NCBI GenBank assembly: GCA_902558075.1
Contig: CACECO010000002.1
Location: 1 to 64,000, forward strand
Direction: 5' to 3'
Origin: an uncultured Litorivicinus sp.
GTDB taxonomy: Bacteria > Pseudomonadota > Gammaproteobacteria > Pseudomonadales > Litorivicinaceae
Length of the DNA stretch: 64,000 nt
The notes under the pieces: model-generated
Databases searched by the model: none
Told to the model about the DNA's origin: nothing
What the model saw: only the letters and a program-made list of their open reading frames with translations
Translations under genes and position numbers: made by a program
Shown: positions 1-64,000 of the stretch, piece by piece
How the letters are laid out: each line of letters opens with the position of its first letter
How positions within the stretch are numbered: the first letter of the stretch is position 1

Positions 1-1
1 A

Positions 2-550
2 CAGCAAATTCTAAAAACCTCGAATATCCTAGGTCTGAACTCGACCGTGTTACTTCATCAGAAATCACTTAACATATCTGAGGAGTCTGCGGTGCGTCGG
101 ATTTTAGACCCAAATTTAGCGCTCGGAATGTCAACCACAGGACTCGATCCTTCGGCAGATGACTTAGAGGTTTTACGGAAAATCTCTGCAAATTCCGGCA
201 TGGATACGCAGTCGTTGCGATCGCGGACACGAATTATCACAGGTGGTCGTGAGACGCCCAATTCACCGCAAGGCCGGAATCAGTACGGGTGGATCATGGA
301 AACCCAAGATGTCGATTTGTTGCTGACCTTTCAATCCAACGCGATTGAAGCCACTAATGACAATCCACAACTCCAATTTTGCAATCTTCCGGAAAAGGTG
401 CGGGTCGACGGATACTATGGCATCGGGATTTCCCCCGACGCAGATCAGGAGCTGGTTGGATTTTACAATTGGTTGTTAAGCGACGTCGGTCAGGGGTATC
501 TGAGGCACAATGGGTTTGAGGCCATCACAAACAGCCGTTCAGGCGGATGA
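2..550 (+). CDS. Molybdate/tungstate ABC transporter substrate-binding protein, ModA-like (5' truncated by window edge)
   Basis: Frame is open from base 2 (QQILKTSNILGLNST...) through the listed ORF; C-terminus ...VDGYYGIGISPDADQELVGFYNWLLSDVGQGYLRHNGF is ModA-like. Confidence 0.7.
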   Translation, partial: QQILKTSNILGLNSTVLLHQKSLNISEESAVRRILDPNLALGMSTTGLDPSADDLEVLRKISANSGMDTQSLRSRTRIITGGRETPNSPQGRNQYGWIMETQDVDLLLTFQSNAIEATNDNPQLQFCNLPEKVRVDGYYGIGISPDADQELVGFYNWLLSDVGQGYLRHNGFEAITNSRSGG

Positions 551-1391
551 CACCCAAGTCCGTCACGTCATACCCTGCATACCGGTCAACCTCCGCCAGA
601 AACTCATCAGACAGAGCGAAGCGCAACAGTATTTGGATTTCGGGCTCAAAATATGCGAATCGGTCAATCAACAAATCAAATTGTTCGACGCAAATTGGTA
701 CGAAACCCAATCGATATCGATCAGCAAAAGATCGGAGTCCGAAAGTGACGTCAGCCTCGCCCCCAACAATTGATAATGCGGCGTCGGTCTCGGTTCGAGC
801 GGTTCGAACAGAGTGAATGGAGAGTAGGTCAACGTGGGCTCTCGAAAGATGAGTTTCGAATAACAATTGCGCGGCAGCGCCCGCTTGCCTCGATACAAAT
901 CGCTTACCTTGAAGATCGGCCAGTCGTTGAATATGAGAATTAGGACGCACAATTAAGCCACGTTCACGTTTTGCCCAATGCATCAAGACAGATGGCGAGT
1001 GTTTAAGGTAGCCTTCAACTAACTCAGTGTTCCAACCTGGAGTCGTCGAGTTTTCAATATGGATGCCGCAGGCGATGCCCTCCCGATTCTTGTATCGCTC
1101 AAACCCATCCATCGAACCATTCAAAGAAGCGGGAAGACCACAACCCGAAGCACTGATTGCCCAATCAAATAAAGGATCGTGGGAGCCCAGAACGACCGCG
1201 GGACGCTGGGTCAAGACGCTCGAGAGCCCACCTTTCTGATGGATCCACTGTGTGATTTCAAGCTTTGGGAATAACAGTTTACCAGTGGCCTTAGCACATG
1301 GAATCTCGCCGCGAGAAGCCAGGTCATAGACCTTTCGCTCCTTCAGTCGGAGTAAGCCTGCAACTTCCTTTGTCGTCAGAAATTCGGACAA
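525..1391 (-). CDS. Excisionase-type HTH plus periplasmic-binding-like domain regulator (PF12727-like)
   Basis: N-terminal MSEFLTTKEVAGLLRLKERKVYDLASRGEIPCAKATGKLLFPKLEITQWI (HTH_17 type) followed by a PBP-like domain; adjacent to modA and Moco/FDH genes. Confidence 0.75.
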   Translation of the reverse strand: MSEFLTTKEVAGLLRLKERKVYDLASRGEIPCAKATGKLLFPKLEITQWIHQKGGLSSVLTQRPAVVLGSHDPLFDWAISASGCGLPASLNGSMDGFERYKNREGIACGIHIENSTTPGWNTELVEGYLKHSPSVLMHWAKRERGLIVRPNSHIQRLADLQGKRFVSRQAGAAAQLLFETHLSRAHVDLLSIHSVRTARTETDAALSIVGGEADVTFGLRSFADRYRLGFVPICVEQFDLLIDRFAYFEPEIQILLRFALSDEFLAEVDRYAGYDVTDLGVIRLNGCL

Positions 1392-1449
1392 GCATGGAAT
1401 CCTTTCAAATCAATAATGGTGATAGCATACATCAGCGCCCAGTGAGAAA

Positions 1450-2139
1450 TTAAGGAATCGCAACGCGTTTGATTCGCTCAACAAGGAGTCGACTGCTTAT
1501 CGCAAAATTGACACCTGCATCGATGTCCGCATCTTTGGTGAAAATCGCCGCGATCATACCCACTAGAACGCCGTTTGCGTCGACAAGTGCACCACCCGAA
1601 GCGCCAGGATTGACGGCTGCGTCCGTTTGGATAAAGTCTTCGACTGGATTAAAGCCAATGCCACCACGATGTGTCCCAGAGACAACTCCGCAACTTATGC
1701 TCACACCCAAACCAAAGGGATTTGCAATCACACAAACGTGCTGACCGGGGATAACACTTGTGGTCGTTAAATTCAGTGCCGGTCGAGAGGTCGTCGTTCG
1801 TAGTAATGCGATATCTGCGTCGCTGTCTATCCACAAAACCTCGGCATCGGCCAAACTACCGTTATAGGAATCATGAATCTGAACACGCGTAGCGCGATCA
1901 ACCACGTGTGCTGCAGTCAGAACCAGATCCGATTCACGTTCGGAATCAAGCGCGATTGAAATGCCACTCCCCTCGGGTGCGACGCCTTTTGGCGCCCCAA
2001 AACCTGGCTTTTCGTACCCAGGCCAAGTGGGAAGGACGGCGATGACTGAACGGTGTGTGTTCTGCCAAGTATGCGTGCCGTGATCGGCCAATGCAATCGT
2101 CGGACTTAAAACCAATAGCAGTGAAATAACGCTTCTCAT
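1450..2139 (-). CDS. Secreted trypsin-like (S1C/DegP-type) serine protease without PDZ domain
   Basis: Signal peptide; catalytic motifs LTAAHVVD, D.DIALL, NPGASGGALVD. Confidence 0.85.
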   Translation of the reverse strand: MRSVISLLLVLSPTIALADHGTHTWQNTHRSVIAVLPTWPGYEKPGFGAPKGVAPEGSGISIALDSERESDLVLTAAHVVDRATRVQIHDSYNGSLADAEVLWIDSDADIALLRTTTSRPALNLTTTSVIPGQHVCVIANPFGLGVSISCGVVSGTHRGGIGFNPVEDFIQTDAAVNPGASGGALVDANGVLVGMIAAIFTKDADIDAGVNFAISSRLLVERIKRVAIP

Positions 2140-3455
2140 TGAGGTGATGTGGCACGCTTCAGGTAACTAATCAAGTCCGCTCGATCTTGGTCACCGTTAA
2201 TCCGTTGCACAGGCATCTTCGAGCCCGGTGTGACAACATCAGGGCCGTCTTTAAACAACCGATCGATGGTTTCCTCGTTCCAAACAAGGTCCATCGCAAT
2301 CAATTCTTTGGAATACGGGTAATCAACTACCGCACCAACCTTTCGTCCAAATACGCCATACAAAGTTGGACCTGCCCGACGCTTACTTGAAGGTGTCAAG
2401 GTGTGACATACACTACATTTTCGGGCGAACTGTTTTTCACCGTTGTCGATCGGCTGATCTGGATGGAAGCGGCGATCACTATCAGCCAAGGGATGTGGCA
2501 CAATAAAGTCGCTAAGATTAATTTTTGTGATCCAGTCGTCCAGACCAGCGAAATAGAGGGTCTGGGCTGCGTTACCCAGTTGCATTGCCCATATCGGGCC
2601 TTTAACTGCTTTAAAATCGTGCTGAATCTCACCGACGACAGCATCAGCAATCACAATCCGCCCCTCAGCAGTGCCGAAAGCCAGCTTTTCAGACGCTCTA
2701 TCAATCGAAACTGCCAACACTGGTGGGCCACCAACCCAGAGATCGACGGATGGTCCGGAGCTATCCAGACTAATGCTCTTCATCACTCCATTGGATCCAC
2801 CAAAAGCGATGACATTTAGCTCCGCAGAGAGCTCCATCACATTAATACCAAATCCATTTCGAACCAGGCTACGAACATATTCGCCTGAACTGATATTCCA
2901 TAAGCGAATGTGACCATCACCGCCTGCTGACACAATCTGATCTTCATTCGGCATGAATTTGGCCGCATTCACAGGACCCCTGTGCCCTTTAAAGAATCGG
3001 ATCGATGACTGGTTGGATACATCCCACAAACCGACTCTTCGATCCCAGCTTGATGATAAAAGCCGCTGACTTGCATCATCGAATTCAAGATGGACTACCT
3101 TCGCGGTGTGTCCGTGGAGAGCTATGGGATGTGGTACAACTGCGGGATTCTTGAGATCGGAGACAGACCACAACAGGATTTGGTTGTCGTCGCCCGCGGT
3201 GGCAAGCCATTGACCATCGGGGGAAAAAGTCGCTGTATTGACCGCTGCGTTATGTCCAATCAGCTGTTTGAGCTCGGTCATCGACTCTGTATCCCAGGCG
3301 ACAGCCGTGTAATCAAAGCTCGTGCTCACGAGAAGATTCAGCCCAGCTGAATACGCGAGACCCTTGATTGGGCCGCCGTGAGCGGTATAACGGTCAAACG
3401 CCACCGACTGGGTTGCAACTAATAGTGAGGCGAAAAATAGGATCGCAAATCGCAT
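2136..3455 (-). CDS. Periplasmic WD40-repeat protein with C-terminal class I cytochrome c domain
   Basis: Signal peptide; repeated GH..V......D...L.S...D..V.LWD motifs; C-terminal CSVCH ... GPTLYGVFGRKVG ... SKMPV; 4-bp overlap with the protease gene. Confidence 0.88.
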   Translation of the reverse strand: MRFAILFFASLLVATQSVAFDRYTAHGGPIKGLAYSAGLNLLVSTSFDYTAVAWDTESMTELKQLIGHNAAVNTATFSPDGQWLATAGDDNQILLWSVSDLKNPAVVPHPIALHGHTAKVVHLEFDDASQRLLSSSWDRRVGLWDVSNQSSIRFFKGHRGPVNAAKFMPNEDQIVSAGGDGHIRLWNISSGEYVRSLVRNGFGINVMELSAELNVIAFGGSNGVMKSISLDSSGPSVDLWVGGPPVLAVSIDRASEKLAFGTAEGRIVIADAVVGEIQHDFKAVKGPIWAMQLGNAAQTLYFAGLDDWITKINLSDFIVPHPLADSDRRFHPDQPIDNGEKQFARKCSVCHTLTPSSKRRAGPTLYGVFGRKVGAVVDYPYSKELIAMDLVWNEETIDRLFKDGPDVVTPGSKMPVQRINGDQDRADLISYLKRATSPQ

Positions 3456-3491
3456 ACTGATCTCCTGGCTCAGCTTGTGTTATAGGTTTCA

Positions 3492-3785
3492 TTAGTCAGC
3501 CATCCGTATAATGAATTGGTAGGGTGGATCAATCGATTGCATCGAAACGATTTGGTGGCCAGCGAGCTTACAATAAGCAGGGACATCTTTCAGTGTCGTC
3601 GGGTCGCTGGTTTGCAATCGAATTGTCGAACCTGGCTGGAGAGGCTCTATTCGCTTTTTTAGTTTTAAAACTGGTAATGGACACCGGAGACCAACCACGT
3701 CAATCTCCAGGTCCACATTGACACGATCAATCAAGTCTGACCGAAGGTGCCGACTGAGTTTCTGCAGACGAGAAACCCATTTCAC
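3492..3785 (-). CDS. TusA-like sulfurtransferase (true start probably an internal TTG/GTG)
   Basis: DVVGLRCPLPVLKLKKRIEPLQPGSTIRLQTSDPTTLKDVPAYCKLAGH matches the TusA/SirA CPxP fold. Confidence 0.82.
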   Translation of the reverse strand: MKWVSRLQKLSRHLRSDLIDRVNVDLEIDVVGLRCPLPVLKLKKRIEPLQPGSTIRLQTSDPTTLKDVPAYCKLAGHQIVSMQSIDPPYQFIIRMAD

Positions 3786-3852
3786 TCAACACAAAATAGG
3801 CACCGACAGACACAACTGCTGTAAAAGCAAACGCTGCTAACATCGTCTTCAT
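3727..3852 (-). CDS. Small single-TM protein (41 aa) inside the fdh operon; not in the ORF track
   Basis: Reverse-strand translation MKTMLAAFAFTAVVSVGAYFVLSEMGFSSAETQSAPSVRLD*; ATGA overlap with fdhC stop; its stop lies within the start region of the TusA-like ORF. Confidence 0.6.
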   Translation of the reverse strand: MKTMLAAFAFTAVVSVGAYFVLSEMGFSSAETQSAPSVRLD

Positions 3853-5030
3853 CGTAGATCTCCAACTTTTTGAATCGGAGCACCTTTCGCCTCTTCTTCT
3901 TCAACCCACAGATCGTGGTGCTGTCTGGCCCATTCGAGGTCAACCTGTCCATTACCCATGGCGTCAAATGCACCTTCCATCCCAACACTTCCAATATAGA
4001 TATGTGCAACGATCGCAATGATCATCGTAGTAGCCACAATTGCATGCCACAGGTGTGCGAGCTGCATTTCCTCGTGTGGAAGCAAGTCAGTTTGTAAGCC
4101 CATCGCTGGTATGATCGTATTGATAACCTCAAATGTCGATGCGAACATCGGAAACTCAAATGGGAATAACAATGAGAGGCCTGACATCGAAACTGAGGCG
4201 CCGAGTATCACCGTCATCCAAAAAATGAGCTTTTGACCACCATTGAACTTTCTGGCGGAGGGGTGTGCGTTTCCAACAATTCCGCCACCCTTGGCAAACC
4301 ACTGGAGATCAAGCTTGGTCGGAATGTTGTGAGCAACCCACATCACGAAAATTGCCACCAACGAGGCCATAAATACCCAGGCGATGTTGTTGTGCACCCA
4401 AATAGAGAAGGTTGCGATCGCAGCATTCGCTTCATGTCCAAATACAGGGATGATGACCGAGCGACCAAACAGCAGTAACAATCCAGTGATTGCGAGCATA
4501 ATGAATGACCCCGCGAGACACCAGTGACCAAAACGCTCGAATGCTTTGAACCGTTCGATGGTTCGGCCTGATGGTCCACCTTCGATTGCCATACGACCGC
4601 GCAGGAAATAGAAAGCAGTCAGCGCAACGATTATGCCGCCGATACCATATCCAGCGAACGCTTGGATACCACCCTGACGTGTCAATAACCAGCCCATGCC
4701 TCCATCCTGCACTAAAATCTCGGACGCATGGCTGTTATTAGACACTTTTACGTCCGTTTCGGCATATCGAATGCCGCGATAAAGATCAGAACTCGAGACC
4801 CCACCTAGCACGCCCAAGTTATCAGAGATTGACTGAGCATTCTCAGGGTTTCCCAAATTATCACGACGAAATGATTCGTCGACTTCGAGCCCTTTCTGTC
4901 GCGCAAGAATATCCTCTAGCGTCTGGGCTCCACCTGTCGATGCACGTTGACCCTCGTCTTGGGAGTGAGCCGGAGTCACGGCAAACGTTAAAAGTGCGGC
5001 TAAACACGCACCTAATACCTTTAAATTCAT
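3849..5030 (-). CDS. Formate dehydrogenase gamma subunit, cytochrome b556
   Basis: Signal peptide, long periplasmic extension, then RFKAFERFGHWCLAGSFIMLAITGLLLLFG and multi-TM cytochrome b pattern; operonic with alpha and beta subunits. Confidence 0.9.
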   Translation of the reverse strand: MNLKVLGACLAALLTFAVTPAHSQDEGQRASTGGAQTLEDILARQKGLEVDESFRRDNLGNPENAQSISDNLGVLGGVSSSDLYRGIRYAETDVKVSNNSHASEILVQDGGMGWLLTRQGGIQAFAGYGIGGIIVALTAFYFLRGRMAIEGGPSGRTIERFKAFERFGHWCLAGSFIMLAITGLLLLFGRSVIIPVFGHEANAAIATFSIWVHNNIAWVFMASLVAIFVMWVAHNIPTKLDLQWFAKGGGIVGNAHPSARKFNGGQKLIFWMTVILGASVSMSGLSLLFPFEFPMFASTFEVINTIIPAMGLQTDLLPHEEMQLAHLWHAIVATTMIIAIVAHIYIGSVGMEGAFDAMGNGQVDLEWARQHHDLWVEEEEAKGAPIQKVGDLR

Positions 5031-5069
5031 GACGACCTCAGGAATTGTTGTTGAGTTAATTAAACAGAG

Positions 5070-5089
5070 GGGCGGGGAGATCCCCGCCC
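5070..5089 (-). other. GC-rich stem-loop between fdhB and fdhC
   Basis: GGGCGGGG-AGAT-CCCCGCCC perfect inverted repeat, not followed by a strong U-tract on the transcribed (-) strand. Confidence 0.55.
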
Positions 5090-5102
5090 TTCCGTGTGGC
5101 TG

Positions 5103-5711
5103 TTAACCGCCTTTCTTCTCGTAGGCAGTTCCCCAGCCCCATGCACCCGAACCGAAACCACGAGTCACTACGCGCTCACGATAAATCGCAGCTACGTCGT
5201 CACCGTCGCCGGCCAAAAGTGCTTTGGTCGCGCACTGCTCGGCACAACTAGGGAGCTTTCCTTCCGCAATACGGTTACTACCGTACTTCTGGAACTCAGC
5301 CTGCGAGAGGTCCTCTTCAGGACCACCGGCGCAGAATGTGCACTTGTCCATCTTGCCTCGTGAACCGAAGTTACCCGCTTGCGGGAACTGTGGAGCACCG
5401 AACGGACACGCATAAAAGCAGTAGCCGCAACCGATACACAGGTCTTTTGAGTGCAACACGACCCCGTCGTCTGTTTGATAGAAACAATCGACAGGACAGA
5501 CCGCCATACAAGGCGCATCTGAACAGTGCATACAAGCCACAGAGATTGACCGCTCACCAGGCTTACCATCATTAATGGTCACGACCCGACGCCGGTTAAT
5601 ACCCCAAGGCACTTCGTTTTCATTCTTACATGCGGTTACACAAGCGTTACATTCAATGCAGCGCTCGGAGTCGCATAGGAATTTGGCTCTCGCCTTTCCA
5701 CCTAATGACAT
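5103..5711 (-). CDS. Formate dehydrogenase beta subunit, 4Fe-4S ferredoxin
   Basis: CIECNACVTACK, CMHCSDAPCMAVCP, CIGCGYCFYACP motifs; next to the alpha subunit. Confidence 0.93.
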   Translation of the reverse strand: MSLGGKARAKFLCDSERCIECNACVTACKNENEVPWGINRRRVVTINDGKPGERSISVACMHCSDAPCMAVCPVDCFYQTDDGVVLHSKDLCIGCGYCFYACPFGAPQFPQAGNFGSRGKMDKCTFCAGGPEEDLSQAEFQKYGSNRIAEGKLPSCAEQCATKALLAGDGDDVAAIYRERVVTRGFGSGAWGWGTAYEKKGG

Positions 5712-5723
5712 AATTTATCCTCC

Positions 5724-8612
5724 TTACGCTGGCATGATTCGACATAACGTACACTTGGTTTCCTGCATTTGGGTAACCGAGTCATAACCATATGTCCCTA
5801 CTGTGTTAGCAGATTCACCAAGTACATACGGATCAGCTCCGTCTGGATACTTGGCCCGCAAGTCTTCGCCCTGCAAAATGCCGCCGAAGTGGAATGGCAT
5901 AAATGCAACACCCACGCCAACGCGCTCGGTGACCATTGCTTGGACTCTCACTTTTCCGCCTTCAGGGCCTTCCACCCAGACCATGTCTCCATCACGAACG
6001 CCAAGATTATTTGCGTCACGCGGATGGACTTCGACAAACATCTGTTGCTGAAGCTCTGCTAGCCAAGGGTTTGAACGTGTTTCATCACCACCACCCTCAT
6101 ACTCAACCAAACGACCTGAAGTCAAAATGATTGGGAAGTCTTTCGAGAAGTCGTTCTTCTGGATTGACTCATAGAGAGTTGGCAGGCGATACGCAAACCG
6201 ATCTTCGTACGTTGGGTAATCCTTCACGAGATCGCGACGGTTCGTGTACAGAGGCTCACGGTGCAACGGTACTGGATCAGGGAAGTTCCACACCACTGTC
6301 CGTGCCTTTGCGTTACCAAACGGCGCACACTCATGCTTGATAGCAACTCGCTGGATGCCACCTGACAAGTCAGTCTTCCAGTTCGTCTTCGCGCCAGCAA
6401 CCTTATCGATCGCCGCACGCTCATCAGCAGTCAGATCTTTATCCCAGCCAAGGTCCATCAGCATTTGCATCGTGAATTCTGGATAGCCGTCTTTGATCTC
6501 CGACCCTTGTGAGTACACACCTTCTGCAAGAAGGTTTTCGCCGTCCCTTTCAACACCGAAACGTGCACGGAAGGTCAAACCACCTTTCGAAACTGGCTTC
6601 GACATGTCATACAGATTTGGTGTACCTGGGTGCTTCATCTCAGGAGTACCCCAAGATGGCCATGGCATACCGTAGAAATCACCGTCGCAAGGACCGCCAA
6701 CTGCTTGCAGCGTGGTCTTGTCGAATGTGTGCTGGTTCGCCATATGCGCCCTAATCCGCTCCGGAGACTGGCCGGTGTAGCCGATTGTCCACATACCACG
6801 GTTGAATTCACGGGTAATGTCTTCAATCAGCGGCTCGTCGCCATTGACCTTAATATTACGGAAGAAACGATCAGAGAAGCCGAACTTGTCTGCAAACAAC
6901 TTCATAATCACGTGATCTGGCTTCGACTCGAACAATGGATCGATGACTTTCTCACGCCACTGGATTGAGCGGTTTGAGGCCGTTACAGAGCCATACGTTT
7001 CAAACTGCGTGGTCGTTGGAAGGAGATAGACTCCATCTTGACGATCGTGAAGGACCGCAGAGACTGTTGGGTGCGGATCAACCACAACCAATAGATCCAA
7101 CTTCTCCATTGCTGTCTTCATGTCTAGCTGACGCGTCTGAGAGTTAGGGGCGTGACCCCAGAGGACCATGGCACGGGTATTATTTGGCTGCCCAAGGTTT
7201 TCCTTGGCTTCCAAGATACCATCGATCCAACGAGAAACAGGAATACCTGTCTCGTTCATCATCGCCTTGTCCTTTCCATCTTTGGTCTTCATGGTCGCAA
7301 AACGATTCTTCAACCAATCGAGATCCTCTTCCCACACACGAGCCCAATGCGCCCATGACCCTGGCTTCAGGCCGTAGTAGCCTGGCAATGTGTTCGCAAG
7401 AACACCAAGATCTGTTGCGCCCTGAACATTACAGTGACCACGGAAGATGTTGGTTCCACCGCCTGACGCACCCATGTTGCCCAATGCCAACTGCAGGATA
7501 CAGTATGCGCGGGTGTTGTTATTTCCGTTGGTGTGCTGCGTTCCACCCATACACCAAATAACAGTGCCTGGACGATTATTTGCTAACGTACGCGCTACAC
7601 GCTCGATTTGTGAACCTGGAGTTCCAGTGACGCGCTCGACTTCCTCTGGGTTCCACTTCGCGACTTCTTTCCTGATGTCGTCCATGCCCCAGACCCGAGT
7701 GCGGATGAACTCTTTATCTTCCCAACCGTTCTCGAAGACGTGCCACAAAATGCCCCAAATCAGCGGTACGTCAGTACCAGGACGGAACCGCACGTACTCG
7801 TCCGCGTGAGCGGCTGTTCGCGTGAAACGCGGATCGCATACAATCACTGGTGCATTGTTTTGCTCTTTTGCTTTCATGATGTGCTGCAAAGACACAGGGT
7901 GAGCTTCAGCAGGGTTACCACCAATCAAAAAGATCGCTTTTGAGTTATGAATATCGTTGTACGAGTTTGTCATCGCACCATAGCCCCAGGTGTTCGCGAC
8001 ACCCGCTACAGTCGTTGAGTGACAAATCCGCGCCTGGTGATCAACGTTGTTCGTGCCCCAGTAAGCAGCAAACTTACGATACAGATATGACTGCTCGTTG
8101 TTTGTCTTCGCAGAACCCAACCAGTACACACTGTCTGGACCGCTCTCTTCACGAATCTTAAGCATTTGATCTCCAATCTCGTTGATCGCCTGCTCCCACG
8201 AAACACGGGTGTAGGTTCCATTAACCAACTTCATTGGATACTTCAAACGACGCTCACCATGACCGAGTTCGCGAACCGCTGAACCCTTTGCACAGTGTGC
8301 ACCCAAGTTAAACGGGGAATCCCAACCGGGCTCCTGTCCAACCCAAACGCCATCACGCACCTCCGCCTGGACAGTACAGCCCACTGAGCAGTGCGTACAA
8401 ACGCTCTTCTTAATTGCAGTTTTTGCATCGCTCGACGCAGAAGCGGCTGCTTCTACTGAACGTGGCGTCATCGAAAACGCAGCTAAACCACCCACAGCCA
8501 GACCGGTAGAACGCAAGAACGTCCGACGGTCCATTTTATGGGAGACTACGTTTTTCAGTAAGGATGACACTTGGGAGCCAACTGCTACCCCATTCGCCTT
8601 TTTCCTTAGCAT
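5724..8612 (-). CDS. Formate dehydrogenase alpha subunit (Mo/W-bisMGD, Tat-exported, Cys ligand)
   Basis: Tat motif RRTFLRS; CTHCSVGCTVQ 4Fe-4S site; ARICHSTTVAGVA (Cys at the Sec/Cys position); downstream bis-MGD oxidoreductase motifs. Confidence 0.95.
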   Translation of the reverse strand: MLRKKANGVAVGSQVSSLLKNVVSHKMDRRTFLRSTGLAVGGLAAFSMTPRSVEAAASASSDAKTAIKKSVCTHCSVGCTVQAEVRDGVWVGQEPGWDSPFNLGAHCAKGSAVRELGHGERRLKYPMKLVNGTYTRVSWEQAINEIGDQMLKIREESGPDSVYWLGSAKTNNEQSYLYRKFAAYWGTNNVDHQARICHSTTVAGVANTWGYGAMTNSYNDIHNSKAIFLIGGNPAEAHPVSLQHIMKAKEQNNAPVIVCDPRFTRTAAHADEYVRFRPGTDVPLIWGILWHVFENGWEDKEFIRTRVWGMDDIRKEVAKWNPEEVERVTGTPGSQIERVARTLANNRPGTVIWCMGGTQHTNGNNNTRAYCILQLALGNMGASGGGTNIFRGHCNVQGATDLGVLANTLPGYYGLKPGSWAHWARVWEEDLDWLKNRFATMKTKDGKDKAMMNETGIPVSRWIDGILEAKENLGQPNNTRAMVLWGHAPNSQTRQLDMKTAMEKLDLLVVVDPHPTVSAVLHDRQDGVYLLPTTTQFETYGSVTASNRSIQWREKVIDPLFESKPDHVIMKLFADKFGFSDRFFRNIKVNGDEPLIEDITREFNRGMWTIGYTGQSPERIRAHMANQHTFDKTTLQAVGGPCDGDFYGMPWPSWGTPEMKHPGTPNLYDMSKPVSKGGLTFRARFGVERDGENLLAEGVYSQGSEIKDGYPEFTMQMLMDLGWDKDLTADERAAIDKVAGAKTNWKTDLSGGIQRVAIKHECAPFGNAKARTVVWNFPDPVPLHREPLYTNRRDLVKDYPTYEDRFAYRLPTLYESIQKNDFSKDFPIILTSGRLVEYEGGGDETRSNPWLAELQQQMFVEVHPRDANNLGVRDGDMVWVEGPEGGKVRVQAMVTERVGVGVAFMPFHFGGILQGEDLRAKYPDGADPYVLGESANTVGTYGYDSVTQMQETKCTLCRIMPA

Positions 8613-8682
8613 GAAAATCCTCCTCAGGATTTCTGTGAATAACTGATCAGGGCCTTATGCAACCTGACGTTATTCGTTTTTA

Positions 8683-8883
8683 TTAGAACCGTGCTGTCTC
8701 GAGATACTTCTTATAGTGTGCATTCTTGCGAAGACCACTATCTTGACGAATCTCTACTTCAGAACTTGCAAGCGCCTGTGTTCCCGCTGTTGCAGCGACC
8801 GCTGCAACTGGTAAACCAGTCGTAACAAGTTTCAAGAAGCCACGGCGCCCTGCCTGTGTTGTTTTCTGTTCACTCATGAACAT
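8683..8883 (-). CDS. FDH-region Tat-target small protein
   Basis: RRGFLKLVTTGLPVAAVAATAGTQALAS Tat leader with short tail, directly upstream of fdhA; likely start MSEQ at 8877. Confidence 0.8.
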   Translation of the reverse strand: MFMSEQKTTQAGRRGFLKLVTTGLPVAAVAATAGTQALASSEVEIRQDSGLRKNAHYKKYLETARF

Positions 8884-8922
8884 CTCCTTGTTGTGCTTTC
8901 ACACCTACTTTTGCCTTTCGGC

Positions 8923-9537
8923 CTACTCGATACGGAAAGATTCTTGCTCAATACCCACCAACAGCTGACCTAGGGAGCCAACTGGGGCATAGAGCACAGC
9001 ACTTTCTGCCTTTTCGAGATCGCTAAAACAATGCGCGGCCCAAGGGGCTATGTGCGCATTGAAAAATTCTTTCTGGGCTTGTAATGGCATTGGTTGACCA
9101 AAGGCACCGTTAATCATCCCCGCCATCATCTCGCACAATGCCCCTAAATGATCTTCAGGCTCAGGGATTCCTTGCTTTCGCCGAATACCAAGACTGCGCA
9201 TTTTCGCTCGAAGGTCAGCAAGCGGCTTCTCGTGGAGAAAGCCTGTAAGGTAGTAACTCGCGTAGGGTAATACCTCACCCCTGCCGACGCCGATAAACAA
9301 AATGTTGTACTCACGCTCCACTGCGTCTGCAGTCAACGATTTCGCTAATTGGGAAAGGGTGTTGATGGCTGACCCAACTTCACCCGCGTCTCCCTGCAGC
9401 GCACTCAACCGATCAAGTGTTGATTGATTTGGCACCTGCAGTAGCAAGTTTCCAAGCAACGTATAAAGATGAGCGCGAATCTCATCTTCTGGCGCAATTG
9501 GCTGGGTGGCCATTTCGATCGTTGCTTTGGCAGTCAT
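8923..9537 (-). CDS. TorD/DmsD-family molybdoenzyme chaperone
   Basis: YNILFIGVGRGEVLPYASYYLTGFLHEKPLADLRAKMRSLGI pattern, ~200 aa, in fdh cluster. Confidence 0.88.
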   Translation of the reverse strand: MTAKATIEMATQPIAPEDEIRAHLYTLLGNLLLQVPNQSTLDRLSALQGDAGEVGSAINTLSQLAKSLTADAVEREYNILFIGVGRGEVLPYASYYLTGFLHEKPLADLRAKMRSLGIRRKQGIPEPEDHLGALCEMMAGMINGAFGQPMPLQAQKEFFNAHIAPWAAHCFSDLEKAESAVLYAPVGSLGQLLVGIEQESFRIE

Positions 9538-9697
9538 TTATCACTCAAGTCCTGTCTGAGCGGCCCGTTTGGAGCGTTCTTGTTAACTTAGTCAGCAAGT
9601 TTACCTTTTTGACCTAGAGAGGCAAGCGTTTTAGCAAAAAAACGTGATATTTCAGTCACTTGCGAATGCAAGTCATTTGCATTTGTAAATAGCCATG

Positions 9698-10339
9698 TTA
9701 TGGCGCATCGAAGCGCATTCGTCTCGGCCGAGGTACAATCGTCACCCGTTCTGGGATGTCGTTGTTCAGCAATGACAAATGATTCTGAGGCGTGACTCCC
9801 TGGTCAGGCGTATCAGACTCGGCAAAAGTCTCTTCTGAATCGGCAGACTCTTCATCTTCAAGGCGGGTGTCGACCTGTGCAACGATCGCTGACCCCAACT
9901 CTTCATCGGTCGACGTATCGTCATCAGCCAATGACTCTAGCGAATCAAGGGCCTGCTCTGCGTAGCCTTTACCAACTTCATAAATAGTCTGTAAGTTTTC
10001 AATTACTGTGGCTGCATCAGTGTAATCGTCGCAATACTCATCGAGCCCGTCGATATTCGCGAGCAAAGGGTTTGTTTTCCAAAAAGCACGCAGGGCGCGC
10101 GCTCGTATACGCTCAGGTACACGGCCATCCATGAACTTTTCGACAGTATCCCCCAACTTTAAGGTGTCCGGCTCAGGTAACTCCAAAATTGATAGAATTT
10201 CTTCGTCGGACTTGTCCTCAAATTCATCCTCGACCGATTTAGCTTCGTCAGAGGTGGGAAGGGCAGCATCGGTATCTTCAGATTCGGGTCTTAACTTCCG
10301 ATCCGACCACCTCGATAAGAATCCTTTGTCTTCGCTCAA
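9698..10339 (-). CDS. DUF3306-like FDH-cluster protein
   Basis: GFLSRWSDRKL N-terminus, acidic linker, then region ending RPRRMRFDAP; typical of the FDH-cluster DUF3306 family. Confidence 0.75.
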   Translation of the reverse strand: MSEDKGFLSRWSDRKLRPESEDTDAALPTSDEAKSVEDEFEDKSDEEILSILELPEPDTLKLGDTVEKFMDGRVPERIRARALRAFWKTNPLLANIDGLDEYCDDYTDAATVIENLQTIYEVGKGYAEQALDSLESLADDDTSTDEELGSAIVAQVDTRLEDEESADSEETFAESDTPDQGVTPQNHLSLLNNDIPERVTIVPRPRRMRFDAP

Positions 10340-10941
10340 TGTTTCTTCCTCTTCCGCAACGAGGCTGGAGACATGTAAACGTCGTTGATTTGACTTACAC
10401 GCGGATCACCTATCCCCTCATCGACTTGGTCTACCTCCAACCGATCGCGCTTGCGCTTTTTGAACGGCTCCTCAACAAAGTGATGATCAACAAATTGCTG
10501 AGCCCAACTCGCAATGATCGGTGGTATCGGAACTGCCTCGACAAGACTAAAACCACTGTCTAAAAGATCCTGAGCCTCGTAAGGCGACAAAGTCACATCA
10601 GTCACTTGCCAGCCACCGGGGGACCCGCCAGTCTCATCTTCATCCAAGATCACAAAGGCGGATGGAATCTCCATCGACAATGCAACACGATACGCTTCAA
10701 CATCCGATCGATAGAGCGTGAGTGAGAGTGTTCTCGCGTGATATTGGGTGACGTCGCCCTCAGAGCGAAGTTCAACCCAATGGGCAATATCAGCCCCGGG
10801 AATCAAGCCTGATGGCTTCCAGATTTCCGACGCCCAGCGCGTAACGCCTGGATGTCTACTCACAACGATTCCCACCGGCATGGATATCATCCGTGCAGAA
10901 AACAAATCCGACTGATCGATGTGTTGGTTTGGGTCGCCCAC
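10336..10941 (-). CDS. DUF3305-like FDH-cluster protein
   Basis: ISMPVGIVVSRHPGVTRWASEIWKPSGLIPGA ... LSLTLYRSDVEAYRVAL; adjacent to DUF3306-like gene with ATGA overlap. Confidence 0.78.
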   Translation of the reverse strand: MGDPNQHIDQSDLFSARMISMPVGIVVSRHPGVTRWASEIWKPSGLIPGADIAHWVELRSEGDVTQYHARTLSLTLYRSDVEAYRVALSMEIPSAFVILDEDETGGSPGGWQVTDVTLSPYEAQDLLDSGFSLVEAVPIPPIIASWAQQFVDHHFVEEPFKKRKRDRLEVDQVDEGIGDPRVSQINDVYMSPASLRKRKKH

Positions 10942-10998
10942 AGATTTTTTTCCTTGAGATCTTCTTTTTGTTTCTTTTGCCCTTAATTCGAGTAGTCT

Positions 10999-13038
10999 AT
11001 GGTGACAGCTTTACAAAAAGATAGCCCCTCAACGATGAAAACCAACACCACCTTAATTTTATGTCGCTGTGACGGCAGCCTTAAATACAACCGTGAAGTC
11101 TTTGAAAGTCACGGCTTCAATGATGTCATCGTCACCGATCAACTCTGTGGAAATGACCTAGATGTTGCCTTCGCCGCACTGACGGAACGTGAACAAGTCG
11201 TTTTCGCTTGCGAACAACAAGCACAGATATTTGAGCAGTTAACTGAAGAACTCTCTGTGGAAAATGCACTCAAAGCATCACTAGGTCTGATTGATTTGAG
11301 AGATCGCGCTGGGTGGACTGCAAAGGATGAAAAAGACGCTTTAATTGAAGGCAAACAACTCGCGTTGCTAGCGGACGCAAGCCTCGATCGACCCGGCACG
11401 AAAGTTCGTGAAGTCACATCATCAGGAACTTGCTTGATCATTGCGAAAGATTCGAGTGTCTTACCATTCGCTGAAATCCTTGGTGATGAATTAGCGGTGA
11501 CTTGTGTATTGGAAAAACCACCAGCGAAAACCAGCCCATCAGGAAAATATGATTTGGCAATTGGACAGATTCAATCAGTAACCGGCGGTCTCGGTGCCTT
11601 TGATGTGGCATTCACACAGTTTGCAACACTGATTGCAACCGGCCGCGGTGATACCCACTTTTCCACACCCAAAGACACTGCATCATCAACTTGCGACATT
11701 GTGATTGACCTTGTCTCAGAGCAATCGCTCCTCGCCGCAGAGGCAACTCGCGATGGCTATTTGAGAGCACCCAACGCAGACGCGCTAAAGCTCGCTCGAA
11801 TCGGAGCCGAGGCCAAGGGACTGGTCGGTACCTTCGAAAAGCCGCTGTACGTGAAATATGAAGGCTCAATGTGCGCGCATTCACGATCTCAAAAGACAGG
11901 TTGTACACGCTGCGTTGATACCTGTGGTGCACAAGCCGTCCAGTCTAATGGTGACGGCGTTTATGTAGATCCTGACATGTGTGGAGGCTGTGGGGGTTGT
12001 GCATCTGTCTGCCCAACAGGCGCTATCATCTACGATGACCCACCTTTCGAATTTATGGTGCAACGTCTAAAGACACTCATTGAAACGTTCCAAAGTCACA
12101 CACAAACAGCACCACGAGTATTTTTCATCGACCGTCATTTCGGTCGTCATTTAATCGCAGAATCTGCTCGCTTCAGCCAAGGGCTGCCCGCGGATGTCAT
12201 CCCCTACGAAGTGGATAATGTGGAGCTGATTGGTCATGCAGAGCTACTTGCAGCGCTCGCGGCCGGTGCAAGTGAAGCGCTGATTCTTAAATCACCAAAA
12301 ACAGCCAAGACAGCAATCGAAAATCAATCGGCATTAACACATCGGTTGTTAGGTGCTACACGTGTCGATGCTCAGCGTGTCAAAGTCATCGAGGCCAATG
12401 ATATTGCCTCACTTGAAGAAGCCTTGTATGGAACGCGAATGCCAGCGCTTAGGCATGAAGAAATCGCATTGCTCGGCGGTCGTCGCGAGGTTGCCAAACG
12501 AGTCACAGCTGCGTTTCTTGAGCACGATGGTGAGTCATCCAGTTCAATCGCTCTTGAGCTCGGTGACCCCTACGGCACGATCGAAGTCAACTCGGGTAAG
12601 TGTACGTTATGCCTGGCTTGCGTTTCACAATGCCCAACCGGTGCCCTCAATGATCGTTCGGATCGCCCTGAAATCAACATCGTGGAAAATGCGTGTGTCC
12701 AGTGTGGTCTATGCGCCAACACGTGCCCTGAGCAAGCGATCACACTGAAGCCGCAGCTCAGCTTCGGACCACAAACGCTAGAACAGACCTCATTGCACGG
12801 GGAAGACCCGTTTGAGTGTATCGAATGCGGGCGTCCGTTCGGTGTAAAATCCACAATTGAGCGCATCATTGAGAAGCTCGAGGGCAATCATTGGATGTAT
12901 ACCGACTCGGACAACACCAAATTAGTGAAGATGTGTGACGACTGCCGCATTAACGCTCAGTACCACGATGCCACTGCACCTCTGCGCGGTCCCGATCGTC
13001 CAAGAGTCAGGACGACCGACGATTACCTTGACAGCTAG
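10999..13038 (+). CDS. Multi-cluster 4Fe-4S ferredoxin of the FDH cluster
   Basis: CTRCVDTCGAQAV, CGGCGGCASVCPTGAI, CTLCLACVSQCPTGAL, CVQCGLCANTCPEQAI plus C-terminal CxxC pairs; alternative start at 11035. Confidence 0.85.
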   Translation: MVTALQKDSPSTMKTNTTLILCRCDGSLKYNREVFESHGFNDVIVTDQLCGNDLDVAFAALTEREQVVFACEQQAQIFEQLTEELSVENALKASLGLIDLRDRAGWTAKDEKDALIEGKQLALLADASLDRPGTKVREVTSSGTCLIIAKDSSVLPFAEILGDELAVTCVLEKPPAKTSPSGKYDLAIGQIQSVTGGLGAFDVAFTQFATLIATGRGDTHFSTPKDTASSTCDIVIDLVSEQSLLAAEATRDGYLRAPNADALKLARIGAEAKGLVGTFEKPLYVKYEGSMCAHSRSQKTGCTRCVDTCGAQAVQSNGDGVYVDPDMCGGCGGCASVCPTGAIIYDDPPFEFMVQRLKTLIETFQSHTQTAPRVFFIDRHFGRHLIAESARFSQGLPADVIPYEVDNVELIGHAELLAALAAGASEALILKSPKTAKTAIENQSALTHRLLGATRVDAQRVKVIEANDIASLEEALYGTRMPALRHEEIALLGGRREVAKRVTAAFLEHDGESSSSIALELGDPYGTIEVNSGKCTLCLACVSQCPTGALNDRSDRPEINIVENACVQCGLCANTCPEQAITLKPQLSFGPQTLEQTSLHGEDPFECIECGRPFGVKSTIERIIEKLEGNHWMYTDSDNTKLVKMCDDCRINAQYHDATAPLRGPDRPRVRTTDDYLDS

Positions 13039-13796
13039 GGATTGAATTGAATCGGTTTACCCAAATCAAGTGGCGTCAACGAATTCACAAAAGCAACGAT
13101 GTCGTTAACATCGTCCATTTGCAGGTCGATTGGCGCAATCGTGATCAACGCACGATTTTTTTCAATTCCAGATCCTTCGACTGAAATCAAAGCTTTATGC
13201 GGCGACACAGCATAAAACCTCGAAAACCGGATGTACCAGTCATCGAACGATCGCATTGCATGGAACGAAGGCGCGTTATCAATGCCTGCGTACTTGTCGG
13301 CACGATCAACTTTGTGACAACGGCGACAGTGGTCACTCGACAGCTCTCGGCCATGGTCAATATTTCCGACAATGACCATCTCAATCGGAGCAGCTTCATC
13401 GGCGGCCGTCGGAATCGCGATCTGCCGACCATCCAACTCAAAGTCAGCAATCGTTGCCCGACCCGGCTCACTGACAAGCCAATCAACAAACGCTCGATAA
13501 TCAGAACTTTCGACGGCTCCGCCGACAGCAGTAATGTAAACCGTCTCTCCAGAAACCAATTTCAGTACTTCAGCTCCGGTTTCTGGCCGCTCGGTCACCA
13601 ATTGAATATCGCCAGAAGACTCTACCTGATCAAACCGAATCCGAGTTTTCAGAGAAAATCTTGGAATCACATACTGAACCAGTTCCGAAGGAATGACTAT
13701 TTCATGAGACAGACTTAATCCAAAAGCACTGTTAAATCCCATTGCCAACGAACTGACCCAAGCAACTGTTATGAGTTTTATTGTTTTTCTAATCAA
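13035..13796 (-). CDS. Secreted protein combining a ModA-like segment with a cytochrome c heme motif
   Basis: Signal peptide; GETVYITAVGGAVESSDYRAFVDWLVSEPGRATIADF resembles a ModA C-terminus; downstream CRRCHK heme site. Confidence 0.65.
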   Translation of the reverse strand: MIRKTIKLITVAWVSSLAMGFNSAFGLSLSHEIVIPSELVQYVIPRFSLKTRIRFDQVESSGDIQLVTERPETGAEVLKLVSGETVYITAVGGAVESSDYRAFVDWLVSEPGRATIADFELDGRQIAIPTAADEAAPIEMVIVGNIDHGRELSSDHCRRCHKVDRADKYAGIDNAPSFHAMRSFDDWYIRFSRFYAVSPHKALISVEGSGIEKNRALITIAPIDLQMDDVNDIVAFVNSLTPLDLGKPIQFNP

Positions 13797-13853
13797 TCGA
13801 CACCACCTGATAGACTGAAATAAGTCATACTTATCATGACATAGGAGACAGCT

Positions 13854-14051
13854 ATGAGCGAAGATAACTTTAATCTTTCAATGCGTAAGTTTTTAAAATC
13901 AGTTGGCGTCACTTCGCAACAGAAGATCGAAGAAGCTATTCGCGCGATTGACGCTGGTTCGGGCTTAACAAGCATCGATTTGACAGTCACACTAACGTGC
14001 CACGAAATCGGTCTTCGGCATGAGGTCAAAGGCACCATCGAGCTACCGTAA
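13854..14051 (+). CDS. DUF6494-like small protein (65 aa)
   Basis: MSEDNFNLSMRKFLKSVGVTSQQKIEEAIR...; directly upstream of mrp. Confidence 0.65.
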   Translation: MSEDNFNLSMRKFLKSVGVTSQQKIEEAIRAIDAGSGLTSIDLTVTLTCHEIGLRHEVKGTIELP

Positions 14052-14071
14052 CCGTATGATAGGACATTGAA

Positions 14072-14923
14072 GTGAGTGATCCCCAATTTAAAGATGCAGG
14101 CGTCATCGCAACCGACGGCGGCGGGCAAGGCCCGAAAAAAGAAGCTCAGCCAACACTCGAGGTGAAGGGCGTCAGGCACATCGTGGCTGTTGCGTCAGGT
14201 AAAGGTGGCGTTGGCAAGTCAACAGTTTCATCCAACCTTGCCGTCGCACTGGCGATGCGTGGACTCAAAGTCGGTCTTCTGGATGCCGACGTTTATGGCC
14301 CAAGTCAGCCTAGGATGCTTGGTGTCAGTGGTCGACCATCAAGCCCAGACGGCCAGACCATTCTTCCGCTCAGAAATCATGGCGTCACCTTAATGTCGCT
14401 GGGATTGATGATGCCTGACGACGAAGCCTTGATTTGGCGTGGGCCGATGCTGATGGGGGCGCTGCAACAGATGCTGGGACAGGTACAGTGGGGACAGCTC
14501 GACGTTCTGTTGGTCGACCTTCCACCTGGCACTGGCGATGTACAAATGACGTTAAGCCAAAAAGTGAATGTCACTGGTGCTATGATTGTCTCAACACCGC
14601 AGGATATTGCGCTACTCGATGCCAAAAAGGGGATTGATATGTTCAAGCGTATGGACGTTCCATTGCTTGGCTTTGTCGAAAATATGGCTTCGTTTATTTG
14701 CGATGGTTGCGGCAAAGAACACCATCCGTTCGGAAATGGTGGGGCTAAAGCAGAAGCTGAGAAACAAGGGATACCCTTCCTCGGCGAAATTCCGCTCGAT
14801 TTGGCGATTCGAGTTGCCTCTGATGGCGGGGTTCCGATGGTTGTCGCTAAACCATCAAGTCCTCAAGCAAAAGCATTCTTTGACATCGCTGATCAGTTAA
14901 TCGCAAGTGAGGTATTGAATTGA
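14072..14923 (+). CDS. Mrp/ApbC/NBP35-type Fe-S carrier P-loop ATPase (GTG start)
   Basis: ASGKGGVGKSTVSSNLAVALA Walker A, DVQMTLSQ, CDGCGKEHHPFG. Confidence 0.93.
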   Translation: MSDPQFKDAGVIATDGGGQGPKKEAQPTLEVKGVRHIVAVASGKGGVGKSTVSSNLAVALAMRGLKVGLLDADVYGPSQPRMLGVSGRPSSPDGQTILPLRNHGVTLMSLGLMMPDDEALIWRGPMLMGALQQMLGQVQWGQLDVLLVDLPPGTGDVQMTLSQKVNVTGAMIVSTPQDIALLDAKKGIDMFKRMDVPLLGFVENMASFICDGCGKEHHPFGNGGAKAEAEKQGIPFLGEIPLDLAIRVASDGGVPMVVAKPSSPQAKAFFDIADQLIASEVLN

Positions 14924-15639
14924 TCTTTGGGGATGTGATTACCGATCCAACCTTTCCACCGCTATTGAGCGGTGAAAAAGTCTCAAAAGTAGTGGACCCC
15001 TTCACTAAAGCAGTTAGTGCTTCAATGATGGGTTGCGAACCAGGAGTCGTTTTCTACGCGGAAGACCAAGATACGTTAAATGCAGCGATTACACTTGGGC
15101 CTGAAATTGCTTTGAAAGAAAGCGTATCGGTTGTCCATGCGTTGATGTTATCGCTCGCTGATAGTCTGGGTGCGCTTGGGCCACCGGAGCTGGCTGTGCA
15201 TTTTTTGTGGCCATGCGACTTCAAAGTGAACGCGGCACGCTGTGGGGGTATCCGGTTCAAGGCGTCAACGACAGAGCCCGATACCATTCCAGACTGGTTA
15301 GTTGTTGGTCTAACGTTACCGTTTGTAAGGCCAGAATCGATTGAACCAGGCTCAGACCCCTCACAGACTTGGTTGTACGAAGAAGGATGTATTGAATTAA
15401 CTGTTCCGCAAGTGATCGAAAGCTGGTCACGGCATTCGTTGGTCTGGCTGAACTCATTTGAAGAGAAAGGCTATCGGGGAATACAGGATCATTGGCGAGC
15501 AAAGTGTGACTCGATCGGATCAGAGGTTACCTATCCAAACCAGGGTACATTTGTAGGGACTGACGAGAAAGGAAGTTTACTTCTCAAATGCGACGGAATG
15601 ACAAGTATTCACCGATTGATTGATGAGATGGCACCATGA
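14920..15639 (+). CDS. Biotin/lipoate-ligase-like protein, apparently lacking catalytic motifs
   Basis: LAVHFLWPCDFKVNAARCGGIRFKA resembles the ligase WPND...K.xGI region; TTG start overlapping mrp stop. Confidence 0.6.
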   Translation: MIFGDVITDPTFPPLLSGEKVSKVVDPFTKAVSASMMGCEPGVVFYAEDQDTLNAAITLGPEIALKESVSVVHALMLSLADSLGALGPPELAVHFLWPCDFKVNAARCGGIRFKASTTEPDTIPDWLVVGLTLPFVRPESIEPGSDPSQTWLYEEGCIELTVPQVIESWSRHSLVWLNSFEEKGYRGIQDHWRAKCDSIGSEVTYPNQGTFVGTDEKGSLLLKCDGMTSIHRLIDEMAP

Positions 15640-16112
15640 AATTAGCACGAACAATTCGCCTCGACGGATCCGATGATAACATTTTCGAGAGTCCTGCAAG
15701 TGCCGGAGAATGGTCAATTAGCGGAGGCTTTGAGTTTTCGGATTGGAGCGAAGACGATCTCACTGGTAAGCCGCGCCAAGCATTTTCAAATGGCTGGTTA
15801 TCCCTTGAGTCTTTCGGCAGGGCAACTTTTGTCGCAGTCGCGCCAATCACCGACGCAGAATACGAGGCGCTGACACAGAAGCTCGCTCAATACTTCGTAG
15901 ATCAATATGGTGCGCCTGACATCGAAGCCGCCATTCCAGTTGCAAAAGACGAGCTTGATCATATGCAGAGTATGTGCGAAGACCATGAAGACAACACGCT
16001 GTTAATGGTTAGCCGCTCGTTGAATGAATCAGGAATCCATGAATCTTATCGATACAACAGTCCACAGGGTGCTTCACTCGAAACATTTGCTGTTCACGGA
16101 TCTGTGGACTGA
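15636..16112 (+). CDS. DUF6505-like FDH-cluster protein
   Basis: MKLARTIRLDGSDDNIFESPASAGEWSISGGFEFSDW...; ATGA-coupled to the ligase-like gene. Confidence 0.65.
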   Translation: MKLARTIRLDGSDDNIFESPASAGEWSISGGFEFSDWSEDDLTGKPRQAFSNGWLSLESFGRATFVAVAPITDAEYEALTQKLAQYFVDQYGAPDIEAAIPVAKDELDHMQSMCEDHEDNTLLMVSRSLNESGIHESYRYNSPQGASLETFAVHGSVD

Positions 16113-17380
16113 GAAGGTCTCAAAAACTCTGCGTAAGGAATATATCGAACCACTGTGCCAGGTTCGATCAACTCCTCCTCAAACCCGATCTCGACAAGTC
16201 CGTCTGACCAACTGATACTAGAAATTCGACCTGAGCCTTCAGATGGAAACACATCAACTCGGCCGACTGCATTAAGACGCGCTCGCAGATATTCAGACCG
16301 GCCACGACGTTTCTTCTTCTTAAAATCAGCAACGATTTCATAGCCTCGAGGATCTCGCCAAATACCCCCGGCCAACACCTCCATTGCGGGCCGCCCAAAG
16401 ACCATCGTGCATACCCATGCTGCAACAGGGTTACCAGGGAGACCAATCACAGGTGTTCCTTCCCAAACCCCAAGCGCAAGTGGACGACCGGGTTTCAAAG
16501 CAATTCGCCAGCTTGTCAACTGGCCCTCTGATTTCAAAATTGCAGAAATGTGGTCTTCATCGCCGGCAGACGCACCACCAGAAGTGATAATCAGATCACA
16601 GCACTCAGCGCCTTGATTCAATGTATCCCGAACCGTATCACGCGAATCCTCCACAAGACCCAAATCGATCGCCTCAAATCCAAGATCACGCAACATCGAT
16701 AGGAGCATGAGACGATTAGCGTCGTAAATTTGCCAATAGTCAGCTAACTCCCCGGGCTTTCTTAACTCATCACCAGTCGATAAAACGCCAACGCGGAGAC
16801 GTGAAAATACCTCAACCTCAGCAACCCCAGCCGACGCGAGCAACGAAAGATCAGTTGCAGTCAGACGTCTCCCGCACTTTAATATCGGCGTCCCAACAAT
16901 CACATCTTCGCCCACTTCACGGGTGTTGGACCATTGCTTTAATGGTCCATTGAATGCAATTCGCTGTGGCTCAATCGTGCAATCCTCCTCTAACACAACG
17001 GTGTCCACACCGTCGGGCAAAATCGCACCGGTCAAAATCCGGACTGCTTGACCTTTTTCCACACAGCCAGCAAAAGGAACACCGGCTGCGGCGCGCCCAT
17101 CACATAGCTGCATAATTTGCGGGCCGTCTGGAATTGGACCCGCAAACCCATAACCATCAACCGCTGAATTAGATCCCGGTGGATTTGACCTGACTGCTCC
17201 AACATCGGCAGATAGGATTCGATCTGAAGCGGTTTCAACTGGAATTTGATGACCTGCGCTTACAACCGTCGATAATGCATCTTTGAGAAGTTTTTTGGCC
17301 TCATTGACAGGCGTCCAGTCAACGCCTGGTGGCAGTGCGAAACAGTCATTTCGAAGCGGTGGCGGTTGAATTTCGGTCAT
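16094..17380 (-). CDS. moeA: Molybdopterin molybdotransferase MoeA
   Basis: AVDGYGF, VRILTGAILPDGVDTVVLEED, LSTGDEL, TSGGASAGDED, GLPGNPVA motifs; start chosen at MTEIQPPP. Confidence 0.93.
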   Translation of the reverse strand: MTEIQPPPLRNDCFALPPGVDWTPVNEAKKLLKDALSTVVSAGHQIPVETASDRILSADVGAVRSNPPGSNSAVDGYGFAGPIPDGPQIMQLCDGRAAAGVPFAGCVEKGQAVRILTGAILPDGVDTVVLEEDCTIEPQRIAFNGPLKQWSNTREVGEDVIVGTPILKCGRRLTATDLSLLASAGVAEVEVFSRLRVGVLSTGDELRKPGELADYWQIYDANRLMLLSMLRDLGFEAIDLGLVEDSRDTVRDTLNQGAECCDLIITSGGASAGDEDHISAILKSEGQLTSWRIALKPGRPLALGVWEGTPVIGLPGNPVAAWVCTMVFGRPAMEVLAGGIWRDPRGYEIVADFKKKKRRGRSEYLRARLNAVGRVDVFPSEGSGRISSISWSDGLVEIGFEEELIEPGTVVRYIPYAEFLRPSQSTDP

Positions 17381-17873
17381 GTACATAGTTCCAAATAAAA
17401 TCGGCAATAGATGAGATATCGTTGAGATTGAAAACCGGTATATCAAGTCCGCTGATCTCATAATCAGAGGCCACGGCAACAATCGATGAGTCCTCTTCTG
17501 CCAACACACTTGTCTGACGCTTTGCTCGACGTACCTCAAGTTTTGGAATTGGAGTCTTCTTAAATCCCTCAACCAAAACAAGATCACAGGGCGCCATGCG
17601 ATTTAATAATTCATCCAATTCAAACTCAGGCTGACTTCGATATTCATGCATCAAAGCAAACCTAGATCCTCCAGCTAACATCACCTCCTGGGCTCCCGCC
17701 CGACGATGCCGAAAACTGTCGGTTCCAAACCGATCAACATCAACGTTGTGATGCGTATGTTTGACCATTGACATCGTCAATCCGCGAGCTGTAAATTCCG
17801 AGACCAATCGTTCTGCCAGTGTCGTTTTTCCAGAGTTTTTCCAACCGACAACACCAAACACCGGAGTAGTCAT
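17346..17873 (-). CDS. mobB: Molybdopterin-guanine dinucleotide biosynthesis protein MobB
   Basis: VVGWKNSGKTTLAERLVSEF Walker A; KHTHH; LVEGFKKTPIPKLEV. Confidence 0.92.
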   Translation of the reverse strand: MTTPVFGVVGWKNSGKTTLAERLVSEFTARGLTMSMVKHTHHNVDVDRFGTDSFRHRRAGAQEVMLAGGSRFALMHEYRSQPEFELDELLNRMAPCDLVLVEGFKKTPIPKLEVRRAKRQTSVLAEEDSSIVAVASDYEISGLDIPVFNLNDISSIADFIWNYVHDRNSTATASK

Positions 17874-18496
17874 CGTCGCTCCTCCTGTTGGGCAGCGACC
17901 AGATCTTCCCGCGTATTGACATTAAAAAATGGATCGCGCGAACCAGAGGCATGAGCAAATTGAACCTCAGCCCCCCTAACTGAATCAGTCCAAATCACGA
18001 TCTTCCGAATACCCCGTTGCAATGCATCACGAAGATTGTTCTCGAGCGACACGTGCCAGAGCCCAAAGGTTGGATGGCGCATCCATTTCGACTTCTCATC
18101 ATCGAAGCTTGACGCAAGAACGACAGGAGCCTGACTTTCCAGCGCTTTCCCCATGGCCCTAGCGACGAAATCAGTCGGAAAGAATGGCGTATCGGCAGCG
18201 ACCGAAGCGACCCAATTAAACTGATGCTCCCGAGCGTATTCAAGCGCAGCAAGTACCCCTGCCAGTGGACCCAGATACCCGGTTAGTGAATCAGTAATAC
18301 ATGGGAGCCCAAACGAACCAAATCGCTCAACATCACCGTTGACGTTCAACACAACATCATCAACCTGGGGATGGAGCCGCTCTAAGACTTCGTCAAGAAT
18401 TGTTTTCTGTCCAAGTCGCAATAGTCCCTTATCAGAACCGCCCATCCGAGTAGCAAGACCACCTGCTAGCACGACTCCCAAAATTCCATCATTCAT
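17870..18496 (-). CDS. mobA: Molybdenum cofactor guanylyltransferase MobA
   Basis: GVVLAGGLATRMGGSDKGLL; start chosen at MNDGILGVVLAGG. Confidence 0.92.
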   Translation of the reverse strand: MNDGILGVVLAGGLATRMGGSDKGLLRLGQKTILDEVLERLHPQVDDVVLNVNGDVERFGSFGLPCITDSLTGYLGPLAGVLAALEYAREHQFNWVASVAADTPFFPTDFVARAMGKALESQAPVVLASSFDDEKSKWMRHPTFGLWHVSLENNLRDALQRGIRKIVIWTDSVRGAEVQFAHASGSRDPFFNVNTREDLVAAQQEERR

Positions 18497-19376
18497 CAAC
18501 AGCACTCTTGCGACGGTGTTTTTTATCTTCTTCTGGCACTGACTCTGGATCCGTATCGAAGACCAAACGTTCTTCACCACTCAAACAAATGAATTTTCTA
18601 CCACGCATTCGGCCGATCAACGTTAGGCCCACTTGCTTCGCAATGTCGACGCCCCATGCCGTGAATCCAGACCGACTGATGAGAACCGGGATCTCCATCA
18701 ACGCTGTTTTGATCACCATTTCAGACGTCAACCGGCCCGTGGTGTACATGATTTTATTATCAGGCGCCACCGCCTCGAGGTGCATCCAGCCTGAAATCTT
18801 ATCGACCGCGTTATGGCGACCTACATCTTCCATATACACCAGAGGCTTGTCCTGTTCGCAGAGAATCGTGCCGTGAATTGCTCCGGTTTCAAGATACAGG
18901 CTTGGGGTTCGATTGATTAAGTGACTGAGGTGATAAATCCATGATGTATGGACAGGAGTCGCTGCCAACTTGACTTGATCGACACCTTCCATCATGTCTC
19001 CAAAGACTGTGCCAATCGCACACCCTGATGTTCGCGTTTTTTTGCTCAACTTTTCTTCGTAGTTCGACTCGCACTCGGTACGTACAACAACCACTTCCAA
19101 TTCTTCGTCGTACTCGACAACTTCAATCACATCATCAGACTTCAACATTCCCTGATTTTTTAAAAATCCAACTGCGAGGTACTCGGGATAATCGCCGATG
19201 GTCATTGCAGTCACGATTTCTTGGGCGTTAAGGTATATAGTCAGTGGGCGCTCTTCGATAACAGATGTCTCAGTGGACTGACCATATTGATTGACTCCCT
19301 GAATCAGACGCGACAATCGGGGGTCATTCGGATTGGGCCGGATCCGATAGGATTCAATGTGATCTAGTGTTGGCAT
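18489..19376 (-). CDS. fdhD: FDH sulfurtransferase FdhD (single-Cys variant)
   Basis: TSGCAIGT, VYMEDVGRHNAVDKISG, TTGRLTSEMVIKTA, SRSGFTAWGVDIA motifs. Confidence 0.93.
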   Translation of the reverse strand: MPTLDHIESYRIRPNPNDPRLSRLIQGVNQYGQSTETSVIEERPLTIYLNAQEIVTAMTIGDYPEYLAVGFLKNQGMLKSDDVIEVVEYDEELEVVVVRTECESNYEEKLSKKTRTSGCAIGTVFGDMMEGVDQVKLAATPVHTSWIYHLSHLINRTPSLYLETGAIHGTILCEQDKPLVYMEDVGRHNAVDKISGWMHLEAVAPDNKIMYTTGRLTSEMVIKTALMEIPVLISRSGFTAWGVDIAKQVGLTLIGRMRGRKFICLSGEERLVFDTDPESVPEEDKKHRRKSAVDE

Positions 19377-19603
19377 CGGGGAACTCTGTTCTAGTATTCG
19401 ACCTGCTTGGGGTTTATCCTACTGCACTTCAAGCATTCCAGCAGTAAAACAAATTTGCGTCAGCTCCGATGAGATTCCCAACCAATACCCTAGCAATTGC
19501 AAATCTGTACGCCCTGTTGAGCGCCATCAACCCGCTCTTCCTCGCGGACCACCTTCGATCTCCGAAGACAATATTTCTGCAATGTGTGTCACAAGAAATC
19601 ATA

Positions 19604-20098
19604 ATGCACAAACTATTTACGGGGCTTTGCGTTGCCCTACTATCAATCCACAGTGTGGCGATGGAAAAAGATCATCATAAGAGCCATCACCATCAGTCCA
19701 ACTCGTTTGTCACCGTCGAAGTTGATGGGTTAGTCCTATCGAAGTTCCGAGCCCGTGCGAGCATTGGGCAAATGAAGAATTCAGGTGCTTATGGCGAAAT
19801 TCAATCAAACACCAATGATCAGTTGATTCAAGCATCGAGCTCGGTTGCCGCTGTTGTCGAACTTCACGAACACATTAACGACGACGGCATCATGCGCATG
19901 CGCAAAGTCAAAGGTGGGTTAGCTCTCGAGGCAAATCAGTCAATGATCATGAAGCCAGGCGGGTATCACATTATGCTCATCAGCCTCCACAAACCTTTGA
20001 AGGCTGGCGACACGATGGATTTATCACTTAAATTTGGATCCGGGAAATTAATCGAGCTATCGATCCCCGTCGTGTCAATCAAAAAATCGCATCATTGA
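19604..20098 (+). CDS. PCu(A)C-family periplasmic copper chaperone with His-rich N-terminus
   Basis: Signal peptide MHKLFTGLCVALLSIHSVAM, HHKSHHHQ, VELHEHINDDGIMRMRKV ... MKPGGYHIMLISLHKPLKAGD (H..M...HxM). Confidence 0.85.
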   Translation: MHKLFTGLCVALLSIHSVAMEKDHHKSHHHQSNSFVTVEVDGLVLSKFRARASIGQMKNSGAYGEIQSNTNDQLIQASSSVAAVVELHEHINDDGIMRMRKVKGGLALEANQSMIMKPGGYHIMLISLHKPLKAGDTMDLSLKFGSGKLIELSIPVVSIKKSHH

Positions 20099-20162
20099 CG
20101 GGCGAACTCGTCCCCTGAAACTCACCCTCTTTATGTTTTCCAGAATATAACGCAGATCGTTT

Positions 20163-20531
20163 GTGTGCCGTCTAGCAATCCTTTTCTTTTTCACAATCGC
20201 AAGCTCGATTGCGCAGGCAGAGTAAGTTATGGAATGCGCGGCCGTTAGCCTCAAAAATAAATCGGACGAGATTGCTGCATCTTCTGAACAAACAGAGTCA
20301 TACTCCGTTGTCTTCAATTTTGCCGGATCCTTACAACTGGCTCATCAAGTCATCGCTGACGCTCCTGCTACCGTATAAATTACCGCAAAAAACCTCTGCT
20401 TGGACGAAGTTGAAAAAGCACGATTAATTCAACCAGATAGCCGATTTGACGTGACTGGTAACCAACTCATGATTGCTCCGAATCAAAGACAGACAATTCA
20501 CCCCGATCACAGCAAGATTCTAGCGACCTAA
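20163..20531 (+). pseudogene. Decayed gene for a small secreted protein (two in-frame TAA stops)
   Basis: One frame reads VCRLAILFFFTIASSIAQAE*VMECAAVSLKNKSDEIAASSEQTESYSVVFNFAGSLQLAHQVIADAPATV*ITAKNLCLDEVEKARLIQPDSRFDVTGNQLMIAPNQRQTIHPDHSKILAT*. Confidence 0.55.
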
Positions 20532-20543
20532 AGAGGTGTTAAC

Positions 20544-21428
20544 TCAAGGATCTGACTGAGGTGTCGGCATATACATGACGTATCGGTTGGCCATGTACTG
20601 CGTTTGCAATGTCTGATTCCGCTCGATGCGAATTAACAAGAACAATAAGGCGCTTAACGAAAACATCACGAGGCAAACCAGCGTCAGTACCGCATTTCGT
20701 TGCATCCGTTGATCAGAGATGGCAAGAGCAAGCTGGTAGTCAGCCATTGCCGACGCTTGCTGATCTGATCCACGGGCCATTGACAGAGCACGCTCAGACA
20801 CTTGCTCGGCAAACCACTGCACGTGCAGCAATGGATATTCGATTAAGAATCGATCAACACGCTCACGTGCTTGACCAGCCACCACCGCTTTGGTTGGGAA
20901 AAACGCTGGTTTCAAAGATGCTTCCATGACGTGATCGAAAAACAAGGTTGCAAACGACAGGTCGGGAATACCCGGCTGCAAACTCAACCGTTGATGTGTG
21001 TGCTCAATTAACCGAGCGACTTTCTCACGACGATCCGCATCTTTTGCAATACCTCGAGATGCGAGTAATGACTCGAGAAGTGCCGACCCTGATTGAACGG
21101 CTTTACGTTCTTTATCAGTTAAATCGACTTTAGCGAGATCGACCGGAATGACCACCTGAGGCCAAAGAATTTGACCCTGTAAAAGACGCTCCGAAAACTG
21201 CACGAACTCTGTGATTTGAGGCGCGTTAAATCCGGTATTTGCCGTGTCAGCAGGAATAGTCGGAGCGTCAGAGACTACCACCAATGCAGAGAAGTATGCC
21301 GTACCCGTCAATCCGAGGATTGCAAGTAATGCGAAACAGACAAGGAAAAATCCACGAAAAAAATCCGCAAACCGATGAAATAAAACATCAGGTGAGATCA
21401 GTTTCTTGATGACGAAATCACGTGCCAT
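20544..21428 (-). CDS. Uncharacterised two-TM protein co-operonic with bactofilin
   Basis: N- and C-terminal hydrophobic helices flanking a ~190 aa soluble region; 9 bp from the bactofilin stop. Confidence 0.6.
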   Translation of the reverse strand: MARDFVIKKLISPDVLFHRFADFFRGFFLVCFALLAILGLTGTAYFSALVVVSDAPTIPADTANTGFNAPQITEFVQFSERLLQGQILWPQVVIPVDLAKVDLTDKERKAVQSGSALLESLLASRGIAKDADRREKVARLIEHTHQRLSLQPGIPDLSFATLFFDHVMEASLKPAFFPTKAVVAGQARERVDRFLIEYPLLHVQWFAEQVSERALSMARGSDQQASAMADYQLALAISDQRMQRNAVLTLVCLVMFSLSALLFLLIRIERNQTLQTQYMANRYVMYMPTPQSDP

Positions 21429-21437
21429 CTTGGATTA

Positions 21438-21899
21438 CTAGGTCGAAGACGGTGCTTTCACGCGTGATGCTGGTTTTTGTGTCGCCGCCGCTTCCATTGC
21501 CGCATCACCAAAAGCGAGAGCACTATCAGCCTTGGCTGCCGGCTTCTTACCACTCAGAGCAGTAATATCCAATTCGGACTCCGAGAACTGACACTTGCCA
21601 TTCATGCGCGCTCCACGTGCGACTGACAACGATTGATAGTGAATGTCACCCTCGATGATCGCTGTTTCTTCGAAAATCAATTCACAGGCCGTGATCGACC
21701 CACTAACCCGACCAGAGATTTTCACCTCTCGCCCAAACACGCGTCCTTTGATGACACCAGAGCTTCCAATCGTCAGATGGCCGGTCTGCACATCACCTTC
21801 GACCGTACCATCCACATGGATATTGCCTTCAGAAACCAAATTTCCTGTAACGACGAGGTTTGGCGCGAGAACCGCAAAAGTATCATTGGGTGACTTCAT
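21438..21899 (-). CDS. Bactofilin
   Basis: NLVVTGNLVSEGNIHVDGTVEGDVQTGHLTIGSSGVIKGRVFGREVKISGRVSGSITACELIFEETAIIEGDIHY beta-helix pattern; start at MKSPND preceded by an AGGAG-type RBS. Confidence 0.92.
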   Translation of the reverse strand: MKSPNDTFAVLAPNLVVTGNLVSEGNIHVDGTVEGDVQTGHLTIGSSGVIKGRVFGREVKISGRVSGSITACELIFEETAIIEGDIHYQSLSVARGARMNGKCQFSESELDITALSGKKPAAKADSALAFGDAAMEAAATQKPASRVKAPSST

Positions 21900-21915
21900 T
21901 GCTTGACTCCTGTTA

Positions 21916-23205
21916 TCACTTCGCGTCTGCGACTGTGAATTCTTGTTCTTTGTAAACATAACGTCCTGCTTCGATGAATTGATAGGGATCGACTGCCTTG
22001 CCTTTTATTCGCACTTCGTAATGCACGTGCGGGCCCGTGGAACGACCAGTACTGCCCACCTCGCCAAGGCTTTCGCGGTGGGCCAAAGAGTCACCCCTTT
22101 TCACATAAATTCTTCTCAAATGACCATAAGCCGTCTCGATGCCGCATCCGTGGTCAATTACTACAAGGCGACCAAATCCGCCCTTGCGACCAGCAAAGGT
22201 CACAACACCGGGCGCGGTTGTTTTGACGCGCGTACCGGGCCACGCAGCCAAATCTACCCCAGCGTGCCAGGCGGGTCTTTTGGTGAATGGGTCTTTACGG
22301 TTCCCAAATTTACTGGTGAGATTGTAGTAATCAACGGGCGACGAAAGCGGTGCGCATGCCAATAATGACTGCAGTGCCTGCAGATCTTGGCTCAATGTCA
22401 TCAGTCGGTCCGATCGATCTTGAAATTTCTCAAAAACATGTTCTTCCTCACTAGTCCCTCTAATTGGACCACCCGTTCCAAAGGACGGTGAAAAACCAGC
22501 AAATTCAGGAGCAGCTATTGGCGTTCCATCGATGATGGCGAAGCCTTTCGACAATGCTCGCGTCATCGTATCGTGTAATACTTCCATGGCCTCTGTCTGC
22601 GTTTCGTAGGCATTAGACAGATCTGCCGCGACCGTGCTCAACCACGAGCCAACTGCATCGAGTGATTCCGGCGCTTTCCGACCTGAAATTTCAGCAACCG
22701 AATCCGACATATTCAGTACGAGCCGAGTCAGATCTGCGTTTGACTGTTCGACCTCGAGAATCCTCGTTTTCAATTGGGTTTGAAACCACGGAATAAAGGC
22801 GATAATAGTCTCCGGAGACGACTGCTCCAAAACAACATTTGACGCATTCCGAATCGCATTGAATCGCGAAGCCCATTCTTCATTTTTACGGATCTCTGCG
22901 TTATAGGATTGACGCAATTCATACGCATTCTTCTGATCGGCTTCGAGTTGCGCGATGAATGCTTGATTCTCAGCAACTATCATGGCGAGTTCTGACTCTA
23001 CCACCAAACGCGCATCGTAATTCCAAGAAAAACCGATTGATGCGACGGTCGACCAGATAAAAATAAGAGCCGCTGCACCGATCACTGACAGCTGATGCCA
23101 TGTCTTTAGCACCAAATAACGCGTATCAGAGCCAGATCGAATGACCAGCGACCGTTCTGGGAATCGTGCAATGATTGTTCGGATAGCTGTCAGCATAAGC
23201 TCCAC
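21916..23205 (-). CDS. M23-family (LytM) peptidoglycan endopeptidase, membrane anchored
   Basis: SKFGNRKDPFTKRPAWHAGVDLAAWPGTRVKTTAPGVVTFAG...GIETAYGHLRRIYVKRGDSL...STGRSTGPHVHYEVR. Confidence 0.93.
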   Translation of the reverse strand: MELMLTAIRTIIARFPERSLVIRSGSDTRYLVLKTWHQLSVIGAAALIFIWSTVASIGFSWNYDARLVVESELAMIVAENQAFIAQLEADQKNAYELRQSYNAEIRKNEEWASRFNAIRNASNVVLEQSSPETIIAFIPWFQTQLKTRILEVEQSNADLTRLVLNMSDSVAEISGRKAPESLDAVGSWLSTVAADLSNAYETQTEAMEVLHDTMTRALSKGFAIIDGTPIAAPEFAGFSPSFGTGGPIRGTSEEEHVFEKFQDRSDRLMTLSQDLQALQSLLACAPLSSPVDYYNLTSKFGNRKDPFTKRPAWHAGVDLAAWPGTRVKTTAPGVVTFAGRKGGFGRLVVIDHGCGIETAYGHLRRIYVKRGDSLAHRESLGEVGSTGRSTGPHVHYEVRIKGKAVDPYQFIEAGRYVYKEQEFTVADAK

Positions 23206-23483
23206 TTAATAATAGTCTTACCAAATTGGGGCAGAGCGATTCGTATCCTATGCATCCAACTCATCCTAGTATTGTTGGCTAGATTGCACTTCGTTTCAAC
23301 CAGAATATGGGCTAACACCATGATTGCAGAGCACCAATTACTACCAAAACATTACTCGGCACATCGATCGACATCCATGCCGGGACTTGTTTGTTCTCAG
23401 CAATGCCAACAACACTGATTTCATGTTAAAAATATCGACAACTCATCCGATAACTTAAGCCACTGAATGTTTTTGAGGTCCTA

Positions 23484-23831
23484 ATGAAACGAACGATTCA
23501 CGTGCTCATTTTTCTGATCACTACAAGCTTTGGTGCGCATGCATCGGCGTATTCAGGCGAACTCTGGTTGTCACAAGCCAACCAAGCGTTCGGTACACCT
23601 GCAAGCATGCTCGCGCATGGGTTTCTCGCGGGAATCGTGCACAGCTGGAACAACCGTCGCGAGCAAGAATCGCCAACTTTTTGCTTCAACGCTCCGGCAG
23701 ATCAAATGCAGATTCGGAATCTGATGGAGGTGGTCAAAAACTTTATCAGTGACCGAGATCCTGATCTTGCGGCCCCCGCGCAAGGCGTAATCCGAGTTGC
23801 AATGATGAGTCGTTATCCGTGTCGGAATTAG
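23484..23831 (+). CDS. Rap1a/Tai-like secreted protein
   Basis: Signal peptide; GFLAGIVHSW...FCFNAP..QMQIRNLMEVVKNFISDRDPDLAAPAQGVIRVAMMSRYPC has the Rap1a/Tai layout. Confidence 0.6.
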   Translation: MKRTIHVLIFLITTSFGAHASAYSGELWLSQANQAFGTPASMLAHGFLAGIVHSWNNRREQESPTFCFNAPADQMQIRNLMEVVKNFISDRDPDLAAPAQGVIRVAMMSRYPCRN

Positions 23832-23833
23832 AT

Positions 23834-24664
23834 TTAAAGCTGTTTTTCAGCCAGGATCAATTCGCGACGATGGTCCTGATAAGCGCGCATAATTGATGCG
23901 CCAACTTTTTGGCATTGTAGGACATCCCCTGTCGGCAACTGCATCGACAGATTTTCGCGATTCAAGATCCCAAGTTCCGCTCCGAACCGGTCAATGAATC
24001 GGTATGTTTCAACCGTTGTCTCCGTTGCTACAGCGATTGGATAAGTGATTGCTTCTCTCGCATCAAAGCGCCATAAAGATAACTCCATATTTGGATGCGC
24101 GACTTGTATCACATATTGGTGCTCAGGCGGACCCAGAAATTTTGTTGGCGCCTGATTTGGCGCGCACTCCAACGCGGCGTAATCGTCGAGCTTCCCCGTT
24201 GCATCTAGTAGGTGTGTCCACACATCCGTCGGGTTATTGACGCGAATCACAAAGTTCATCGCGTGCGATATGTTAATCATATCGTCTGGATGAAGGCTCA
24301 AAAAAAACGCCTCTAAAATAGACTGGGTATCCGGAGAATAAAACCCTTCAGCCATCAGTTTCGAGCTAATTTGCGAAGGCTCACCTCCAATACGAAGGAT
24401 CTCTCGAGCTCGCCTGAGTTGGCGAGCAAATACATCGGGTTTCTCTAACGCAATTTGAGTCAAGTATTGATGCTCCGATGGTGTTTCAATCGCAGTCAGT
24501 TTCTCGACCTCAGCTTGCCTATCTGCATCCGAAACAAAGGTGACATCTGAGCGATACAGACTTTCGGCCATCGCCGAAGTCGCTAGGACCGTCCAAGTCG
24601 TCAAACAAAATATTTGAGCATTCATCCTAATGACTCTACCGAGCTTTAGTTCAATTGGCATCAT
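23834..24664 (-). CDS. Uncharacterised secreted protein
   Basis: ~276 aa ORF with signal-peptide-like N-terminus (MNAQIFCLTTWTVLATSAMAE). Confidence 0.5.
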   Translation of the reverse strand: MMPIELKLGRVIRMNAQIFCLTTWTVLATSAMAESLYRSDVTFVSDADRQAEVEKLTAIETPSEHQYLTQIALEKPDVFARQLRRAREILRIGGEPSQISSKLMAEGFYSPDTQSILEAFFLSLHPDDMINISHAMNFVIRVNNPTDVWTHLLDATGKLDDYAALECAPNQAPTKFLGPPEHQYVIQVAHPNMELSLWRFDAREAITYPIAVATETTVETYRFIDRFGAELGILNRENLSMQLPTGDVLQCQKVGASIMRAYQDHRRELILAEKQL

Positions 24665-25237
24665 TATTTCAACAACCCTCCCAATCGTTCAATCACACCT
24701 GAATTGTATGCGAACGTTCTGGGCGGTGAGTTGGCTTCCAGAGAGTCATTTACCGAAGACTACCGTTTTTTATGCTGCGCTGCGCGGCATACCAATTGAG
24801 TGCGATGAGTCTCAGCATCAGTGTCTCGACACAGCTTTATAAGCTAGATCTGGTTGTCTTGGAGCGTTTTCTCAAAGGTATTAATTTCAGAGATACCCGA
24901 TTAACTCACTATCTAATATTCCGTAATCGACCCGTTCATCCCATGACCGATCAAATATAGCGAGATGGCCTCGCGATGGAAGCGAATCCCCAAAACGCGA
25001 AACAAATCTTTGACCGGCCCCTTTCAAGCTTGGAGGACCAATCAGATATACTTAAGATCTGCCAGGATCTCGGGCATATGACAATTGTCTAAAACATCAC
25101 CGTTTCCCACTACACATATCCCTCAAGCACCATTATTGTCTCACGGCTTTGACGAAAGATTGATATTTGCTCCACATAAAACCTAGTTTAGCTTCAAAAG
25201 CGTAGCTTGCAGCCAGACACAGAGGGGTCAGAGCTGG

Positions 25238-26284
25238 TCATTTAGGGAAAACCACCAAATGCTCAATATCTAGACTGACACCAATCATTTCACCAATCGC
25301 GTGATTGTGATGTGATGGAGCCAGACACCCAAGAATTACCCCATTATCTAGCTTCACTTCGTAAAGGTGATGTGCGCCCCGAAAGTGCTTGCCAACGAGC
25401 ATAGCCTGATAGCTCGAATCATCGTCATGAATTAGGTCATCAGGCCGCAGGAATATTTGCACGCCCGAATCAATCGGATACTCAAGGTCCTCGTCATTCA
25501 TCAGCACGCCCAGCGGGCTTGATACCGAACGTGGGCTTGCAATTTTCGCATCAATCATTTCCCCTGGTCCAACAAAATGAGCGACAAATGGGTCTGTGGG
25601 CTCGTGATAGAGATTAAATGGTGTATCAAACTGACAGATATGTCCTTTGTGCATCACAGCAATACGATCTGCAAAATCGAATGCTTCGCGTTGATCGTGG
25701 GTCACCAACAACGAACAAATCCCATCACTTTTCAGAATCGTTCTCACTTCGCTGGCAAGACGGCCGCGAAGTTCTGTGTCCAGGCCAGAAAACGGTTCAT
25801 CCAGTAGGAGTAATTTTGGCTTCGGTGCCATCGCTCGAGCTAAGGCCACGCGCTGCTGCTGTCCACCTGACAATTCATGCGGATAACGTTGATCTAAACC
25901 CATCAAACCAATCAAATCAAGCAACTCAGCAATCCGTTTGCTTTGGCTGGATTCTGACCAATCTGTCAATCCAAAGGCAATGTTTTCTGCAACAGTCAGG
26001 TGGGGGAAAAGTGCGATGTCTTGAAATACCATGCCGACACCACGATCCTCCGGCGGCACACGGTGACGTTCGGTAGATAGCAACTGATTATCGAGCCAAA
26101 TTTCGCCTGAATCGAGCTCTTGGAATCCTGCAACCGCACGTAATAGCGTCGACTTTCCACAACCACTTGGCCCCAGTAAGCAGCCAAGTTCTTGTGGGTT
26201 GAGCCCCAATGTCACATTGTCAACAACCAAACCGTCTTGGTATGACAGGTTTAGGTTCCTGATCATTACAGCAGCCGTATCCAT
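25238..26284 (-). CDS. Iron(III) ABC transporter ATP-binding protein, FbpC-like
   Basis: GPSGCGKSTLLRAVAGF, LSGGQQQRVALARAMAPKPKLLLLDEPFSGLD; likely start MDTAAVMIRN. Confidence 0.9.
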   Translation of the reverse strand: MDTAAVMIRNLNLSYQDGLVVDNVTLGLNPQELGCLLGPSGCGKSTLLRAVAGFQELDSGEIWLDNQLLSTERHRVPPEDRGVGMVFQDIALFPHLTVAENIAFGLTDWSESSQSKRIAELLDLIGLMGLDQRYPHELSGGQQQRVALARAMAPKPKLLLLDEPFSGLDTELRGRLASEVRTILKSDGICSLLVTHDQREAFDFADRIAVMHKGHICQFDTPFNLYHEPTDPFVAHFVGPGEMIDAKIASPRSVSSPLGVLMNDEDLEYPIDSGVQIFLRPDDLIHDDDSSYQAMLVGKHFRGAHHLYEVKLDNGVILGCLAPSHHNHAIGEMIGVSLDIEHLVVFPK

Positions 26285-26286
26285 CT

Positions 26287-27933
26287 TTATTCCCGATTCA
26301 CTGATCGGTTTAACCAAATAATAGGGACGAGACCCACCAACACGATCAATATTGATGGGACAGAGGCATCAATTAGTCGCTCATCACCGGCGAGTTCGTA
26401 TGCTTTGACAGCCAGCGTATTGAAATCAAAAGGACGTAAGATCAATGTCGCCGGCAACTCTTTTAGAATATCGACAAAACAAACCAAGATTGCAGTGAAC
26501 ACAGATCCTCGGATTAATGGAACATGCAATTTTGAAATGACGCCAAATTGATTAAGCCCCAAAAGTCGCCCGCTCTGATCAATACTCGGGCGTATGCGAG
26601 ATAAGCCACTTGTGAGATTACCGGTAGCCACAGTTAAAAATCGCACAAGATATGCAAAAACCAAAGCGACCAAAGTCCCGGACAGCCATAGCGATGGAGC
26701 AATTCCAAAAGGAGCAAGTACATTGGATATAAGCCGATCGATAGCACCAAAAGGAATCAACACCCCAATCGCAACAACGACACCGGGTAGCGCATACCCG
26801 AGTCCAACGAATGTCGTCGTATGATTGAGCCACTGTGATGGATACAAGCGATTGGCATAACAAATCATTAGAGCGATACTGACAATAAAAACAGATGCAA
26901 ATCCTGCCAAAAAGAAACTATTAACAATCAAACTCCACATCGACTGCAGTTCGGCGAAAAAGAGTGCCCAATAACTGAGTATTCCTGTTGGTAACAAGAA
27001 TCCAAAAAAAACCGGCAGGATGCACAAGATTTGGGCGACCATTTGCCTCCAGCCGGTGAGAGCCACACTGGTCTGATTTAGTTTGCGAAGTCGGTCTGAG
27101 TAATAGCGAACCTTACTACGCGAGGCTTTCTCAAAGGCAACTAACAAAAACACACAGCCTATGAGCAACGTACTCAATTGAGCAGCACCAACTGGATCGC
27201 CAAACCCGTAATATGTTCTGACAATACCGGTGGTAAAAGTTTGGACGCCAAAAAACTGAACGGTCCCAAAGTCGGCCAAAGTCTCCATGACCGCCAGCAG
27301 AATCCCTGCTGCAATGGCGGGACGAGCCATCGGGATGACAATGCCGGTCAATACTTGCCAGCGACTATGCCCCAGCGTATAGGCGGCTTCCATTAGGTTC
27401 GCAGACTGTTCCATAAATGCAGCACGAGCAAGCAAATACACGTAGGGGTACAGCACCAAACTCAACATAAAAGCGGCGCCAGGTAACGAGCGAATATTTA
27501 AAAACGGGTTCATGAGCCAATGAGGTGCACCAGCGTCCCTCAAAAAGGTGAGAATTGGACCGCTGAAGTCGAGCACTCCGGTGTACGTGTATGCGAGGAT
27601 ATAAGCGGGATAGGCCATCGGAAGCAATAACAGCCAAGACAGAATTCCCCGCCCCTTAAACCGATAAAAAGAAATGATCCACGCGGCAGGAACACCAAGC
27701 ATCACAACGCCGATGGCGACTAATACGGATAGCATCAAGGAATTTAGAGCGTATCGACCAAGTAATGTATCAAAGAGGTGTGACCACGCATCGGATATGC
27801 CGGTGATAACAAAACTCACGATCACTAAAATAGGCAAAGCCACACATAGTGCGGCAATGACTGTTGTAAAAAGCAATTTGTTGGGCAGATTGAATGACCA
27901 ACGAACTGGTTGGTGACTTGAAGTTATTGCCAA
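26287..27933 (-). CDS. Iron(III) ABC transporter permease, FbpB-like
   Basis: Two MetI-like permease halves, ~12 TM; between FbpC- and FbpA-like genes. Confidence 0.9.
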   Translation of the reverse strand: MAITSSHQPVRWSFNLPNKLLFTTVIAALCVALPILVIVSFVITGISDAWSHLFDTLLGRYALNSLMLSVLVAIGVVMLGVPAAWIISFYRFKGRGILSWLLLLPMAYPAYILAYTYTGVLDFSGPILTFLRDAGAPHWLMNPFLNIRSLPGAAFMLSLVLYPYVYLLARAAFMEQSANLMEAAYTLGHSRWQVLTGIVIPMARPAIAAGILLAVMETLADFGTVQFFGVQTFTTGIVRTYYGFGDPVGAAQLSTLLIGCVFLLVAFEKASRSKVRYYSDRLRKLNQTSVALTGWRQMVAQILCILPVFFGFLLPTGILSYWALFFAELQSMWSLIVNSFFLAGFASVFIVSIALMICYANRLYPSQWLNHTTTFVGLGYALPGVVVAIGVLIPFGAIDRLISNVLAPFGIAPSLWLSGTLVALVFAYLVRFLTVATGNLTSGLSRIRPSIDQSGRLLGLNQFGVISKLHVPLIRGSVFTAILVCFVDILKELPATLILRPFDFNTLAVKAYELAGDERLIDASVPSILIVLVGLVPIIWLNRSVNRE

Positions 27934-28937
27934 CCGGCGCGATCCATTAATTTTACAGCCTGCTTGTTATTGACCCCCAAGATGCTCAAATTCAAGGCAT
28001 CTGATTTGAATTTGCCCAATGATGCAATCGTGGACGAGGGAGCGACAGTCTCCACGACTGGGTACTCATGATTAATCTCAGCATAATAGGCTTGCGCTTC
28101 TTCTGACACCATGAATTCCAATAGTTGAATGGCTTCATCACGATTTTTGGCATATTTGGTTACCCCGATCGCAGACACGTTAATATGCGAACCTCGACGA
28201 TCTTGGTTCGGCCAGAACACGCCCAATTTAGACACCACCTCACGGTCTTTTGATTTCTTTGAATCAATCAACCGGCCAAAATAATAAGTATTCGCAATGG
28301 CCAGATCACATTGACCCGCAGCGGCAGCACGAAGCTGATCAGTATCACCACCAGTCGGCTTGCGTGCCAAATTAGACACCAAGCCTTCAGCCCATTTTTG
28401 GGTAGCCTCTGTGCCGTTCGCTTCAATCATCGAAGCCACGAGCGACTGATTATAAATGTTGTTCGATGATCGAATACAAATACGATTCTTCCATTGAGAA
28501 TTAGTTAGCGCCTCATAGGTCGAAAGCTCGGATGGATTCACACGGTCCTTGACATAAAAAATCGGACGTGCACGAACCGTCAAACCAAACCATTGATTAT
28601 CCGGATCCCGGAGGTTTGCCGGAATTCTCTCAGCAAGAATAGCGTTTTTGACCGGTGAGAGAACCCCTGCCATTTTTGCGCGATGGAAATTCCCTGCGTC
28701 AACAGTTACCAAGACATCAGCAGGTGTTGCAGCGCCCTCTGCCTGAATTCGGGACAACAATGCATTTGCTTTACCAGTGATCAGGTTGACTTCGATTCTG
28801 GTTTGTTCGGTAAAGCGATCGAGAAGTGGAACGATAAGGGCATCTTTTCGTGAGGAGTACACATTCACCTCTCCCGCCATCGTAGGACCTGCGAGGATTA
28901 GAGCGATCAGGGTTAGTACGATTTGATGGGTACGCAT
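27924..28937 (-). CDS. Iron(III) ABC transporter substrate-binding protein, FbpA/FutA-like
   Basis: GEVNVYSSRKDALIVPLLDRFTEQT ... ANTYYFGRL ... GVFWPNQDRRGSHINVSAIGVTKYAKN. Confidence 0.9.
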   Translation of the reverse strand: MRTHQIVLTLIALILAGPTMAGEVNVYSSRKDALIVPLLDRFTEQTRIEVNLITGKANALLSRIQAEGAATPADVLVTVDAGNFHRAKMAGVLSPVKNAILAERIPANLRDPDNQWFGLTVRARPIFYVKDRVNPSELSTYEALTNSQWKNRICIRSSNNIYNQSLVASMIEANGTEATQKWAEGLVSNLARKPTGGDTDQLRAAAAGQCDLAIANTYYFGRLIDSKKSKDREVVSKLGVFWPNQDRRGSHINVSAIGVTKYAKNRDEAIQLLEFMVSEEAQAYYAEINHEYPVVETVAPSSTIASLGKFKSDALNLSILGVNNKQAVKLMDRAGWQ

Positions 28938-29020
28938 TCATTTCTCCGCGAATTCGATGAGCAAAAATAGTAATTTAATGTAAAATTTAATGCAACACAT
29001 TCGCATTTAGATTTGCGGGT

Positions 29021-29458
29021 TTAATCTACTTCTGACCAGCCAATTCCAACCAATTTGTTCGCCTTGAATAGTAGTGCACGAAGTTCTTCGACACCATCCA
29101 CCCGGGCCCGAAAATACAGCACATCGTAAACCTCACCACCTTTGATGTAGTGGTCCGCCAAAGTGGTTCCGCGATCAACATTCACAGCAGGTCCGAGAAT
29201 CTCAAGCACCTCATCTTTCGTTTGCCCCACTTCAACTTTCGCAAGCTGATCAGCATTCAGCTTGAGCACAATGTCATTCGTTATTGCTGGCTCGGGAGCG
29301 ACTACCGTTTCTTCAGAAGGTGCGGCGTCCATCGTTGATTCGACTACGGTGGGGGTTTCATCTGACGTCCAAAATTTCATATCAAATGTCCACGACTCAG
29401 GAACTGTCGAACAAGCCGCCAAACTAACAAATGCCAAGAAAATAGTGAGTAATCGCAT
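29021..29458 (-). CDS. BamE/SmpA-like lipoprotein
   Basis: Lipobox LAAC; LNADQLAKVEVGQTKDEVLEILGPAV. Confidence 0.6.
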   Translation of the reverse strand: MRLLTIFLAFVSLAACSTVPESWTFDMKFWTSDETPTVVESTMDAAPSEETVVAPEPAITNDIVLKLNADQLAKVEVGQTKDEVLEILGPAVNVDRGTTLADHYIKGGEVYDVLYFRARVDGVEELRALLFKANKLVGIGWSEVD

Positions 29459-29524
29459 GGTAAACCCTTCCTTTTAGAATATTGCTATTGAACATCAACC
29501 AAGCGCTGTTGTCGCCCTTAACCA

Positions 29525-30628
29525 TCAAACCTCAATTATCGGCTGTCCATCAATCCACACCGATTCGAGGGTTTGGCCCCGAAACGTCACAAAATCGGAC
29601 ATGTTTCCACGGATAATCGCCCCCTGGTTCGTCAAGCCAAGCCACGATGCAGGTCGCGTACTTGTCATTGCTGCGATTTCCGGCCATTCCAATCCAAACT
29701 GACGCAAGGTATTCACAGTGACTTCCGCAGTGGCAGCACTTCCTGCCAGTGTTCCGTCGCTCAAACGCACAACATCATCTTTTTTGAAAACCCGATGCGT
29801 TCCCAACTGATATTCACCATCAGGCATGCCAGCAGCAGAAGTGGAATCGGTCACAGAATACAAGTACGAGATTTGCTGCCTTGCTAAATGAAAACATGGT
29901 TCTGTGACATGAACACCATCGCAAATGACTTCCGAATACCGAGCCGCCAACAGTGCAGCTTGTGAAACCCCAGGACAACGATGATGAACTCCAGTCATTG
30001 CGTTAAAGAGGTGTGTTGCCCCAGCCCCACGTTCGAACAACTCACGAGCGCGATGATAGTCACATCCTGAATGCCCAATCTGCAATCTCACGCCAAACTC
30101 TTTGGCAAGCAAAGGAAGAACGCCGTCTGGGTCTTGTTCTGGCGCAAAGGTCATGACGCGCACGATGCCAGACTCAAACCACGACCGAACCTTATATGGG
30201 TCAACACGACGTGTCAGTGCGGGTTGCGCACCTAGTTTCCCTTCACTCAAATACGGTCCCTCGAGATGAACGCCAAGACAACGAGCTTCAGAGTTATCGC
30301 GGTTGTGCATCACGACTTTTGTCGCCTCGATTACTTGATCAATAGATGTGTCATCGGCGGTAACAGTCGTAGCCAAAAATGCAGTCAGTCCGTATCGAGC
30401 ATGCGTACGAGCAAGCTGGCGGATGCCATCTATTCCGTCCATGACGTCTCCGCCACCTCCACCGTGAATATGGCAGTCAATAATTCCCGGTAGAATAATT
30501 CGATCATCCACCTGCGCTGACTCGGACAGGAATTGAATAGTCGAACCAAATTCAATCGAACCTCTGAGCACTCCATCCGGAGTCACAAGATGACCAGTTA
30601 ACTCAGGCATATGACTCCCAATAGTCAA
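29525..30628 (-). CDS. nagA: N-acetylglucosamine-6-phosphate deacetylase
   Basis: LPGIIDCHIHGGGGGDVMDG; GVHLEGPYLSEGKLGAQ; QIGHSGCDY; ATHLFNAMTGVHHR; DGVHV; SDGTLAGSA. Confidence 0.93.
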   Translation of the reverse strand: MTIGSHMPELTGHLVTPDGVLRGSIEFGSTIQFLSESAQVDDRIILPGIIDCHIHGGGGGDVMDGIDGIRQLARTHARYGLTAFLATTVTADDTSIDQVIEATKVVMHNRDNSEARCLGVHLEGPYLSEGKLGAQPALTRRVDPYKVRSWFESGIVRVMTFAPEQDPDGVLPLLAKEFGVRLQIGHSGCDYHRARELFERGAGATHLFNAMTGVHHRCPGVSQAALLAARYSEVICDGVHVTEPCFHLARQQISYLYSVTDSTSAAGMPDGEYQLGTHRVFKKDDVVRLSDGTLAGSAATAEVTVNTLRQFGLEWPEIAAMTSTRPASWLGLTNQGAIIRGNMSDFVTFRGQTLESVWIDGQPIIEV

Positions 30629-31463
30629 TCGTTAATTGCTGTCGATGTTGATCGATATAGGCAAGACCATCAAGTGCATTGCCCTGCGGCTCGACCACGT
30701 GATAACCCAACGATTGGATTCGAGGCGAATAAACAGCAGATAGACCGCCAACGAGGGCAATGGGAAGATGTTTTGGAAAATCTTGGATCAAATAAATCAA
30801 CGCCATCAGCCCTTCTGAAATGATATCGGCGCTCAAAGAGACTTGGCCCTCGGCTTCCACGATCGTTTTGGCCAATGAGGCAAATTGTCGAGGCTGAGCG
30901 GCATTCGCAAAATCCATCCATTGATTCACAGATTGACCAATAGCCAGTCGATCAATCAAACTCTGGTGTGATTCATCAATCAGACCTCGATCAGCAAGGC
31001 GAACCAGTTCCTGCAGAAAGCGCAACCCAATCCAAGCGCCTCCACCCTGATCGGCCAGCATAAAACCAAAGCCGCCCCGTCGTAAAAGCTGCTGAGATTC
31101 GTCCAACCATGAAAAGGCAACACCCGTCCCGACGGTCAGACAGCCACCAGGCATCCCGCAATGCGCACCAAACAACCCAGAGTCGCGGTCTGAAACCAAC
31201 AACGTCTCAAAGGGAGGATTGAATAAAAATGCTGATCGCTGTTTGGCATACTCTGATCCCGCCAGACCCGCAAGGCATTTCACAGGCATCGGCACGCAAG
31301 CCAGAGTGATTGCCTGCATGATCTGTTCCCAGCAAACATCAGCCCCGAGACCCAGATTTGAGGGGCCAGTCACGACCTCTGATATGACTGTCTGATCTGC
31401 TTGATTGAGAAACCGAGTCCGAGTCTTGGTACCGCCTCCATCAATCAATGCAACAAGCTTCAT
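30603..31463 (-). CDS. BadF/BadG-type N-acetylglucosamine kinase
   Basis: LIDGGGTKTRTRF, LTVGTGVAFSW, GGFGFMLADQGGGAWIGL. Confidence 0.85.
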   Translation of the reverse strand: MKLVALIDGGGTKTRTRFLNQADQTVISEVVTGPSNLGLGADVCWEQIMQAITLACVPMPVKCLAGLAGSEYAKQRSAFLFNPPFETLLVSDRDSGLFGAHCGMPGGCLTVGTGVAFSWLDESQQLLRRGGFGFMLADQGGGAWIGLRFLQELVRLADRGLIDESHQSLIDRLAIGQSVNQWMDFANAAQPRQFASLAKTIVEAEGQVSLSADIISEGLMALIYLIQDFPKHLPIALVGGLSAVYSPRIQSLGYHVVEPQGNALDGLAYIDQHRQQLTIDYWESYA

Positions 31464-32632
31464 ACCGAGCGTCCGTATCCTCGCCGTAATTCCGGAAGCG
31501 CTCGTGTCACCACCGCAGGCGGCGCAATTCCATTAAACTGCGTTGCACTCGCTAAGGTATATGCTCCCATCTCGTGGAAGACAATCACATCGTTCATATT
31601 CAGTGTCGGAAATTCAGGGTAACGACCGAGCTCGTCAATCGAATCACAGGTCGGTCCTGCAAACACGCAAGAACATAACTCATTACTCGAGGTAAAGACG
31701 GACATTCGATACTGCATTCCGTCAAACACCCGACCGGACTGAGCTCCATAGACACCATCATCGAGGTAGAACCACCAAGCGTCACGACGTTTCGCACGGC
31801 CAACGACTTTGCAAACTAAAGCCATTGATGGCGCGGAGATTACACGACCTGGCTCCGCCAGGATTTCAAGATGCTCAGGAACTCGCTTGAGGACCTCACG
31901 AATCGGCTGACAAAAAGCATCGAGATTGACTGAATCACCAATGTAATGCGCCGGGAAACCACCACCAATATCAATTCGAAGAATTTCGGGCAGGCCCTCA
32001 TTTTTGATTTGCTCACACAAATCCAAACAAACCCCAAGGGCGTCTGCGTGCGTATTTGCCGTCGCGGCCTGCGACCCCACGTGAAAGCAAAGGCCGTCAA
32101 CCCGAATCCCAGAATCATTGGCCACATCCAAAATACTCAACGCATCCTGTTGCGGTGCTCCAAACTTGCGACTCAAATCGATCGGAGCATCCGGGGCGAC
32201 AAAGGATAATCGCAACATCACTCGAATCGAGTGCCGATATGGAATCAATTTCCATAACTCATCCACATTATCCACAACAAAGGTGGTGACGCCGGCAGCA
32301 ACCGCTTTTTCGATCTCGGTCTCCGTTTTGATTGGATGGGTATGAATCGTCCGTGATGCATGGATCCCCTCGTTCTCGAGCATCTTGATCTCAGCTACAC
32401 TCGCTACGTCGAAACACCCGCCCTCATTGGCAACGGTTTGTAACAAGCCCGAATAAGGATTCGATTTCACTGCATAATGTAAATTGACTCCCGGAAGTGC
32501 GCTCGACAATTCATTCCACTGCCGACGACAGATTTCGGGGTCAAATACCAACGAGGGTGTTGTCTCAATCAAACCGAGCCAAGTTAATGCAGATTCACGC
32601 GGAAAGACGTTGATCAATACCAAATCCTCCAA
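31460..32632 (-). CDS. Fold-III PLP decarboxylase (ornithine/lysine decarboxylase group)
   Basis: HYAVKSNPYSGLLQTVANEGGCFDVASVAEI; HVGSQA; DIGGGFP; LAEPGR; CVFAGPTCDSIDEL. Confidence 0.88.
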   Translation of the reverse strand: MEDLVLINVFPRESALTWLGLIETTPSLVFDPEICRRQWNELSSALPGVNLHYAVKSNPYSGLLQTVANEGGCFDVASVAEIKMLENEGIHASRTIHTHPIKTETEIEKAVAAGVTTFVVDNVDELWKLIPYRHSIRVMLRLSFVAPDAPIDLSRKFGAPQQDALSILDVANDSGIRVDGLCFHVGSQAATANTHADALGVCLDLCEQIKNEGLPEILRIDIGGGFPAHYIGDSVNLDAFCQPIREVLKRVPEHLEILAEPGRVISAPSMALVCKVVGRAKRRDAWWFYLDDGVYGAQSGRVFDGMQYRMSVFTSSNELCSCVFAGPTCDSIDELGRYPEFPTLNMNDVIVFHEMGAYTLASATQFNGIAPPAVVTRALPELRRGYGRSV

Positions 32633-32683
32633 TCGGTCTAGGGATGCGGCATCATAGAGAAATTAAGTGAAATTTCAAGGAGA

Positions 32684-34576
32684 TTAAGCAATATCCGCCA
32701 TATGTCCACTCGCTTCAAGCCATTGCTTCCGATCTGATGCTCGCTTCTTACCCAGTAACTTATCCATCACTTCATCTGTCCCGGTTGATGCATCCGAGTC
32801 GTCAAGGACCAACTGCACCAGTCGCCTTGTATCAGGATCCATGGTTGTCACGCGTAACTGGCCTGGGTTCATCTCACCCAATCCCTTGAAGCGGGTTACA
32901 CTAATTTTTCCATTCCGTTTTTCTGCACTCAAGCGATCCAAAACACCTTGCCTCTCGGCATCGTCGAGCGCATAAAACACCTCTTTACCCACATCGATCC
33001 GGTATAGTGGAGGCATCGCAACAAAGACATGGCCCTGCTCAACAAGCGGCCTGAAGTGCTTCACGAATAACGCACAAAGAAGCGTCGCGATATGAAGCCC
33101 ATCACTATCAGCATCAGCCAAAATGCACACTTTGCCGTACCGAAGACCAGTTAGATCTGAAGAGCTCGGGTCGACACCAAGCGCGACCGTGATGTCATGG
33201 ACTTCCTGCGAAGCCAAGATCTCATCTGACTCGACTTCCCAGGTATTTAAGATCTTTCCACGAAGCGGCATTACTGCTTGGAATTCACGATCACGTGCTT
33301 GCTTCGCCGAACCACCGGCAGAATCACCCTCCACCAGGAACAATTCGCCGGCAAGTGCATCACCACCGGCACAGTCTGCAAGCTTGCCTGGAAGCGCTGG
33401 TCCTTGCGTGACTTTCTTGCGCGCGACCTGCTTCCTTGATTTCAGGCGGCGCTGTGCTGCTGTAATGGCAATTTCGGCCAATTGATCGCCAATCGCGGTA
33501 TTGGAATTCAGATACAAGCTGAAGGCATCACGGACAACACCACTGACAAATACCGCACACTCGCGCGAACTCAATCGCTCTTTCGTCTGCCCGGAAAATT
33601 GCGGATCCTCAAGTTTGACGCTCAACACATAAGCACATCGTTCCCATAAATCATCGGGGGACAGTTTCAGCCCGCGCGGAATCAGATTTCGGAACTCACA
33701 GAATTCGCGTAGCGCGTCCATCAATCCTGTCCTCAAGCCATTCACGTGCGTGCCACCTTGAGCGGTCGGAATCAGATTGACGTATGACTCTGTGACTAAC
33801 TCACCGTCCTCTGGCAACCAAGTCAATGCCCACTCCACCGTTTCATGCTCTGCAGAAAATACACCTGTGTACGGAGCCTCTGGCACCGCCAAAGATTCGC
33901 CGATCTCCGACTGCAGATAATCAGTCAGGCCGTTCTCAAAGCACCAACTTTCCAACTCACCAGTTTTTTCCTCTCTCAAACAAATCGTCAGGCCTGAACA
34001 CAAAACGGCTTTTGCTCGTAACAAATGACGCAAACGCACCACAGAAATATTCGCCGAATCGAAATATTGTGGGTCGGGTTTGAAACGCACGGTCGTACCC
34101 ACATCTTTCTTCAAACATAAACCGACTTCACTTAAATCACGAACTTTGTCACCGTTCGCAAATCCGATGTCATATCGCTTCCCATCGCGCCGAACTTCAA
34201 CATCAAGTGCTGTCGACAGCGCATTCACCACGCTTACGCCTACACCATGCAAACCACCAGAGAATTGGTAAGTCTTGTTAGAGAACTTACCTCCGGCATG
34301 AAGCTTTGTGAGAATCAGCTCAACACCGGGAATGCCTTCTTCGGGGTGTAAGTCAACAGGCATTCCTCGCCCGTTATCGCCCACAGATACAGACCCATCA
34401 GACCAAAGCACAACATCGATGCGATTTGCGTGGCCAGCAAGCGCCTCATCGACCGAGTTATCGATTACTTCTTGTGCCAAATGATTTGGACGGGTTGTGT
34501 CTGTGTACATACCTGGGCGGCGTTTGACGGGATCTAGTCCTGAAAGGACTTCAATATCCTGTGCCTGATAGCTCAT
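32684..34576 (-). CDS. parE: DNA topoisomerase IV subunit B
   Basis: GLDPVKRRPGMYTDTTRPNHLAQEVIDNSVDEA; LFLVEGDSAGGSAKQARDREFQAVMPLRGKILNTWE; RFKGLGEMNPGQL. Confidence 0.95.
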   Translation of the reverse strand: MSYQAQDIEVLSGLDPVKRRPGMYTDTTRPNHLAQEVIDNSVDEALAGHANRIDVVLWSDGSVSVGDNGRGMPVDLHPEEGIPGVELILTKLHAGGKFSNKTYQFSGGLHGVGVSVVNALSTALDVEVRRDGKRYDIGFANGDKVRDLSEVGLCLKKDVGTTVRFKPDPQYFDSANISVVRLRHLLRAKAVLCSGLTICLREEKTGELESWCFENGLTDYLQSEIGESLAVPEAPYTGVFSAEHETVEWALTWLPEDGELVTESYVNLIPTAQGGTHVNGLRTGLMDALREFCEFRNLIPRGLKLSPDDLWERCAYVLSVKLEDPQFSGQTKERLSSRECAVFVSGVVRDAFSLYLNSNTAIGDQLAEIAITAAQRRLKSRKQVARKKVTQGPALPGKLADCAGGDALAGELFLVEGDSAGGSAKQARDREFQAVMPLRGKILNTWEVESDEILASQEVHDITVALGVDPSSSDLTGLRYGKVCILADADSDGLHIATLLCALFVKHFRPLVEQGHVFVAMPPLYRIDVGKEVFYALDDAERQGVLDRLSAEKRNGKISVTRFKGLGEMNPGQLRVTTMDPDTRRLVQLVLDDSDASTGTDEVMDKLLGKKRASDRKQWLEASGHMADIA

Positions 34577-35033
34577 TCGTGTTGATTCCGTATGCTGATA
34601 GATCGGCGAGACCGTGATGTAAACAATAGGAGAGCCATTCGCTTAAAAACTGATCCAATTGCTCTCGCTCATTCGGTTGGACCATGGAAGGATTTGGATA
34701 GGGGTATGCGCCTTGAATAAAGTCCGACGAGCTCTCGTCTGTCACTTCAGCCAATTGTATATCGTGATAAAGCCGGACTGTAAATGCGGGCAAAGGAACC
34801 CAAGTACATCCTGCACGCAATAAACTGCACTGACTTTCACACAATCCCGTATAGGGCCCAAGATCGGTAAAACGCATCCTCACAAGACAGTCTTGGCCAC
34901 CAAAAGGTAATACAAACTGGAGAGTGTCGTCCGGACCAAACCGACGCGCAAGGCGCAACAGCAAACTGTAATTCAATCCACAGCTTGCATGATGCTTCCT
35001 CAAATTCGGTACGTGGCGAGCCTTCTGAGACAA
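34551..35033 (-). CDS. DUF1249 family protein
   Basis: NLRKHHASCGLNYSLLLRLAR ... DCLVRMRFTDLGPYTG ... ARLYHD-type motif; next to nudF and parE. Confidence 0.8.
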   Translation of the reverse strand: MSQKARHVPNLRKHHASCGLNYSLLLRLARRFGPDDTLQFVLPFGGQDCLVRMRFTDLGPYTGLCESQCSLLRAGCTWVPLPAFTVRLYHDIQLAEVTDESSSDFIQGAYPYPNPSMVQPNEREQLDQFLSEWLSYCLHHGLADLSAYGINTNELSGTGY

Positions 35034-35034
35034 G

Positions 35035-35664
35035 TCACTCTCCTTCCAGTAAATGCGAATAGTTTATTTTGAGCCACTGTAATCCGATGATTGCGGCTCC
35101 GTTGTTTATCTTTCCAGTCTGCAATGCTTCCAGGGCTGACGCAATGGAAATCACATGGACTTTTAGATCTTCGTACTCTCCAGCTTGACCTCGATAACGA
35201 GAGATTCCCGAAGCATCGCAGGACGAAAAAAATAAATGAATCAACTCATTGGAGCCGCCAGGACTGGGATAATAGGTAAACACGAGTTCGGGATCTTTGA
35301 GAAGCGTGAGTCCAGTCTCTTCTCGCACTTCCCGATGACAAGTTTGTAGTGGAGATTCGTTGTCATCACAAATTCCCGCCACCCATTCAAGCATCCAAGG
35401 ACTGTCGTCCAAATCTGACATGGCAGCGCCAATCCGAAACTGCTCCACCATCACGAGCGCTTTGCGCGCTAAATCACACAAAATCACAACAACGGCAGGT
35501 GTTCTAATTAATAGCTCTCGATGCAACGGCCCGACCGATTCAGATTGGTATCCGCGATGCGTCAGCGTCAGTTTGTCTAGTTGAAAAAAGCCATCAGCTA
35601 AACGAGTGGTCGCTTGAAGGTACCAATCATTTGCTCCGAATTGCGACTTCGGCCACTCAGCCAT
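35035..35664 (-). CDS. nudF: ADP-ribose pyrophosphatase (Nudix)
   Basis: MLEWVAGICDDNESPLQTCHREVREETGL Nudix box; YYPSPGGSNELIHLFF. Confidence 0.9.
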   Translation of the reverse strand: MAEWPKSQFGANDWYLQATTRLADGFFQLDKLTLTHRGYQSESVGPLHRELLIRTPAVVVILCDLARKALVMVEQFRIGAAMSDLDDSPWMLEWVAGICDDNESPLQTCHREVREETGLTLLKDPELVFTYYPSPGGSNELIHLFFSSCDASGISRYRGQAGEYEDLKVHVISIASALEALQTGKINNGAAIIGLQWLKINYSHLLEGE

Positions 35665-36463
35665 TGTTCCCCCAGAGCGCCCAAAAATGGTTCACAGGTC
35701 CACGTCCTTCACCAACATTTAATTGATCAGCAGCGGCGATCGCGCCGCTGATGTAATCCTTCGCTTTAGCTACGGCAACATCAACCGGATCCCCCTGCCC
35801 CAAATACGATGCTAAGGCACTCGAGAGGGTACAACCAGTTCCATGAGTGTTTGTTGTTGCGACTCTCGCAGTATCAAACCACTGTGCTTCGCTCTCAGAC
35901 ATAAGCAAATCTGGAGATTCTTTCGTTGAAAGATGGCCACCTTTCAACAATACCGCTTGTGGGCCAAGTGCAAGAAGAGCTCGAGCTTGGGCCAGCATGG
36001 TATCGCGATCAGATGCTTCCATGACGTCGAGCAGATCGGCGGCCTCAGGTAGATTCGGTGTAATCACACTCGCCTGGGGAATCAGAACATCACGTAAGGC
36101 CGAAATCGCATCCGCTTGCAATAAACGATCGCCACTCTTCGCGACCATCACGGGATCAACAACCACAGGGCATGACTGGGTTTCTAGAAATTCAGCAGCC
36201 GCCTCTATCATCTCGAGAGTTCCAAGCATGCCTACCTTCACTGCATCAAACCGAATATCGCGCGCAACCGTTCGCATTTGCTGCTTCAAAAAATCGATGG
36301 CAACGGGGTAAATTGCGTCAACACCGACAGTATTCTGAGCTGTGAGCGCTGTAATCACGCTAAGACCGTATGCGCCTGTGGCTGAAATTGCTTTCAGGTC
36401 TGCCTGAATCCCTGCTCCGCCACCTGAGTCCGAGCCAGCAATGGTTAAGATATTTGCGTACAT
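35657..36463 (-). CDS. thiD: Hydroxymethylpyrimidine/phosphomethylpyrimidine kinase
   Basis: ILTIAGSDSGGGAGIQADLKAISATGAYGLSVITALTAQNT; VVDPVMVAKSGDRLL; HGTGCTLSSALASYL. Confidence 0.95.
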   Translation of the reverse strand: MYANILTIAGSDSGGGAGIQADLKAISATGAYGLSVITALTAQNTVGVDAIYPVAIDFLKQQMRTVARDIRFDAVKVGMLGTLEMIEAAAEFLETQSCPVVVDPVMVAKSGDRLLQADAISALRDVLIPQASVITPNLPEAADLLDVMEASDRDTMLAQARALLALGPQAVLLKGGHLSTKESPDLLMSESEAQWFDTARVATTNTHGTGCTLSSALASYLGQGDPVDVAVAKAKDYISGAIAAADQLNVGEGRGPVNHFWALWGNNG

Positions 36464-36526
36464 TTTCCATCCTAAGTTTCCAAACAGTTTAGCCGGTTTC
36501 TGGCCAAATCCGGGTATACTGCACCT

Positions 36527-36643
36527 ATGAAAAAATTACTGACCATTCTTATTATTAGTGTAAACCTGTTCCTTGGAGCTTGCGGGCAAACTGGGCCGCT
36601 ATTTCTGCCCGATCAACCCGATAAGACAGTCGACGGCCGCTAG
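36527..36643 (+). CDS. Small LptM/YifL-like lipoprotein (38 aa; not in ORF track)
   Basis: MKKLLTILIISVNLFLGACGQTGPLFLPDQPDKTVDGR*; lipobox LGAC then GQTGPLFLP, directly upstream of lysA. Confidence 0.85.
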   Translation: MKKLLTILIISVNLFLGACGQTGPLFLPDQPDKTVDGR

Positions 36644-36645
36644 TC

Positions 36646-37902
36646 ATGGACCATTTTCAGTACCGTGACGGCGCTTTATTTGCCGAAGATGTCGCTGTTT
36701 CCAAGATTGCCTCTCAATTTGGAACACCGTGTTTCATTTATTCCAAAGCAACGCTAATCAGACACCTCCATGCCTATGCTGGTTCATTGGCTGATATTTC
36801 GCATTTAATTTGTTATGGCATGAAAGCGAATTCCAACCTTGCGGTCCTGCAAATATTGGCAAAAGAGGGCGCAGGTTTCGACATCGTCTCCATTGGAGAA
36901 CTTGAACGTGTTATCAAAGCCGGCGGCGATCCTGCCAAAGTTGTGTTCTCAGGTGTTGGAAAGCAAGACTTCGAACTCCGACGCGCCCTCGAAGTTGGAA
37001 TTCACTGCTTTAACGTCGAGTCACTTGCGGAGCTGGAGCATCTGAACGCGATCGCAATGAAGATGGGGAAAGTTGCACCCGTATCACTTCGCATCAATCC
37101 TGATGTCGACCCAAAAACCCACCCCTATATTTCAACAGGATTGAAGGCCAATAAATTCGGCATCGCACACGAGAATGCGATCGCAGCATATCGTCTCACC
37201 AGGGAATTACCCGGATTAAGTCCTGTTGGAATCGATTGTCACATCGGTAGCCAGCTCACCGACGTGTCACCGCTAATTGAGTCACTGGATAAATTGTTGA
37301 GTCTCATTGACCAACTCGCCGATATCGGAATTCAGTTAAAACACATCGATCTCGGCGGCGGGCTCGGCGTAACTTACGACCAAGAAACACCACCGCACCC
37401 TTCTGAATATTTGGCATTAGTCAAAAAGCGGTTGGCTGGGCGTGATCTCATCTTGGTCCTTGAGCCTGGACGTTCAATTGCAGCCAATGCAGGAATATTC
37501 GTCACCAAAACGATTTTGACAAAAACGAATCAGGACCAACATTTTGCGATCGTAGATGGCGCGATGAACGATCTCATCAGACCAAGCCTCTACGGTGCTT
37601 GGCAGAACATCATTCCCGTTGATACCACTGAAAAACCCTATCAAATCGAGGCCAGTTTTGACATCGTTGGGCCAGTATGTGAATCCGGGGATTTTTTGGG
37701 TAAAGCGCGACGATTAAAAATACAAGAGGGTGATCTACTCGCAGTCAGGTCCGCTGGCGCATATGGCTTTGTGATGGGATCTAATTACAACACTCGCGGG
37801 AGGGCGCCAGAGATCTTGGTCGATAAAGACCAAGTTCATCTCATCCGTGAGCGAGAGACGATTGATAGTCTCTGGGCGCTTGAACATACGGTGAATGACT
37901 AA
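36646..37902 (+). CDS. lysA: Diaminopimelate decarboxylase
   Basis: YGMKANSNLAVLQILAKEGAGFDIVSIGELERV; HIGSQL; LDLGGGLGV-type; LEPGRSI; CESGDFL. Confidence 0.95.
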   Translation: MDHFQYRDGALFAEDVAVSKIASQFGTPCFIYSKATLIRHLHAYAGSLADISHLICYGMKANSNLAVLQILAKEGAGFDIVSIGELERVIKAGGDPAKVVFSGVGKQDFELRRALEVGIHCFNVESLAELEHLNAIAMKMGKVAPVSLRINPDVDPKTHPYISTGLKANKFGIAHENAIAAYRLTRELPGLSPVGIDCHIGSQLTDVSPLIESLDKLLSLIDQLADIGIQLKHIDLGGGLGVTYDQETPPHPSEYLALVKKRLAGRDLILVLEPGRSIAANAGIFVTKTILTKTNQDQHFAIVDGAMNDLIRPSLYGAWQNIIPVDTTEKPYQIEASFDIVGPVCESGDFLGKARRLKIQEGDLLAVRSAGAYGFVMGSNYNTRGRAPEILVDKDQVHLIRERETIDSLWALEHTVND

Positions 37903-38741
37903 TGCGCGTTCACTTCACGAAAATGCACGGCCTGAGTAATGACTTCGTCGTCATTGATGCAGTGAGTCAGCACGTCAGCTTACGATCGAGCCAGATCCAA
38001 AAGTTGGCTGATCGCAATACAGGCATCGGCTTTGATCAACTGTTATTAATTGAGCCACCATCGAGGCCTGACGCGGATTTTGACTATCGCATCTTTAATT
38101 CAGACGGCAGCGAAGTGGAGCATTGTGGCAATGGTGCGCGCTGTTTTGCTAAATTCGTTACTGATCGAGAATTGACAACCAAATCTGTCATCACCGTGAA
38201 TACGTCACGCGGCTTAATCGAGCTGGCACTAACAGAGACAGGTCTTATCCGCGTCAACATGGGGCAACCAGCGCTCGATCCGGAAACACTCCCATACCAA
38301 GGGCCTCCAGAGCCCGATCAGATACACTCAGTTGTGCTTGAGACACCCAGTGGATCGCGATCCTTTGGACTGATTAGTATGGGCAATCCTCACGCCGTGA
38401 CCGTGGTCGATTCTGTTGACGCGACCGCTGTCGCTGATATTGGTCAAGCAATTCAAAACTTGCCGCAATTTCCAGATTCAGTGAATGTTGGATTCATGGA
38501 AATCATATCCACTAAGGAAATCCGACTGCGCGTTTTGGAGCGAGGCGTCGGCGAGACACTGGCCTGTGGAACGGGTGCCTGTGCTGCGATGACCTACGGC
38601 CGCCTACTTGGACAACTCGATCACGATGTGATTGTTGCAACTCGAGGCGGAAACCTGCAGATTGAGTGGCAGGGAGTGGGGTACGACTTGATGATGACCG
38701 GTCCTGCCGAATCTGTTTTTGAAGGAGAGTTTCGCCTGTGA
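37902..38741 (+). CDS. dapF: Diaminopimelate epimerase
   Basis: FTKMHGLSNDFVVID; NSDGSEVEHCGNGARC; MGNPHAV; RGVGETLACGTGACA. Confidence 0.96.
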   Translation: MRVHFTKMHGLSNDFVVIDAVSQHVSLRSSQIQKLADRNTGIGFDQLLLIEPPSRPDADFDYRIFNSDGSEVEHCGNGARCFAKFVTDRELTTKSVITVNTSRGLIELALTETGLIRVNMGQPALDPETLPYQGPPEPDQIHSVVLETPSGSRSFGLISMGNPHAVTVVDSVDATAVADIGQAIQNLPQFPDSVNVGFMEIISTKEIRLRVLERGVGETLACGTGACAAMTYGRLLGQLDHDVIVATRGGNLQIEWQGVGYDLMMTGPAESVFEGEFRL

Positions 38742-39418
38742 CAATCACAGCTGATCAGATCGCCGAATATCTACAGGATCATTTAGATTTCTTTGAAAAA
38801 CACCCAGAGCTTGTTAGAGAACTCAAACTCCCCTCAGAATCCGGCGATGCAATCTCTTTGGTTGAATTTCAATTGCGGAAAATGCGCGACTATATCCGCC
38901 AGCTCGAAAAAGAAAATGATCATATGATCGAGACTGCACGAATTAACAGTGTGTTATTTGAAAAAACTCGGTCGCTTGTTTTATCGCTACTAGATGCGCG
39001 AGATCTGGCTGATCTGGCAATTGTGCTTGATGAAAAGCTTGCAAACGGATTCGACATCCCAGTGGTGCGGCTTCTATTATCTGATCAATTCAACATAGTC
39101 GACGGATTGTCTCTGATTCGACCTGTTAAAGCAGAGTCACTCAAAGAGGGCGGCAAACTTGCACAAACCGTGTCTGATAAAGCACCGTCAATCGGACGCC
39201 TACCAACAGATCGTCGATCAGCATTATTTGGGAAGGACGCTGACACGATAGAAAGTTCCGCGACGCTTGCACTGGTTCGAGGCCACACGTATGGTTTACT
39301 TGCTCTCGGCCATCCAGATCCCGCTCATTTCCAATCCAATCAAGACACGCTTTTCCTCGATCACATCGGTGAAGCGCTTGCGTTGATCCTTCCTCGGCTT
39401 CTCGATAAGGCTAAATGA
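38738..39418 (+). CDS. DUF484 family protein
   Basis: YLQDHLDFFEKHPELVRELKLP...AISLVEFQLRKMRDYIRQLEKE; dapF-xerC context. Confidence 0.92.
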   Translation: MTITADQIAEYLQDHLDFFEKHPELVRELKLPSESGDAISLVEFQLRKMRDYIRQLEKENDHMIETARINSVLFEKTRSLVLSLLDARDLADLAIVLDEKLANGFDIPVVRLLLSDQFNIVDGLSLIRPVKAESLKEGGKLAQTVSDKAPSIGRLPTDRRSALFGKDADTIESSATLALVRGHTYGLLALGHPDPAHFQSNQDTLFLDHIGEALALILPRLLDKAK

Positions 39419-39421
39419 TTC

Positions 39422-40318
39422 ATGACGTTTTACGCATTCGTCACGCAATATCTTGATGACATGCGTCAGACACAACGACGGAGCAACAAAACGATCGAGG
39501 CCTATGCACGGGATCTCCAGCAGGCAATTGGTTTTTTTGGAGAAGACGCCGAGATCCAATCACTTGATACACTCTCTGTCATTGGCTGGGTCCGATCATT
39601 GAGCGCACAACGCATCGCTGGACGCTCAATCAGTCGCAAACTATCCGCGCTCCGCGGAGTATTTCAAGAAGCGATCAATCAACGGTTGATCAAAGCAAAT
39701 CCTGCAGTCGATGTCAGACCGCCAAAAACCGGAAAACATCTACCCAATGCGTTGAGCCCAGACGCCATGCAACGCTTACTGGACTTTCCGATTAATCCAA
39801 ACGATATCGAAGCCATTCGAGACCAAGCAATTTATGAATTACTGTATTCCTCCGGTCTTCGACTCGCGGAAGTTTTAGGTCTGACAGTCAAAGATCTACA
39901 TGGAAACCGGCGAGAAATCAGGGTACTGGGCAAAGGAAGTAGGGAGCGGATTGTCCCGGTGGGTTTTAAGGCTAGAGAGGCGCTATCAAACTGGCAAAAA
40001 AAACGACCGGAGTGGGACCTAGGTCACACTGACCAGGCATTTATTACAAAAAAAGGACTTGGGGTGTCACCACGAACTGTTCAGCGGCGTCTCAACCTTC
40101 GCGCGCAAGCAGCTGGGCTCGACCAACATGTGCATCCCCATGCGCTACGACATTCGGCTGCGACACATCTTCTCGAGTCCTCAGGGGATCTTCGTGCAAT
40201 CCAGGAGTTTCTGGGGCATCAGAGCCTTTCGACAAAACAGATCTACACTCACCTCGATTTTCAGCATCTCGCAGAGGTGTATGACAGAGCGCATCCCAGA
40301 GCAAAGACAAAATCATGA
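39422..40318 (+). CDS. xerC: Site-specific tyrosine recombinase XerC
   Basis: YELLYSSGLRLAEVLGL; HALRHSAATHLLESSGDLRAIQEFLGHQSLSTKQIYTHLDFQHLAEVYDRAHPRA. Confidence 0.95.
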   Translation: MTFYAFVTQYLDDMRQTQRRSNKTIEAYARDLQQAIGFFGEDAEIQSLDTLSVIGWVRSLSAQRIAGRSISRKLSALRGVFQEAINQRLIKANPAVDVRPPKTGKHLPNALSPDAMQRLLDFPINPNDIEAIRDQAIYELLYSSGLRLAEVLGLTVKDLHGNRREIRVLGKGSRERIVPVGFKAREALSNWQKKRPEWDLGHTDQAFITKKGLGVSPRTVQRRLNLRAQAAGLDQHVHPHALRHSAATHLLESSGDLRAIQEFLGHQSLSTKQIYTHLDFQHLAEVYDRAHPRAKTKS

Positions 40319-41010
40319 AGTCAATTCGCGCACTGACCTTTGATCTTGATAACACCCTTTGGGAAACCGATTTATCAATTTTAAAAGCAGAGGACGCAAT
40401 GGCAGCTCACCTGCGTCGTCTGTCTCCACCCGCCTGGATGGTAGGATTTAATCTCGACACGTTCCGCGCAGTTAGGAAACAAGTTGTTGAGGAACAACCG
40501 GCTATCGCGCATAACCTGACGGTGGTCCGCCGGGAGACATTGATTCGTTGGTTTGAAAATCATGGTGCGACAAAATCGATTGCTGAAGAGCTGGCAAGCG
40601 AAGGGGTTCGCATGTTCTATGAGGAACGACAAAAGGTCGAACCGTATCCAGACACAGTCGAAACACTTGAGGTATTGGCGAAGACATATCCCCTCGCAGC
40701 GATTACTAACGGCAACGCGGATTTGATGGCAATGCCCTTGGGACAATATTTTCAGTTCTCATTACAGTCTCAGAACTTCCCGAAGCCAAAACCGGACCCA
40801 GTAATGTTCGAGGAAGCACTCAAACGGCTCGCCATTCAGCCAAACGAGTGTCTGCATATCGGTGATGATGTTGAACACGATGTGATCGGAGCAAACCGGT
40901 TAGGTATACGAACCGTCTGGTTCAACGCCCGCGCCCACGTCCCAGAGAACGATGTTCCTGCAGATCACACCATCACGAACCTTAAGCAACTTCTCAATAT
41001 ACTTAAATAA
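40315..41010 (+). CDS. HAD-family hydrolase, YigB-like
   Basis: LTFDLDNTLWET; AITNGNADL; FPKPKPDPVMF; HIGDDVEHDVIGANRLGIRTVWFN; follows xerC. Confidence 0.88.
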   Translation: MKSIRALTFDLDNTLWETDLSILKAEDAMAAHLRRLSPPAWMVGFNLDTFRAVRKQVVEEQPAIAHNLTVVRRETLIRWFENHGATKSIAEELASEGVRMFYEERQKVEPYPDTVETLEVLAKTYPLAAITNGNADLMAMPLGQYFQFSLQSQNFPKPKPDPVMFEEALKRLAIQPNECLHIGDDVEHDVIGANRLGIRTVWFNARAHVPENDVPADHTITNLKQLLNILK

Positions 41011-41962
41011 CTCTATTGATTGGTGCGCCCTCGATAAATGCTTCAAGGTTCGCCTGCATGATATCGACGATCCGTTGCCGTGACTCACGGCTAGCCCAAG
41101 CGGAATGTGGTGTGATGACTAAATTCGGATGCCGGCAGTTAAGAAGCCGAGAATCGCTCGCTGGCGGCTCTGTGGTCACAACATCAAGACCGGCACCTGC
41201 CAGATGCCCTGACTCAAGCGCATCGCAAAGCGCATCTTCATCAACTAAGCCACCACGCGCTGTATTAATCAAAAATGATCCCAGTTTCATTTTCTGAAAC
41301 GCATCGCGATTCATCATTTTTTTAGTTTGTGAGTTCAATAAACCATGCAGACTGACAAAATCTGATTGCTTAAGGAGCGTATCAAAATCGATCCGCTGGC
41401 TTCTATCACCATATTCGACGCCGTCACGGCCCAATACAAGTACACGCATACCAAAGGCCTCGGCAAGTTTGCCAACAGCTTGACCCAACTCCCCATAGCC
41501 TACCAAACCAAGCGTACGGCCCGCGAGATCAATAATTGGATAGTCCATCAAACAGAACATTGGACTCTCTGACCATCGTCCTGCCTTGACATCATTCCGA
41601 TATCGTTCCGCTTGAGTTGCCACCATCAACATCAACATCAACGTATGCTGGCTCACTGACGGTGTGCCATAAGCGGTGACATTGCAAACAACAACACCAT
41701 AATCAGCAGCAGCCTGCTTATCAACATTGTCCGTACCCGTGGCCGATACTAAAATCAGCTTCAGATCGGGCGCCGCTTCAAAGTGAGCGCGCTCAAATTT
41801 CACTTTATTTAAGATGACTACTTCAAACCCCTGAATTCGCTCAGTGACGCACTCAGGAGAAGTCGCATCGTGAGTCACAAACTCCGAAGTCGCACCCGAA
41901 AATTTTTCAAAGTCTAACTCGTCAGGCTTCATAGATTGGTAGTCAAGGAATACAGCGCGCAC
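41003..41962 (-). CDS. D-2-hydroxyacid dehydrogenase
   Basis: LGLVGYGELGQAVGKLAEAFGMRVL NAD site; LINTARGGLVDEDAL; TPHSAWAS. Confidence 0.88.
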   Translation of the reverse strand: MRAVFLDYQSMKPDELDFEKFSGATSEFVTHDATSPECVTERIQGFEVVILNKVKFERAHFEAAPDLKLILVSATGTDNVDKQAAADYGVVVCNVTAYGTPSVSQHTLMLMLMVATQAERYRNDVKAGRWSESPMFCLMDYPIIDLAGRTLGLVGYGELGQAVGKLAEAFGMRVLVLGRDGVEYGDRSQRIDFDTLLKQSDFVSLHGLLNSQTKKMMNRDAFQKMKLGSFLINTARGGLVDEDALCDALESGHLAGAGLDVVTTEPPASDSRLLNCRHPNLVITPHSAWASRESRQRIVDIMQANLEAFIEGAPINRVI

Positions 41963-42011
41963 TTTTTTTCACTTATGTCTCAGGGAGTCGGAGAGTGTAC
42001 GCAAATTCACA

Positions 42012-42039
42012 AATAAAAAAAGGGCGGCAAAGCCGCCCT
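42012..42039 (-). terminator. Rho-independent terminator downstream of amtB
   Basis: (-) strand AGGGCGGC-TTT-GCCGCCCT followed by TTTTTTATTTG. Confidence 0.88.
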
Positions 42040-42062
42040 AACAATGTCCCAAAGGAGGAAAT

Positions 42063-43334
42063 TTAAGAACGCATTGTAAATTCAGGATAGGCTTCCATTC
42101 CCATCTCGGAAACATCTACTCCGTTAATTTCTTCTTCTTCTGTTACTCGAATGCCCATGATCGCTTTTAAGATAAACCAAACGACTAATGAAGCAATGAA
42201 CGTAAAAGCAAAGATGCTAACGATACCCAAGATCTGAGCACCCATCGTTGCGTCAGAATTCGACAACAAAACCGCAAACAGACCCCAAATTCCTGCTACA
42301 CCATGAACTGAAATAGCTCCGACAGGATCGTCTATCTTCAACCTATCAAGAGATAGGATTGAAAAAACAACGATCACTCCACCAACAACACCGATTATCG
42401 TCGCTAGCAACGCGGTTGGCGCAAGTGGCTCCGCAGTAATAGACACAAGGCCGGCAAGTGCGCCGTTGAGAGCCATCGACAAATCAGCCTTTCCAAATAA
42501 GATTTTAGTGACAACAGCGGCAGCAATAGCTCCACCAGCAGCAGCCATGTTGGTGTTCAAAAATACCTGAGCAACAGCATTTGCTTCATCAACATTGGAA
42601 ACCATCAATTCTGATCCACCATTGAAACCAAACCACCCAAGCCACAAAATGAACGTCCCGAGGGTTGCCAGCGGCATATTACAGCCAGGGATCGCATTTA
42701 TTTCGCCATTGGGACCATATTTTCCTTTGCGTGCTCCCAAGACAATAACACCTGCCAATGCCGCGGCTGCACCACACATGTGGACGATGCCTGATCCGGC
42801 AAAATCGCTGAATCCAGCCTCTGACAAGAAGCCACCGCCCCAGCTCCACGAGCCTTGGGTTGGGTAGATGAAACCTGTGAACACTATTGCAAAAGCTAGA
42901 AACGCAAACAGCTTCATCCTCTCCGCGATTGCGCCAGAGATGATCGACATACCCGTCGCAACAAATACAACCTGGAAGAAGAAGTCAGACCGGCCTGAAT
43001 AGTAGGGGGCGTCATCTCCGCCAGCAACAACTGCATCGGCAGTGTTTTCGTCACCGATCAGGAATCCAACATCTGGTATGACCCCAGTCCAAGAGTCATT
43101 GATGTACATGAGATTGTAGCCGATTACCAAATACATAACCGACGCTATTGAATATAAAAGAATATTTTTCGTTAGAATAGTGGTCGTGTTCTTTGCCCTG
43201 ACCATGCCGGCTTCGAGCATAGCGAAACCTGCGGCCATCCACATCACGAATGCACCCATTAAAAGAAAATAAAATGTATCGAGGGCGTAGGCCAACTGGG
43301 CCAGATCGCCGCTTACAGTAGCTAAATCATTCAC
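42063..43334 (-). CDS. amtB: Ammonium transporter
   Basis: LEAGMVRAKNTTTILTKN; DFAGSGIVHMCGAAAALAG; HGVAGIWG. Confidence 0.95.
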   Translation of the reverse strand: MNDLATVSGDLAQLAYALDTFYFLLMGAFVMWMAAGFAMLEAGMVRAKNTTTILTKNILLYSIASVMYLVIGYNLMYINDSWTGVIPDVGFLIGDENTADAVVAGGDDAPYYSGRSDFFFQVVFVATGMSIISGAIAERMKLFAFLAFAIVFTGFIYPTQGSWSWGGGFLSEAGFSDFAGSGIVHMCGAAAALAGVIVLGARKGKYGPNGEINAIPGCNMPLATLGTFILWLGWFGFNGGSELMVSNVDEANAVAQVFLNTNMAAAGGAIAAAVVTKILFGKADLSMALNGALAGLVSITAEPLAPTALLATIIGVVGGVIVVFSILSLDRLKIDDPVGAISVHGVAGIWGLFAVLLSNSDATMGAQILGIVSIFAFTFIASLVVWFILKAIMGIRVTEEEEINGVDVSEMGMEAYPEFTMRS

Positions 43335-43385
43335 TATAACTCTCCTGCGAAGTGTGTCTTTGATCGAGTTGTGTTGTTGTTGCGC

Positions 43386-43772
<387 letters not shown>

Positions 43773-43782
43773 TTAGAGATAT

Positions 43783-43798
43783 TGCAGACACCGTGCCA
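43783..43798 (-). promoter_or_regulatory. Candidate sigma-54 promoter of glnK-amtB
   Basis: (-) strand TGGCACGGTGTCTGCA versus TGGCACGN4TTGCW; one mismatch with correct -24/-12 spacing, ~60 bp upstream of the glnK start. Confidence 0.7.
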
Positions 43799-43978
43799 AT
43801 CAATCACTTCGCAGGAGATTGAGGGTTCTGGCGGGCTCTTCCCCTCCAGAAAGCACCGAAATTGCGCACACCGTGAACTGTAACGGCTTTCACGGCACTA
43901 AAATAGTGCGAGCTGTATGAGATGAAATTTTTTCTGATCGCCCGCATCATGAAGTCATAACCTGGAAGGAGATAGACC

Positions 43979-44215
43979 ATGCTCAATAGAGATGCGTTTA
44001 ATGACATCGCCACGAAAATTTCTGAAGCGTTGCCAGAGCCTGCTCGAAAAATGCAGGCACAATTTAAACAGCAGGCAGAAGATTTAATCGCACAAGGACT
44101 AAAAGATCTCAACGTTGTGACGAGAGAAGACTACGACAAGCAGACTGAAAAGCTGTCAAAAGCTGAAGCAAAATTAGCAGAACTCGAAACACGGCTCGCT
44201 GCACTCGAGAAATAA
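43979..44215 (+). CDS. ubiK: Ubiquinone biosynthesis accessory factor UbiK (BMFP/YqiC)
   Basis: ~80 aa, amphipathic N-terminus and C-terminal coiled coil VTREDYDKQTEKLSKAEAKLAELETRLAALE. Confidence 0.88.
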   Translation: MLNRDAFNDIATKISEALPEPARKMQAQFKQQAEDLIAQGLKDLNVVTREDYDKQTEKLSKAEAKLAELETRLAALEK

Positions 44216-44248
44216 GATCTCAGAGCATACTATGAAGCTCTGCAAAAA

Positions 44249-44268
44249 TACTGTATATAATTACAGTA
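44249..44268 (+). promoter_or_regulatory. LexA/SOS box overlapping the dnaE2 start codon
   Basis: TACTGTATATAATTACAGTA versus E. coli consensus TACTGTATATATATACAGTA; CTGT-N8-ACAG intact. Confidence 0.88.
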
Positions 44269-47200
44269 TGTTTGCAGAGTTTTGTTGTACATCTAATTTC
44301 ACTTTCTTAACAGGCGCATCACATCCTGAAGAATATGTGGTGCGCGCTCATGCTCTTGGTTACTCAGGGATCGGTGTTACCGACGAAGCCTCTGTGTCTG
44401 GAGCCGTTCGTGCACATCTCACCTCACAAACGCTGAATATTCCAATGGTGCATGGATCGCGGTTCCGAATCGATAAGCAACTTGAGCTGACGTTTCTTGC
44501 ATCAAACAGAAAGGCTTGGGGAGAACTCGGACAACTGATTTCACTTGCACGACGACGATCATCAAAAGGTGCATATCAGTTAACGCGACGTGACTTAATT
44601 GGGTATACAGACACACTATTATGTCTGTGGCACCCACATCCTCAGGCATTGGACTGGACCTCTCAAATCGAAAGCTTGTCTTACGCCTTTAGAGGACGAT
44701 TTTGGATTGCAGCTCACTTACCCGAATCTGGGCATCAAGCTGATCTAGCTGAACGTATCGATCTCACAGCATTTGAGTGGAACTTACCTGTTGTGGCAAC
44801 ACAGCGACCTCTGATGCATATCCGTCAGCGTTTAAAACTACAACATACTCTAACAGCGATCCGGCTTGGTGCCCCGATTATTGAAATCGCAGATCAATTA
44901 GAACGATCAAGTGAACGTACTCTAATGGATCAACACGGACTAAAGCAGCGATATCCGAGCACTTGGCTCCACGAATCACTCAATATTCTAGACCGATTCA
45001 ACTTTTCATTAAGTGATTTACGTTACGAATACCCGAAAGAGATTTGCCCACCGCAATACAATAATGAACAAGCATTCTTGCGAGATCTGGTATTCGAAGG
45101 CGCAAGGCGACGCTGGCAGCAAGGAATACCCGACAACATCGTCTGCCTGATCGAAAAAGAACTCACAATCATCGAAGAGATGAACTACGCCTGCTACTTC
45201 CTGACTGTGTACGATATCGTGGCTTATGCTCGCTCTCAAAACATCCTTTGTCAGGGCAGAGGCTCTGCTGCAAATTCCGTGGTCTGCTATTGCCTTTTTA
45301 TTACAGAAGTTGATCCAAGTCGCGTATCCGTATTATTTGAGCGCTTTGTATCTAAAGAGCGTAATGAGCCACCCGATATTGACGTTGATTTTGAGCATCA
45401 TCGGCGAGATGAAGTCATTCAATATATTTACCGGAAATATTCCAAAGAACGAGCAGCGCTTGCCGCAGCGGTCGTCACCTACAAAAAACGTTCAGCAATC
45501 CGGGATGTCGGTAAAGCCTTGAATCTACCAATTGATTTGATTGAAGCGCTATCCGGAAGTCTCGCATGGTGGGATAAAAAAGACGCGATGATTGACCGCT
45601 TTGCTGAACTCGGAATCGATCCACAAGGTCCTCAAATTCAACTATTGACCGAATTAGTAACGGAAATCTTGGGCTTCCCGAGACATCTCACACAACATGT
45701 CGGAGGGTTCGTTATTTCACGCGGCCCACTCTCTGAATTGTGTCCTATGGAAAATACAGCCATGCAAGACAGGACCTGCTTACAATGGGATAAAGATGAT
45801 ATTGACGCACTCGGGCTGCTCAAAGTCGATGTTCTTGCACTCGGAATGCTGACCGCAATTCGTGGAAGTTTAGAGCTTGCGCTCCAATATCAGACAATCC
45901 ATCGACCCCGTAACGGACGATATCAACGTCCTCCTCATTCGATCGCCGAGATCCCACCAGAAGATTCCTTGGTCTATGACATGCTGTGCCAAGGGGATGC
46001 GATTGGTGTTTTCCAAGTTGAGTCCAGAGCTCAACTTGCCATGCTTCCTCGACTTAAACCACGGACCTATTACGATCTTGTAGTTGAAGTTGCCATTGTC
46101 AGACCCGGACCAATTCAAGGCGACATGGTGCACCCATATCTCAGGCGGCGCGATGGTATTGATCCCAAAGAAAAACAACCGAAAGAAATCAGTCAAATTC
46201 TTGATCGAACTCTTGGTGTACCGATTTTCCAAGAACAAGTGATCCAATTGGTGATGGTGGCTGCCGGCTTTAGTGCTGGGGAGGCAGACGCATTGAGACG
46301 GGCGATGGCGACTTGGAAAGCTGGAAATGGCTTATCTCATTTCCACGAAAAAATTGTCAGCGGAATGCTGGCACGAGGACATTCTCACGAGTTTGCTGAG
46401 CGCCTCTGTCGTCAAATCGAAGGATTTGGAAAGTACGGTTTCCCCGAGTCACATGCTGCAAGCTTTGCGTTACTTGTGTATTCATCAGCTTGGGTCAAAT
46501 GCCATCTCCCAGCGGCATTCTACTGTGGCTTATTAAACGCCCAACCCATGGGATTTTATACGCCATCGCAACTACTTCAGGATGCCAAACGTCACGGTAT
46601 CGACATCCGACCGATTGATGTGAATGCATCTGAATGGTTATCAACACTTGAGGATGTGGGAGGGTCTCCATGTATTAGACTAGGTTTACATCTCATTAAA
46701 GGACTGCGATTTGAAACAGCGAACGCACTTGTCAAAGCACGCTGTCATCCTTTTCAGAACCTCAATGACTTTCGAAGCCGTACAGGACTCTCAACAGGGG
46801 ACTTAGAAATTCTGGCCAGCGCACATGCGTTCCGCTCACTGACTGATAATCGTTTTGATAGTTTTTGGCAACTTGGAGATCAAGAATCGCAATTACCATT
46901 ATTTCAAGGTGCGATTCAGGCAGTCGAAGACTTTAGACCGCGTATTCCTGCGCTTAGTGAGACGTTAGTTGCTGATTATCGAACCACTGGATTATCACTT
47001 GAAGCACATCCGATGAGTTTATTGCGGGATAAATCAGCGTTTCGTATCTGTCGACGGTCATCAGAGCTCGATCGATTGCCAAGACATCCTGATCTTCGAA
47101 TTTGGATAGCAGGCATTGTTGCGACACGCCAACGACCAGGTTCAGCCTCTGGTGTGGTTTTCATCACCTTGGAAGATGAAGATGGACAAATTAATTGCCT

Positions 47201-47375
47201 TGTATGGCCTTCTCTCGTGGAAACATTCAGACATCAGATCTTAGCCAGCCGCTTATTGAAAGTTAGGGGAAAAGTCCAAGAATCTGACGGGGTCATTCAT
47301 ATCATCGCTGATACCCTAGAAGATGCTAGCGAATGGCTTGGAGATCTCAAACCAAGCTCTCGTGATTTTCATTGA
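44268..47375 (+). CDS. dnaE2: Error-prone DNA polymerase III alpha subunit DnaE2 (start likely MFAEF)
   Basis: FAEFCCTSNFTFLTGASHPEEYVVRAHALGYSGIGVTDEASVSG PHP start; GRGSAANSVVCYCL; PDIDVDFEH; PGPIQGDMVHPYLRRR; FPESHAASFALLVY. Confidence 0.92.
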   Translation: MFAEFCCTSNFTFLTGASHPEEYVVRAHALGYSGIGVTDEASVSGAVRAHLTSQTLNIPMVHGSRFRIDKQLELTFLASNRKAWGELGQLISLARRRSSKGAYQLTRRDLIGYTDTLLCLWHPHPQALDWTSQIESLSYAFRGRFWIAAHLPESGHQADLAERIDLTAFEWNLPVVATQRPLMHIRQRLKLQHTLTAIRLGAPIIEIADQLERSSERTLMDQHGLKQRYPSTWLHESLNILDRFNFSLSDLRYEYPKEICPPQYNNEQAFLRDLVFEGARRRWQQGIPDNIVCLIEKELTIIEEMNYACYFLTVYDIVAYARSQNILCQGRGSAANSVVCYCLFITEVDPSRVSVLFERFVSKERNEPPDIDVDFEHHRRDEVIQYIYRKYSKERAALAAAVVTYKKRSAIRDVGKALNLPIDLIEALSGSLAWWDKKDAMIDRFAELGIDPQGPQIQLLTELVTEILGFPRHLTQHVGGFVISRGPLSELCPMENTAMQDRTCLQWDKDDIDALGLLKVDVLALGMLTAIRGSLELALQYQTIHRPRNGRYQRPPHSIAEIPPEDSLVYDMLCQGDAIGVFQVESRAQLAMLPRLKPRTYYDLVVEVAIVRPGPIQGDMVHPYLRRRDGIDPKEKQPKEISQILDRTLGVPIFQEQVIQLVMVAAGFSAGEADALRRAMATWKAGNGLSHFHEKIVSGMLARGHSHEFAERLCRQIEGFGKYGFPESHAASFALLVYSSAWVKCHLPAAFYCGLLNAQPMGFYTPSQLLQDAKRHGIDIRPIDVNASEWLSTLEDVGGSPCIRLGLHLIKGLRFETANALVKARCHPFQNLNDFRSRTGLSTGDLEILASAHAFRSLTDNRFDSFWQLGDQESQLPLFQGAIQAVEDFRPRIPALSETLVADYRTTGLSLEAHPMSLLRDKSAFRICRRSSELDRLPRHPDLRIWIAGIVATRQRPGSASGVVFITLEDEDGQINCLVWPSLVETFRHQILASRLLKVRGKVQESDGVIHIIADTLEDASEWLGDLKPSSRDFH

Positions 47376-48661
47376 ACCAGGTACCGGTTAATCCGCGCAA
47401 TTGCTGACTCAGATAAATCTCCAATCGCTTGGTCAAATTGTAATTGTCGAATGACATGAGTGTGTCGCGCCTTTGCAAAATCACGTTCTGCAGCAAATAA
47501 ATCCTTTTTTGCATTCAACACCTCGACGATATCGCCGGATCCAACCGCATAAGCGGCCTCAGTCGCTTCAACACGACTCGCTGCAGAAACAATCGCCAGC
47601 TGCCGCGCTTCCACAGTGCGCGCACTCGCTTCGAGATTACGAAACGCTTTCTGCATGCTCGCGTGAACTTCACGGCGTACTTTCGCTAAGTTCGCTTCTG
47701 CTCTGATGATATTTGCTTTAGCCACTTCGACCTTTGCAACAGCAACGCCGTTGGTATAGATCGGTGCAGACAATGTCACACTCAGAACATTACTTCGCGC
47801 ACCAGCATTCGTCCCTGCTGTATTGCTGCCTGAAGTATCAGATATTGAAAACGTTGACGATAAAGCAAGTGTCGGGTTGGTCTCGGAACGCGCTTCATCA
47901 AGTTTTGCTAGCGCACTCTGGTAGCTCTCTTGTTTAGCGATAACGTCAGGGTGTTGATCGACTGACATTTCAAGTTGATCATCCAATGATCGATGAAGAT
48001 CTGCCGCGAAGCCCTCTCCTAAATCCAAAAGATCAAGAATTGAGGTATCAACTAATTGCTCGAGATCCGATCTCGCAGTATCCAGCGCAACTTCTGCACT
48101 GATTAATCGCACCTGAGATAAATCAAGCTGTGCCCGCGCCTGGTCCACATCAACTCGCGTCCCGATGCCAACAACTAAACGTTCGGTCGCTTGGTCCAAC
48201 TGACGTTCAAATGCTTCAACTTCGGCTCGAGCCGCAAGCAAATCTTGCTCCGCCGACAAAACAGCAAAATATCGATCCGTCACTGAAATTATATGCGTCT
48301 GCCGGTACGCGGCCAAAGATGCTTTTGCCTCTCGAACCGCGGCGTCCTGACTTTCAATTTTGGCATCCAGCCCTCGATCATACACTGGCATACTGAGGGT
48401 CAGTGACAAGGTACCAGTTCGATAAACGTCGTCGCTTTTAAGATTCTGAGTTCCTTTTCCTGACACTGACGCACTCGCACTTAAACCACGACCGCGACGA
48501 ACTTGTTGTCCCAACGCCTCTGACGCGTCACGCGCTGCAATCTGTGCCCGCAACGCTGGATCGTTGGTAACAGCTAAATTATAAATATCGGATAAATTCT
48601 TGGGCTCAGCCATGGCACTTCCCGCCAGGACGAGACCGAACGCAATACTAAAGATGCGCAT
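47369..48661 (-). CDS. TolC-family outer membrane efflux protein
   Basis: Signal peptide after MRIFSIAFGLVLAGSAMAE; two OEP repeats rich in coiled coil; start chosen for its GAGGTGG RBS. Confidence 0.9.
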   Translation of the reverse strand: MRIFSIAFGLVLAGSAMAEPKNLSDIYNLAVTNDPALRAQIAARDASEALGQQVRRGRGLSASASVSGKGTQNLKSDDVYRTGTLSLTLSMPVYDRGLDAKIESQDAAVREAKASLAAYRQTHIISVTDRYFAVLSAEQDLLAARAEVEAFERQLDQATERLVVGIGTRVDVDQARAQLDLSQVRLISAEVALDTARSDLEQLVDTSILDLLDLGEGFAADLHRSLDDQLEMSVDQHPDVIAKQESYQSALAKLDEARSETNPTLALSSTFSISDTSGSNTAGTNAGARSNVLSVTLSAPIYTNGVAVAKVEVAKANIIRAEANLAKVRREVHASMQKAFRNLEASARTVEARQLAIVSAASRVEATEAAYAVGSGDIVEVLNAKKDLFAAERDFAKARHTHVIRQLQFDQAIGDLSESAIARINRYLVQ

Positions 48662-48671
48662 TATGTCCACC

Positions 48672-49748
48672 TCAATGTGAGCCGGAATGAATCTCGCGGC
48701 TAATTCGTTGTATTGCTTCAATCATAGTGGCAGGACGCTGAGGATCAACGTGCTGGTTGATACCGTGGCCCAAATTAAAAACATGGCCCAGGTTCGGACC
48801 GAAGCTTTTCAGAAGTCTTTCCACCTCAGATGTGATCAATGCATCAGATCCGAACAAAACAGACGGATCAAGGTTACCTTGGAGTGCTACCTGTGATCCG
48901 ACTCGCTCCCGGCAACGACCAAGATCAACCGTCCAATCGAGCCCCAACGCATCGCAACCTGTTGCTACCATTTGCTCGAGCCATGCGCCGCCACCTTTGG
49001 TAAAGAGAACCACTGGGACTTGGCGCCCCTCGGATTCACGAATCAAGCCGGTAACAATTTTTTGCATATAAGCAAGAGAAAACTCACGATAGGCAGGTTC
49101 AGTCAAAACTCCGCCCCATGTATCGAAAATCTGTACCGCTTGTGCGCCAGCATCGATCTGCGCATTCAAATAATCCGTCACAGCGGTTGCAAGTTTTTCT
49201 AGTAACACATGAAGCGCATCTGGATCTGAATACATCATTCCTTTGGCATAGCGATATTCTTTTGATCCTCCACCCTCAATCATATATGTCGCCAAGGTCC
49301 AAGGGCTTCCAGAAAATCCGATCAATGGCACACGTCCATTGAGTTCGCGACGAATCGTTGACACCGCATTCATCACATAATCCAATGCATCTGCTATCGA
49401 TGGAACCGGGAGCGCATCGATATCTGCGCGTGTTCTAACGGGACGCTCAAAACGCGGACCTTCTCCAGCCTCAAAATAGAGACCACAATCCATTGCATCA
49501 GGAATGGTCAAAATGTCCGAAAACAAAATCGCTGCATCAAGTGGATAACGCTCGAGCGGCTGCATCGTTACTTCACAGGCGAGCTCTGCGTTTTTACAAA
49601 GGCTCATAAAGTCGCCAGCAATTTTTCGGGTCGCCCGATACTCTGGCAAATAGCGCCCTGCCTGACGCATCATCCAAACGGGTGTTTGATCAACAGGTTG
49701 GCGGAGTAATGCTCTTAAAAACCGATCGTTTTTTAATGCTGATGTCAT
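48672..49748 (-). CDS. hemE: Uroporphyrinogen decarboxylase
   Basis: [44 protein letters not shown]-type; FNLGHGI. Confidence 0.96.
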
Positions 49749-51016
49749 GCCAGCGATAAAGCCTGATCCAGGTCAGCCAAAATATCATCAATATGCTCGA
49801 TACCGATGCATAAGCGAATCATTTCAGGCTTCACTCCAACCGATAGTTGTTCCTCATCTGATAACTGACGATGCGTGGTCGACGCCGGATGACAGGCCAA
49901 TGAACGCGCATCACCGATATTCACAAGACGCTTGAACAAGCCAAGTGCATCGTAGAACTTTACGCCTGCATCAAAACCACCTTTAACACCAAAAGTCAGA
50001 AGTGCGGAAGGCATCCCTCCAAGCTGACTTTGGACTAGTGCGTAATGAGGGTGATCAGGCAAACCTGCATAACTGACCCACTCAACCTTTGAATGCACTT
50101 GCAAGAACTCAGCGACTTTCTGGGCGTTTTCACAGTGTCGCTCCATTCGAAGACTCAGAGTTTCAATGCCCTGTAAGAGGAGAAAGGCATTCATTGGGGC
50201 AAGCGCTGCACCGGTGTTACGGAGCGGCACAGTGCGCGCCCGCGCAATAAAAGCTGCTGGACCAAATGCATCTGAATACACAACGTCATGATACGCAGGC
50301 TCAGGTGCCGTCATCCCAGGGAACTTGTCTCCCTGTGCAGTCCAATCAAAGTTACCGCCATCAACGATAATTCCACCCAGTGAGTTGCCATGGCCTCCCA
50401 TGAACTTTGTGAGCGCATGTACAACAATATTGGCACCCAATTCAATTGGCTTACACAGAGCCGGGGTGGCGACCGTGTTATCAACGACCAAAGGCAATCC
50501 ATTGCGAGACGCCATCGCAGCCATTGCACGAATATCAACGATGTTACCAGCCGGATTACCAATGGTTTCGCAATAGATCGCGCGCGTATTTTCATCAACT
50601 AACTTCTCCAAGTCTTCCGCACGGTCAGTTGTAGCGAAACGCACTTCAACGCCTTGGCTTGGCAACATGTGCGCGAATAGCGTGTAAGTCCCACCATACA
50701 GTTGCGGTGTCGTCACAATGTTGTGACCCTGACTCGCGAGTGTCTGCAAAGCGTAAGTGATTGCTGCCATTCCGGATGAGACGGCGAGCGCAGCAATGCC
50801 ACCTTCGAGAGCTGCGACGCGTTGTTCAAGCACATCGCATGTTGGGTTCATAATGCGGGTGTAAATATTTCCTGGGACTTCAAGATTAAATAGAGCAGCC
50901 CCATGCGCTGCATCATCAAACTCAAACGCTACGTTTTGGCAAATCGGTGGGACGACCGCCTTGGTTGTTGGGTCAGTTTGATACCCCGCATGGATCGATA
51001 GTGTTTCGTCGCGCAT
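49745..51016 (-). CDS. O-acetylhomoserine sulfhydrylase (MetY-type)
   Basis: [85 protein letters not shown]. Confidence 0.9.
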
Positions 51017-51089
51017 TCTCGCTGCCCTCTTATCGTGTATTGCTAAAAATGTCTTGTGTAATGAAGATTCTGTGAGGAATCCAATACCT

Positions 51090-52535
<1,446 letters not shown>

Positions 52536-55500
52536 CTATTGCGCACCTGACCTCGATGACGCCAATAAATCACCTAAACTTGCGGCCTTTGGCTTAACTA
52601 GCCAAAAATGATTAACGAACGACTCGAAATCAGAGAGGATGGTTTGACCCCACTGACTATCGGTCGCATCCACATAGTGACGAATCTGTGACCGCAGGTG
52701 TGCGCGATATTGCTCCATCTGCTCAGTGCTGACGCGCGTAATTTCGACCAGCTCGTGGTTATAGCGATCAACAAAGGTCCGCGACTCATCAAGCACATAA
52801 GCAAACCCTCCGGTCATACCGGCGCCAAAGTTACGGCCTGTGTTCCCAAGCACGATCACCAAACCACCAGTCATGTACTCACAACAGTGATCACCAGCGC
52901 CCTCTACAATTGCCGTTGCACCTGAATTACGCACAGCAAAGCGTTCGCCCGCTCGACCAGCCGCGTACAACTTTCCACCAGTCGCACCGTACAAACAGGT
53001 ATTGCCAATGATCGATGTGTCTTGCGTTGCAAATTGTGAGCCTGCTGGAGGTGCAATAACAAGCCGACCGCCAGCCATACCCTTGCCGACATAATCATTT
53101 GCATCACCGCGCAAATTCATTTCAAGACCAGGCGCGTTGAATACCCCAAAGCTCTGACCGGCCGTCCCAGATAAATTCAAGCATATAGGGTTAGCCATTC
53201 CTTCTCGACCATGAGTCAATGAAATTTCACCCGACAAGGTCGCACCGACAGAACGGTCTTGGTTTGTAATCGTGAACTCAAACTCACCACCAGTTCCAGA
53301 AGCAACTGCGTTACATGTTGTCTCGACAATGGCTCGGTTCAATGGCGCATCATCATAGGGTAGGTTCTTGTCAACCGCGCACAGTTGTGGTTTACCCTCA
53401 TGTTCTGGTCCCTGGTAAAGAACCGATGAGAAATCCAGTTTCGCTTGGCGCTGCGATCGACCCCCAATCTGTGTTAATAAGTCAGTACGACCAACGAGTT
53501 CAGCCAACGTCTTTACACCGAGTTCGGCCATCACTTCTCGCGTCTCTTCAGCCACAAAGGTAAAGAAATGCTTGATCATCTCGACGGTTCCACGGAAATG
53601 TTGCTCCCGTAGCAGTTCATTTTGTGTGGCAACACCGGTTGCGCAGTTATTCAAATGACAGATACGCAAATACTTGCACCCCATAGCAACCATGGGTGCT
53701 GTACCAAAGCCAAAGCTTTCGGCGCCTAAAATTGCGGCCTTGACGACGTCTACGCCCGTTTTTAATCCACCATCGGTCTGCAGCCGGACTTTGTCACGCA
53801 AATCATTCGCGCGCAGTGCCTGATGCGCCTCTGATAGACCAAGCTCCCAAGGGGAGCCTGCATACTTGATGGATGTCAGTGGGCTTGCTGCAGTGCCGCC
53901 GTCATAGCCCGAAATCGTAATTAAATCTGCGTAAGCCTTAGCCACACCAGCTGCAATCGTTCCAACACCTGGTTCACTCACAAGCTTGACCGAAACCAAC
54001 GCTCTAGGATTGACTTGTTTGAGATCAAAGATCAGTTGCGCCAAATCTTCGATCGAATAGATGTCGTGATGCGGCGGCGGTGAGATCAATGTCACGCCCG
54101 GTACTGAATAGCGAAGTCTCGCGATCAACGCATTCACCTTACCACCAGGTAACTGACCACCTTCCCCAGGCTTTGCACCCTGTGCGACCTTAATTTGTAA
54201 CACCTCGGCGTTCACCAAGTAATGTGGAGTAACACCAAACCGACCTGATGCGATTTGCTTGATCTTCGAGACACGACTGGTGCCAAAACGCTCTGGATCC
54301 TCTCCGCCTTCGCCAGAATTCGAACGTGCTCCCAATTCATTCATGGCTTGAGCCAACGCTTCGTGTGCCTCTGGGCTCAGGGCCCCTAACGACATGCCAG
54401 CGGAGTCAAACCGCTTCAGAATCGATTCGACAGGCTCAACCTCGTCAAAGGTAATTGCTTGACCAGCATCTTTTTCAAATTTCAACAGATCTCGCAACGT
54501 AGCGACTGGACGCTCATTCACCAGCTTCGCGTACTTTTGGTAAGTCGAGTAAGAACCCGTCTGTACTGCTTGTTGTAACGTTTGAATCACATCCGGATTG
54601 TACGCGTGATACTCGCCGCCATGCATGTACTTCAAGAAACCGCCTTGAGGAACGGGCTTTCGAGTTGACCAAGCCAGAGACTGACGAACCTTTTGGTCAT
54701 TTTCGAAATCAGAGAAATCTGCACCAGCGATTCGACTTTGTACGCCTTTGAAGCACAGATCGACGATGTCATTAGACAACCCGACAGCCTCGAACAACTG
54801 CGCGCCACGGTAACTGGCAATGGTCGAGATACCCATCTTCGATAAGATCTTTAACAATCCTTTATTGATGCCTTTGCGGTAATTTCGATGCAACTCAAGC
54901 GGATCACCAACGATTTCATCCGCCTCAACCAAATCATTAATCACACGATAGGACAGATATGGATAGACCGCAGTCGCACCGAATCCGAGAAAAACTGCAA
55001 AATGATGGGAATCGCGTGCCTCAGCAGTATCAACAATGATATTCGCAGAACAACGCAAGCCTTCATCAATTAGCCGGTGGTGCACTGCACCTGTTGCCAT
55101 CGTTGCAGATACAATCCACTGATCCTCAGTGACATGACGGTCTGAAAGAATCAGTAGAGTCTTCCCTGCGCGAACCGCATCCACAGCTTGCTGACACACG
55201 GATTCAACGGCAGCCTTCAACCCAAGTGTTGGGTCAAATGCTAATTCAATCTGGATACGGCCATATTTCGGATGATCAAAACCTTTGAGGCGATCCATCC
55301 TAGGTGCCGACAATATCGGAGAATGCAGAATGACGCGTTCGGCGTGATCGGCAGTCTCCTCAAACGGATTCAACTCCATGCCCAAGCAAGTTTCCAAGCT
55401 CATCACGATCGATTCACGTAAAGGATCAATGGGTGGGTTGGTCACTTGAGCGAATTGTTGCCTAAAATAATCAGCGACATGGCGCTGTTCGGTCGAAAGT

Positions 55501-56984
55501 ACCGCCATCGGTGTGTCATCACCCATTGAACCAACAGCTTCTTGTCCAGTTTCAGCCAACGGTTTGATGACTTGGTGACGCTCTTCGCTCGTCAGACCAA
55601 AAAGTTTCAGATATGGTGCAAGGCCATGCTCTGACAATTTCTTGAGATCAGAAAACGGATCCTTCATCTCGGTTTCGAAGCGAATCGTCTGCTCACGTAA
55701 CCACTGTTTATAAGGCTGACGACCCTTTAACTGATGATCAATATCATCAGCAGCCAACATTTCGCCTGTTTCTGTATCGATCGCTAAGATTTCACCAGGT
55801 CCAACGCGGCCCTTTGCAACCACATCTCCTGGCTTGTAATCCCAGGTCCCGATTTCGGAAGCGAGTGTTAGATAACCGTTTCTCGTCTTGACCCACCGCG
55901 CTGGCCGCAGTCCGTTACGATCGAGCAAACAACACGCATACCGACCATCTGTTAGAACAATTCCAGCGGGACCGTCCCATGGTTCCATGTGCATAGAGTT
56001 ATATTCATAAAAAGCGCGCAAGCCCGCATCCATATCATCCACATTCTGCCACGCAGGTGGAACGAGCATTCGGATCGCACGAAATAGATCCATACCGCCA
56101 GCAACCATGACCTCGAGCATGTTATCAAGACTCGATGAATCCGAGCCGGTCGAGTTGACCAATGGGAGAATCTGATCAATTTCCGGTAGTCGATCAGATT
56201 TAAACAGGTGGCCACGCGCATTGGCCCAGTTTCTGTTACCCGCGATAGTATTAATCTCGCCATTGTGCGCAAGTAATCTGAATGGTTGTGCGAGCGGCCA
56301 GCGTGGCAGTGTGTTAGTTGAGAATCGCTGATGGAATACGCAGATTGCCGTCGCCATTAGCGTATCGTTCAAGTCCGGATAGAAGTTCGGCAGATCGACC
56401 GGCATCATCAACCCCTTATAGGATACGACGCGGCGTGATAGCGAGCATAGGTAGTTCTCGGAGTTGGGTGCGATGGCTCGCTCAATCAGTCGAGATGCCA
56501 TGAACAATTCGTTGTCAAATTGTTCCTTACTTTGCCCTTGAGGCTCAACGAATACCTGCTTGAAAACAGGCATGTTTCCGCGGGCAATGGGACCCAAATT
56601 CGTTGGGTCAACTGGTACATCGCGCCATCCAACGACAGCTAATTGCCGGGAACTAAGCGCATGCTCAATTGCCTTGACTGCATGCGCTTCAGCATCTGAA
56701 TCATTCGACAGGAAGAGCATTCCAACCGCGAATGAATCACCTAATATAACGCCAATTGCATCTTTGGCAGCGCGACGCATAAAACTATCAGGCATCTGGA
56801 ACAACAGGCCACAACCATCGCCGGTCTTACCATCAGCAGCAATCCCGCCACGATGTGTCATGCGTGTCAACGCCTCAATCGACGTCATGAGCAGATCATG
56901 ACTTGCTTCGCCTGCGCAATGCGCAATCAGGCCGAAACCACAGTTGTCTCGAAATTCGCCAGGCGTATAAAGACCTTTAGCCAT
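52536..56984 (-). CDS. gltB: Glutamate synthase large subunit
   Basis: [48 protein letters not shown]; start chosen at [11 protein letters not shown]. Confidence 0.96.
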
Positions 56985-57205
56985 TCTTTTTTTCCTACCA
57001 TTCACGACCGAACGGCCGCAACCCAAATAATACGGGACGATGCACGTCCCGCCAAAATCACACAACGAACCCAGCGAACTTGTCTAAGAGCTCCAGCTAT
57101 ACGTCCGTGTCAATTAGGCCCAACCCACTGAATCTCTGACGAAAAAGGCCGCGTAGTATATGCCTCTAGCGACCCTGGAGCAAATTTAAAATACGCTTCA
57201 AAAGG

Positions 57206-58024
57206 TTACTGCTTATTCGGCTCTAGGGGAATCATCGTCGGTTTCGACGAGATTTCATGATCATTATCAATTTGCATAAAGATAAAGATTGCGACACAGA
57301 CAGCAATTACAATGCTTAAGCCGATTGCCACACTCGAAGTCAACGAGTGTGGTACCGAGTCTGGTTGTTGATGCACTGCCTCCACATCACTATCGTTTAT
57401 TTGGCCATCACCAGAGGCTGCCCTTAGCAAGTGTTTCGGACTCATGGCGAATTGCTGTAACAACTGAGGCGCCCTTGCTGCGATTTCGAGACCGGGATGG
57501 AGCGCAGAACACGCTTCCTTGAGATCGTGTTGATCCCAGCGCGGTAGCAACACAGTACTGGATAAGGTCGGTTTTGGCTTTAACGCCTGAAGCTGTGAAA
57601 CCAGACCGTCCTCCCCAACCAATAAAACTGCCCATTGGCGGCCATAGGCACCAGCGCCGAGTTCCTGAAATAATCGGAGGACATCATCAGGTAGACGATG
57701 CGAATCATCCACGATAATCTCCGGGATGCCCTGCTCAGTCCCAGCCTGATGCTTATTTTGCAAGCGAGCCAGCATTTCCAGATCCGTCCCTTCGGGACGC
57801 AACCCGGCCAAACCGATCAGTCGAAGGATCGCATCGGTGCGATCTGACAATAATTCGCCGTGGAGCAGAAGTGGATTGACGGTGCTCGCCAAAATAAGCG
57901 CCTCGATGACAGTACTTTTACCCTGACCAGAAGCGCCGATCATCACCACCAATCGTCTCGCCCATCGAACAGCCGAGCGAACTCGTTCGATACATGCTTG
58001 TTGCGATCGGACTAACTGCAGCAC
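57206..58024 (-). CDS. DamX-like AAA ATPase with single TM, no SPOR domain
   Basis: VVMIGASGQGKSTVIEALI Walker A; IPEIIVDDSHRLPDDVLRLFQEL; TM SSVAIGLSIVIAVCVAIFIFM then only ~24 aa; downstream of aroB. Confidence 0.8.
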   Translation of the reverse strand: MLQLVRSQQACIERVRSAVRWARRLVVMIGASGQGKSTVIEALILASTVNPLLLHGELLSDRTDAILRLIGLAGLRPEGTDLEMLARLQNKHQAGTEQGIPEIIVDDSHRLPDDVLRLFQELGAGAYGRQWAVLLVGEDGLVSQLQALKPKPTLSSTVLLPRWDQHDLKEACSALHPGLEIAARAPQLLQQFAMSPKHLLRAASGDGQINDSDVEAVHQQPDSVPHSLTSSVAIGLSIVIAVCVAIFIFMQIDNDHEISSKPTMIPLEPNKQ

Positions 58025-59091
58025 GCGTTTAGTACATCATTCAGCAATTCAGACGGCACCTGCTCCTCAACATAGCCATTGCCTAAAGACTTCATCAACA
58101 CAAAGCGAAGGCGCCCATCGATATTTTTCTTATCAACAGCCATGTGTATCAGAAAGTCATCAGCGGTCATTCCGCTTGGCGGGCTTACTGGAAGGTTTGC
58201 ACCCTTACACACAGCAACGATACGAATAACATCTGAGTCTGTAATCAACCCCATAGCTTGTGATAGACGCGCGGCCAATATCATGCCTGCACCAACTGCT
58301 TCACCATGAAGCCAACCACCGTATCCAAGATGCGCTTCGATCGCGTGGCCGAATGTGTGACCCAAATTCAGTAGTGCGCGAATACCACCCTCCCGCTCAT
58401 CGCGAGCAACGATCTCTGCTTTCATTTGGCAGCATCGCTCAATTGCAATCGACACAGTCTCAGCGTCCCTAGCCATCAATAAATGAATATTCGCTTCGAT
58501 CCAGGCCAAAAAGTCTTGATCACCCAATAGGCCATATTTAATCACTTCGGCCATACCGGCTGACATCTCTTTTTGCGGAAGTGTTTCTAAAACATGTGTA
58601 TCGATGAGAACGGCGATCGGTTGATGAAATGCTCCGATCATATTTTTCCCGAATCGATGATTGACTCCTGTTTTTCCGCCAACAGATGAATCGACCTGCG
58701 AAAGAAGCGTAGTGGGAATCTGAACAAAGTCGACTCCACGCTGATAGGTTGCAGCAGCAAAGCCAACCATATCTCCTACAACACCGCCCCCTAACGCGAC
58801 CATCGTGGCATTCCTCGAAAATCGCTTCATCAGTGCTTCTGAAAAAATGAAATCTAGGGTGTCGACCCGTTTATGATTTTCACCATCTTGCAAAACCACC
58901 GTCGCCACATCGAAGTCCTGTAGGGTCGAAAGAACGCGATCAAGATAAAGCGGAGCAATATTGTCATTGGTAACCACGAGAACCTGACGACCACGAATGA
59001 CGCTGGCTAAGTAATCTGAATCAAGCAGGCCACCCCCAATATGAATTGGATACGCACGATCGCCCAAGTCAACGTTAAGCGTTCTCATCAA
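58012..59091 (-). CDS. aroB: 3-dehydroquinate synthase
   Basis: DGENHKRVDTLDFIF; ALGGGVVGDMVGFAAATYQRGVDFVQIPTTLLSQVDSSVGGKTGVNH; NLGHTFGHAIEA. Confidence 0.96.
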   Translation of the reverse strand: MMRTLNVDLGDRAYPIHIGGGLLDSDYLASVIRGRQVLVVTNDNIAPLYLDRVLSTLQDFDVATVVLQDGENHKRVDTLDFIFSEALMKRFSRNATMVALGGGVVGDMVGFAAATYQRGVDFVQIPTTLLSQVDSSVGGKTGVNHRFGKNMIGAFHQPIAVLIDTHVLETLPQKEMSAGMAEVIKYGLLGDQDFLAWIEANIHLLMARDAETVSIAIERCCQMKAEIVARDEREGGIRALLNLGHTFGHAIEAHLGYGGWLHGEAVGAGMILAARLSQAMGLITDSDVIRIVAVCKGANLPVSPPSGMTADDFLIHMAVDKKNIDGRLRFVLMKSLGNGYVEEQVPSELLNDVLNACCS

Positions 59092-59614
59092 TCTGCCTCT
59101 CTATGTGTTCCATAATTTGACGCACGACAACCGATGGATTTGTCCGTCGCGTTTGCACCTGTATGCTTGAATATGCACGATACAAAGGCACGCGTTCCGT
59201 CGCCATAGCTCTTAACTTCGCTTTTGGATCGACAACCTGCAATAACGGTCGACTCTTATCATTTTTTAAACGATCAAACTGTGTTTTCAAGTCAGCTTGC
59301 AACCAAATGACATGCGACTGATGACGTTTCAATAAGTCTTGATTTTCACTGCGCAAAACAATCCCGGCGCCAGTCGACACAACAACCGCATCCTGATCGA
59401 CAAACTCTGCAAAGATACGTGCCTCACGATCGCGAAAACCCACCTCACCTTCTACATCGAAGATCCATGGAATATCGGCTCCGCAGCGTGCTTCAATCTC
59501 TTCATCCAAGTCGAGGAATGGCAGGTTCAATTTTGTCGCAAGTAGCCGACCAACTGTGGTTTTGCCGGCACCGGTTGGACCGATTAATATCAGTGGAAAC
59601 GAAATGTCTACCAT
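59075..59614 (-). CDS. aroK: Shikimate kinase
   Basis: LIGPTGAGKTTVGRLLATKLNLPFLDLDEEIEARCGADIPWIFDVEGEVGFRDRE. Confidence 0.95.
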   Translation of the reverse strand: MVDISFPLILIGPTGAGKTTVGRLLATKLNLPFLDLDEEIEARCGADIPWIFDVEGEVGFRDREARIFAEFVDQDAVVVSTGAGIVLRSENQDLLKRHQSHVIWLQADLKTQFDRLKNDKSRPLLQVVDPKAKLRAMATERVPLYRAYSSIQVQTRRTNPSVVVRQIMEHIERQIDENA

Positions 59615-59624
59615 GAAACCTCAG

Positions 59625-59881
59625 TTAAAGAACGCGGGACATTATAAATATTAGCAGTTCTAATTTGCAGGCTCGACGCTAACTCGCTTGAGATAAGCGC
59701 CGATTAAAGAAATCGAAAACAAACGAGTAATGCCAACAGCAACGTTTTCTTCCTTCGATTCTTAGATACCACCGAGAACTTAAGTCTTATCGGGATCGAC
59801 AGTCACTCGAGTGTTGAGTTCGCGCGTCTCTTGCGAACATCCCACCTAATTGATCATGACATATCCAATCCGACTCTGGAG
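59625..59881 (-). pseudogene. pilQ: Decayed pilQ (type IV pilus secretin) C-terminus; weaker traces up to ~60138
   Basis: (-) strand frame reads LQSRIGYVMIN*VGCSQETRELNTRVTVDPDKT*VLGGI*ESKEENVAVGITRLFSISLIGAYLKRVSVEPAN*, then after a frameshift ELLIFIMSRVL*, ending 10 bp before the aroK ATG. Confidence 0.85.
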
Positions 59882-60200
59882 TTACTGATTCCAAATTGTC
59901 CTACTTAATATGAGTCGTCAGGAATTCAGAACCCTGGCTCCTCAGACCGGCACATATCTGGACGCTACGGTCATACTTAACAAAATCGAAAATTCAGATC
60001 TGGGCCGACATAATCAATTAAGAGCTTTTTGTGCGGGCTGAATTTCTCGCCGAATCCAATATTCAGATCCAATAATATTCCGTGGTTCAGTGCAGCCTAA
60101 ATGCTCGTCCAGTCAACGACGTTTGCAATCTCCATCACTTATCCAATAAAGCGAATCAGAACTTAGATATACTCATTCGTAAAACCACGGGCCAATTTAC

Positions 60201-62732
60201 GTGGGATCCTCCCGGTTCGGAGAGCCAAGCACGAAATTAGAGTCTGTCAAACCGATATTGAATTTTAATTTTAGGTACACTTTGACCTCATTTTGGGATG
60301 GAATTACCGTGACCGGCCCCGTACGTTTTTTAATTAGCGTCGCAATCACTTCAGCGCTCTTGGGTGCAGGTGGACTGATAGGTGGCTACTTATATCTGAA
60401 GCCTGGGCTTCCAGACGTCGAGTCACTGCGGACAGTGCAGTTACAAACACCACTTCAGATCTTTACCTCCGACGGCCAATTGATCGCACAATTTGGTGAA
60501 AAACGACGTGACCCAGTCAGTATTAACGAAGTTCCACTTGACCTTGTTCGCGCCTTCCTGGCCGCCGAGGATGACAACTTCAGAGACCATGTCGGTATCG
60601 ATCCACTGGGGCTTGCGCGGGCTGCGTGGCAACTCGTTTCAAGTGGACAGATTCAGTCTGGCGGTTCAACCATCACGATGCAGGTAGCAAAGAATTACTT
60701 TCTCAGTCACGAGCGAACATTTGCGCGCAAATTTCGAGAGATCCTACTCGCACTTGAAATCGAGAAAACGCTCAGCAAGGATGAAATCCTTGAGCTGTAC
60801 TTCAATGTGATTTTTCTCGGACATCGCGCCTATGGCGTCAATGCCGCATCGCAGATCTACTACGGAAAGAACTTGGATGAGTTGACGTTGGCTCAAGCGG
60901 CAATGGTCGCCGGCCTTCCAAAAGCGCCCTCAAAATACAATCCAATTGCGAATCCAGAACGAGCCAAAGAACGTCGTGATTGGATTCTCGGCCGTATGCT
61001 GAAATTAGGTTTCATCGAACAATATGACTTCGCACAAGCAATTGAGCAACCTGTCACAGCATCACTTCATGGTGTTCAACTCGATCTCACTGCCCCATAT
61101 GTTGCCGAAGAAGCACGTCGCATTGCATTAGAGATTTTCGATGATCGAGCGTATACCGATGGCTTGCGCGTAGTCACCACCATTAATGGTGAGCAACAAA
61201 AATATGCGCAAAACGCGGTCATTCGAGGACTGATGGAGTACGACCGGCGACACGGTTGGCGGGGCGTTGAGCAATCACTAGTCGGCACTAGATTATTCGA
61301 CTGGAAACGACAACTCGAGGACATCGATACAATCGGACCCCTTCATCCCGCGGTCGTTGTCACCGTAACCGACAAAACCATACGTGCAATTACCAAAGAT
61401 AACGAATCAATCGTTATCGAACAGAAAGGGTTCGAATGGGCTCGAGAATATCGTAGCGTCAATAGCATTGGCCCTCGCATCAAAGATGCCAGAAAACTAG
61501 TGGCACCGGGTGATTTGATCCGTGTACTTCAGGACGATACGCGCTGGTGGCTCGCGCAAAAACCTGAAGTCGAGTCAGGATTTGTCGCTTTAGATCCAAA
61601 TACCGGGGCCATCCGAGCGATGATCGGTGGCTTCAATTATTTCGGGTCCAAATTCAACCGAGCAACGCAAGGAGGTCGTTTGGTTGGATCTGGAATCAAG
61701 CCGTTAATTTATACTGCCGCGCTCGAGTCTGGAATGACCCCAGCGACACAGATCAATGATGCGCCCGTGGTGTTTGATCAAACAGAAGGTGCAACTGACT
61801 GGCGCCCACAAAATTCTGGGGGAACCTTCCTAGGGCCCACTCGATTGCGAACAGCGCTATACAAATCAAGAAATCTGGTCTCGGTACGACTTGTCCGTGA
61901 GCTTGGAGTGAGCCGAATCATCGATATCGCTGATCGCTTTGGCTTAGACACCACGAAATTACCAAGAAATCTTTCAATTTCGCTAGGAACAGCCTCATTG
62001 ACGCCTCTCGAAATGGCCGAGACCTATGCTATCTTCGCAAATGGTGGCTATCGAGTACAAAACCACTTAATCGATCGCATAGAATCTGCCGATGGCGCGG
62101 TCCTGTATCAAACGCGCCCAGTGAGTGTGTGCCGAAAGGCCTGTGAGGGACGATCCGTATCAGTGGATTTGGAACTCGATAATCGACTACAACCAGCAAA
62201 ATCTGACTTCTTCGAACTCGACTATAGCGACCGTATCGCACCACGCGTTCTTGATGAGCGCATTCATTTTCTCATCAATGACATGTTGAAAGATGTAGTC
62301 CGACAAGGAACAGCAAAAAAAGCGAATTCACTTGGCCGAGAGGATCTTGCAGGTAAAACAGGGACCACGAATGATCAAGTCGACGCCTGGTTCAACGGAT
62401 ATCAAAAAAATTTAGTCGCTTCAGTCTGGGTCGGATTCGATCAACCCAAAACACTGGGGCGCTCAGAATATGGCGGAAGAGCGGCACTACCAATCTGGAT
62501 CGAATTTATGAAGCACGCACTTAAAGGCACCCCAAAGGATACGCCACCGTTACCGACAGGCGTCGTCGCAACGCGGATCGATCCGGAAACTGGTGCCAAG
62601 GCACGAGCGTCACAGACTAACGCCATGCGTGAGTTCTTTCTCTTGGAAAACCCGCCAAAGGACCCGGCGCCAGAGGCAATCATTCCTTCAACGGACGGCC
62701 AAACAATACAAACACCCCAACAATTATTCTAA
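60201..62732 (+). CDS. mrcA: Penicillin-binding protein 1A (true start may be GTG ~60309)
   Basis: FLAAEDDNFRDHVGIDPLGLARAAWQLVSSGQIQSGGSTITMQVAKNYFLS; LVGSGIKPLIYTAALE; AGKTGTTNDQVDAWFNGY. Confidence 0.95.
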   Translation: MGSSRFGEPSTKLESVKPILNFNFRYTLTSFWDGITVTGPVRFLISVAITSALLGAGGLIGGYLYLKPGLPDVESLRTVQLQTPLQIFTSDGQLIAQFGEKRRDPVSINEVPLDLVRAFLAAEDDNFRDHVGIDPLGLARAAWQLVSSGQIQSGGSTITMQVAKNYFLSHERTFARKFREILLALEIEKTLSKDEILELYFNVIFLGHRAYGVNAASQIYYGKNLDELTLAQAAMVAGLPKAPSKYNPIANPERAKERRDWILGRMLKLGFIEQYDFAQAIEQPVTASLHGVQLDLTAPYVAEEARRIALEIFDDRAYTDGLRVVTTINGEQQKYAQNAVIRGLMEYDRRHGWRGVEQSLVGTRLFDWKRQLEDIDTIGPLHPAVVVTVTDKTIRAITKDNESIVIEQKGFEWAREYRSVNSIGPRIKDARKLVAPGDLIRVLQDDTRWWLAQKPEVESGFVALDPNTGAIRAMIGGFNYFGSKFNRATQGGRLVGSGIKPLIYTAALESGMTPATQINDAPVVFDQTEGATDWRPQNSGGTFLGPTRLRTALYKSRNLVSVRLVRELGVSRIIDIADRFGLDTTKLPRNLSISLGTASLTPLEMAETYAIFANGGYRVQNHLIDRIESADGAVLYQTRPVSVCRKACEGRSVSVDLELDNRLQPAKSDFFELDYSDRIAPRVLDERIHFLINDMLKDVVRQGTAKKANSLGREDLAGKTGTTNDQVDAWFNGYQKNLVASVWVGFDQPKTLGRSEYGGRAALPIWIEFMKHALKGTPKDTPPLPTGVVATRIDPETGAKARASQTNAMREFFLLENPPKDPAPEAIIPSTDGQTIQTPQQLF

Positions 62733-63478
62733 AACACGCGAACGCGATTATTCAGATCTTTGAGCTTTAACGTCCAAGGCCAATCCGATCGGAATGATTT
62801 GGGGGATCGCGATACCCAACCACGAACTTCGTAACGAGTCCCCGTTCTCACGCTAGAATCAATCTCTGGAAATATAACGCGCAACTTACCGTCCAGAATC
62901 ACGGTAGTTTGATCGAGTATCTGAGTAACCATACCAACACGGTGTTGAAAGCCACCGCTTGATATGTTTTTCACCGCTTGAGGTAGCTGATCTAAAGACC
63001 AAACACCGATGCGCGACATCCTTGCGCCCCATTCGGTCGATAACAGACATTGAACTAAGCTAGTCTCTGGAGGAACCGAAACGGTGAGAGCTAGGCCTTC
63101 AGCAACAAGCACCTCTCCGAGATATGCCTCGCCCATCCATAGATTTCCTAACAGACGACCATACCGGTCTTTTGGCGCAGGCCATGGAGTGACTTGGATT
63201 GACTTCGGAAGCACCTCGATTGCACGTCGTTTCGCCCTAAGAGCATAATCACGTTTCCAGCCAGAATCTTTTAATTCGAATGTATTAAAACCTGTCAAAC
63301 GGACGCGAGAGCCATCATCTAGCTTAACGGTATCACCATCAATAACTAGATCGATTTTGAAGAGCGGAGAGAGGGTCTGCGGTGTAGGGCAGGACGTCGC
63401 AAAAGCAACACCCGAAAGCACAGAAGCCGCAACGACGGCGGCTTTTGTGAAGACTTTATTTCGAAACTGCTCGACCAC
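62729..63478 (-). CDS. Secreted SNase-like nuclease (start uncertain, probably GTG near 63478)
   Basis: [26 protein letters not shown] ... [27 protein letters not shown] thermonuclease fold; signal-like [14 protein letters not shown]. Confidence 0.85.
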
Positions 63479-63671
63479 CGAAGCGCTTATTGAAACGATC
63501 GATACGTCCACCGGTATCAACAACTTTCTGCTTACCGGTATAGAAAGGATGGCATTCCTGGCAAACGTCGATTGAAAAATTTTCGCTTTTTGTTGAACGT
63601 GTCTCGTAGGTCGCTCCACATGAGCATGTAACTTTCACGTCAAAATAAGCTGGATGAATATCCGCTCTCAT
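63456..63671 (-). CDS. rpmE: Ribosomal protein L31
   Basis: [27 protein letters not shown]...[31 protein letters not shown]; Zn-binding (C+) form. Confidence 0.95.
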
Positions 63672-63782
63672 TTTTCTATCCTCTGTATAATCAATGCCGC
63701 TTCTCCAACCACGGTACCCGTTAGACACCGCGTCTAGGTTGGGGGCGGAGTTTATCAAACACTGAGGTGTTCACGGAAGCCT

Positions 63783-64000
63783 ATGTTACGCTTTTTTATC
63801 AAAGTTTTTGTTCCAGGGCCGTTTTTCGAACCCCTTACCTACTCGACAAATGCTCCAATCAGCCCCGGTATTCGCGTCAAGGTACCTCTCGGATCGCGCG
63901 AAGTCATCGGCCTCTGTGCTGGAAAAGCGAATCGACCTGAAGCACTCGATATTGTTAAGTCAGTTATTTCAGTCATTGATGACGAGCCGATCGTTAGCAT
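63783..64000 (+). CDS. priA: Primosomal protein N' (PriA), N-terminal part, truncated by window edge
   Basis: MLRFFIKVFVPGPFFEPLTYSTNAPISPGIRVKVPLGSREVIGLCAGKANRPEALDIVKSVISVIDDEPIVS; divergent from rpmE. Confidence 0.82.
   Translation, partial: MLRFFIKVFVPGPFFEPLTYSTNAPISPGIRVKVPLGSREVIGLCAGKANRPEALDIVKSVISVIDDEPIVS

Follow-up and report, generated by a model that had tools for sequence, protein, structure and literature searches.

A protein of 253 amino acids encoded in an FDH3-type formate dehydrogenase island of a gammaproteobacterium that, judged from named relatives, is Litoricola/HIMB30-like joins a TupA lobe A to a single-heme cytochrome c, a novel combination of domains whose component families were both already known. 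The island lies in the window, the whole stretch of 64,000 nucleotides of DNA analysed, and the fusion protein probably serves the formate dehydrogenase specifically, in electron transfer or as a helper. With moderate confidence, we read it as a periplasmic cytochrome dedicated to FDH3 whose TupA lobe, which has lost its metal site, would serve as a docking module. Databases label it “hypothetical” or “c-type cytochrome”, and no published description was found in the literature searched, which covered subscription journals in part. FDH3-type formate dehydrogenases are common in marine Rhodobacterales, about a third of whose sampled genomes carry the fusion protein. CO2 reduction is one subject of research on Mo/W formate dehydrogenases, yet the island proteins beyond fdhABC are largely unnamed. 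If the fusion protein is the electron partner or activator of FDH3, it is a component that efforts to understand or produce the enzyme have lacked.

A TupA lobe joined to a single-heme cytochrome c

The gene and its parts, in the coordinates of the window, are as follows:

13035..13796, minus strand: TupA-lobe/cytochrome c fusion protein, 253 aa, TTG start (open reading frame and homologues)
13719..13796, minus strand: putative signal peptide, residues 1-26 (fast-evolving hydrophobic helix 2-18 in the AF2 model; inferred cleavage site)
13401..13718, minus strand: shortened TupA lobe A, residues 27-132 (hhalign, Foldseek, pLDDT)
13038..13367, minus strand: cytochrome c domain, residues 144-253 (Pfam PF00034, Foldseek)
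13314..13328, minus strand: heme motif CRRCH, C157-H161 (sequence; C157, C160 and H161 invariant in 41 sequences)
13197..13199, minus strand: His200, candidate second axial heme ligand (sole other invariant His/Met, 41 of 41 sequences)

The features from which the original prediction started (the open reading frame, an N-terminal hydrophobic segment, a quoted segment and one CRRCH motif) are all present here, and the reading frame and start position are the same in close relatives. The gene converges with that of a 4Fe-4S protein (10999..13038), the two sharing their last 4 bp, and is divergent from the DUF6494 gene (13854-14051), at a distance of 57 bp. An AF2 model based on 41 sequences has a mean pLDDT of 89.5, with values mostly of 95-98 in the lobe domain; in an earlier model from 14 close relatives the cytochrome half was poor (mean pLDDT 71), a defect cured by the addition of Rhodobacterales rows. 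Model and Foldseek together give an SBP-like lobe plus a cytochrome c rather than a plain cytochrome, as had been anticipated.

The N-terminal domain is a complete but shortened TupA lobe A, and lobe B is absent. Profile-profile comparison (hhalign) of an alignment of 21 relatives with TupA sequences from related loci, signal peptides removed, matched residues ~27-132 to TupA lobe A over the whole domain length (E 1.4e-15, score 88.0), the top score of 60 column-shuffled controls against the lobe domain being 17.5, and found no match to TupA lobe B (E 0.31). The two halves of the domain map separately onto full-length TupA, at positions 12-38 and 214-250, in agreement with the published borders of lobe A (2-76 and 201-251) and lobe B (91-200) (PMC5517513). 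Residues 98-132 align to the last positions, 229-263, of the NCBIfam TupA model NF041772 (E 0.022), for which the fusion protein scores 14.1 bits, below the curated cut-off of 400 bits, and in a profile search of PDB sequences the TupA-type entries 3muq, 3cvg, 5my5 and 3lr1 match at the corresponding ends. For both AF2 models the first-ranked PDB match in Foldseek is TupA 5my5 (prob 1.00), with a weak E-value (0.007-0.024), as expected when a single lobe is compared with a two-lobed protein. The likeness to TupA (Desulfovibrio alaskensis 5MY5; NF041772) is thus one of lobe A sequence and fold, and both ends of the chain align in the correct order. Profile and model found only lobe A and not the two-lobe TupA-type fold with crossing strands; what is missing relative to TupA is lobe B and loops of lobe A.

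These results refine what had been proposed for this half, namely that a segment resembling the C-terminal end of ModA had been left by loss of the middle of the ModA fold. The SBP resemblance stands as more than chance (88 against a maximum of 17.5), and lobe B is indeed absent, but the N-terminal half (EIVIPSELVQYVIPRFSLKTRIRFDQV) is likewise SBP-derived, and the profile check against ModA and TupA came out for TupA. ModA as the parent of the lobe was rejected, the window's ModA fragment scoring only 35 against 88.0; against the lobe domain, the window's ferric-binding-protein-like SBP reaches 19.

TupA contacts tungstate through Thr9-11, Ser12, His59, Arg118, Thr124 and Asp170 (PMC5517513). 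By alignment, the equivalents of the lobe A residues (Thr9-11, Ser12 and His59) are deleted or replaced in the fusion protein, where TTS(T/F)xNSG of TupA becomes SHEIVIPSE and LLVH becomes QLVT, and Arg118, Thr124 and Asp170 are gone along with lobe B. The fusion protein therefore differs from TupA in having neither lobe B nor TTTS/His59/Arg118/Thr124/Asp170, and in being joined to a cytochrome.

The cytochrome domain contains one CxxCH motif, in the invariant form CxRCH, which bears out the single heme motif originally noted, and carries the signature PSF..(M/L)R..DW..RF..FY...PH. Its score for PF00034 (E 0.0015, 20.2 bits) is below the cut-off of 21.3 bits, three relatives reaching 21.4-21.8 bits, and in Foldseek this half matches mitochondrial-type cytochromes c (5ncv_A, prob 0.94). 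No invariant Met that could be the second axial ligand was found in the 41 sequences (at position 181, 20 have M and 21 have L), in all of which His200 is conserved, and from the sequences we infer His/His ligation of the heme by H161 of the motif and His200.

Relatives of the cytochrome occur without the lobe. Stand-alone cytochromes of 125-160 aa (L034/L042, L036/L044, L059/L070) share with the fusion protein CxxCH and TPSF...DW...RF..F...PHP, whereas they have no N-terminal lobe and the fused forms have an extra C-terminal tail of the PADLGAP type. Such family members lie in alphaproteobacterial FDH islands at three loci (L044, L070, L072), near island genes at one (L042) and outside FDH loci at four (L043, L067, L069, L071). 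Two other lobe-less proteins are closer to the fused forms: one (L066, genome G520, 9472-9903), from an alphaproteobacterium and complete with the C-terminal tail, stands in this type of island where the fusion protein otherwise stands, and the other (L100, near 9500), from the same order as the fused forms, is encoded far from its own island. The cytochrome-domain tree places both with the Litoricola and fused alphaproteobacterial proteins (99/96), apart from the stand-alone forms; they may have lost the lobe or never had it, both of which fit the tree. Since a lobe-less form occupies the same island slot, the cytochrome is taken as the core and the lobe as an addition.

The formate dehydrogenase island and its distribution

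The window contains the genes that define an FDH3-type island (fdhABC, TorD, DUF3305, DUF3306, 4Fe-4S protein and DUF6494-Mrp-BPL-DUF6505) in their fixed order, with the fusion gene among them:

3849..5030, minus strand: formate dehydrogenase gamma subunit, cytochrome b561 type (PF01292, E 2.1e-21)
5103..5711, minus strand: formate dehydrogenase FDH3 beta subunit (Fer4 domains; 88% identical to a gene annotated fdh3B)
5724..8612, minus strand: formate dehydrogenase alpha subunit (FdhA), Cys type (ARICHS) (TIGR01591, E 1.6e-140)
8923..9537, minus strand: TorD-family chaperone (PF02613)
9698..10339, minus strand: DUF3306 protein of the island (PF11748)
10336..10941, minus strand: DUF3305 protein, island marker (PF11749; co-occurrence)
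10999..13038, plus strand: 4Fe-4S protein of the FDH island (open reading frame and domain search)
13854..14051, plus strand: DUF6494 protein, divergent neighbour (PF20104)
14072..16112, plus strand: Mrp/NBP35 ATPase, biotin/lipoate ligase-like protein and DUF6505 (same order in Rhodobacterales)

In FDH3 islands of Roseobacteraceae a homologue, annotated “hypothetical protein” or “c-type cytochrome”, occupies the same slot, the window's island differing in having fdhD, mobA, mobB and moeA directly attached. On plasmids of Tateyamaria, Sagittula and Sulfitobacter the order is DUF6505, biotin/lipoate ligase-like protein, Mrp, DUF6494, homologue and 4Fe-4S protein, followed by DUF3305, DUF3306, TorD, a small Tat protein, fdhA, fdh3B and the gamma subunit, and a TupA-type transporter lies near the FDH island in those records. 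TupABC was not found in the window, nor was a match to TupA in its own genome (72% complete); sister genomes have TupA.

Homologues were found in 16 of the 22 genomes of the genus. Outside it, a sample of 399 genomes from the phylum yielded full-length homologues in one family (f69), to which a larger alphaproteobacterial sample added another (f170); the order of the first is called Rhodobacterales here on the strength of the named plasmid records, for every one that has this island and a homologue belongs to Roseobacteraceae. Within Rhodobacterales 46 of 149 genomes carry a homologue, with the lobe present in 45 of the 46. In the genus and in this order the gene almost always takes the same position within an FDH3-type island. 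All 12 alphaproteobacterial genomes with a match fall among the 42 of 289 that have DUF3305 (P 2e-11, shared ancestry ignored), and all 46 Rhodobacterales carriers have DUF3305, which is present in 79 of the 149 genomes (P 2.7e-17, again ignoring shared ancestry). The two genes are within 6 kb on the same strand in 42 carriers, and in the other four the fusion gene is away from DUF3305. The fusion protein is not essential to the island, since 33 of the 79 Rhodobacterales genomes with DUF3305 have no match to it. Synteny is a stronger argument for the link to the enzyme than the co-occurrence probabilities, and the two together sustain the predicted tie to formate dehydrogenase and its conservation beyond this genome.

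Other genes lie close by. A WD40 beta-propeller protein with a C-terminal cytochrome c (2136-3455) is a second exported cytochrome of the island; its gene overlaps that of a trypsin-like protease (1450-2139) and lies by fdhC in several FDH islands of Rhodobacterales and other alphaproteobacteria (L037, L044, L047, L066, L068, L072). Between it and fdhC is encoded a TusA-like sulfurtransferase (3492-3785; PF01206), kept in other Litoricola islands and possibly a sulfur carrier for FdhD-dependent cofactor sulfuration. At the edge of the window are encoded a ModA-type protein (47-550), cut short where the contig begins, and a regulator (525-1391) with HTH and PBP-like domains. On the opposite side, the DUF6494, Mrp/NBP35, biotin/lipoate ligase-like and DUF6505 genes (13854-16112) adjoin the fused cytochrome in the islands examined, and no literature linking these four to formate dehydrogenase was found.

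Possible roles of the fusion protein

An exported cytochrome that is specific to the island, next to a periplasmic formate dehydrogenase whose gamma subunit is a cytochrome b, most likely acts as redox partner or activator of that enzyme, and a role of the fusion protein in electron transfer is plausible. In the reading we favour, the single-heme c-type cytochrome, predicted to be exported, would serve the FDH3-type periplasmic enzyme of its own island. In the periplasm it would exchange electrons with FdhAB(C) or with a partner encoded alongside, most obviously the WD40-cytochrome c, and the TupA lobe, which has lost both lobe B and the oxyanion site, would hold the cytochrome against that partner. 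Because it has no ligand site and yet keeps an unvarying basic motif, the lobe is most readily interpreted as a surface for docking, although to assign docking to the conserved PRFxLK is a guess. Counting against a cytochrome partner is the gamma subunit itself, a cytochrome b561, by way of which formate electrons can reach quinone without cytochrome c. The favoured reading is also weakened by the four Rhodobacterales carriers whose gene is away from DUF3305, by the stand-alone relatives outside FDH loci, and by the 33 genomes that have DUF3305 but no match.

A precedent in concept is offered by methanol dehydrogenases, in that the cytochrome XoxG and the periplasmic binding protein XoxJ are both required for XoxF-dependent growth (PMC7391723). 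There, too, a cytochrome c and an SBP-type protein attend one periplasmic dehydrogenase, but they are two separate proteins and the enzyme is unrelated, so that the likeness is in concept only. It is a tentative suggestion, which we hold to be somewhat doubtful, that a TupA-type lobe recruited for docking or activation and fused to a cytochrome constitutes a one-chain counterpart of XoxG/XoxJ for formate dehydrogenase; if true, this would define a new class of accessory proteins for Mo/W enzymes.

The protein might instead be a maturation or activation factor whose action on FDH3 would precede or accompany catalysis (redox priming, oxygen protection or activation), much as the SBP-like XoxJ/MxaJ are thought to activate methanol dehydrogenase beside XoxG, here with both parts in one chain. 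We consider this unlikely. The joint requirement for XoxG and XoxJ would suit it, as would the position of the fusion gene among assembly-type genes (4Fe-4S, DUF3305/3306, TorD, Mrp, ligase) and not beside fdhABC; XoxJ, however, is a whole periplasmic binding protein, the parallel is conceptual, and the fusion protein is predicted to be exported whereas a cytoplasmic location is expected for most of these neighbours.

In Litoricola pairs the lobe has a dN/dS of 0.08-0.24 and the cytochrome one of 0.04-0.11, and purifying selection acts on both domains; the lobe is therefore not a decaying remnant, and the word “remnant” used of it originally does not hold in that sense. A pseudogene or decayed remnant was ruled out by these ratios and by broad conservation. 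That the lobe is a passive N-terminal extension, arisen by chance gene fusion and kept only since its folding stabilises the cytochrome, appears quite improbable: lobe dN is ~1.5 to 5 times that of the cytochrome domain and a lobe-less form occurs in the same slot (L066), as such an origin would allow, but 45 of 46 Rhodobacterales carriers keep the lobe, and P45, R46, F47, K50, W106, L107 and S109 are invariant in all 38 fused sequences, those of Litoricola included. The lobe offers a clean case of a metal-binder of transport that has lost its site and one lobe and persists under selection inside a redox protein.

Mo/W is inserted into the cofactor in the cytoplasm prior to export. The original prediction's oxyanion-binding sensor or metal-loading protein, in which the lobe would bind molybdate or tungstate in a manner coupled to the heme, is very improbable and was rejected, for although the lobe descends from TupA and TupABC genes occur in several of the same islands, all tungstate contacts known for TupA are absent from the sequence or gone with lobe B (PMC5517513), a ligand would find no second lobe to enclose it, and metal enters ahead of export, as described for tungsten insertion in a formate dehydrogenase (PMC13197769).

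Origin of the Litoricola island

None of 273 gammaproteobacterial genomes outside the genus has a homologue of the fusion protein, which fits horizontal acquisition of the island. Sequence comparison makes the Litoricola FDH3 island (window 5724-19376) look imported from Alphaproteobacteria; its fdhA is ~76-79% and its fdhB 87-90% identical to those of Rhodobacterales.
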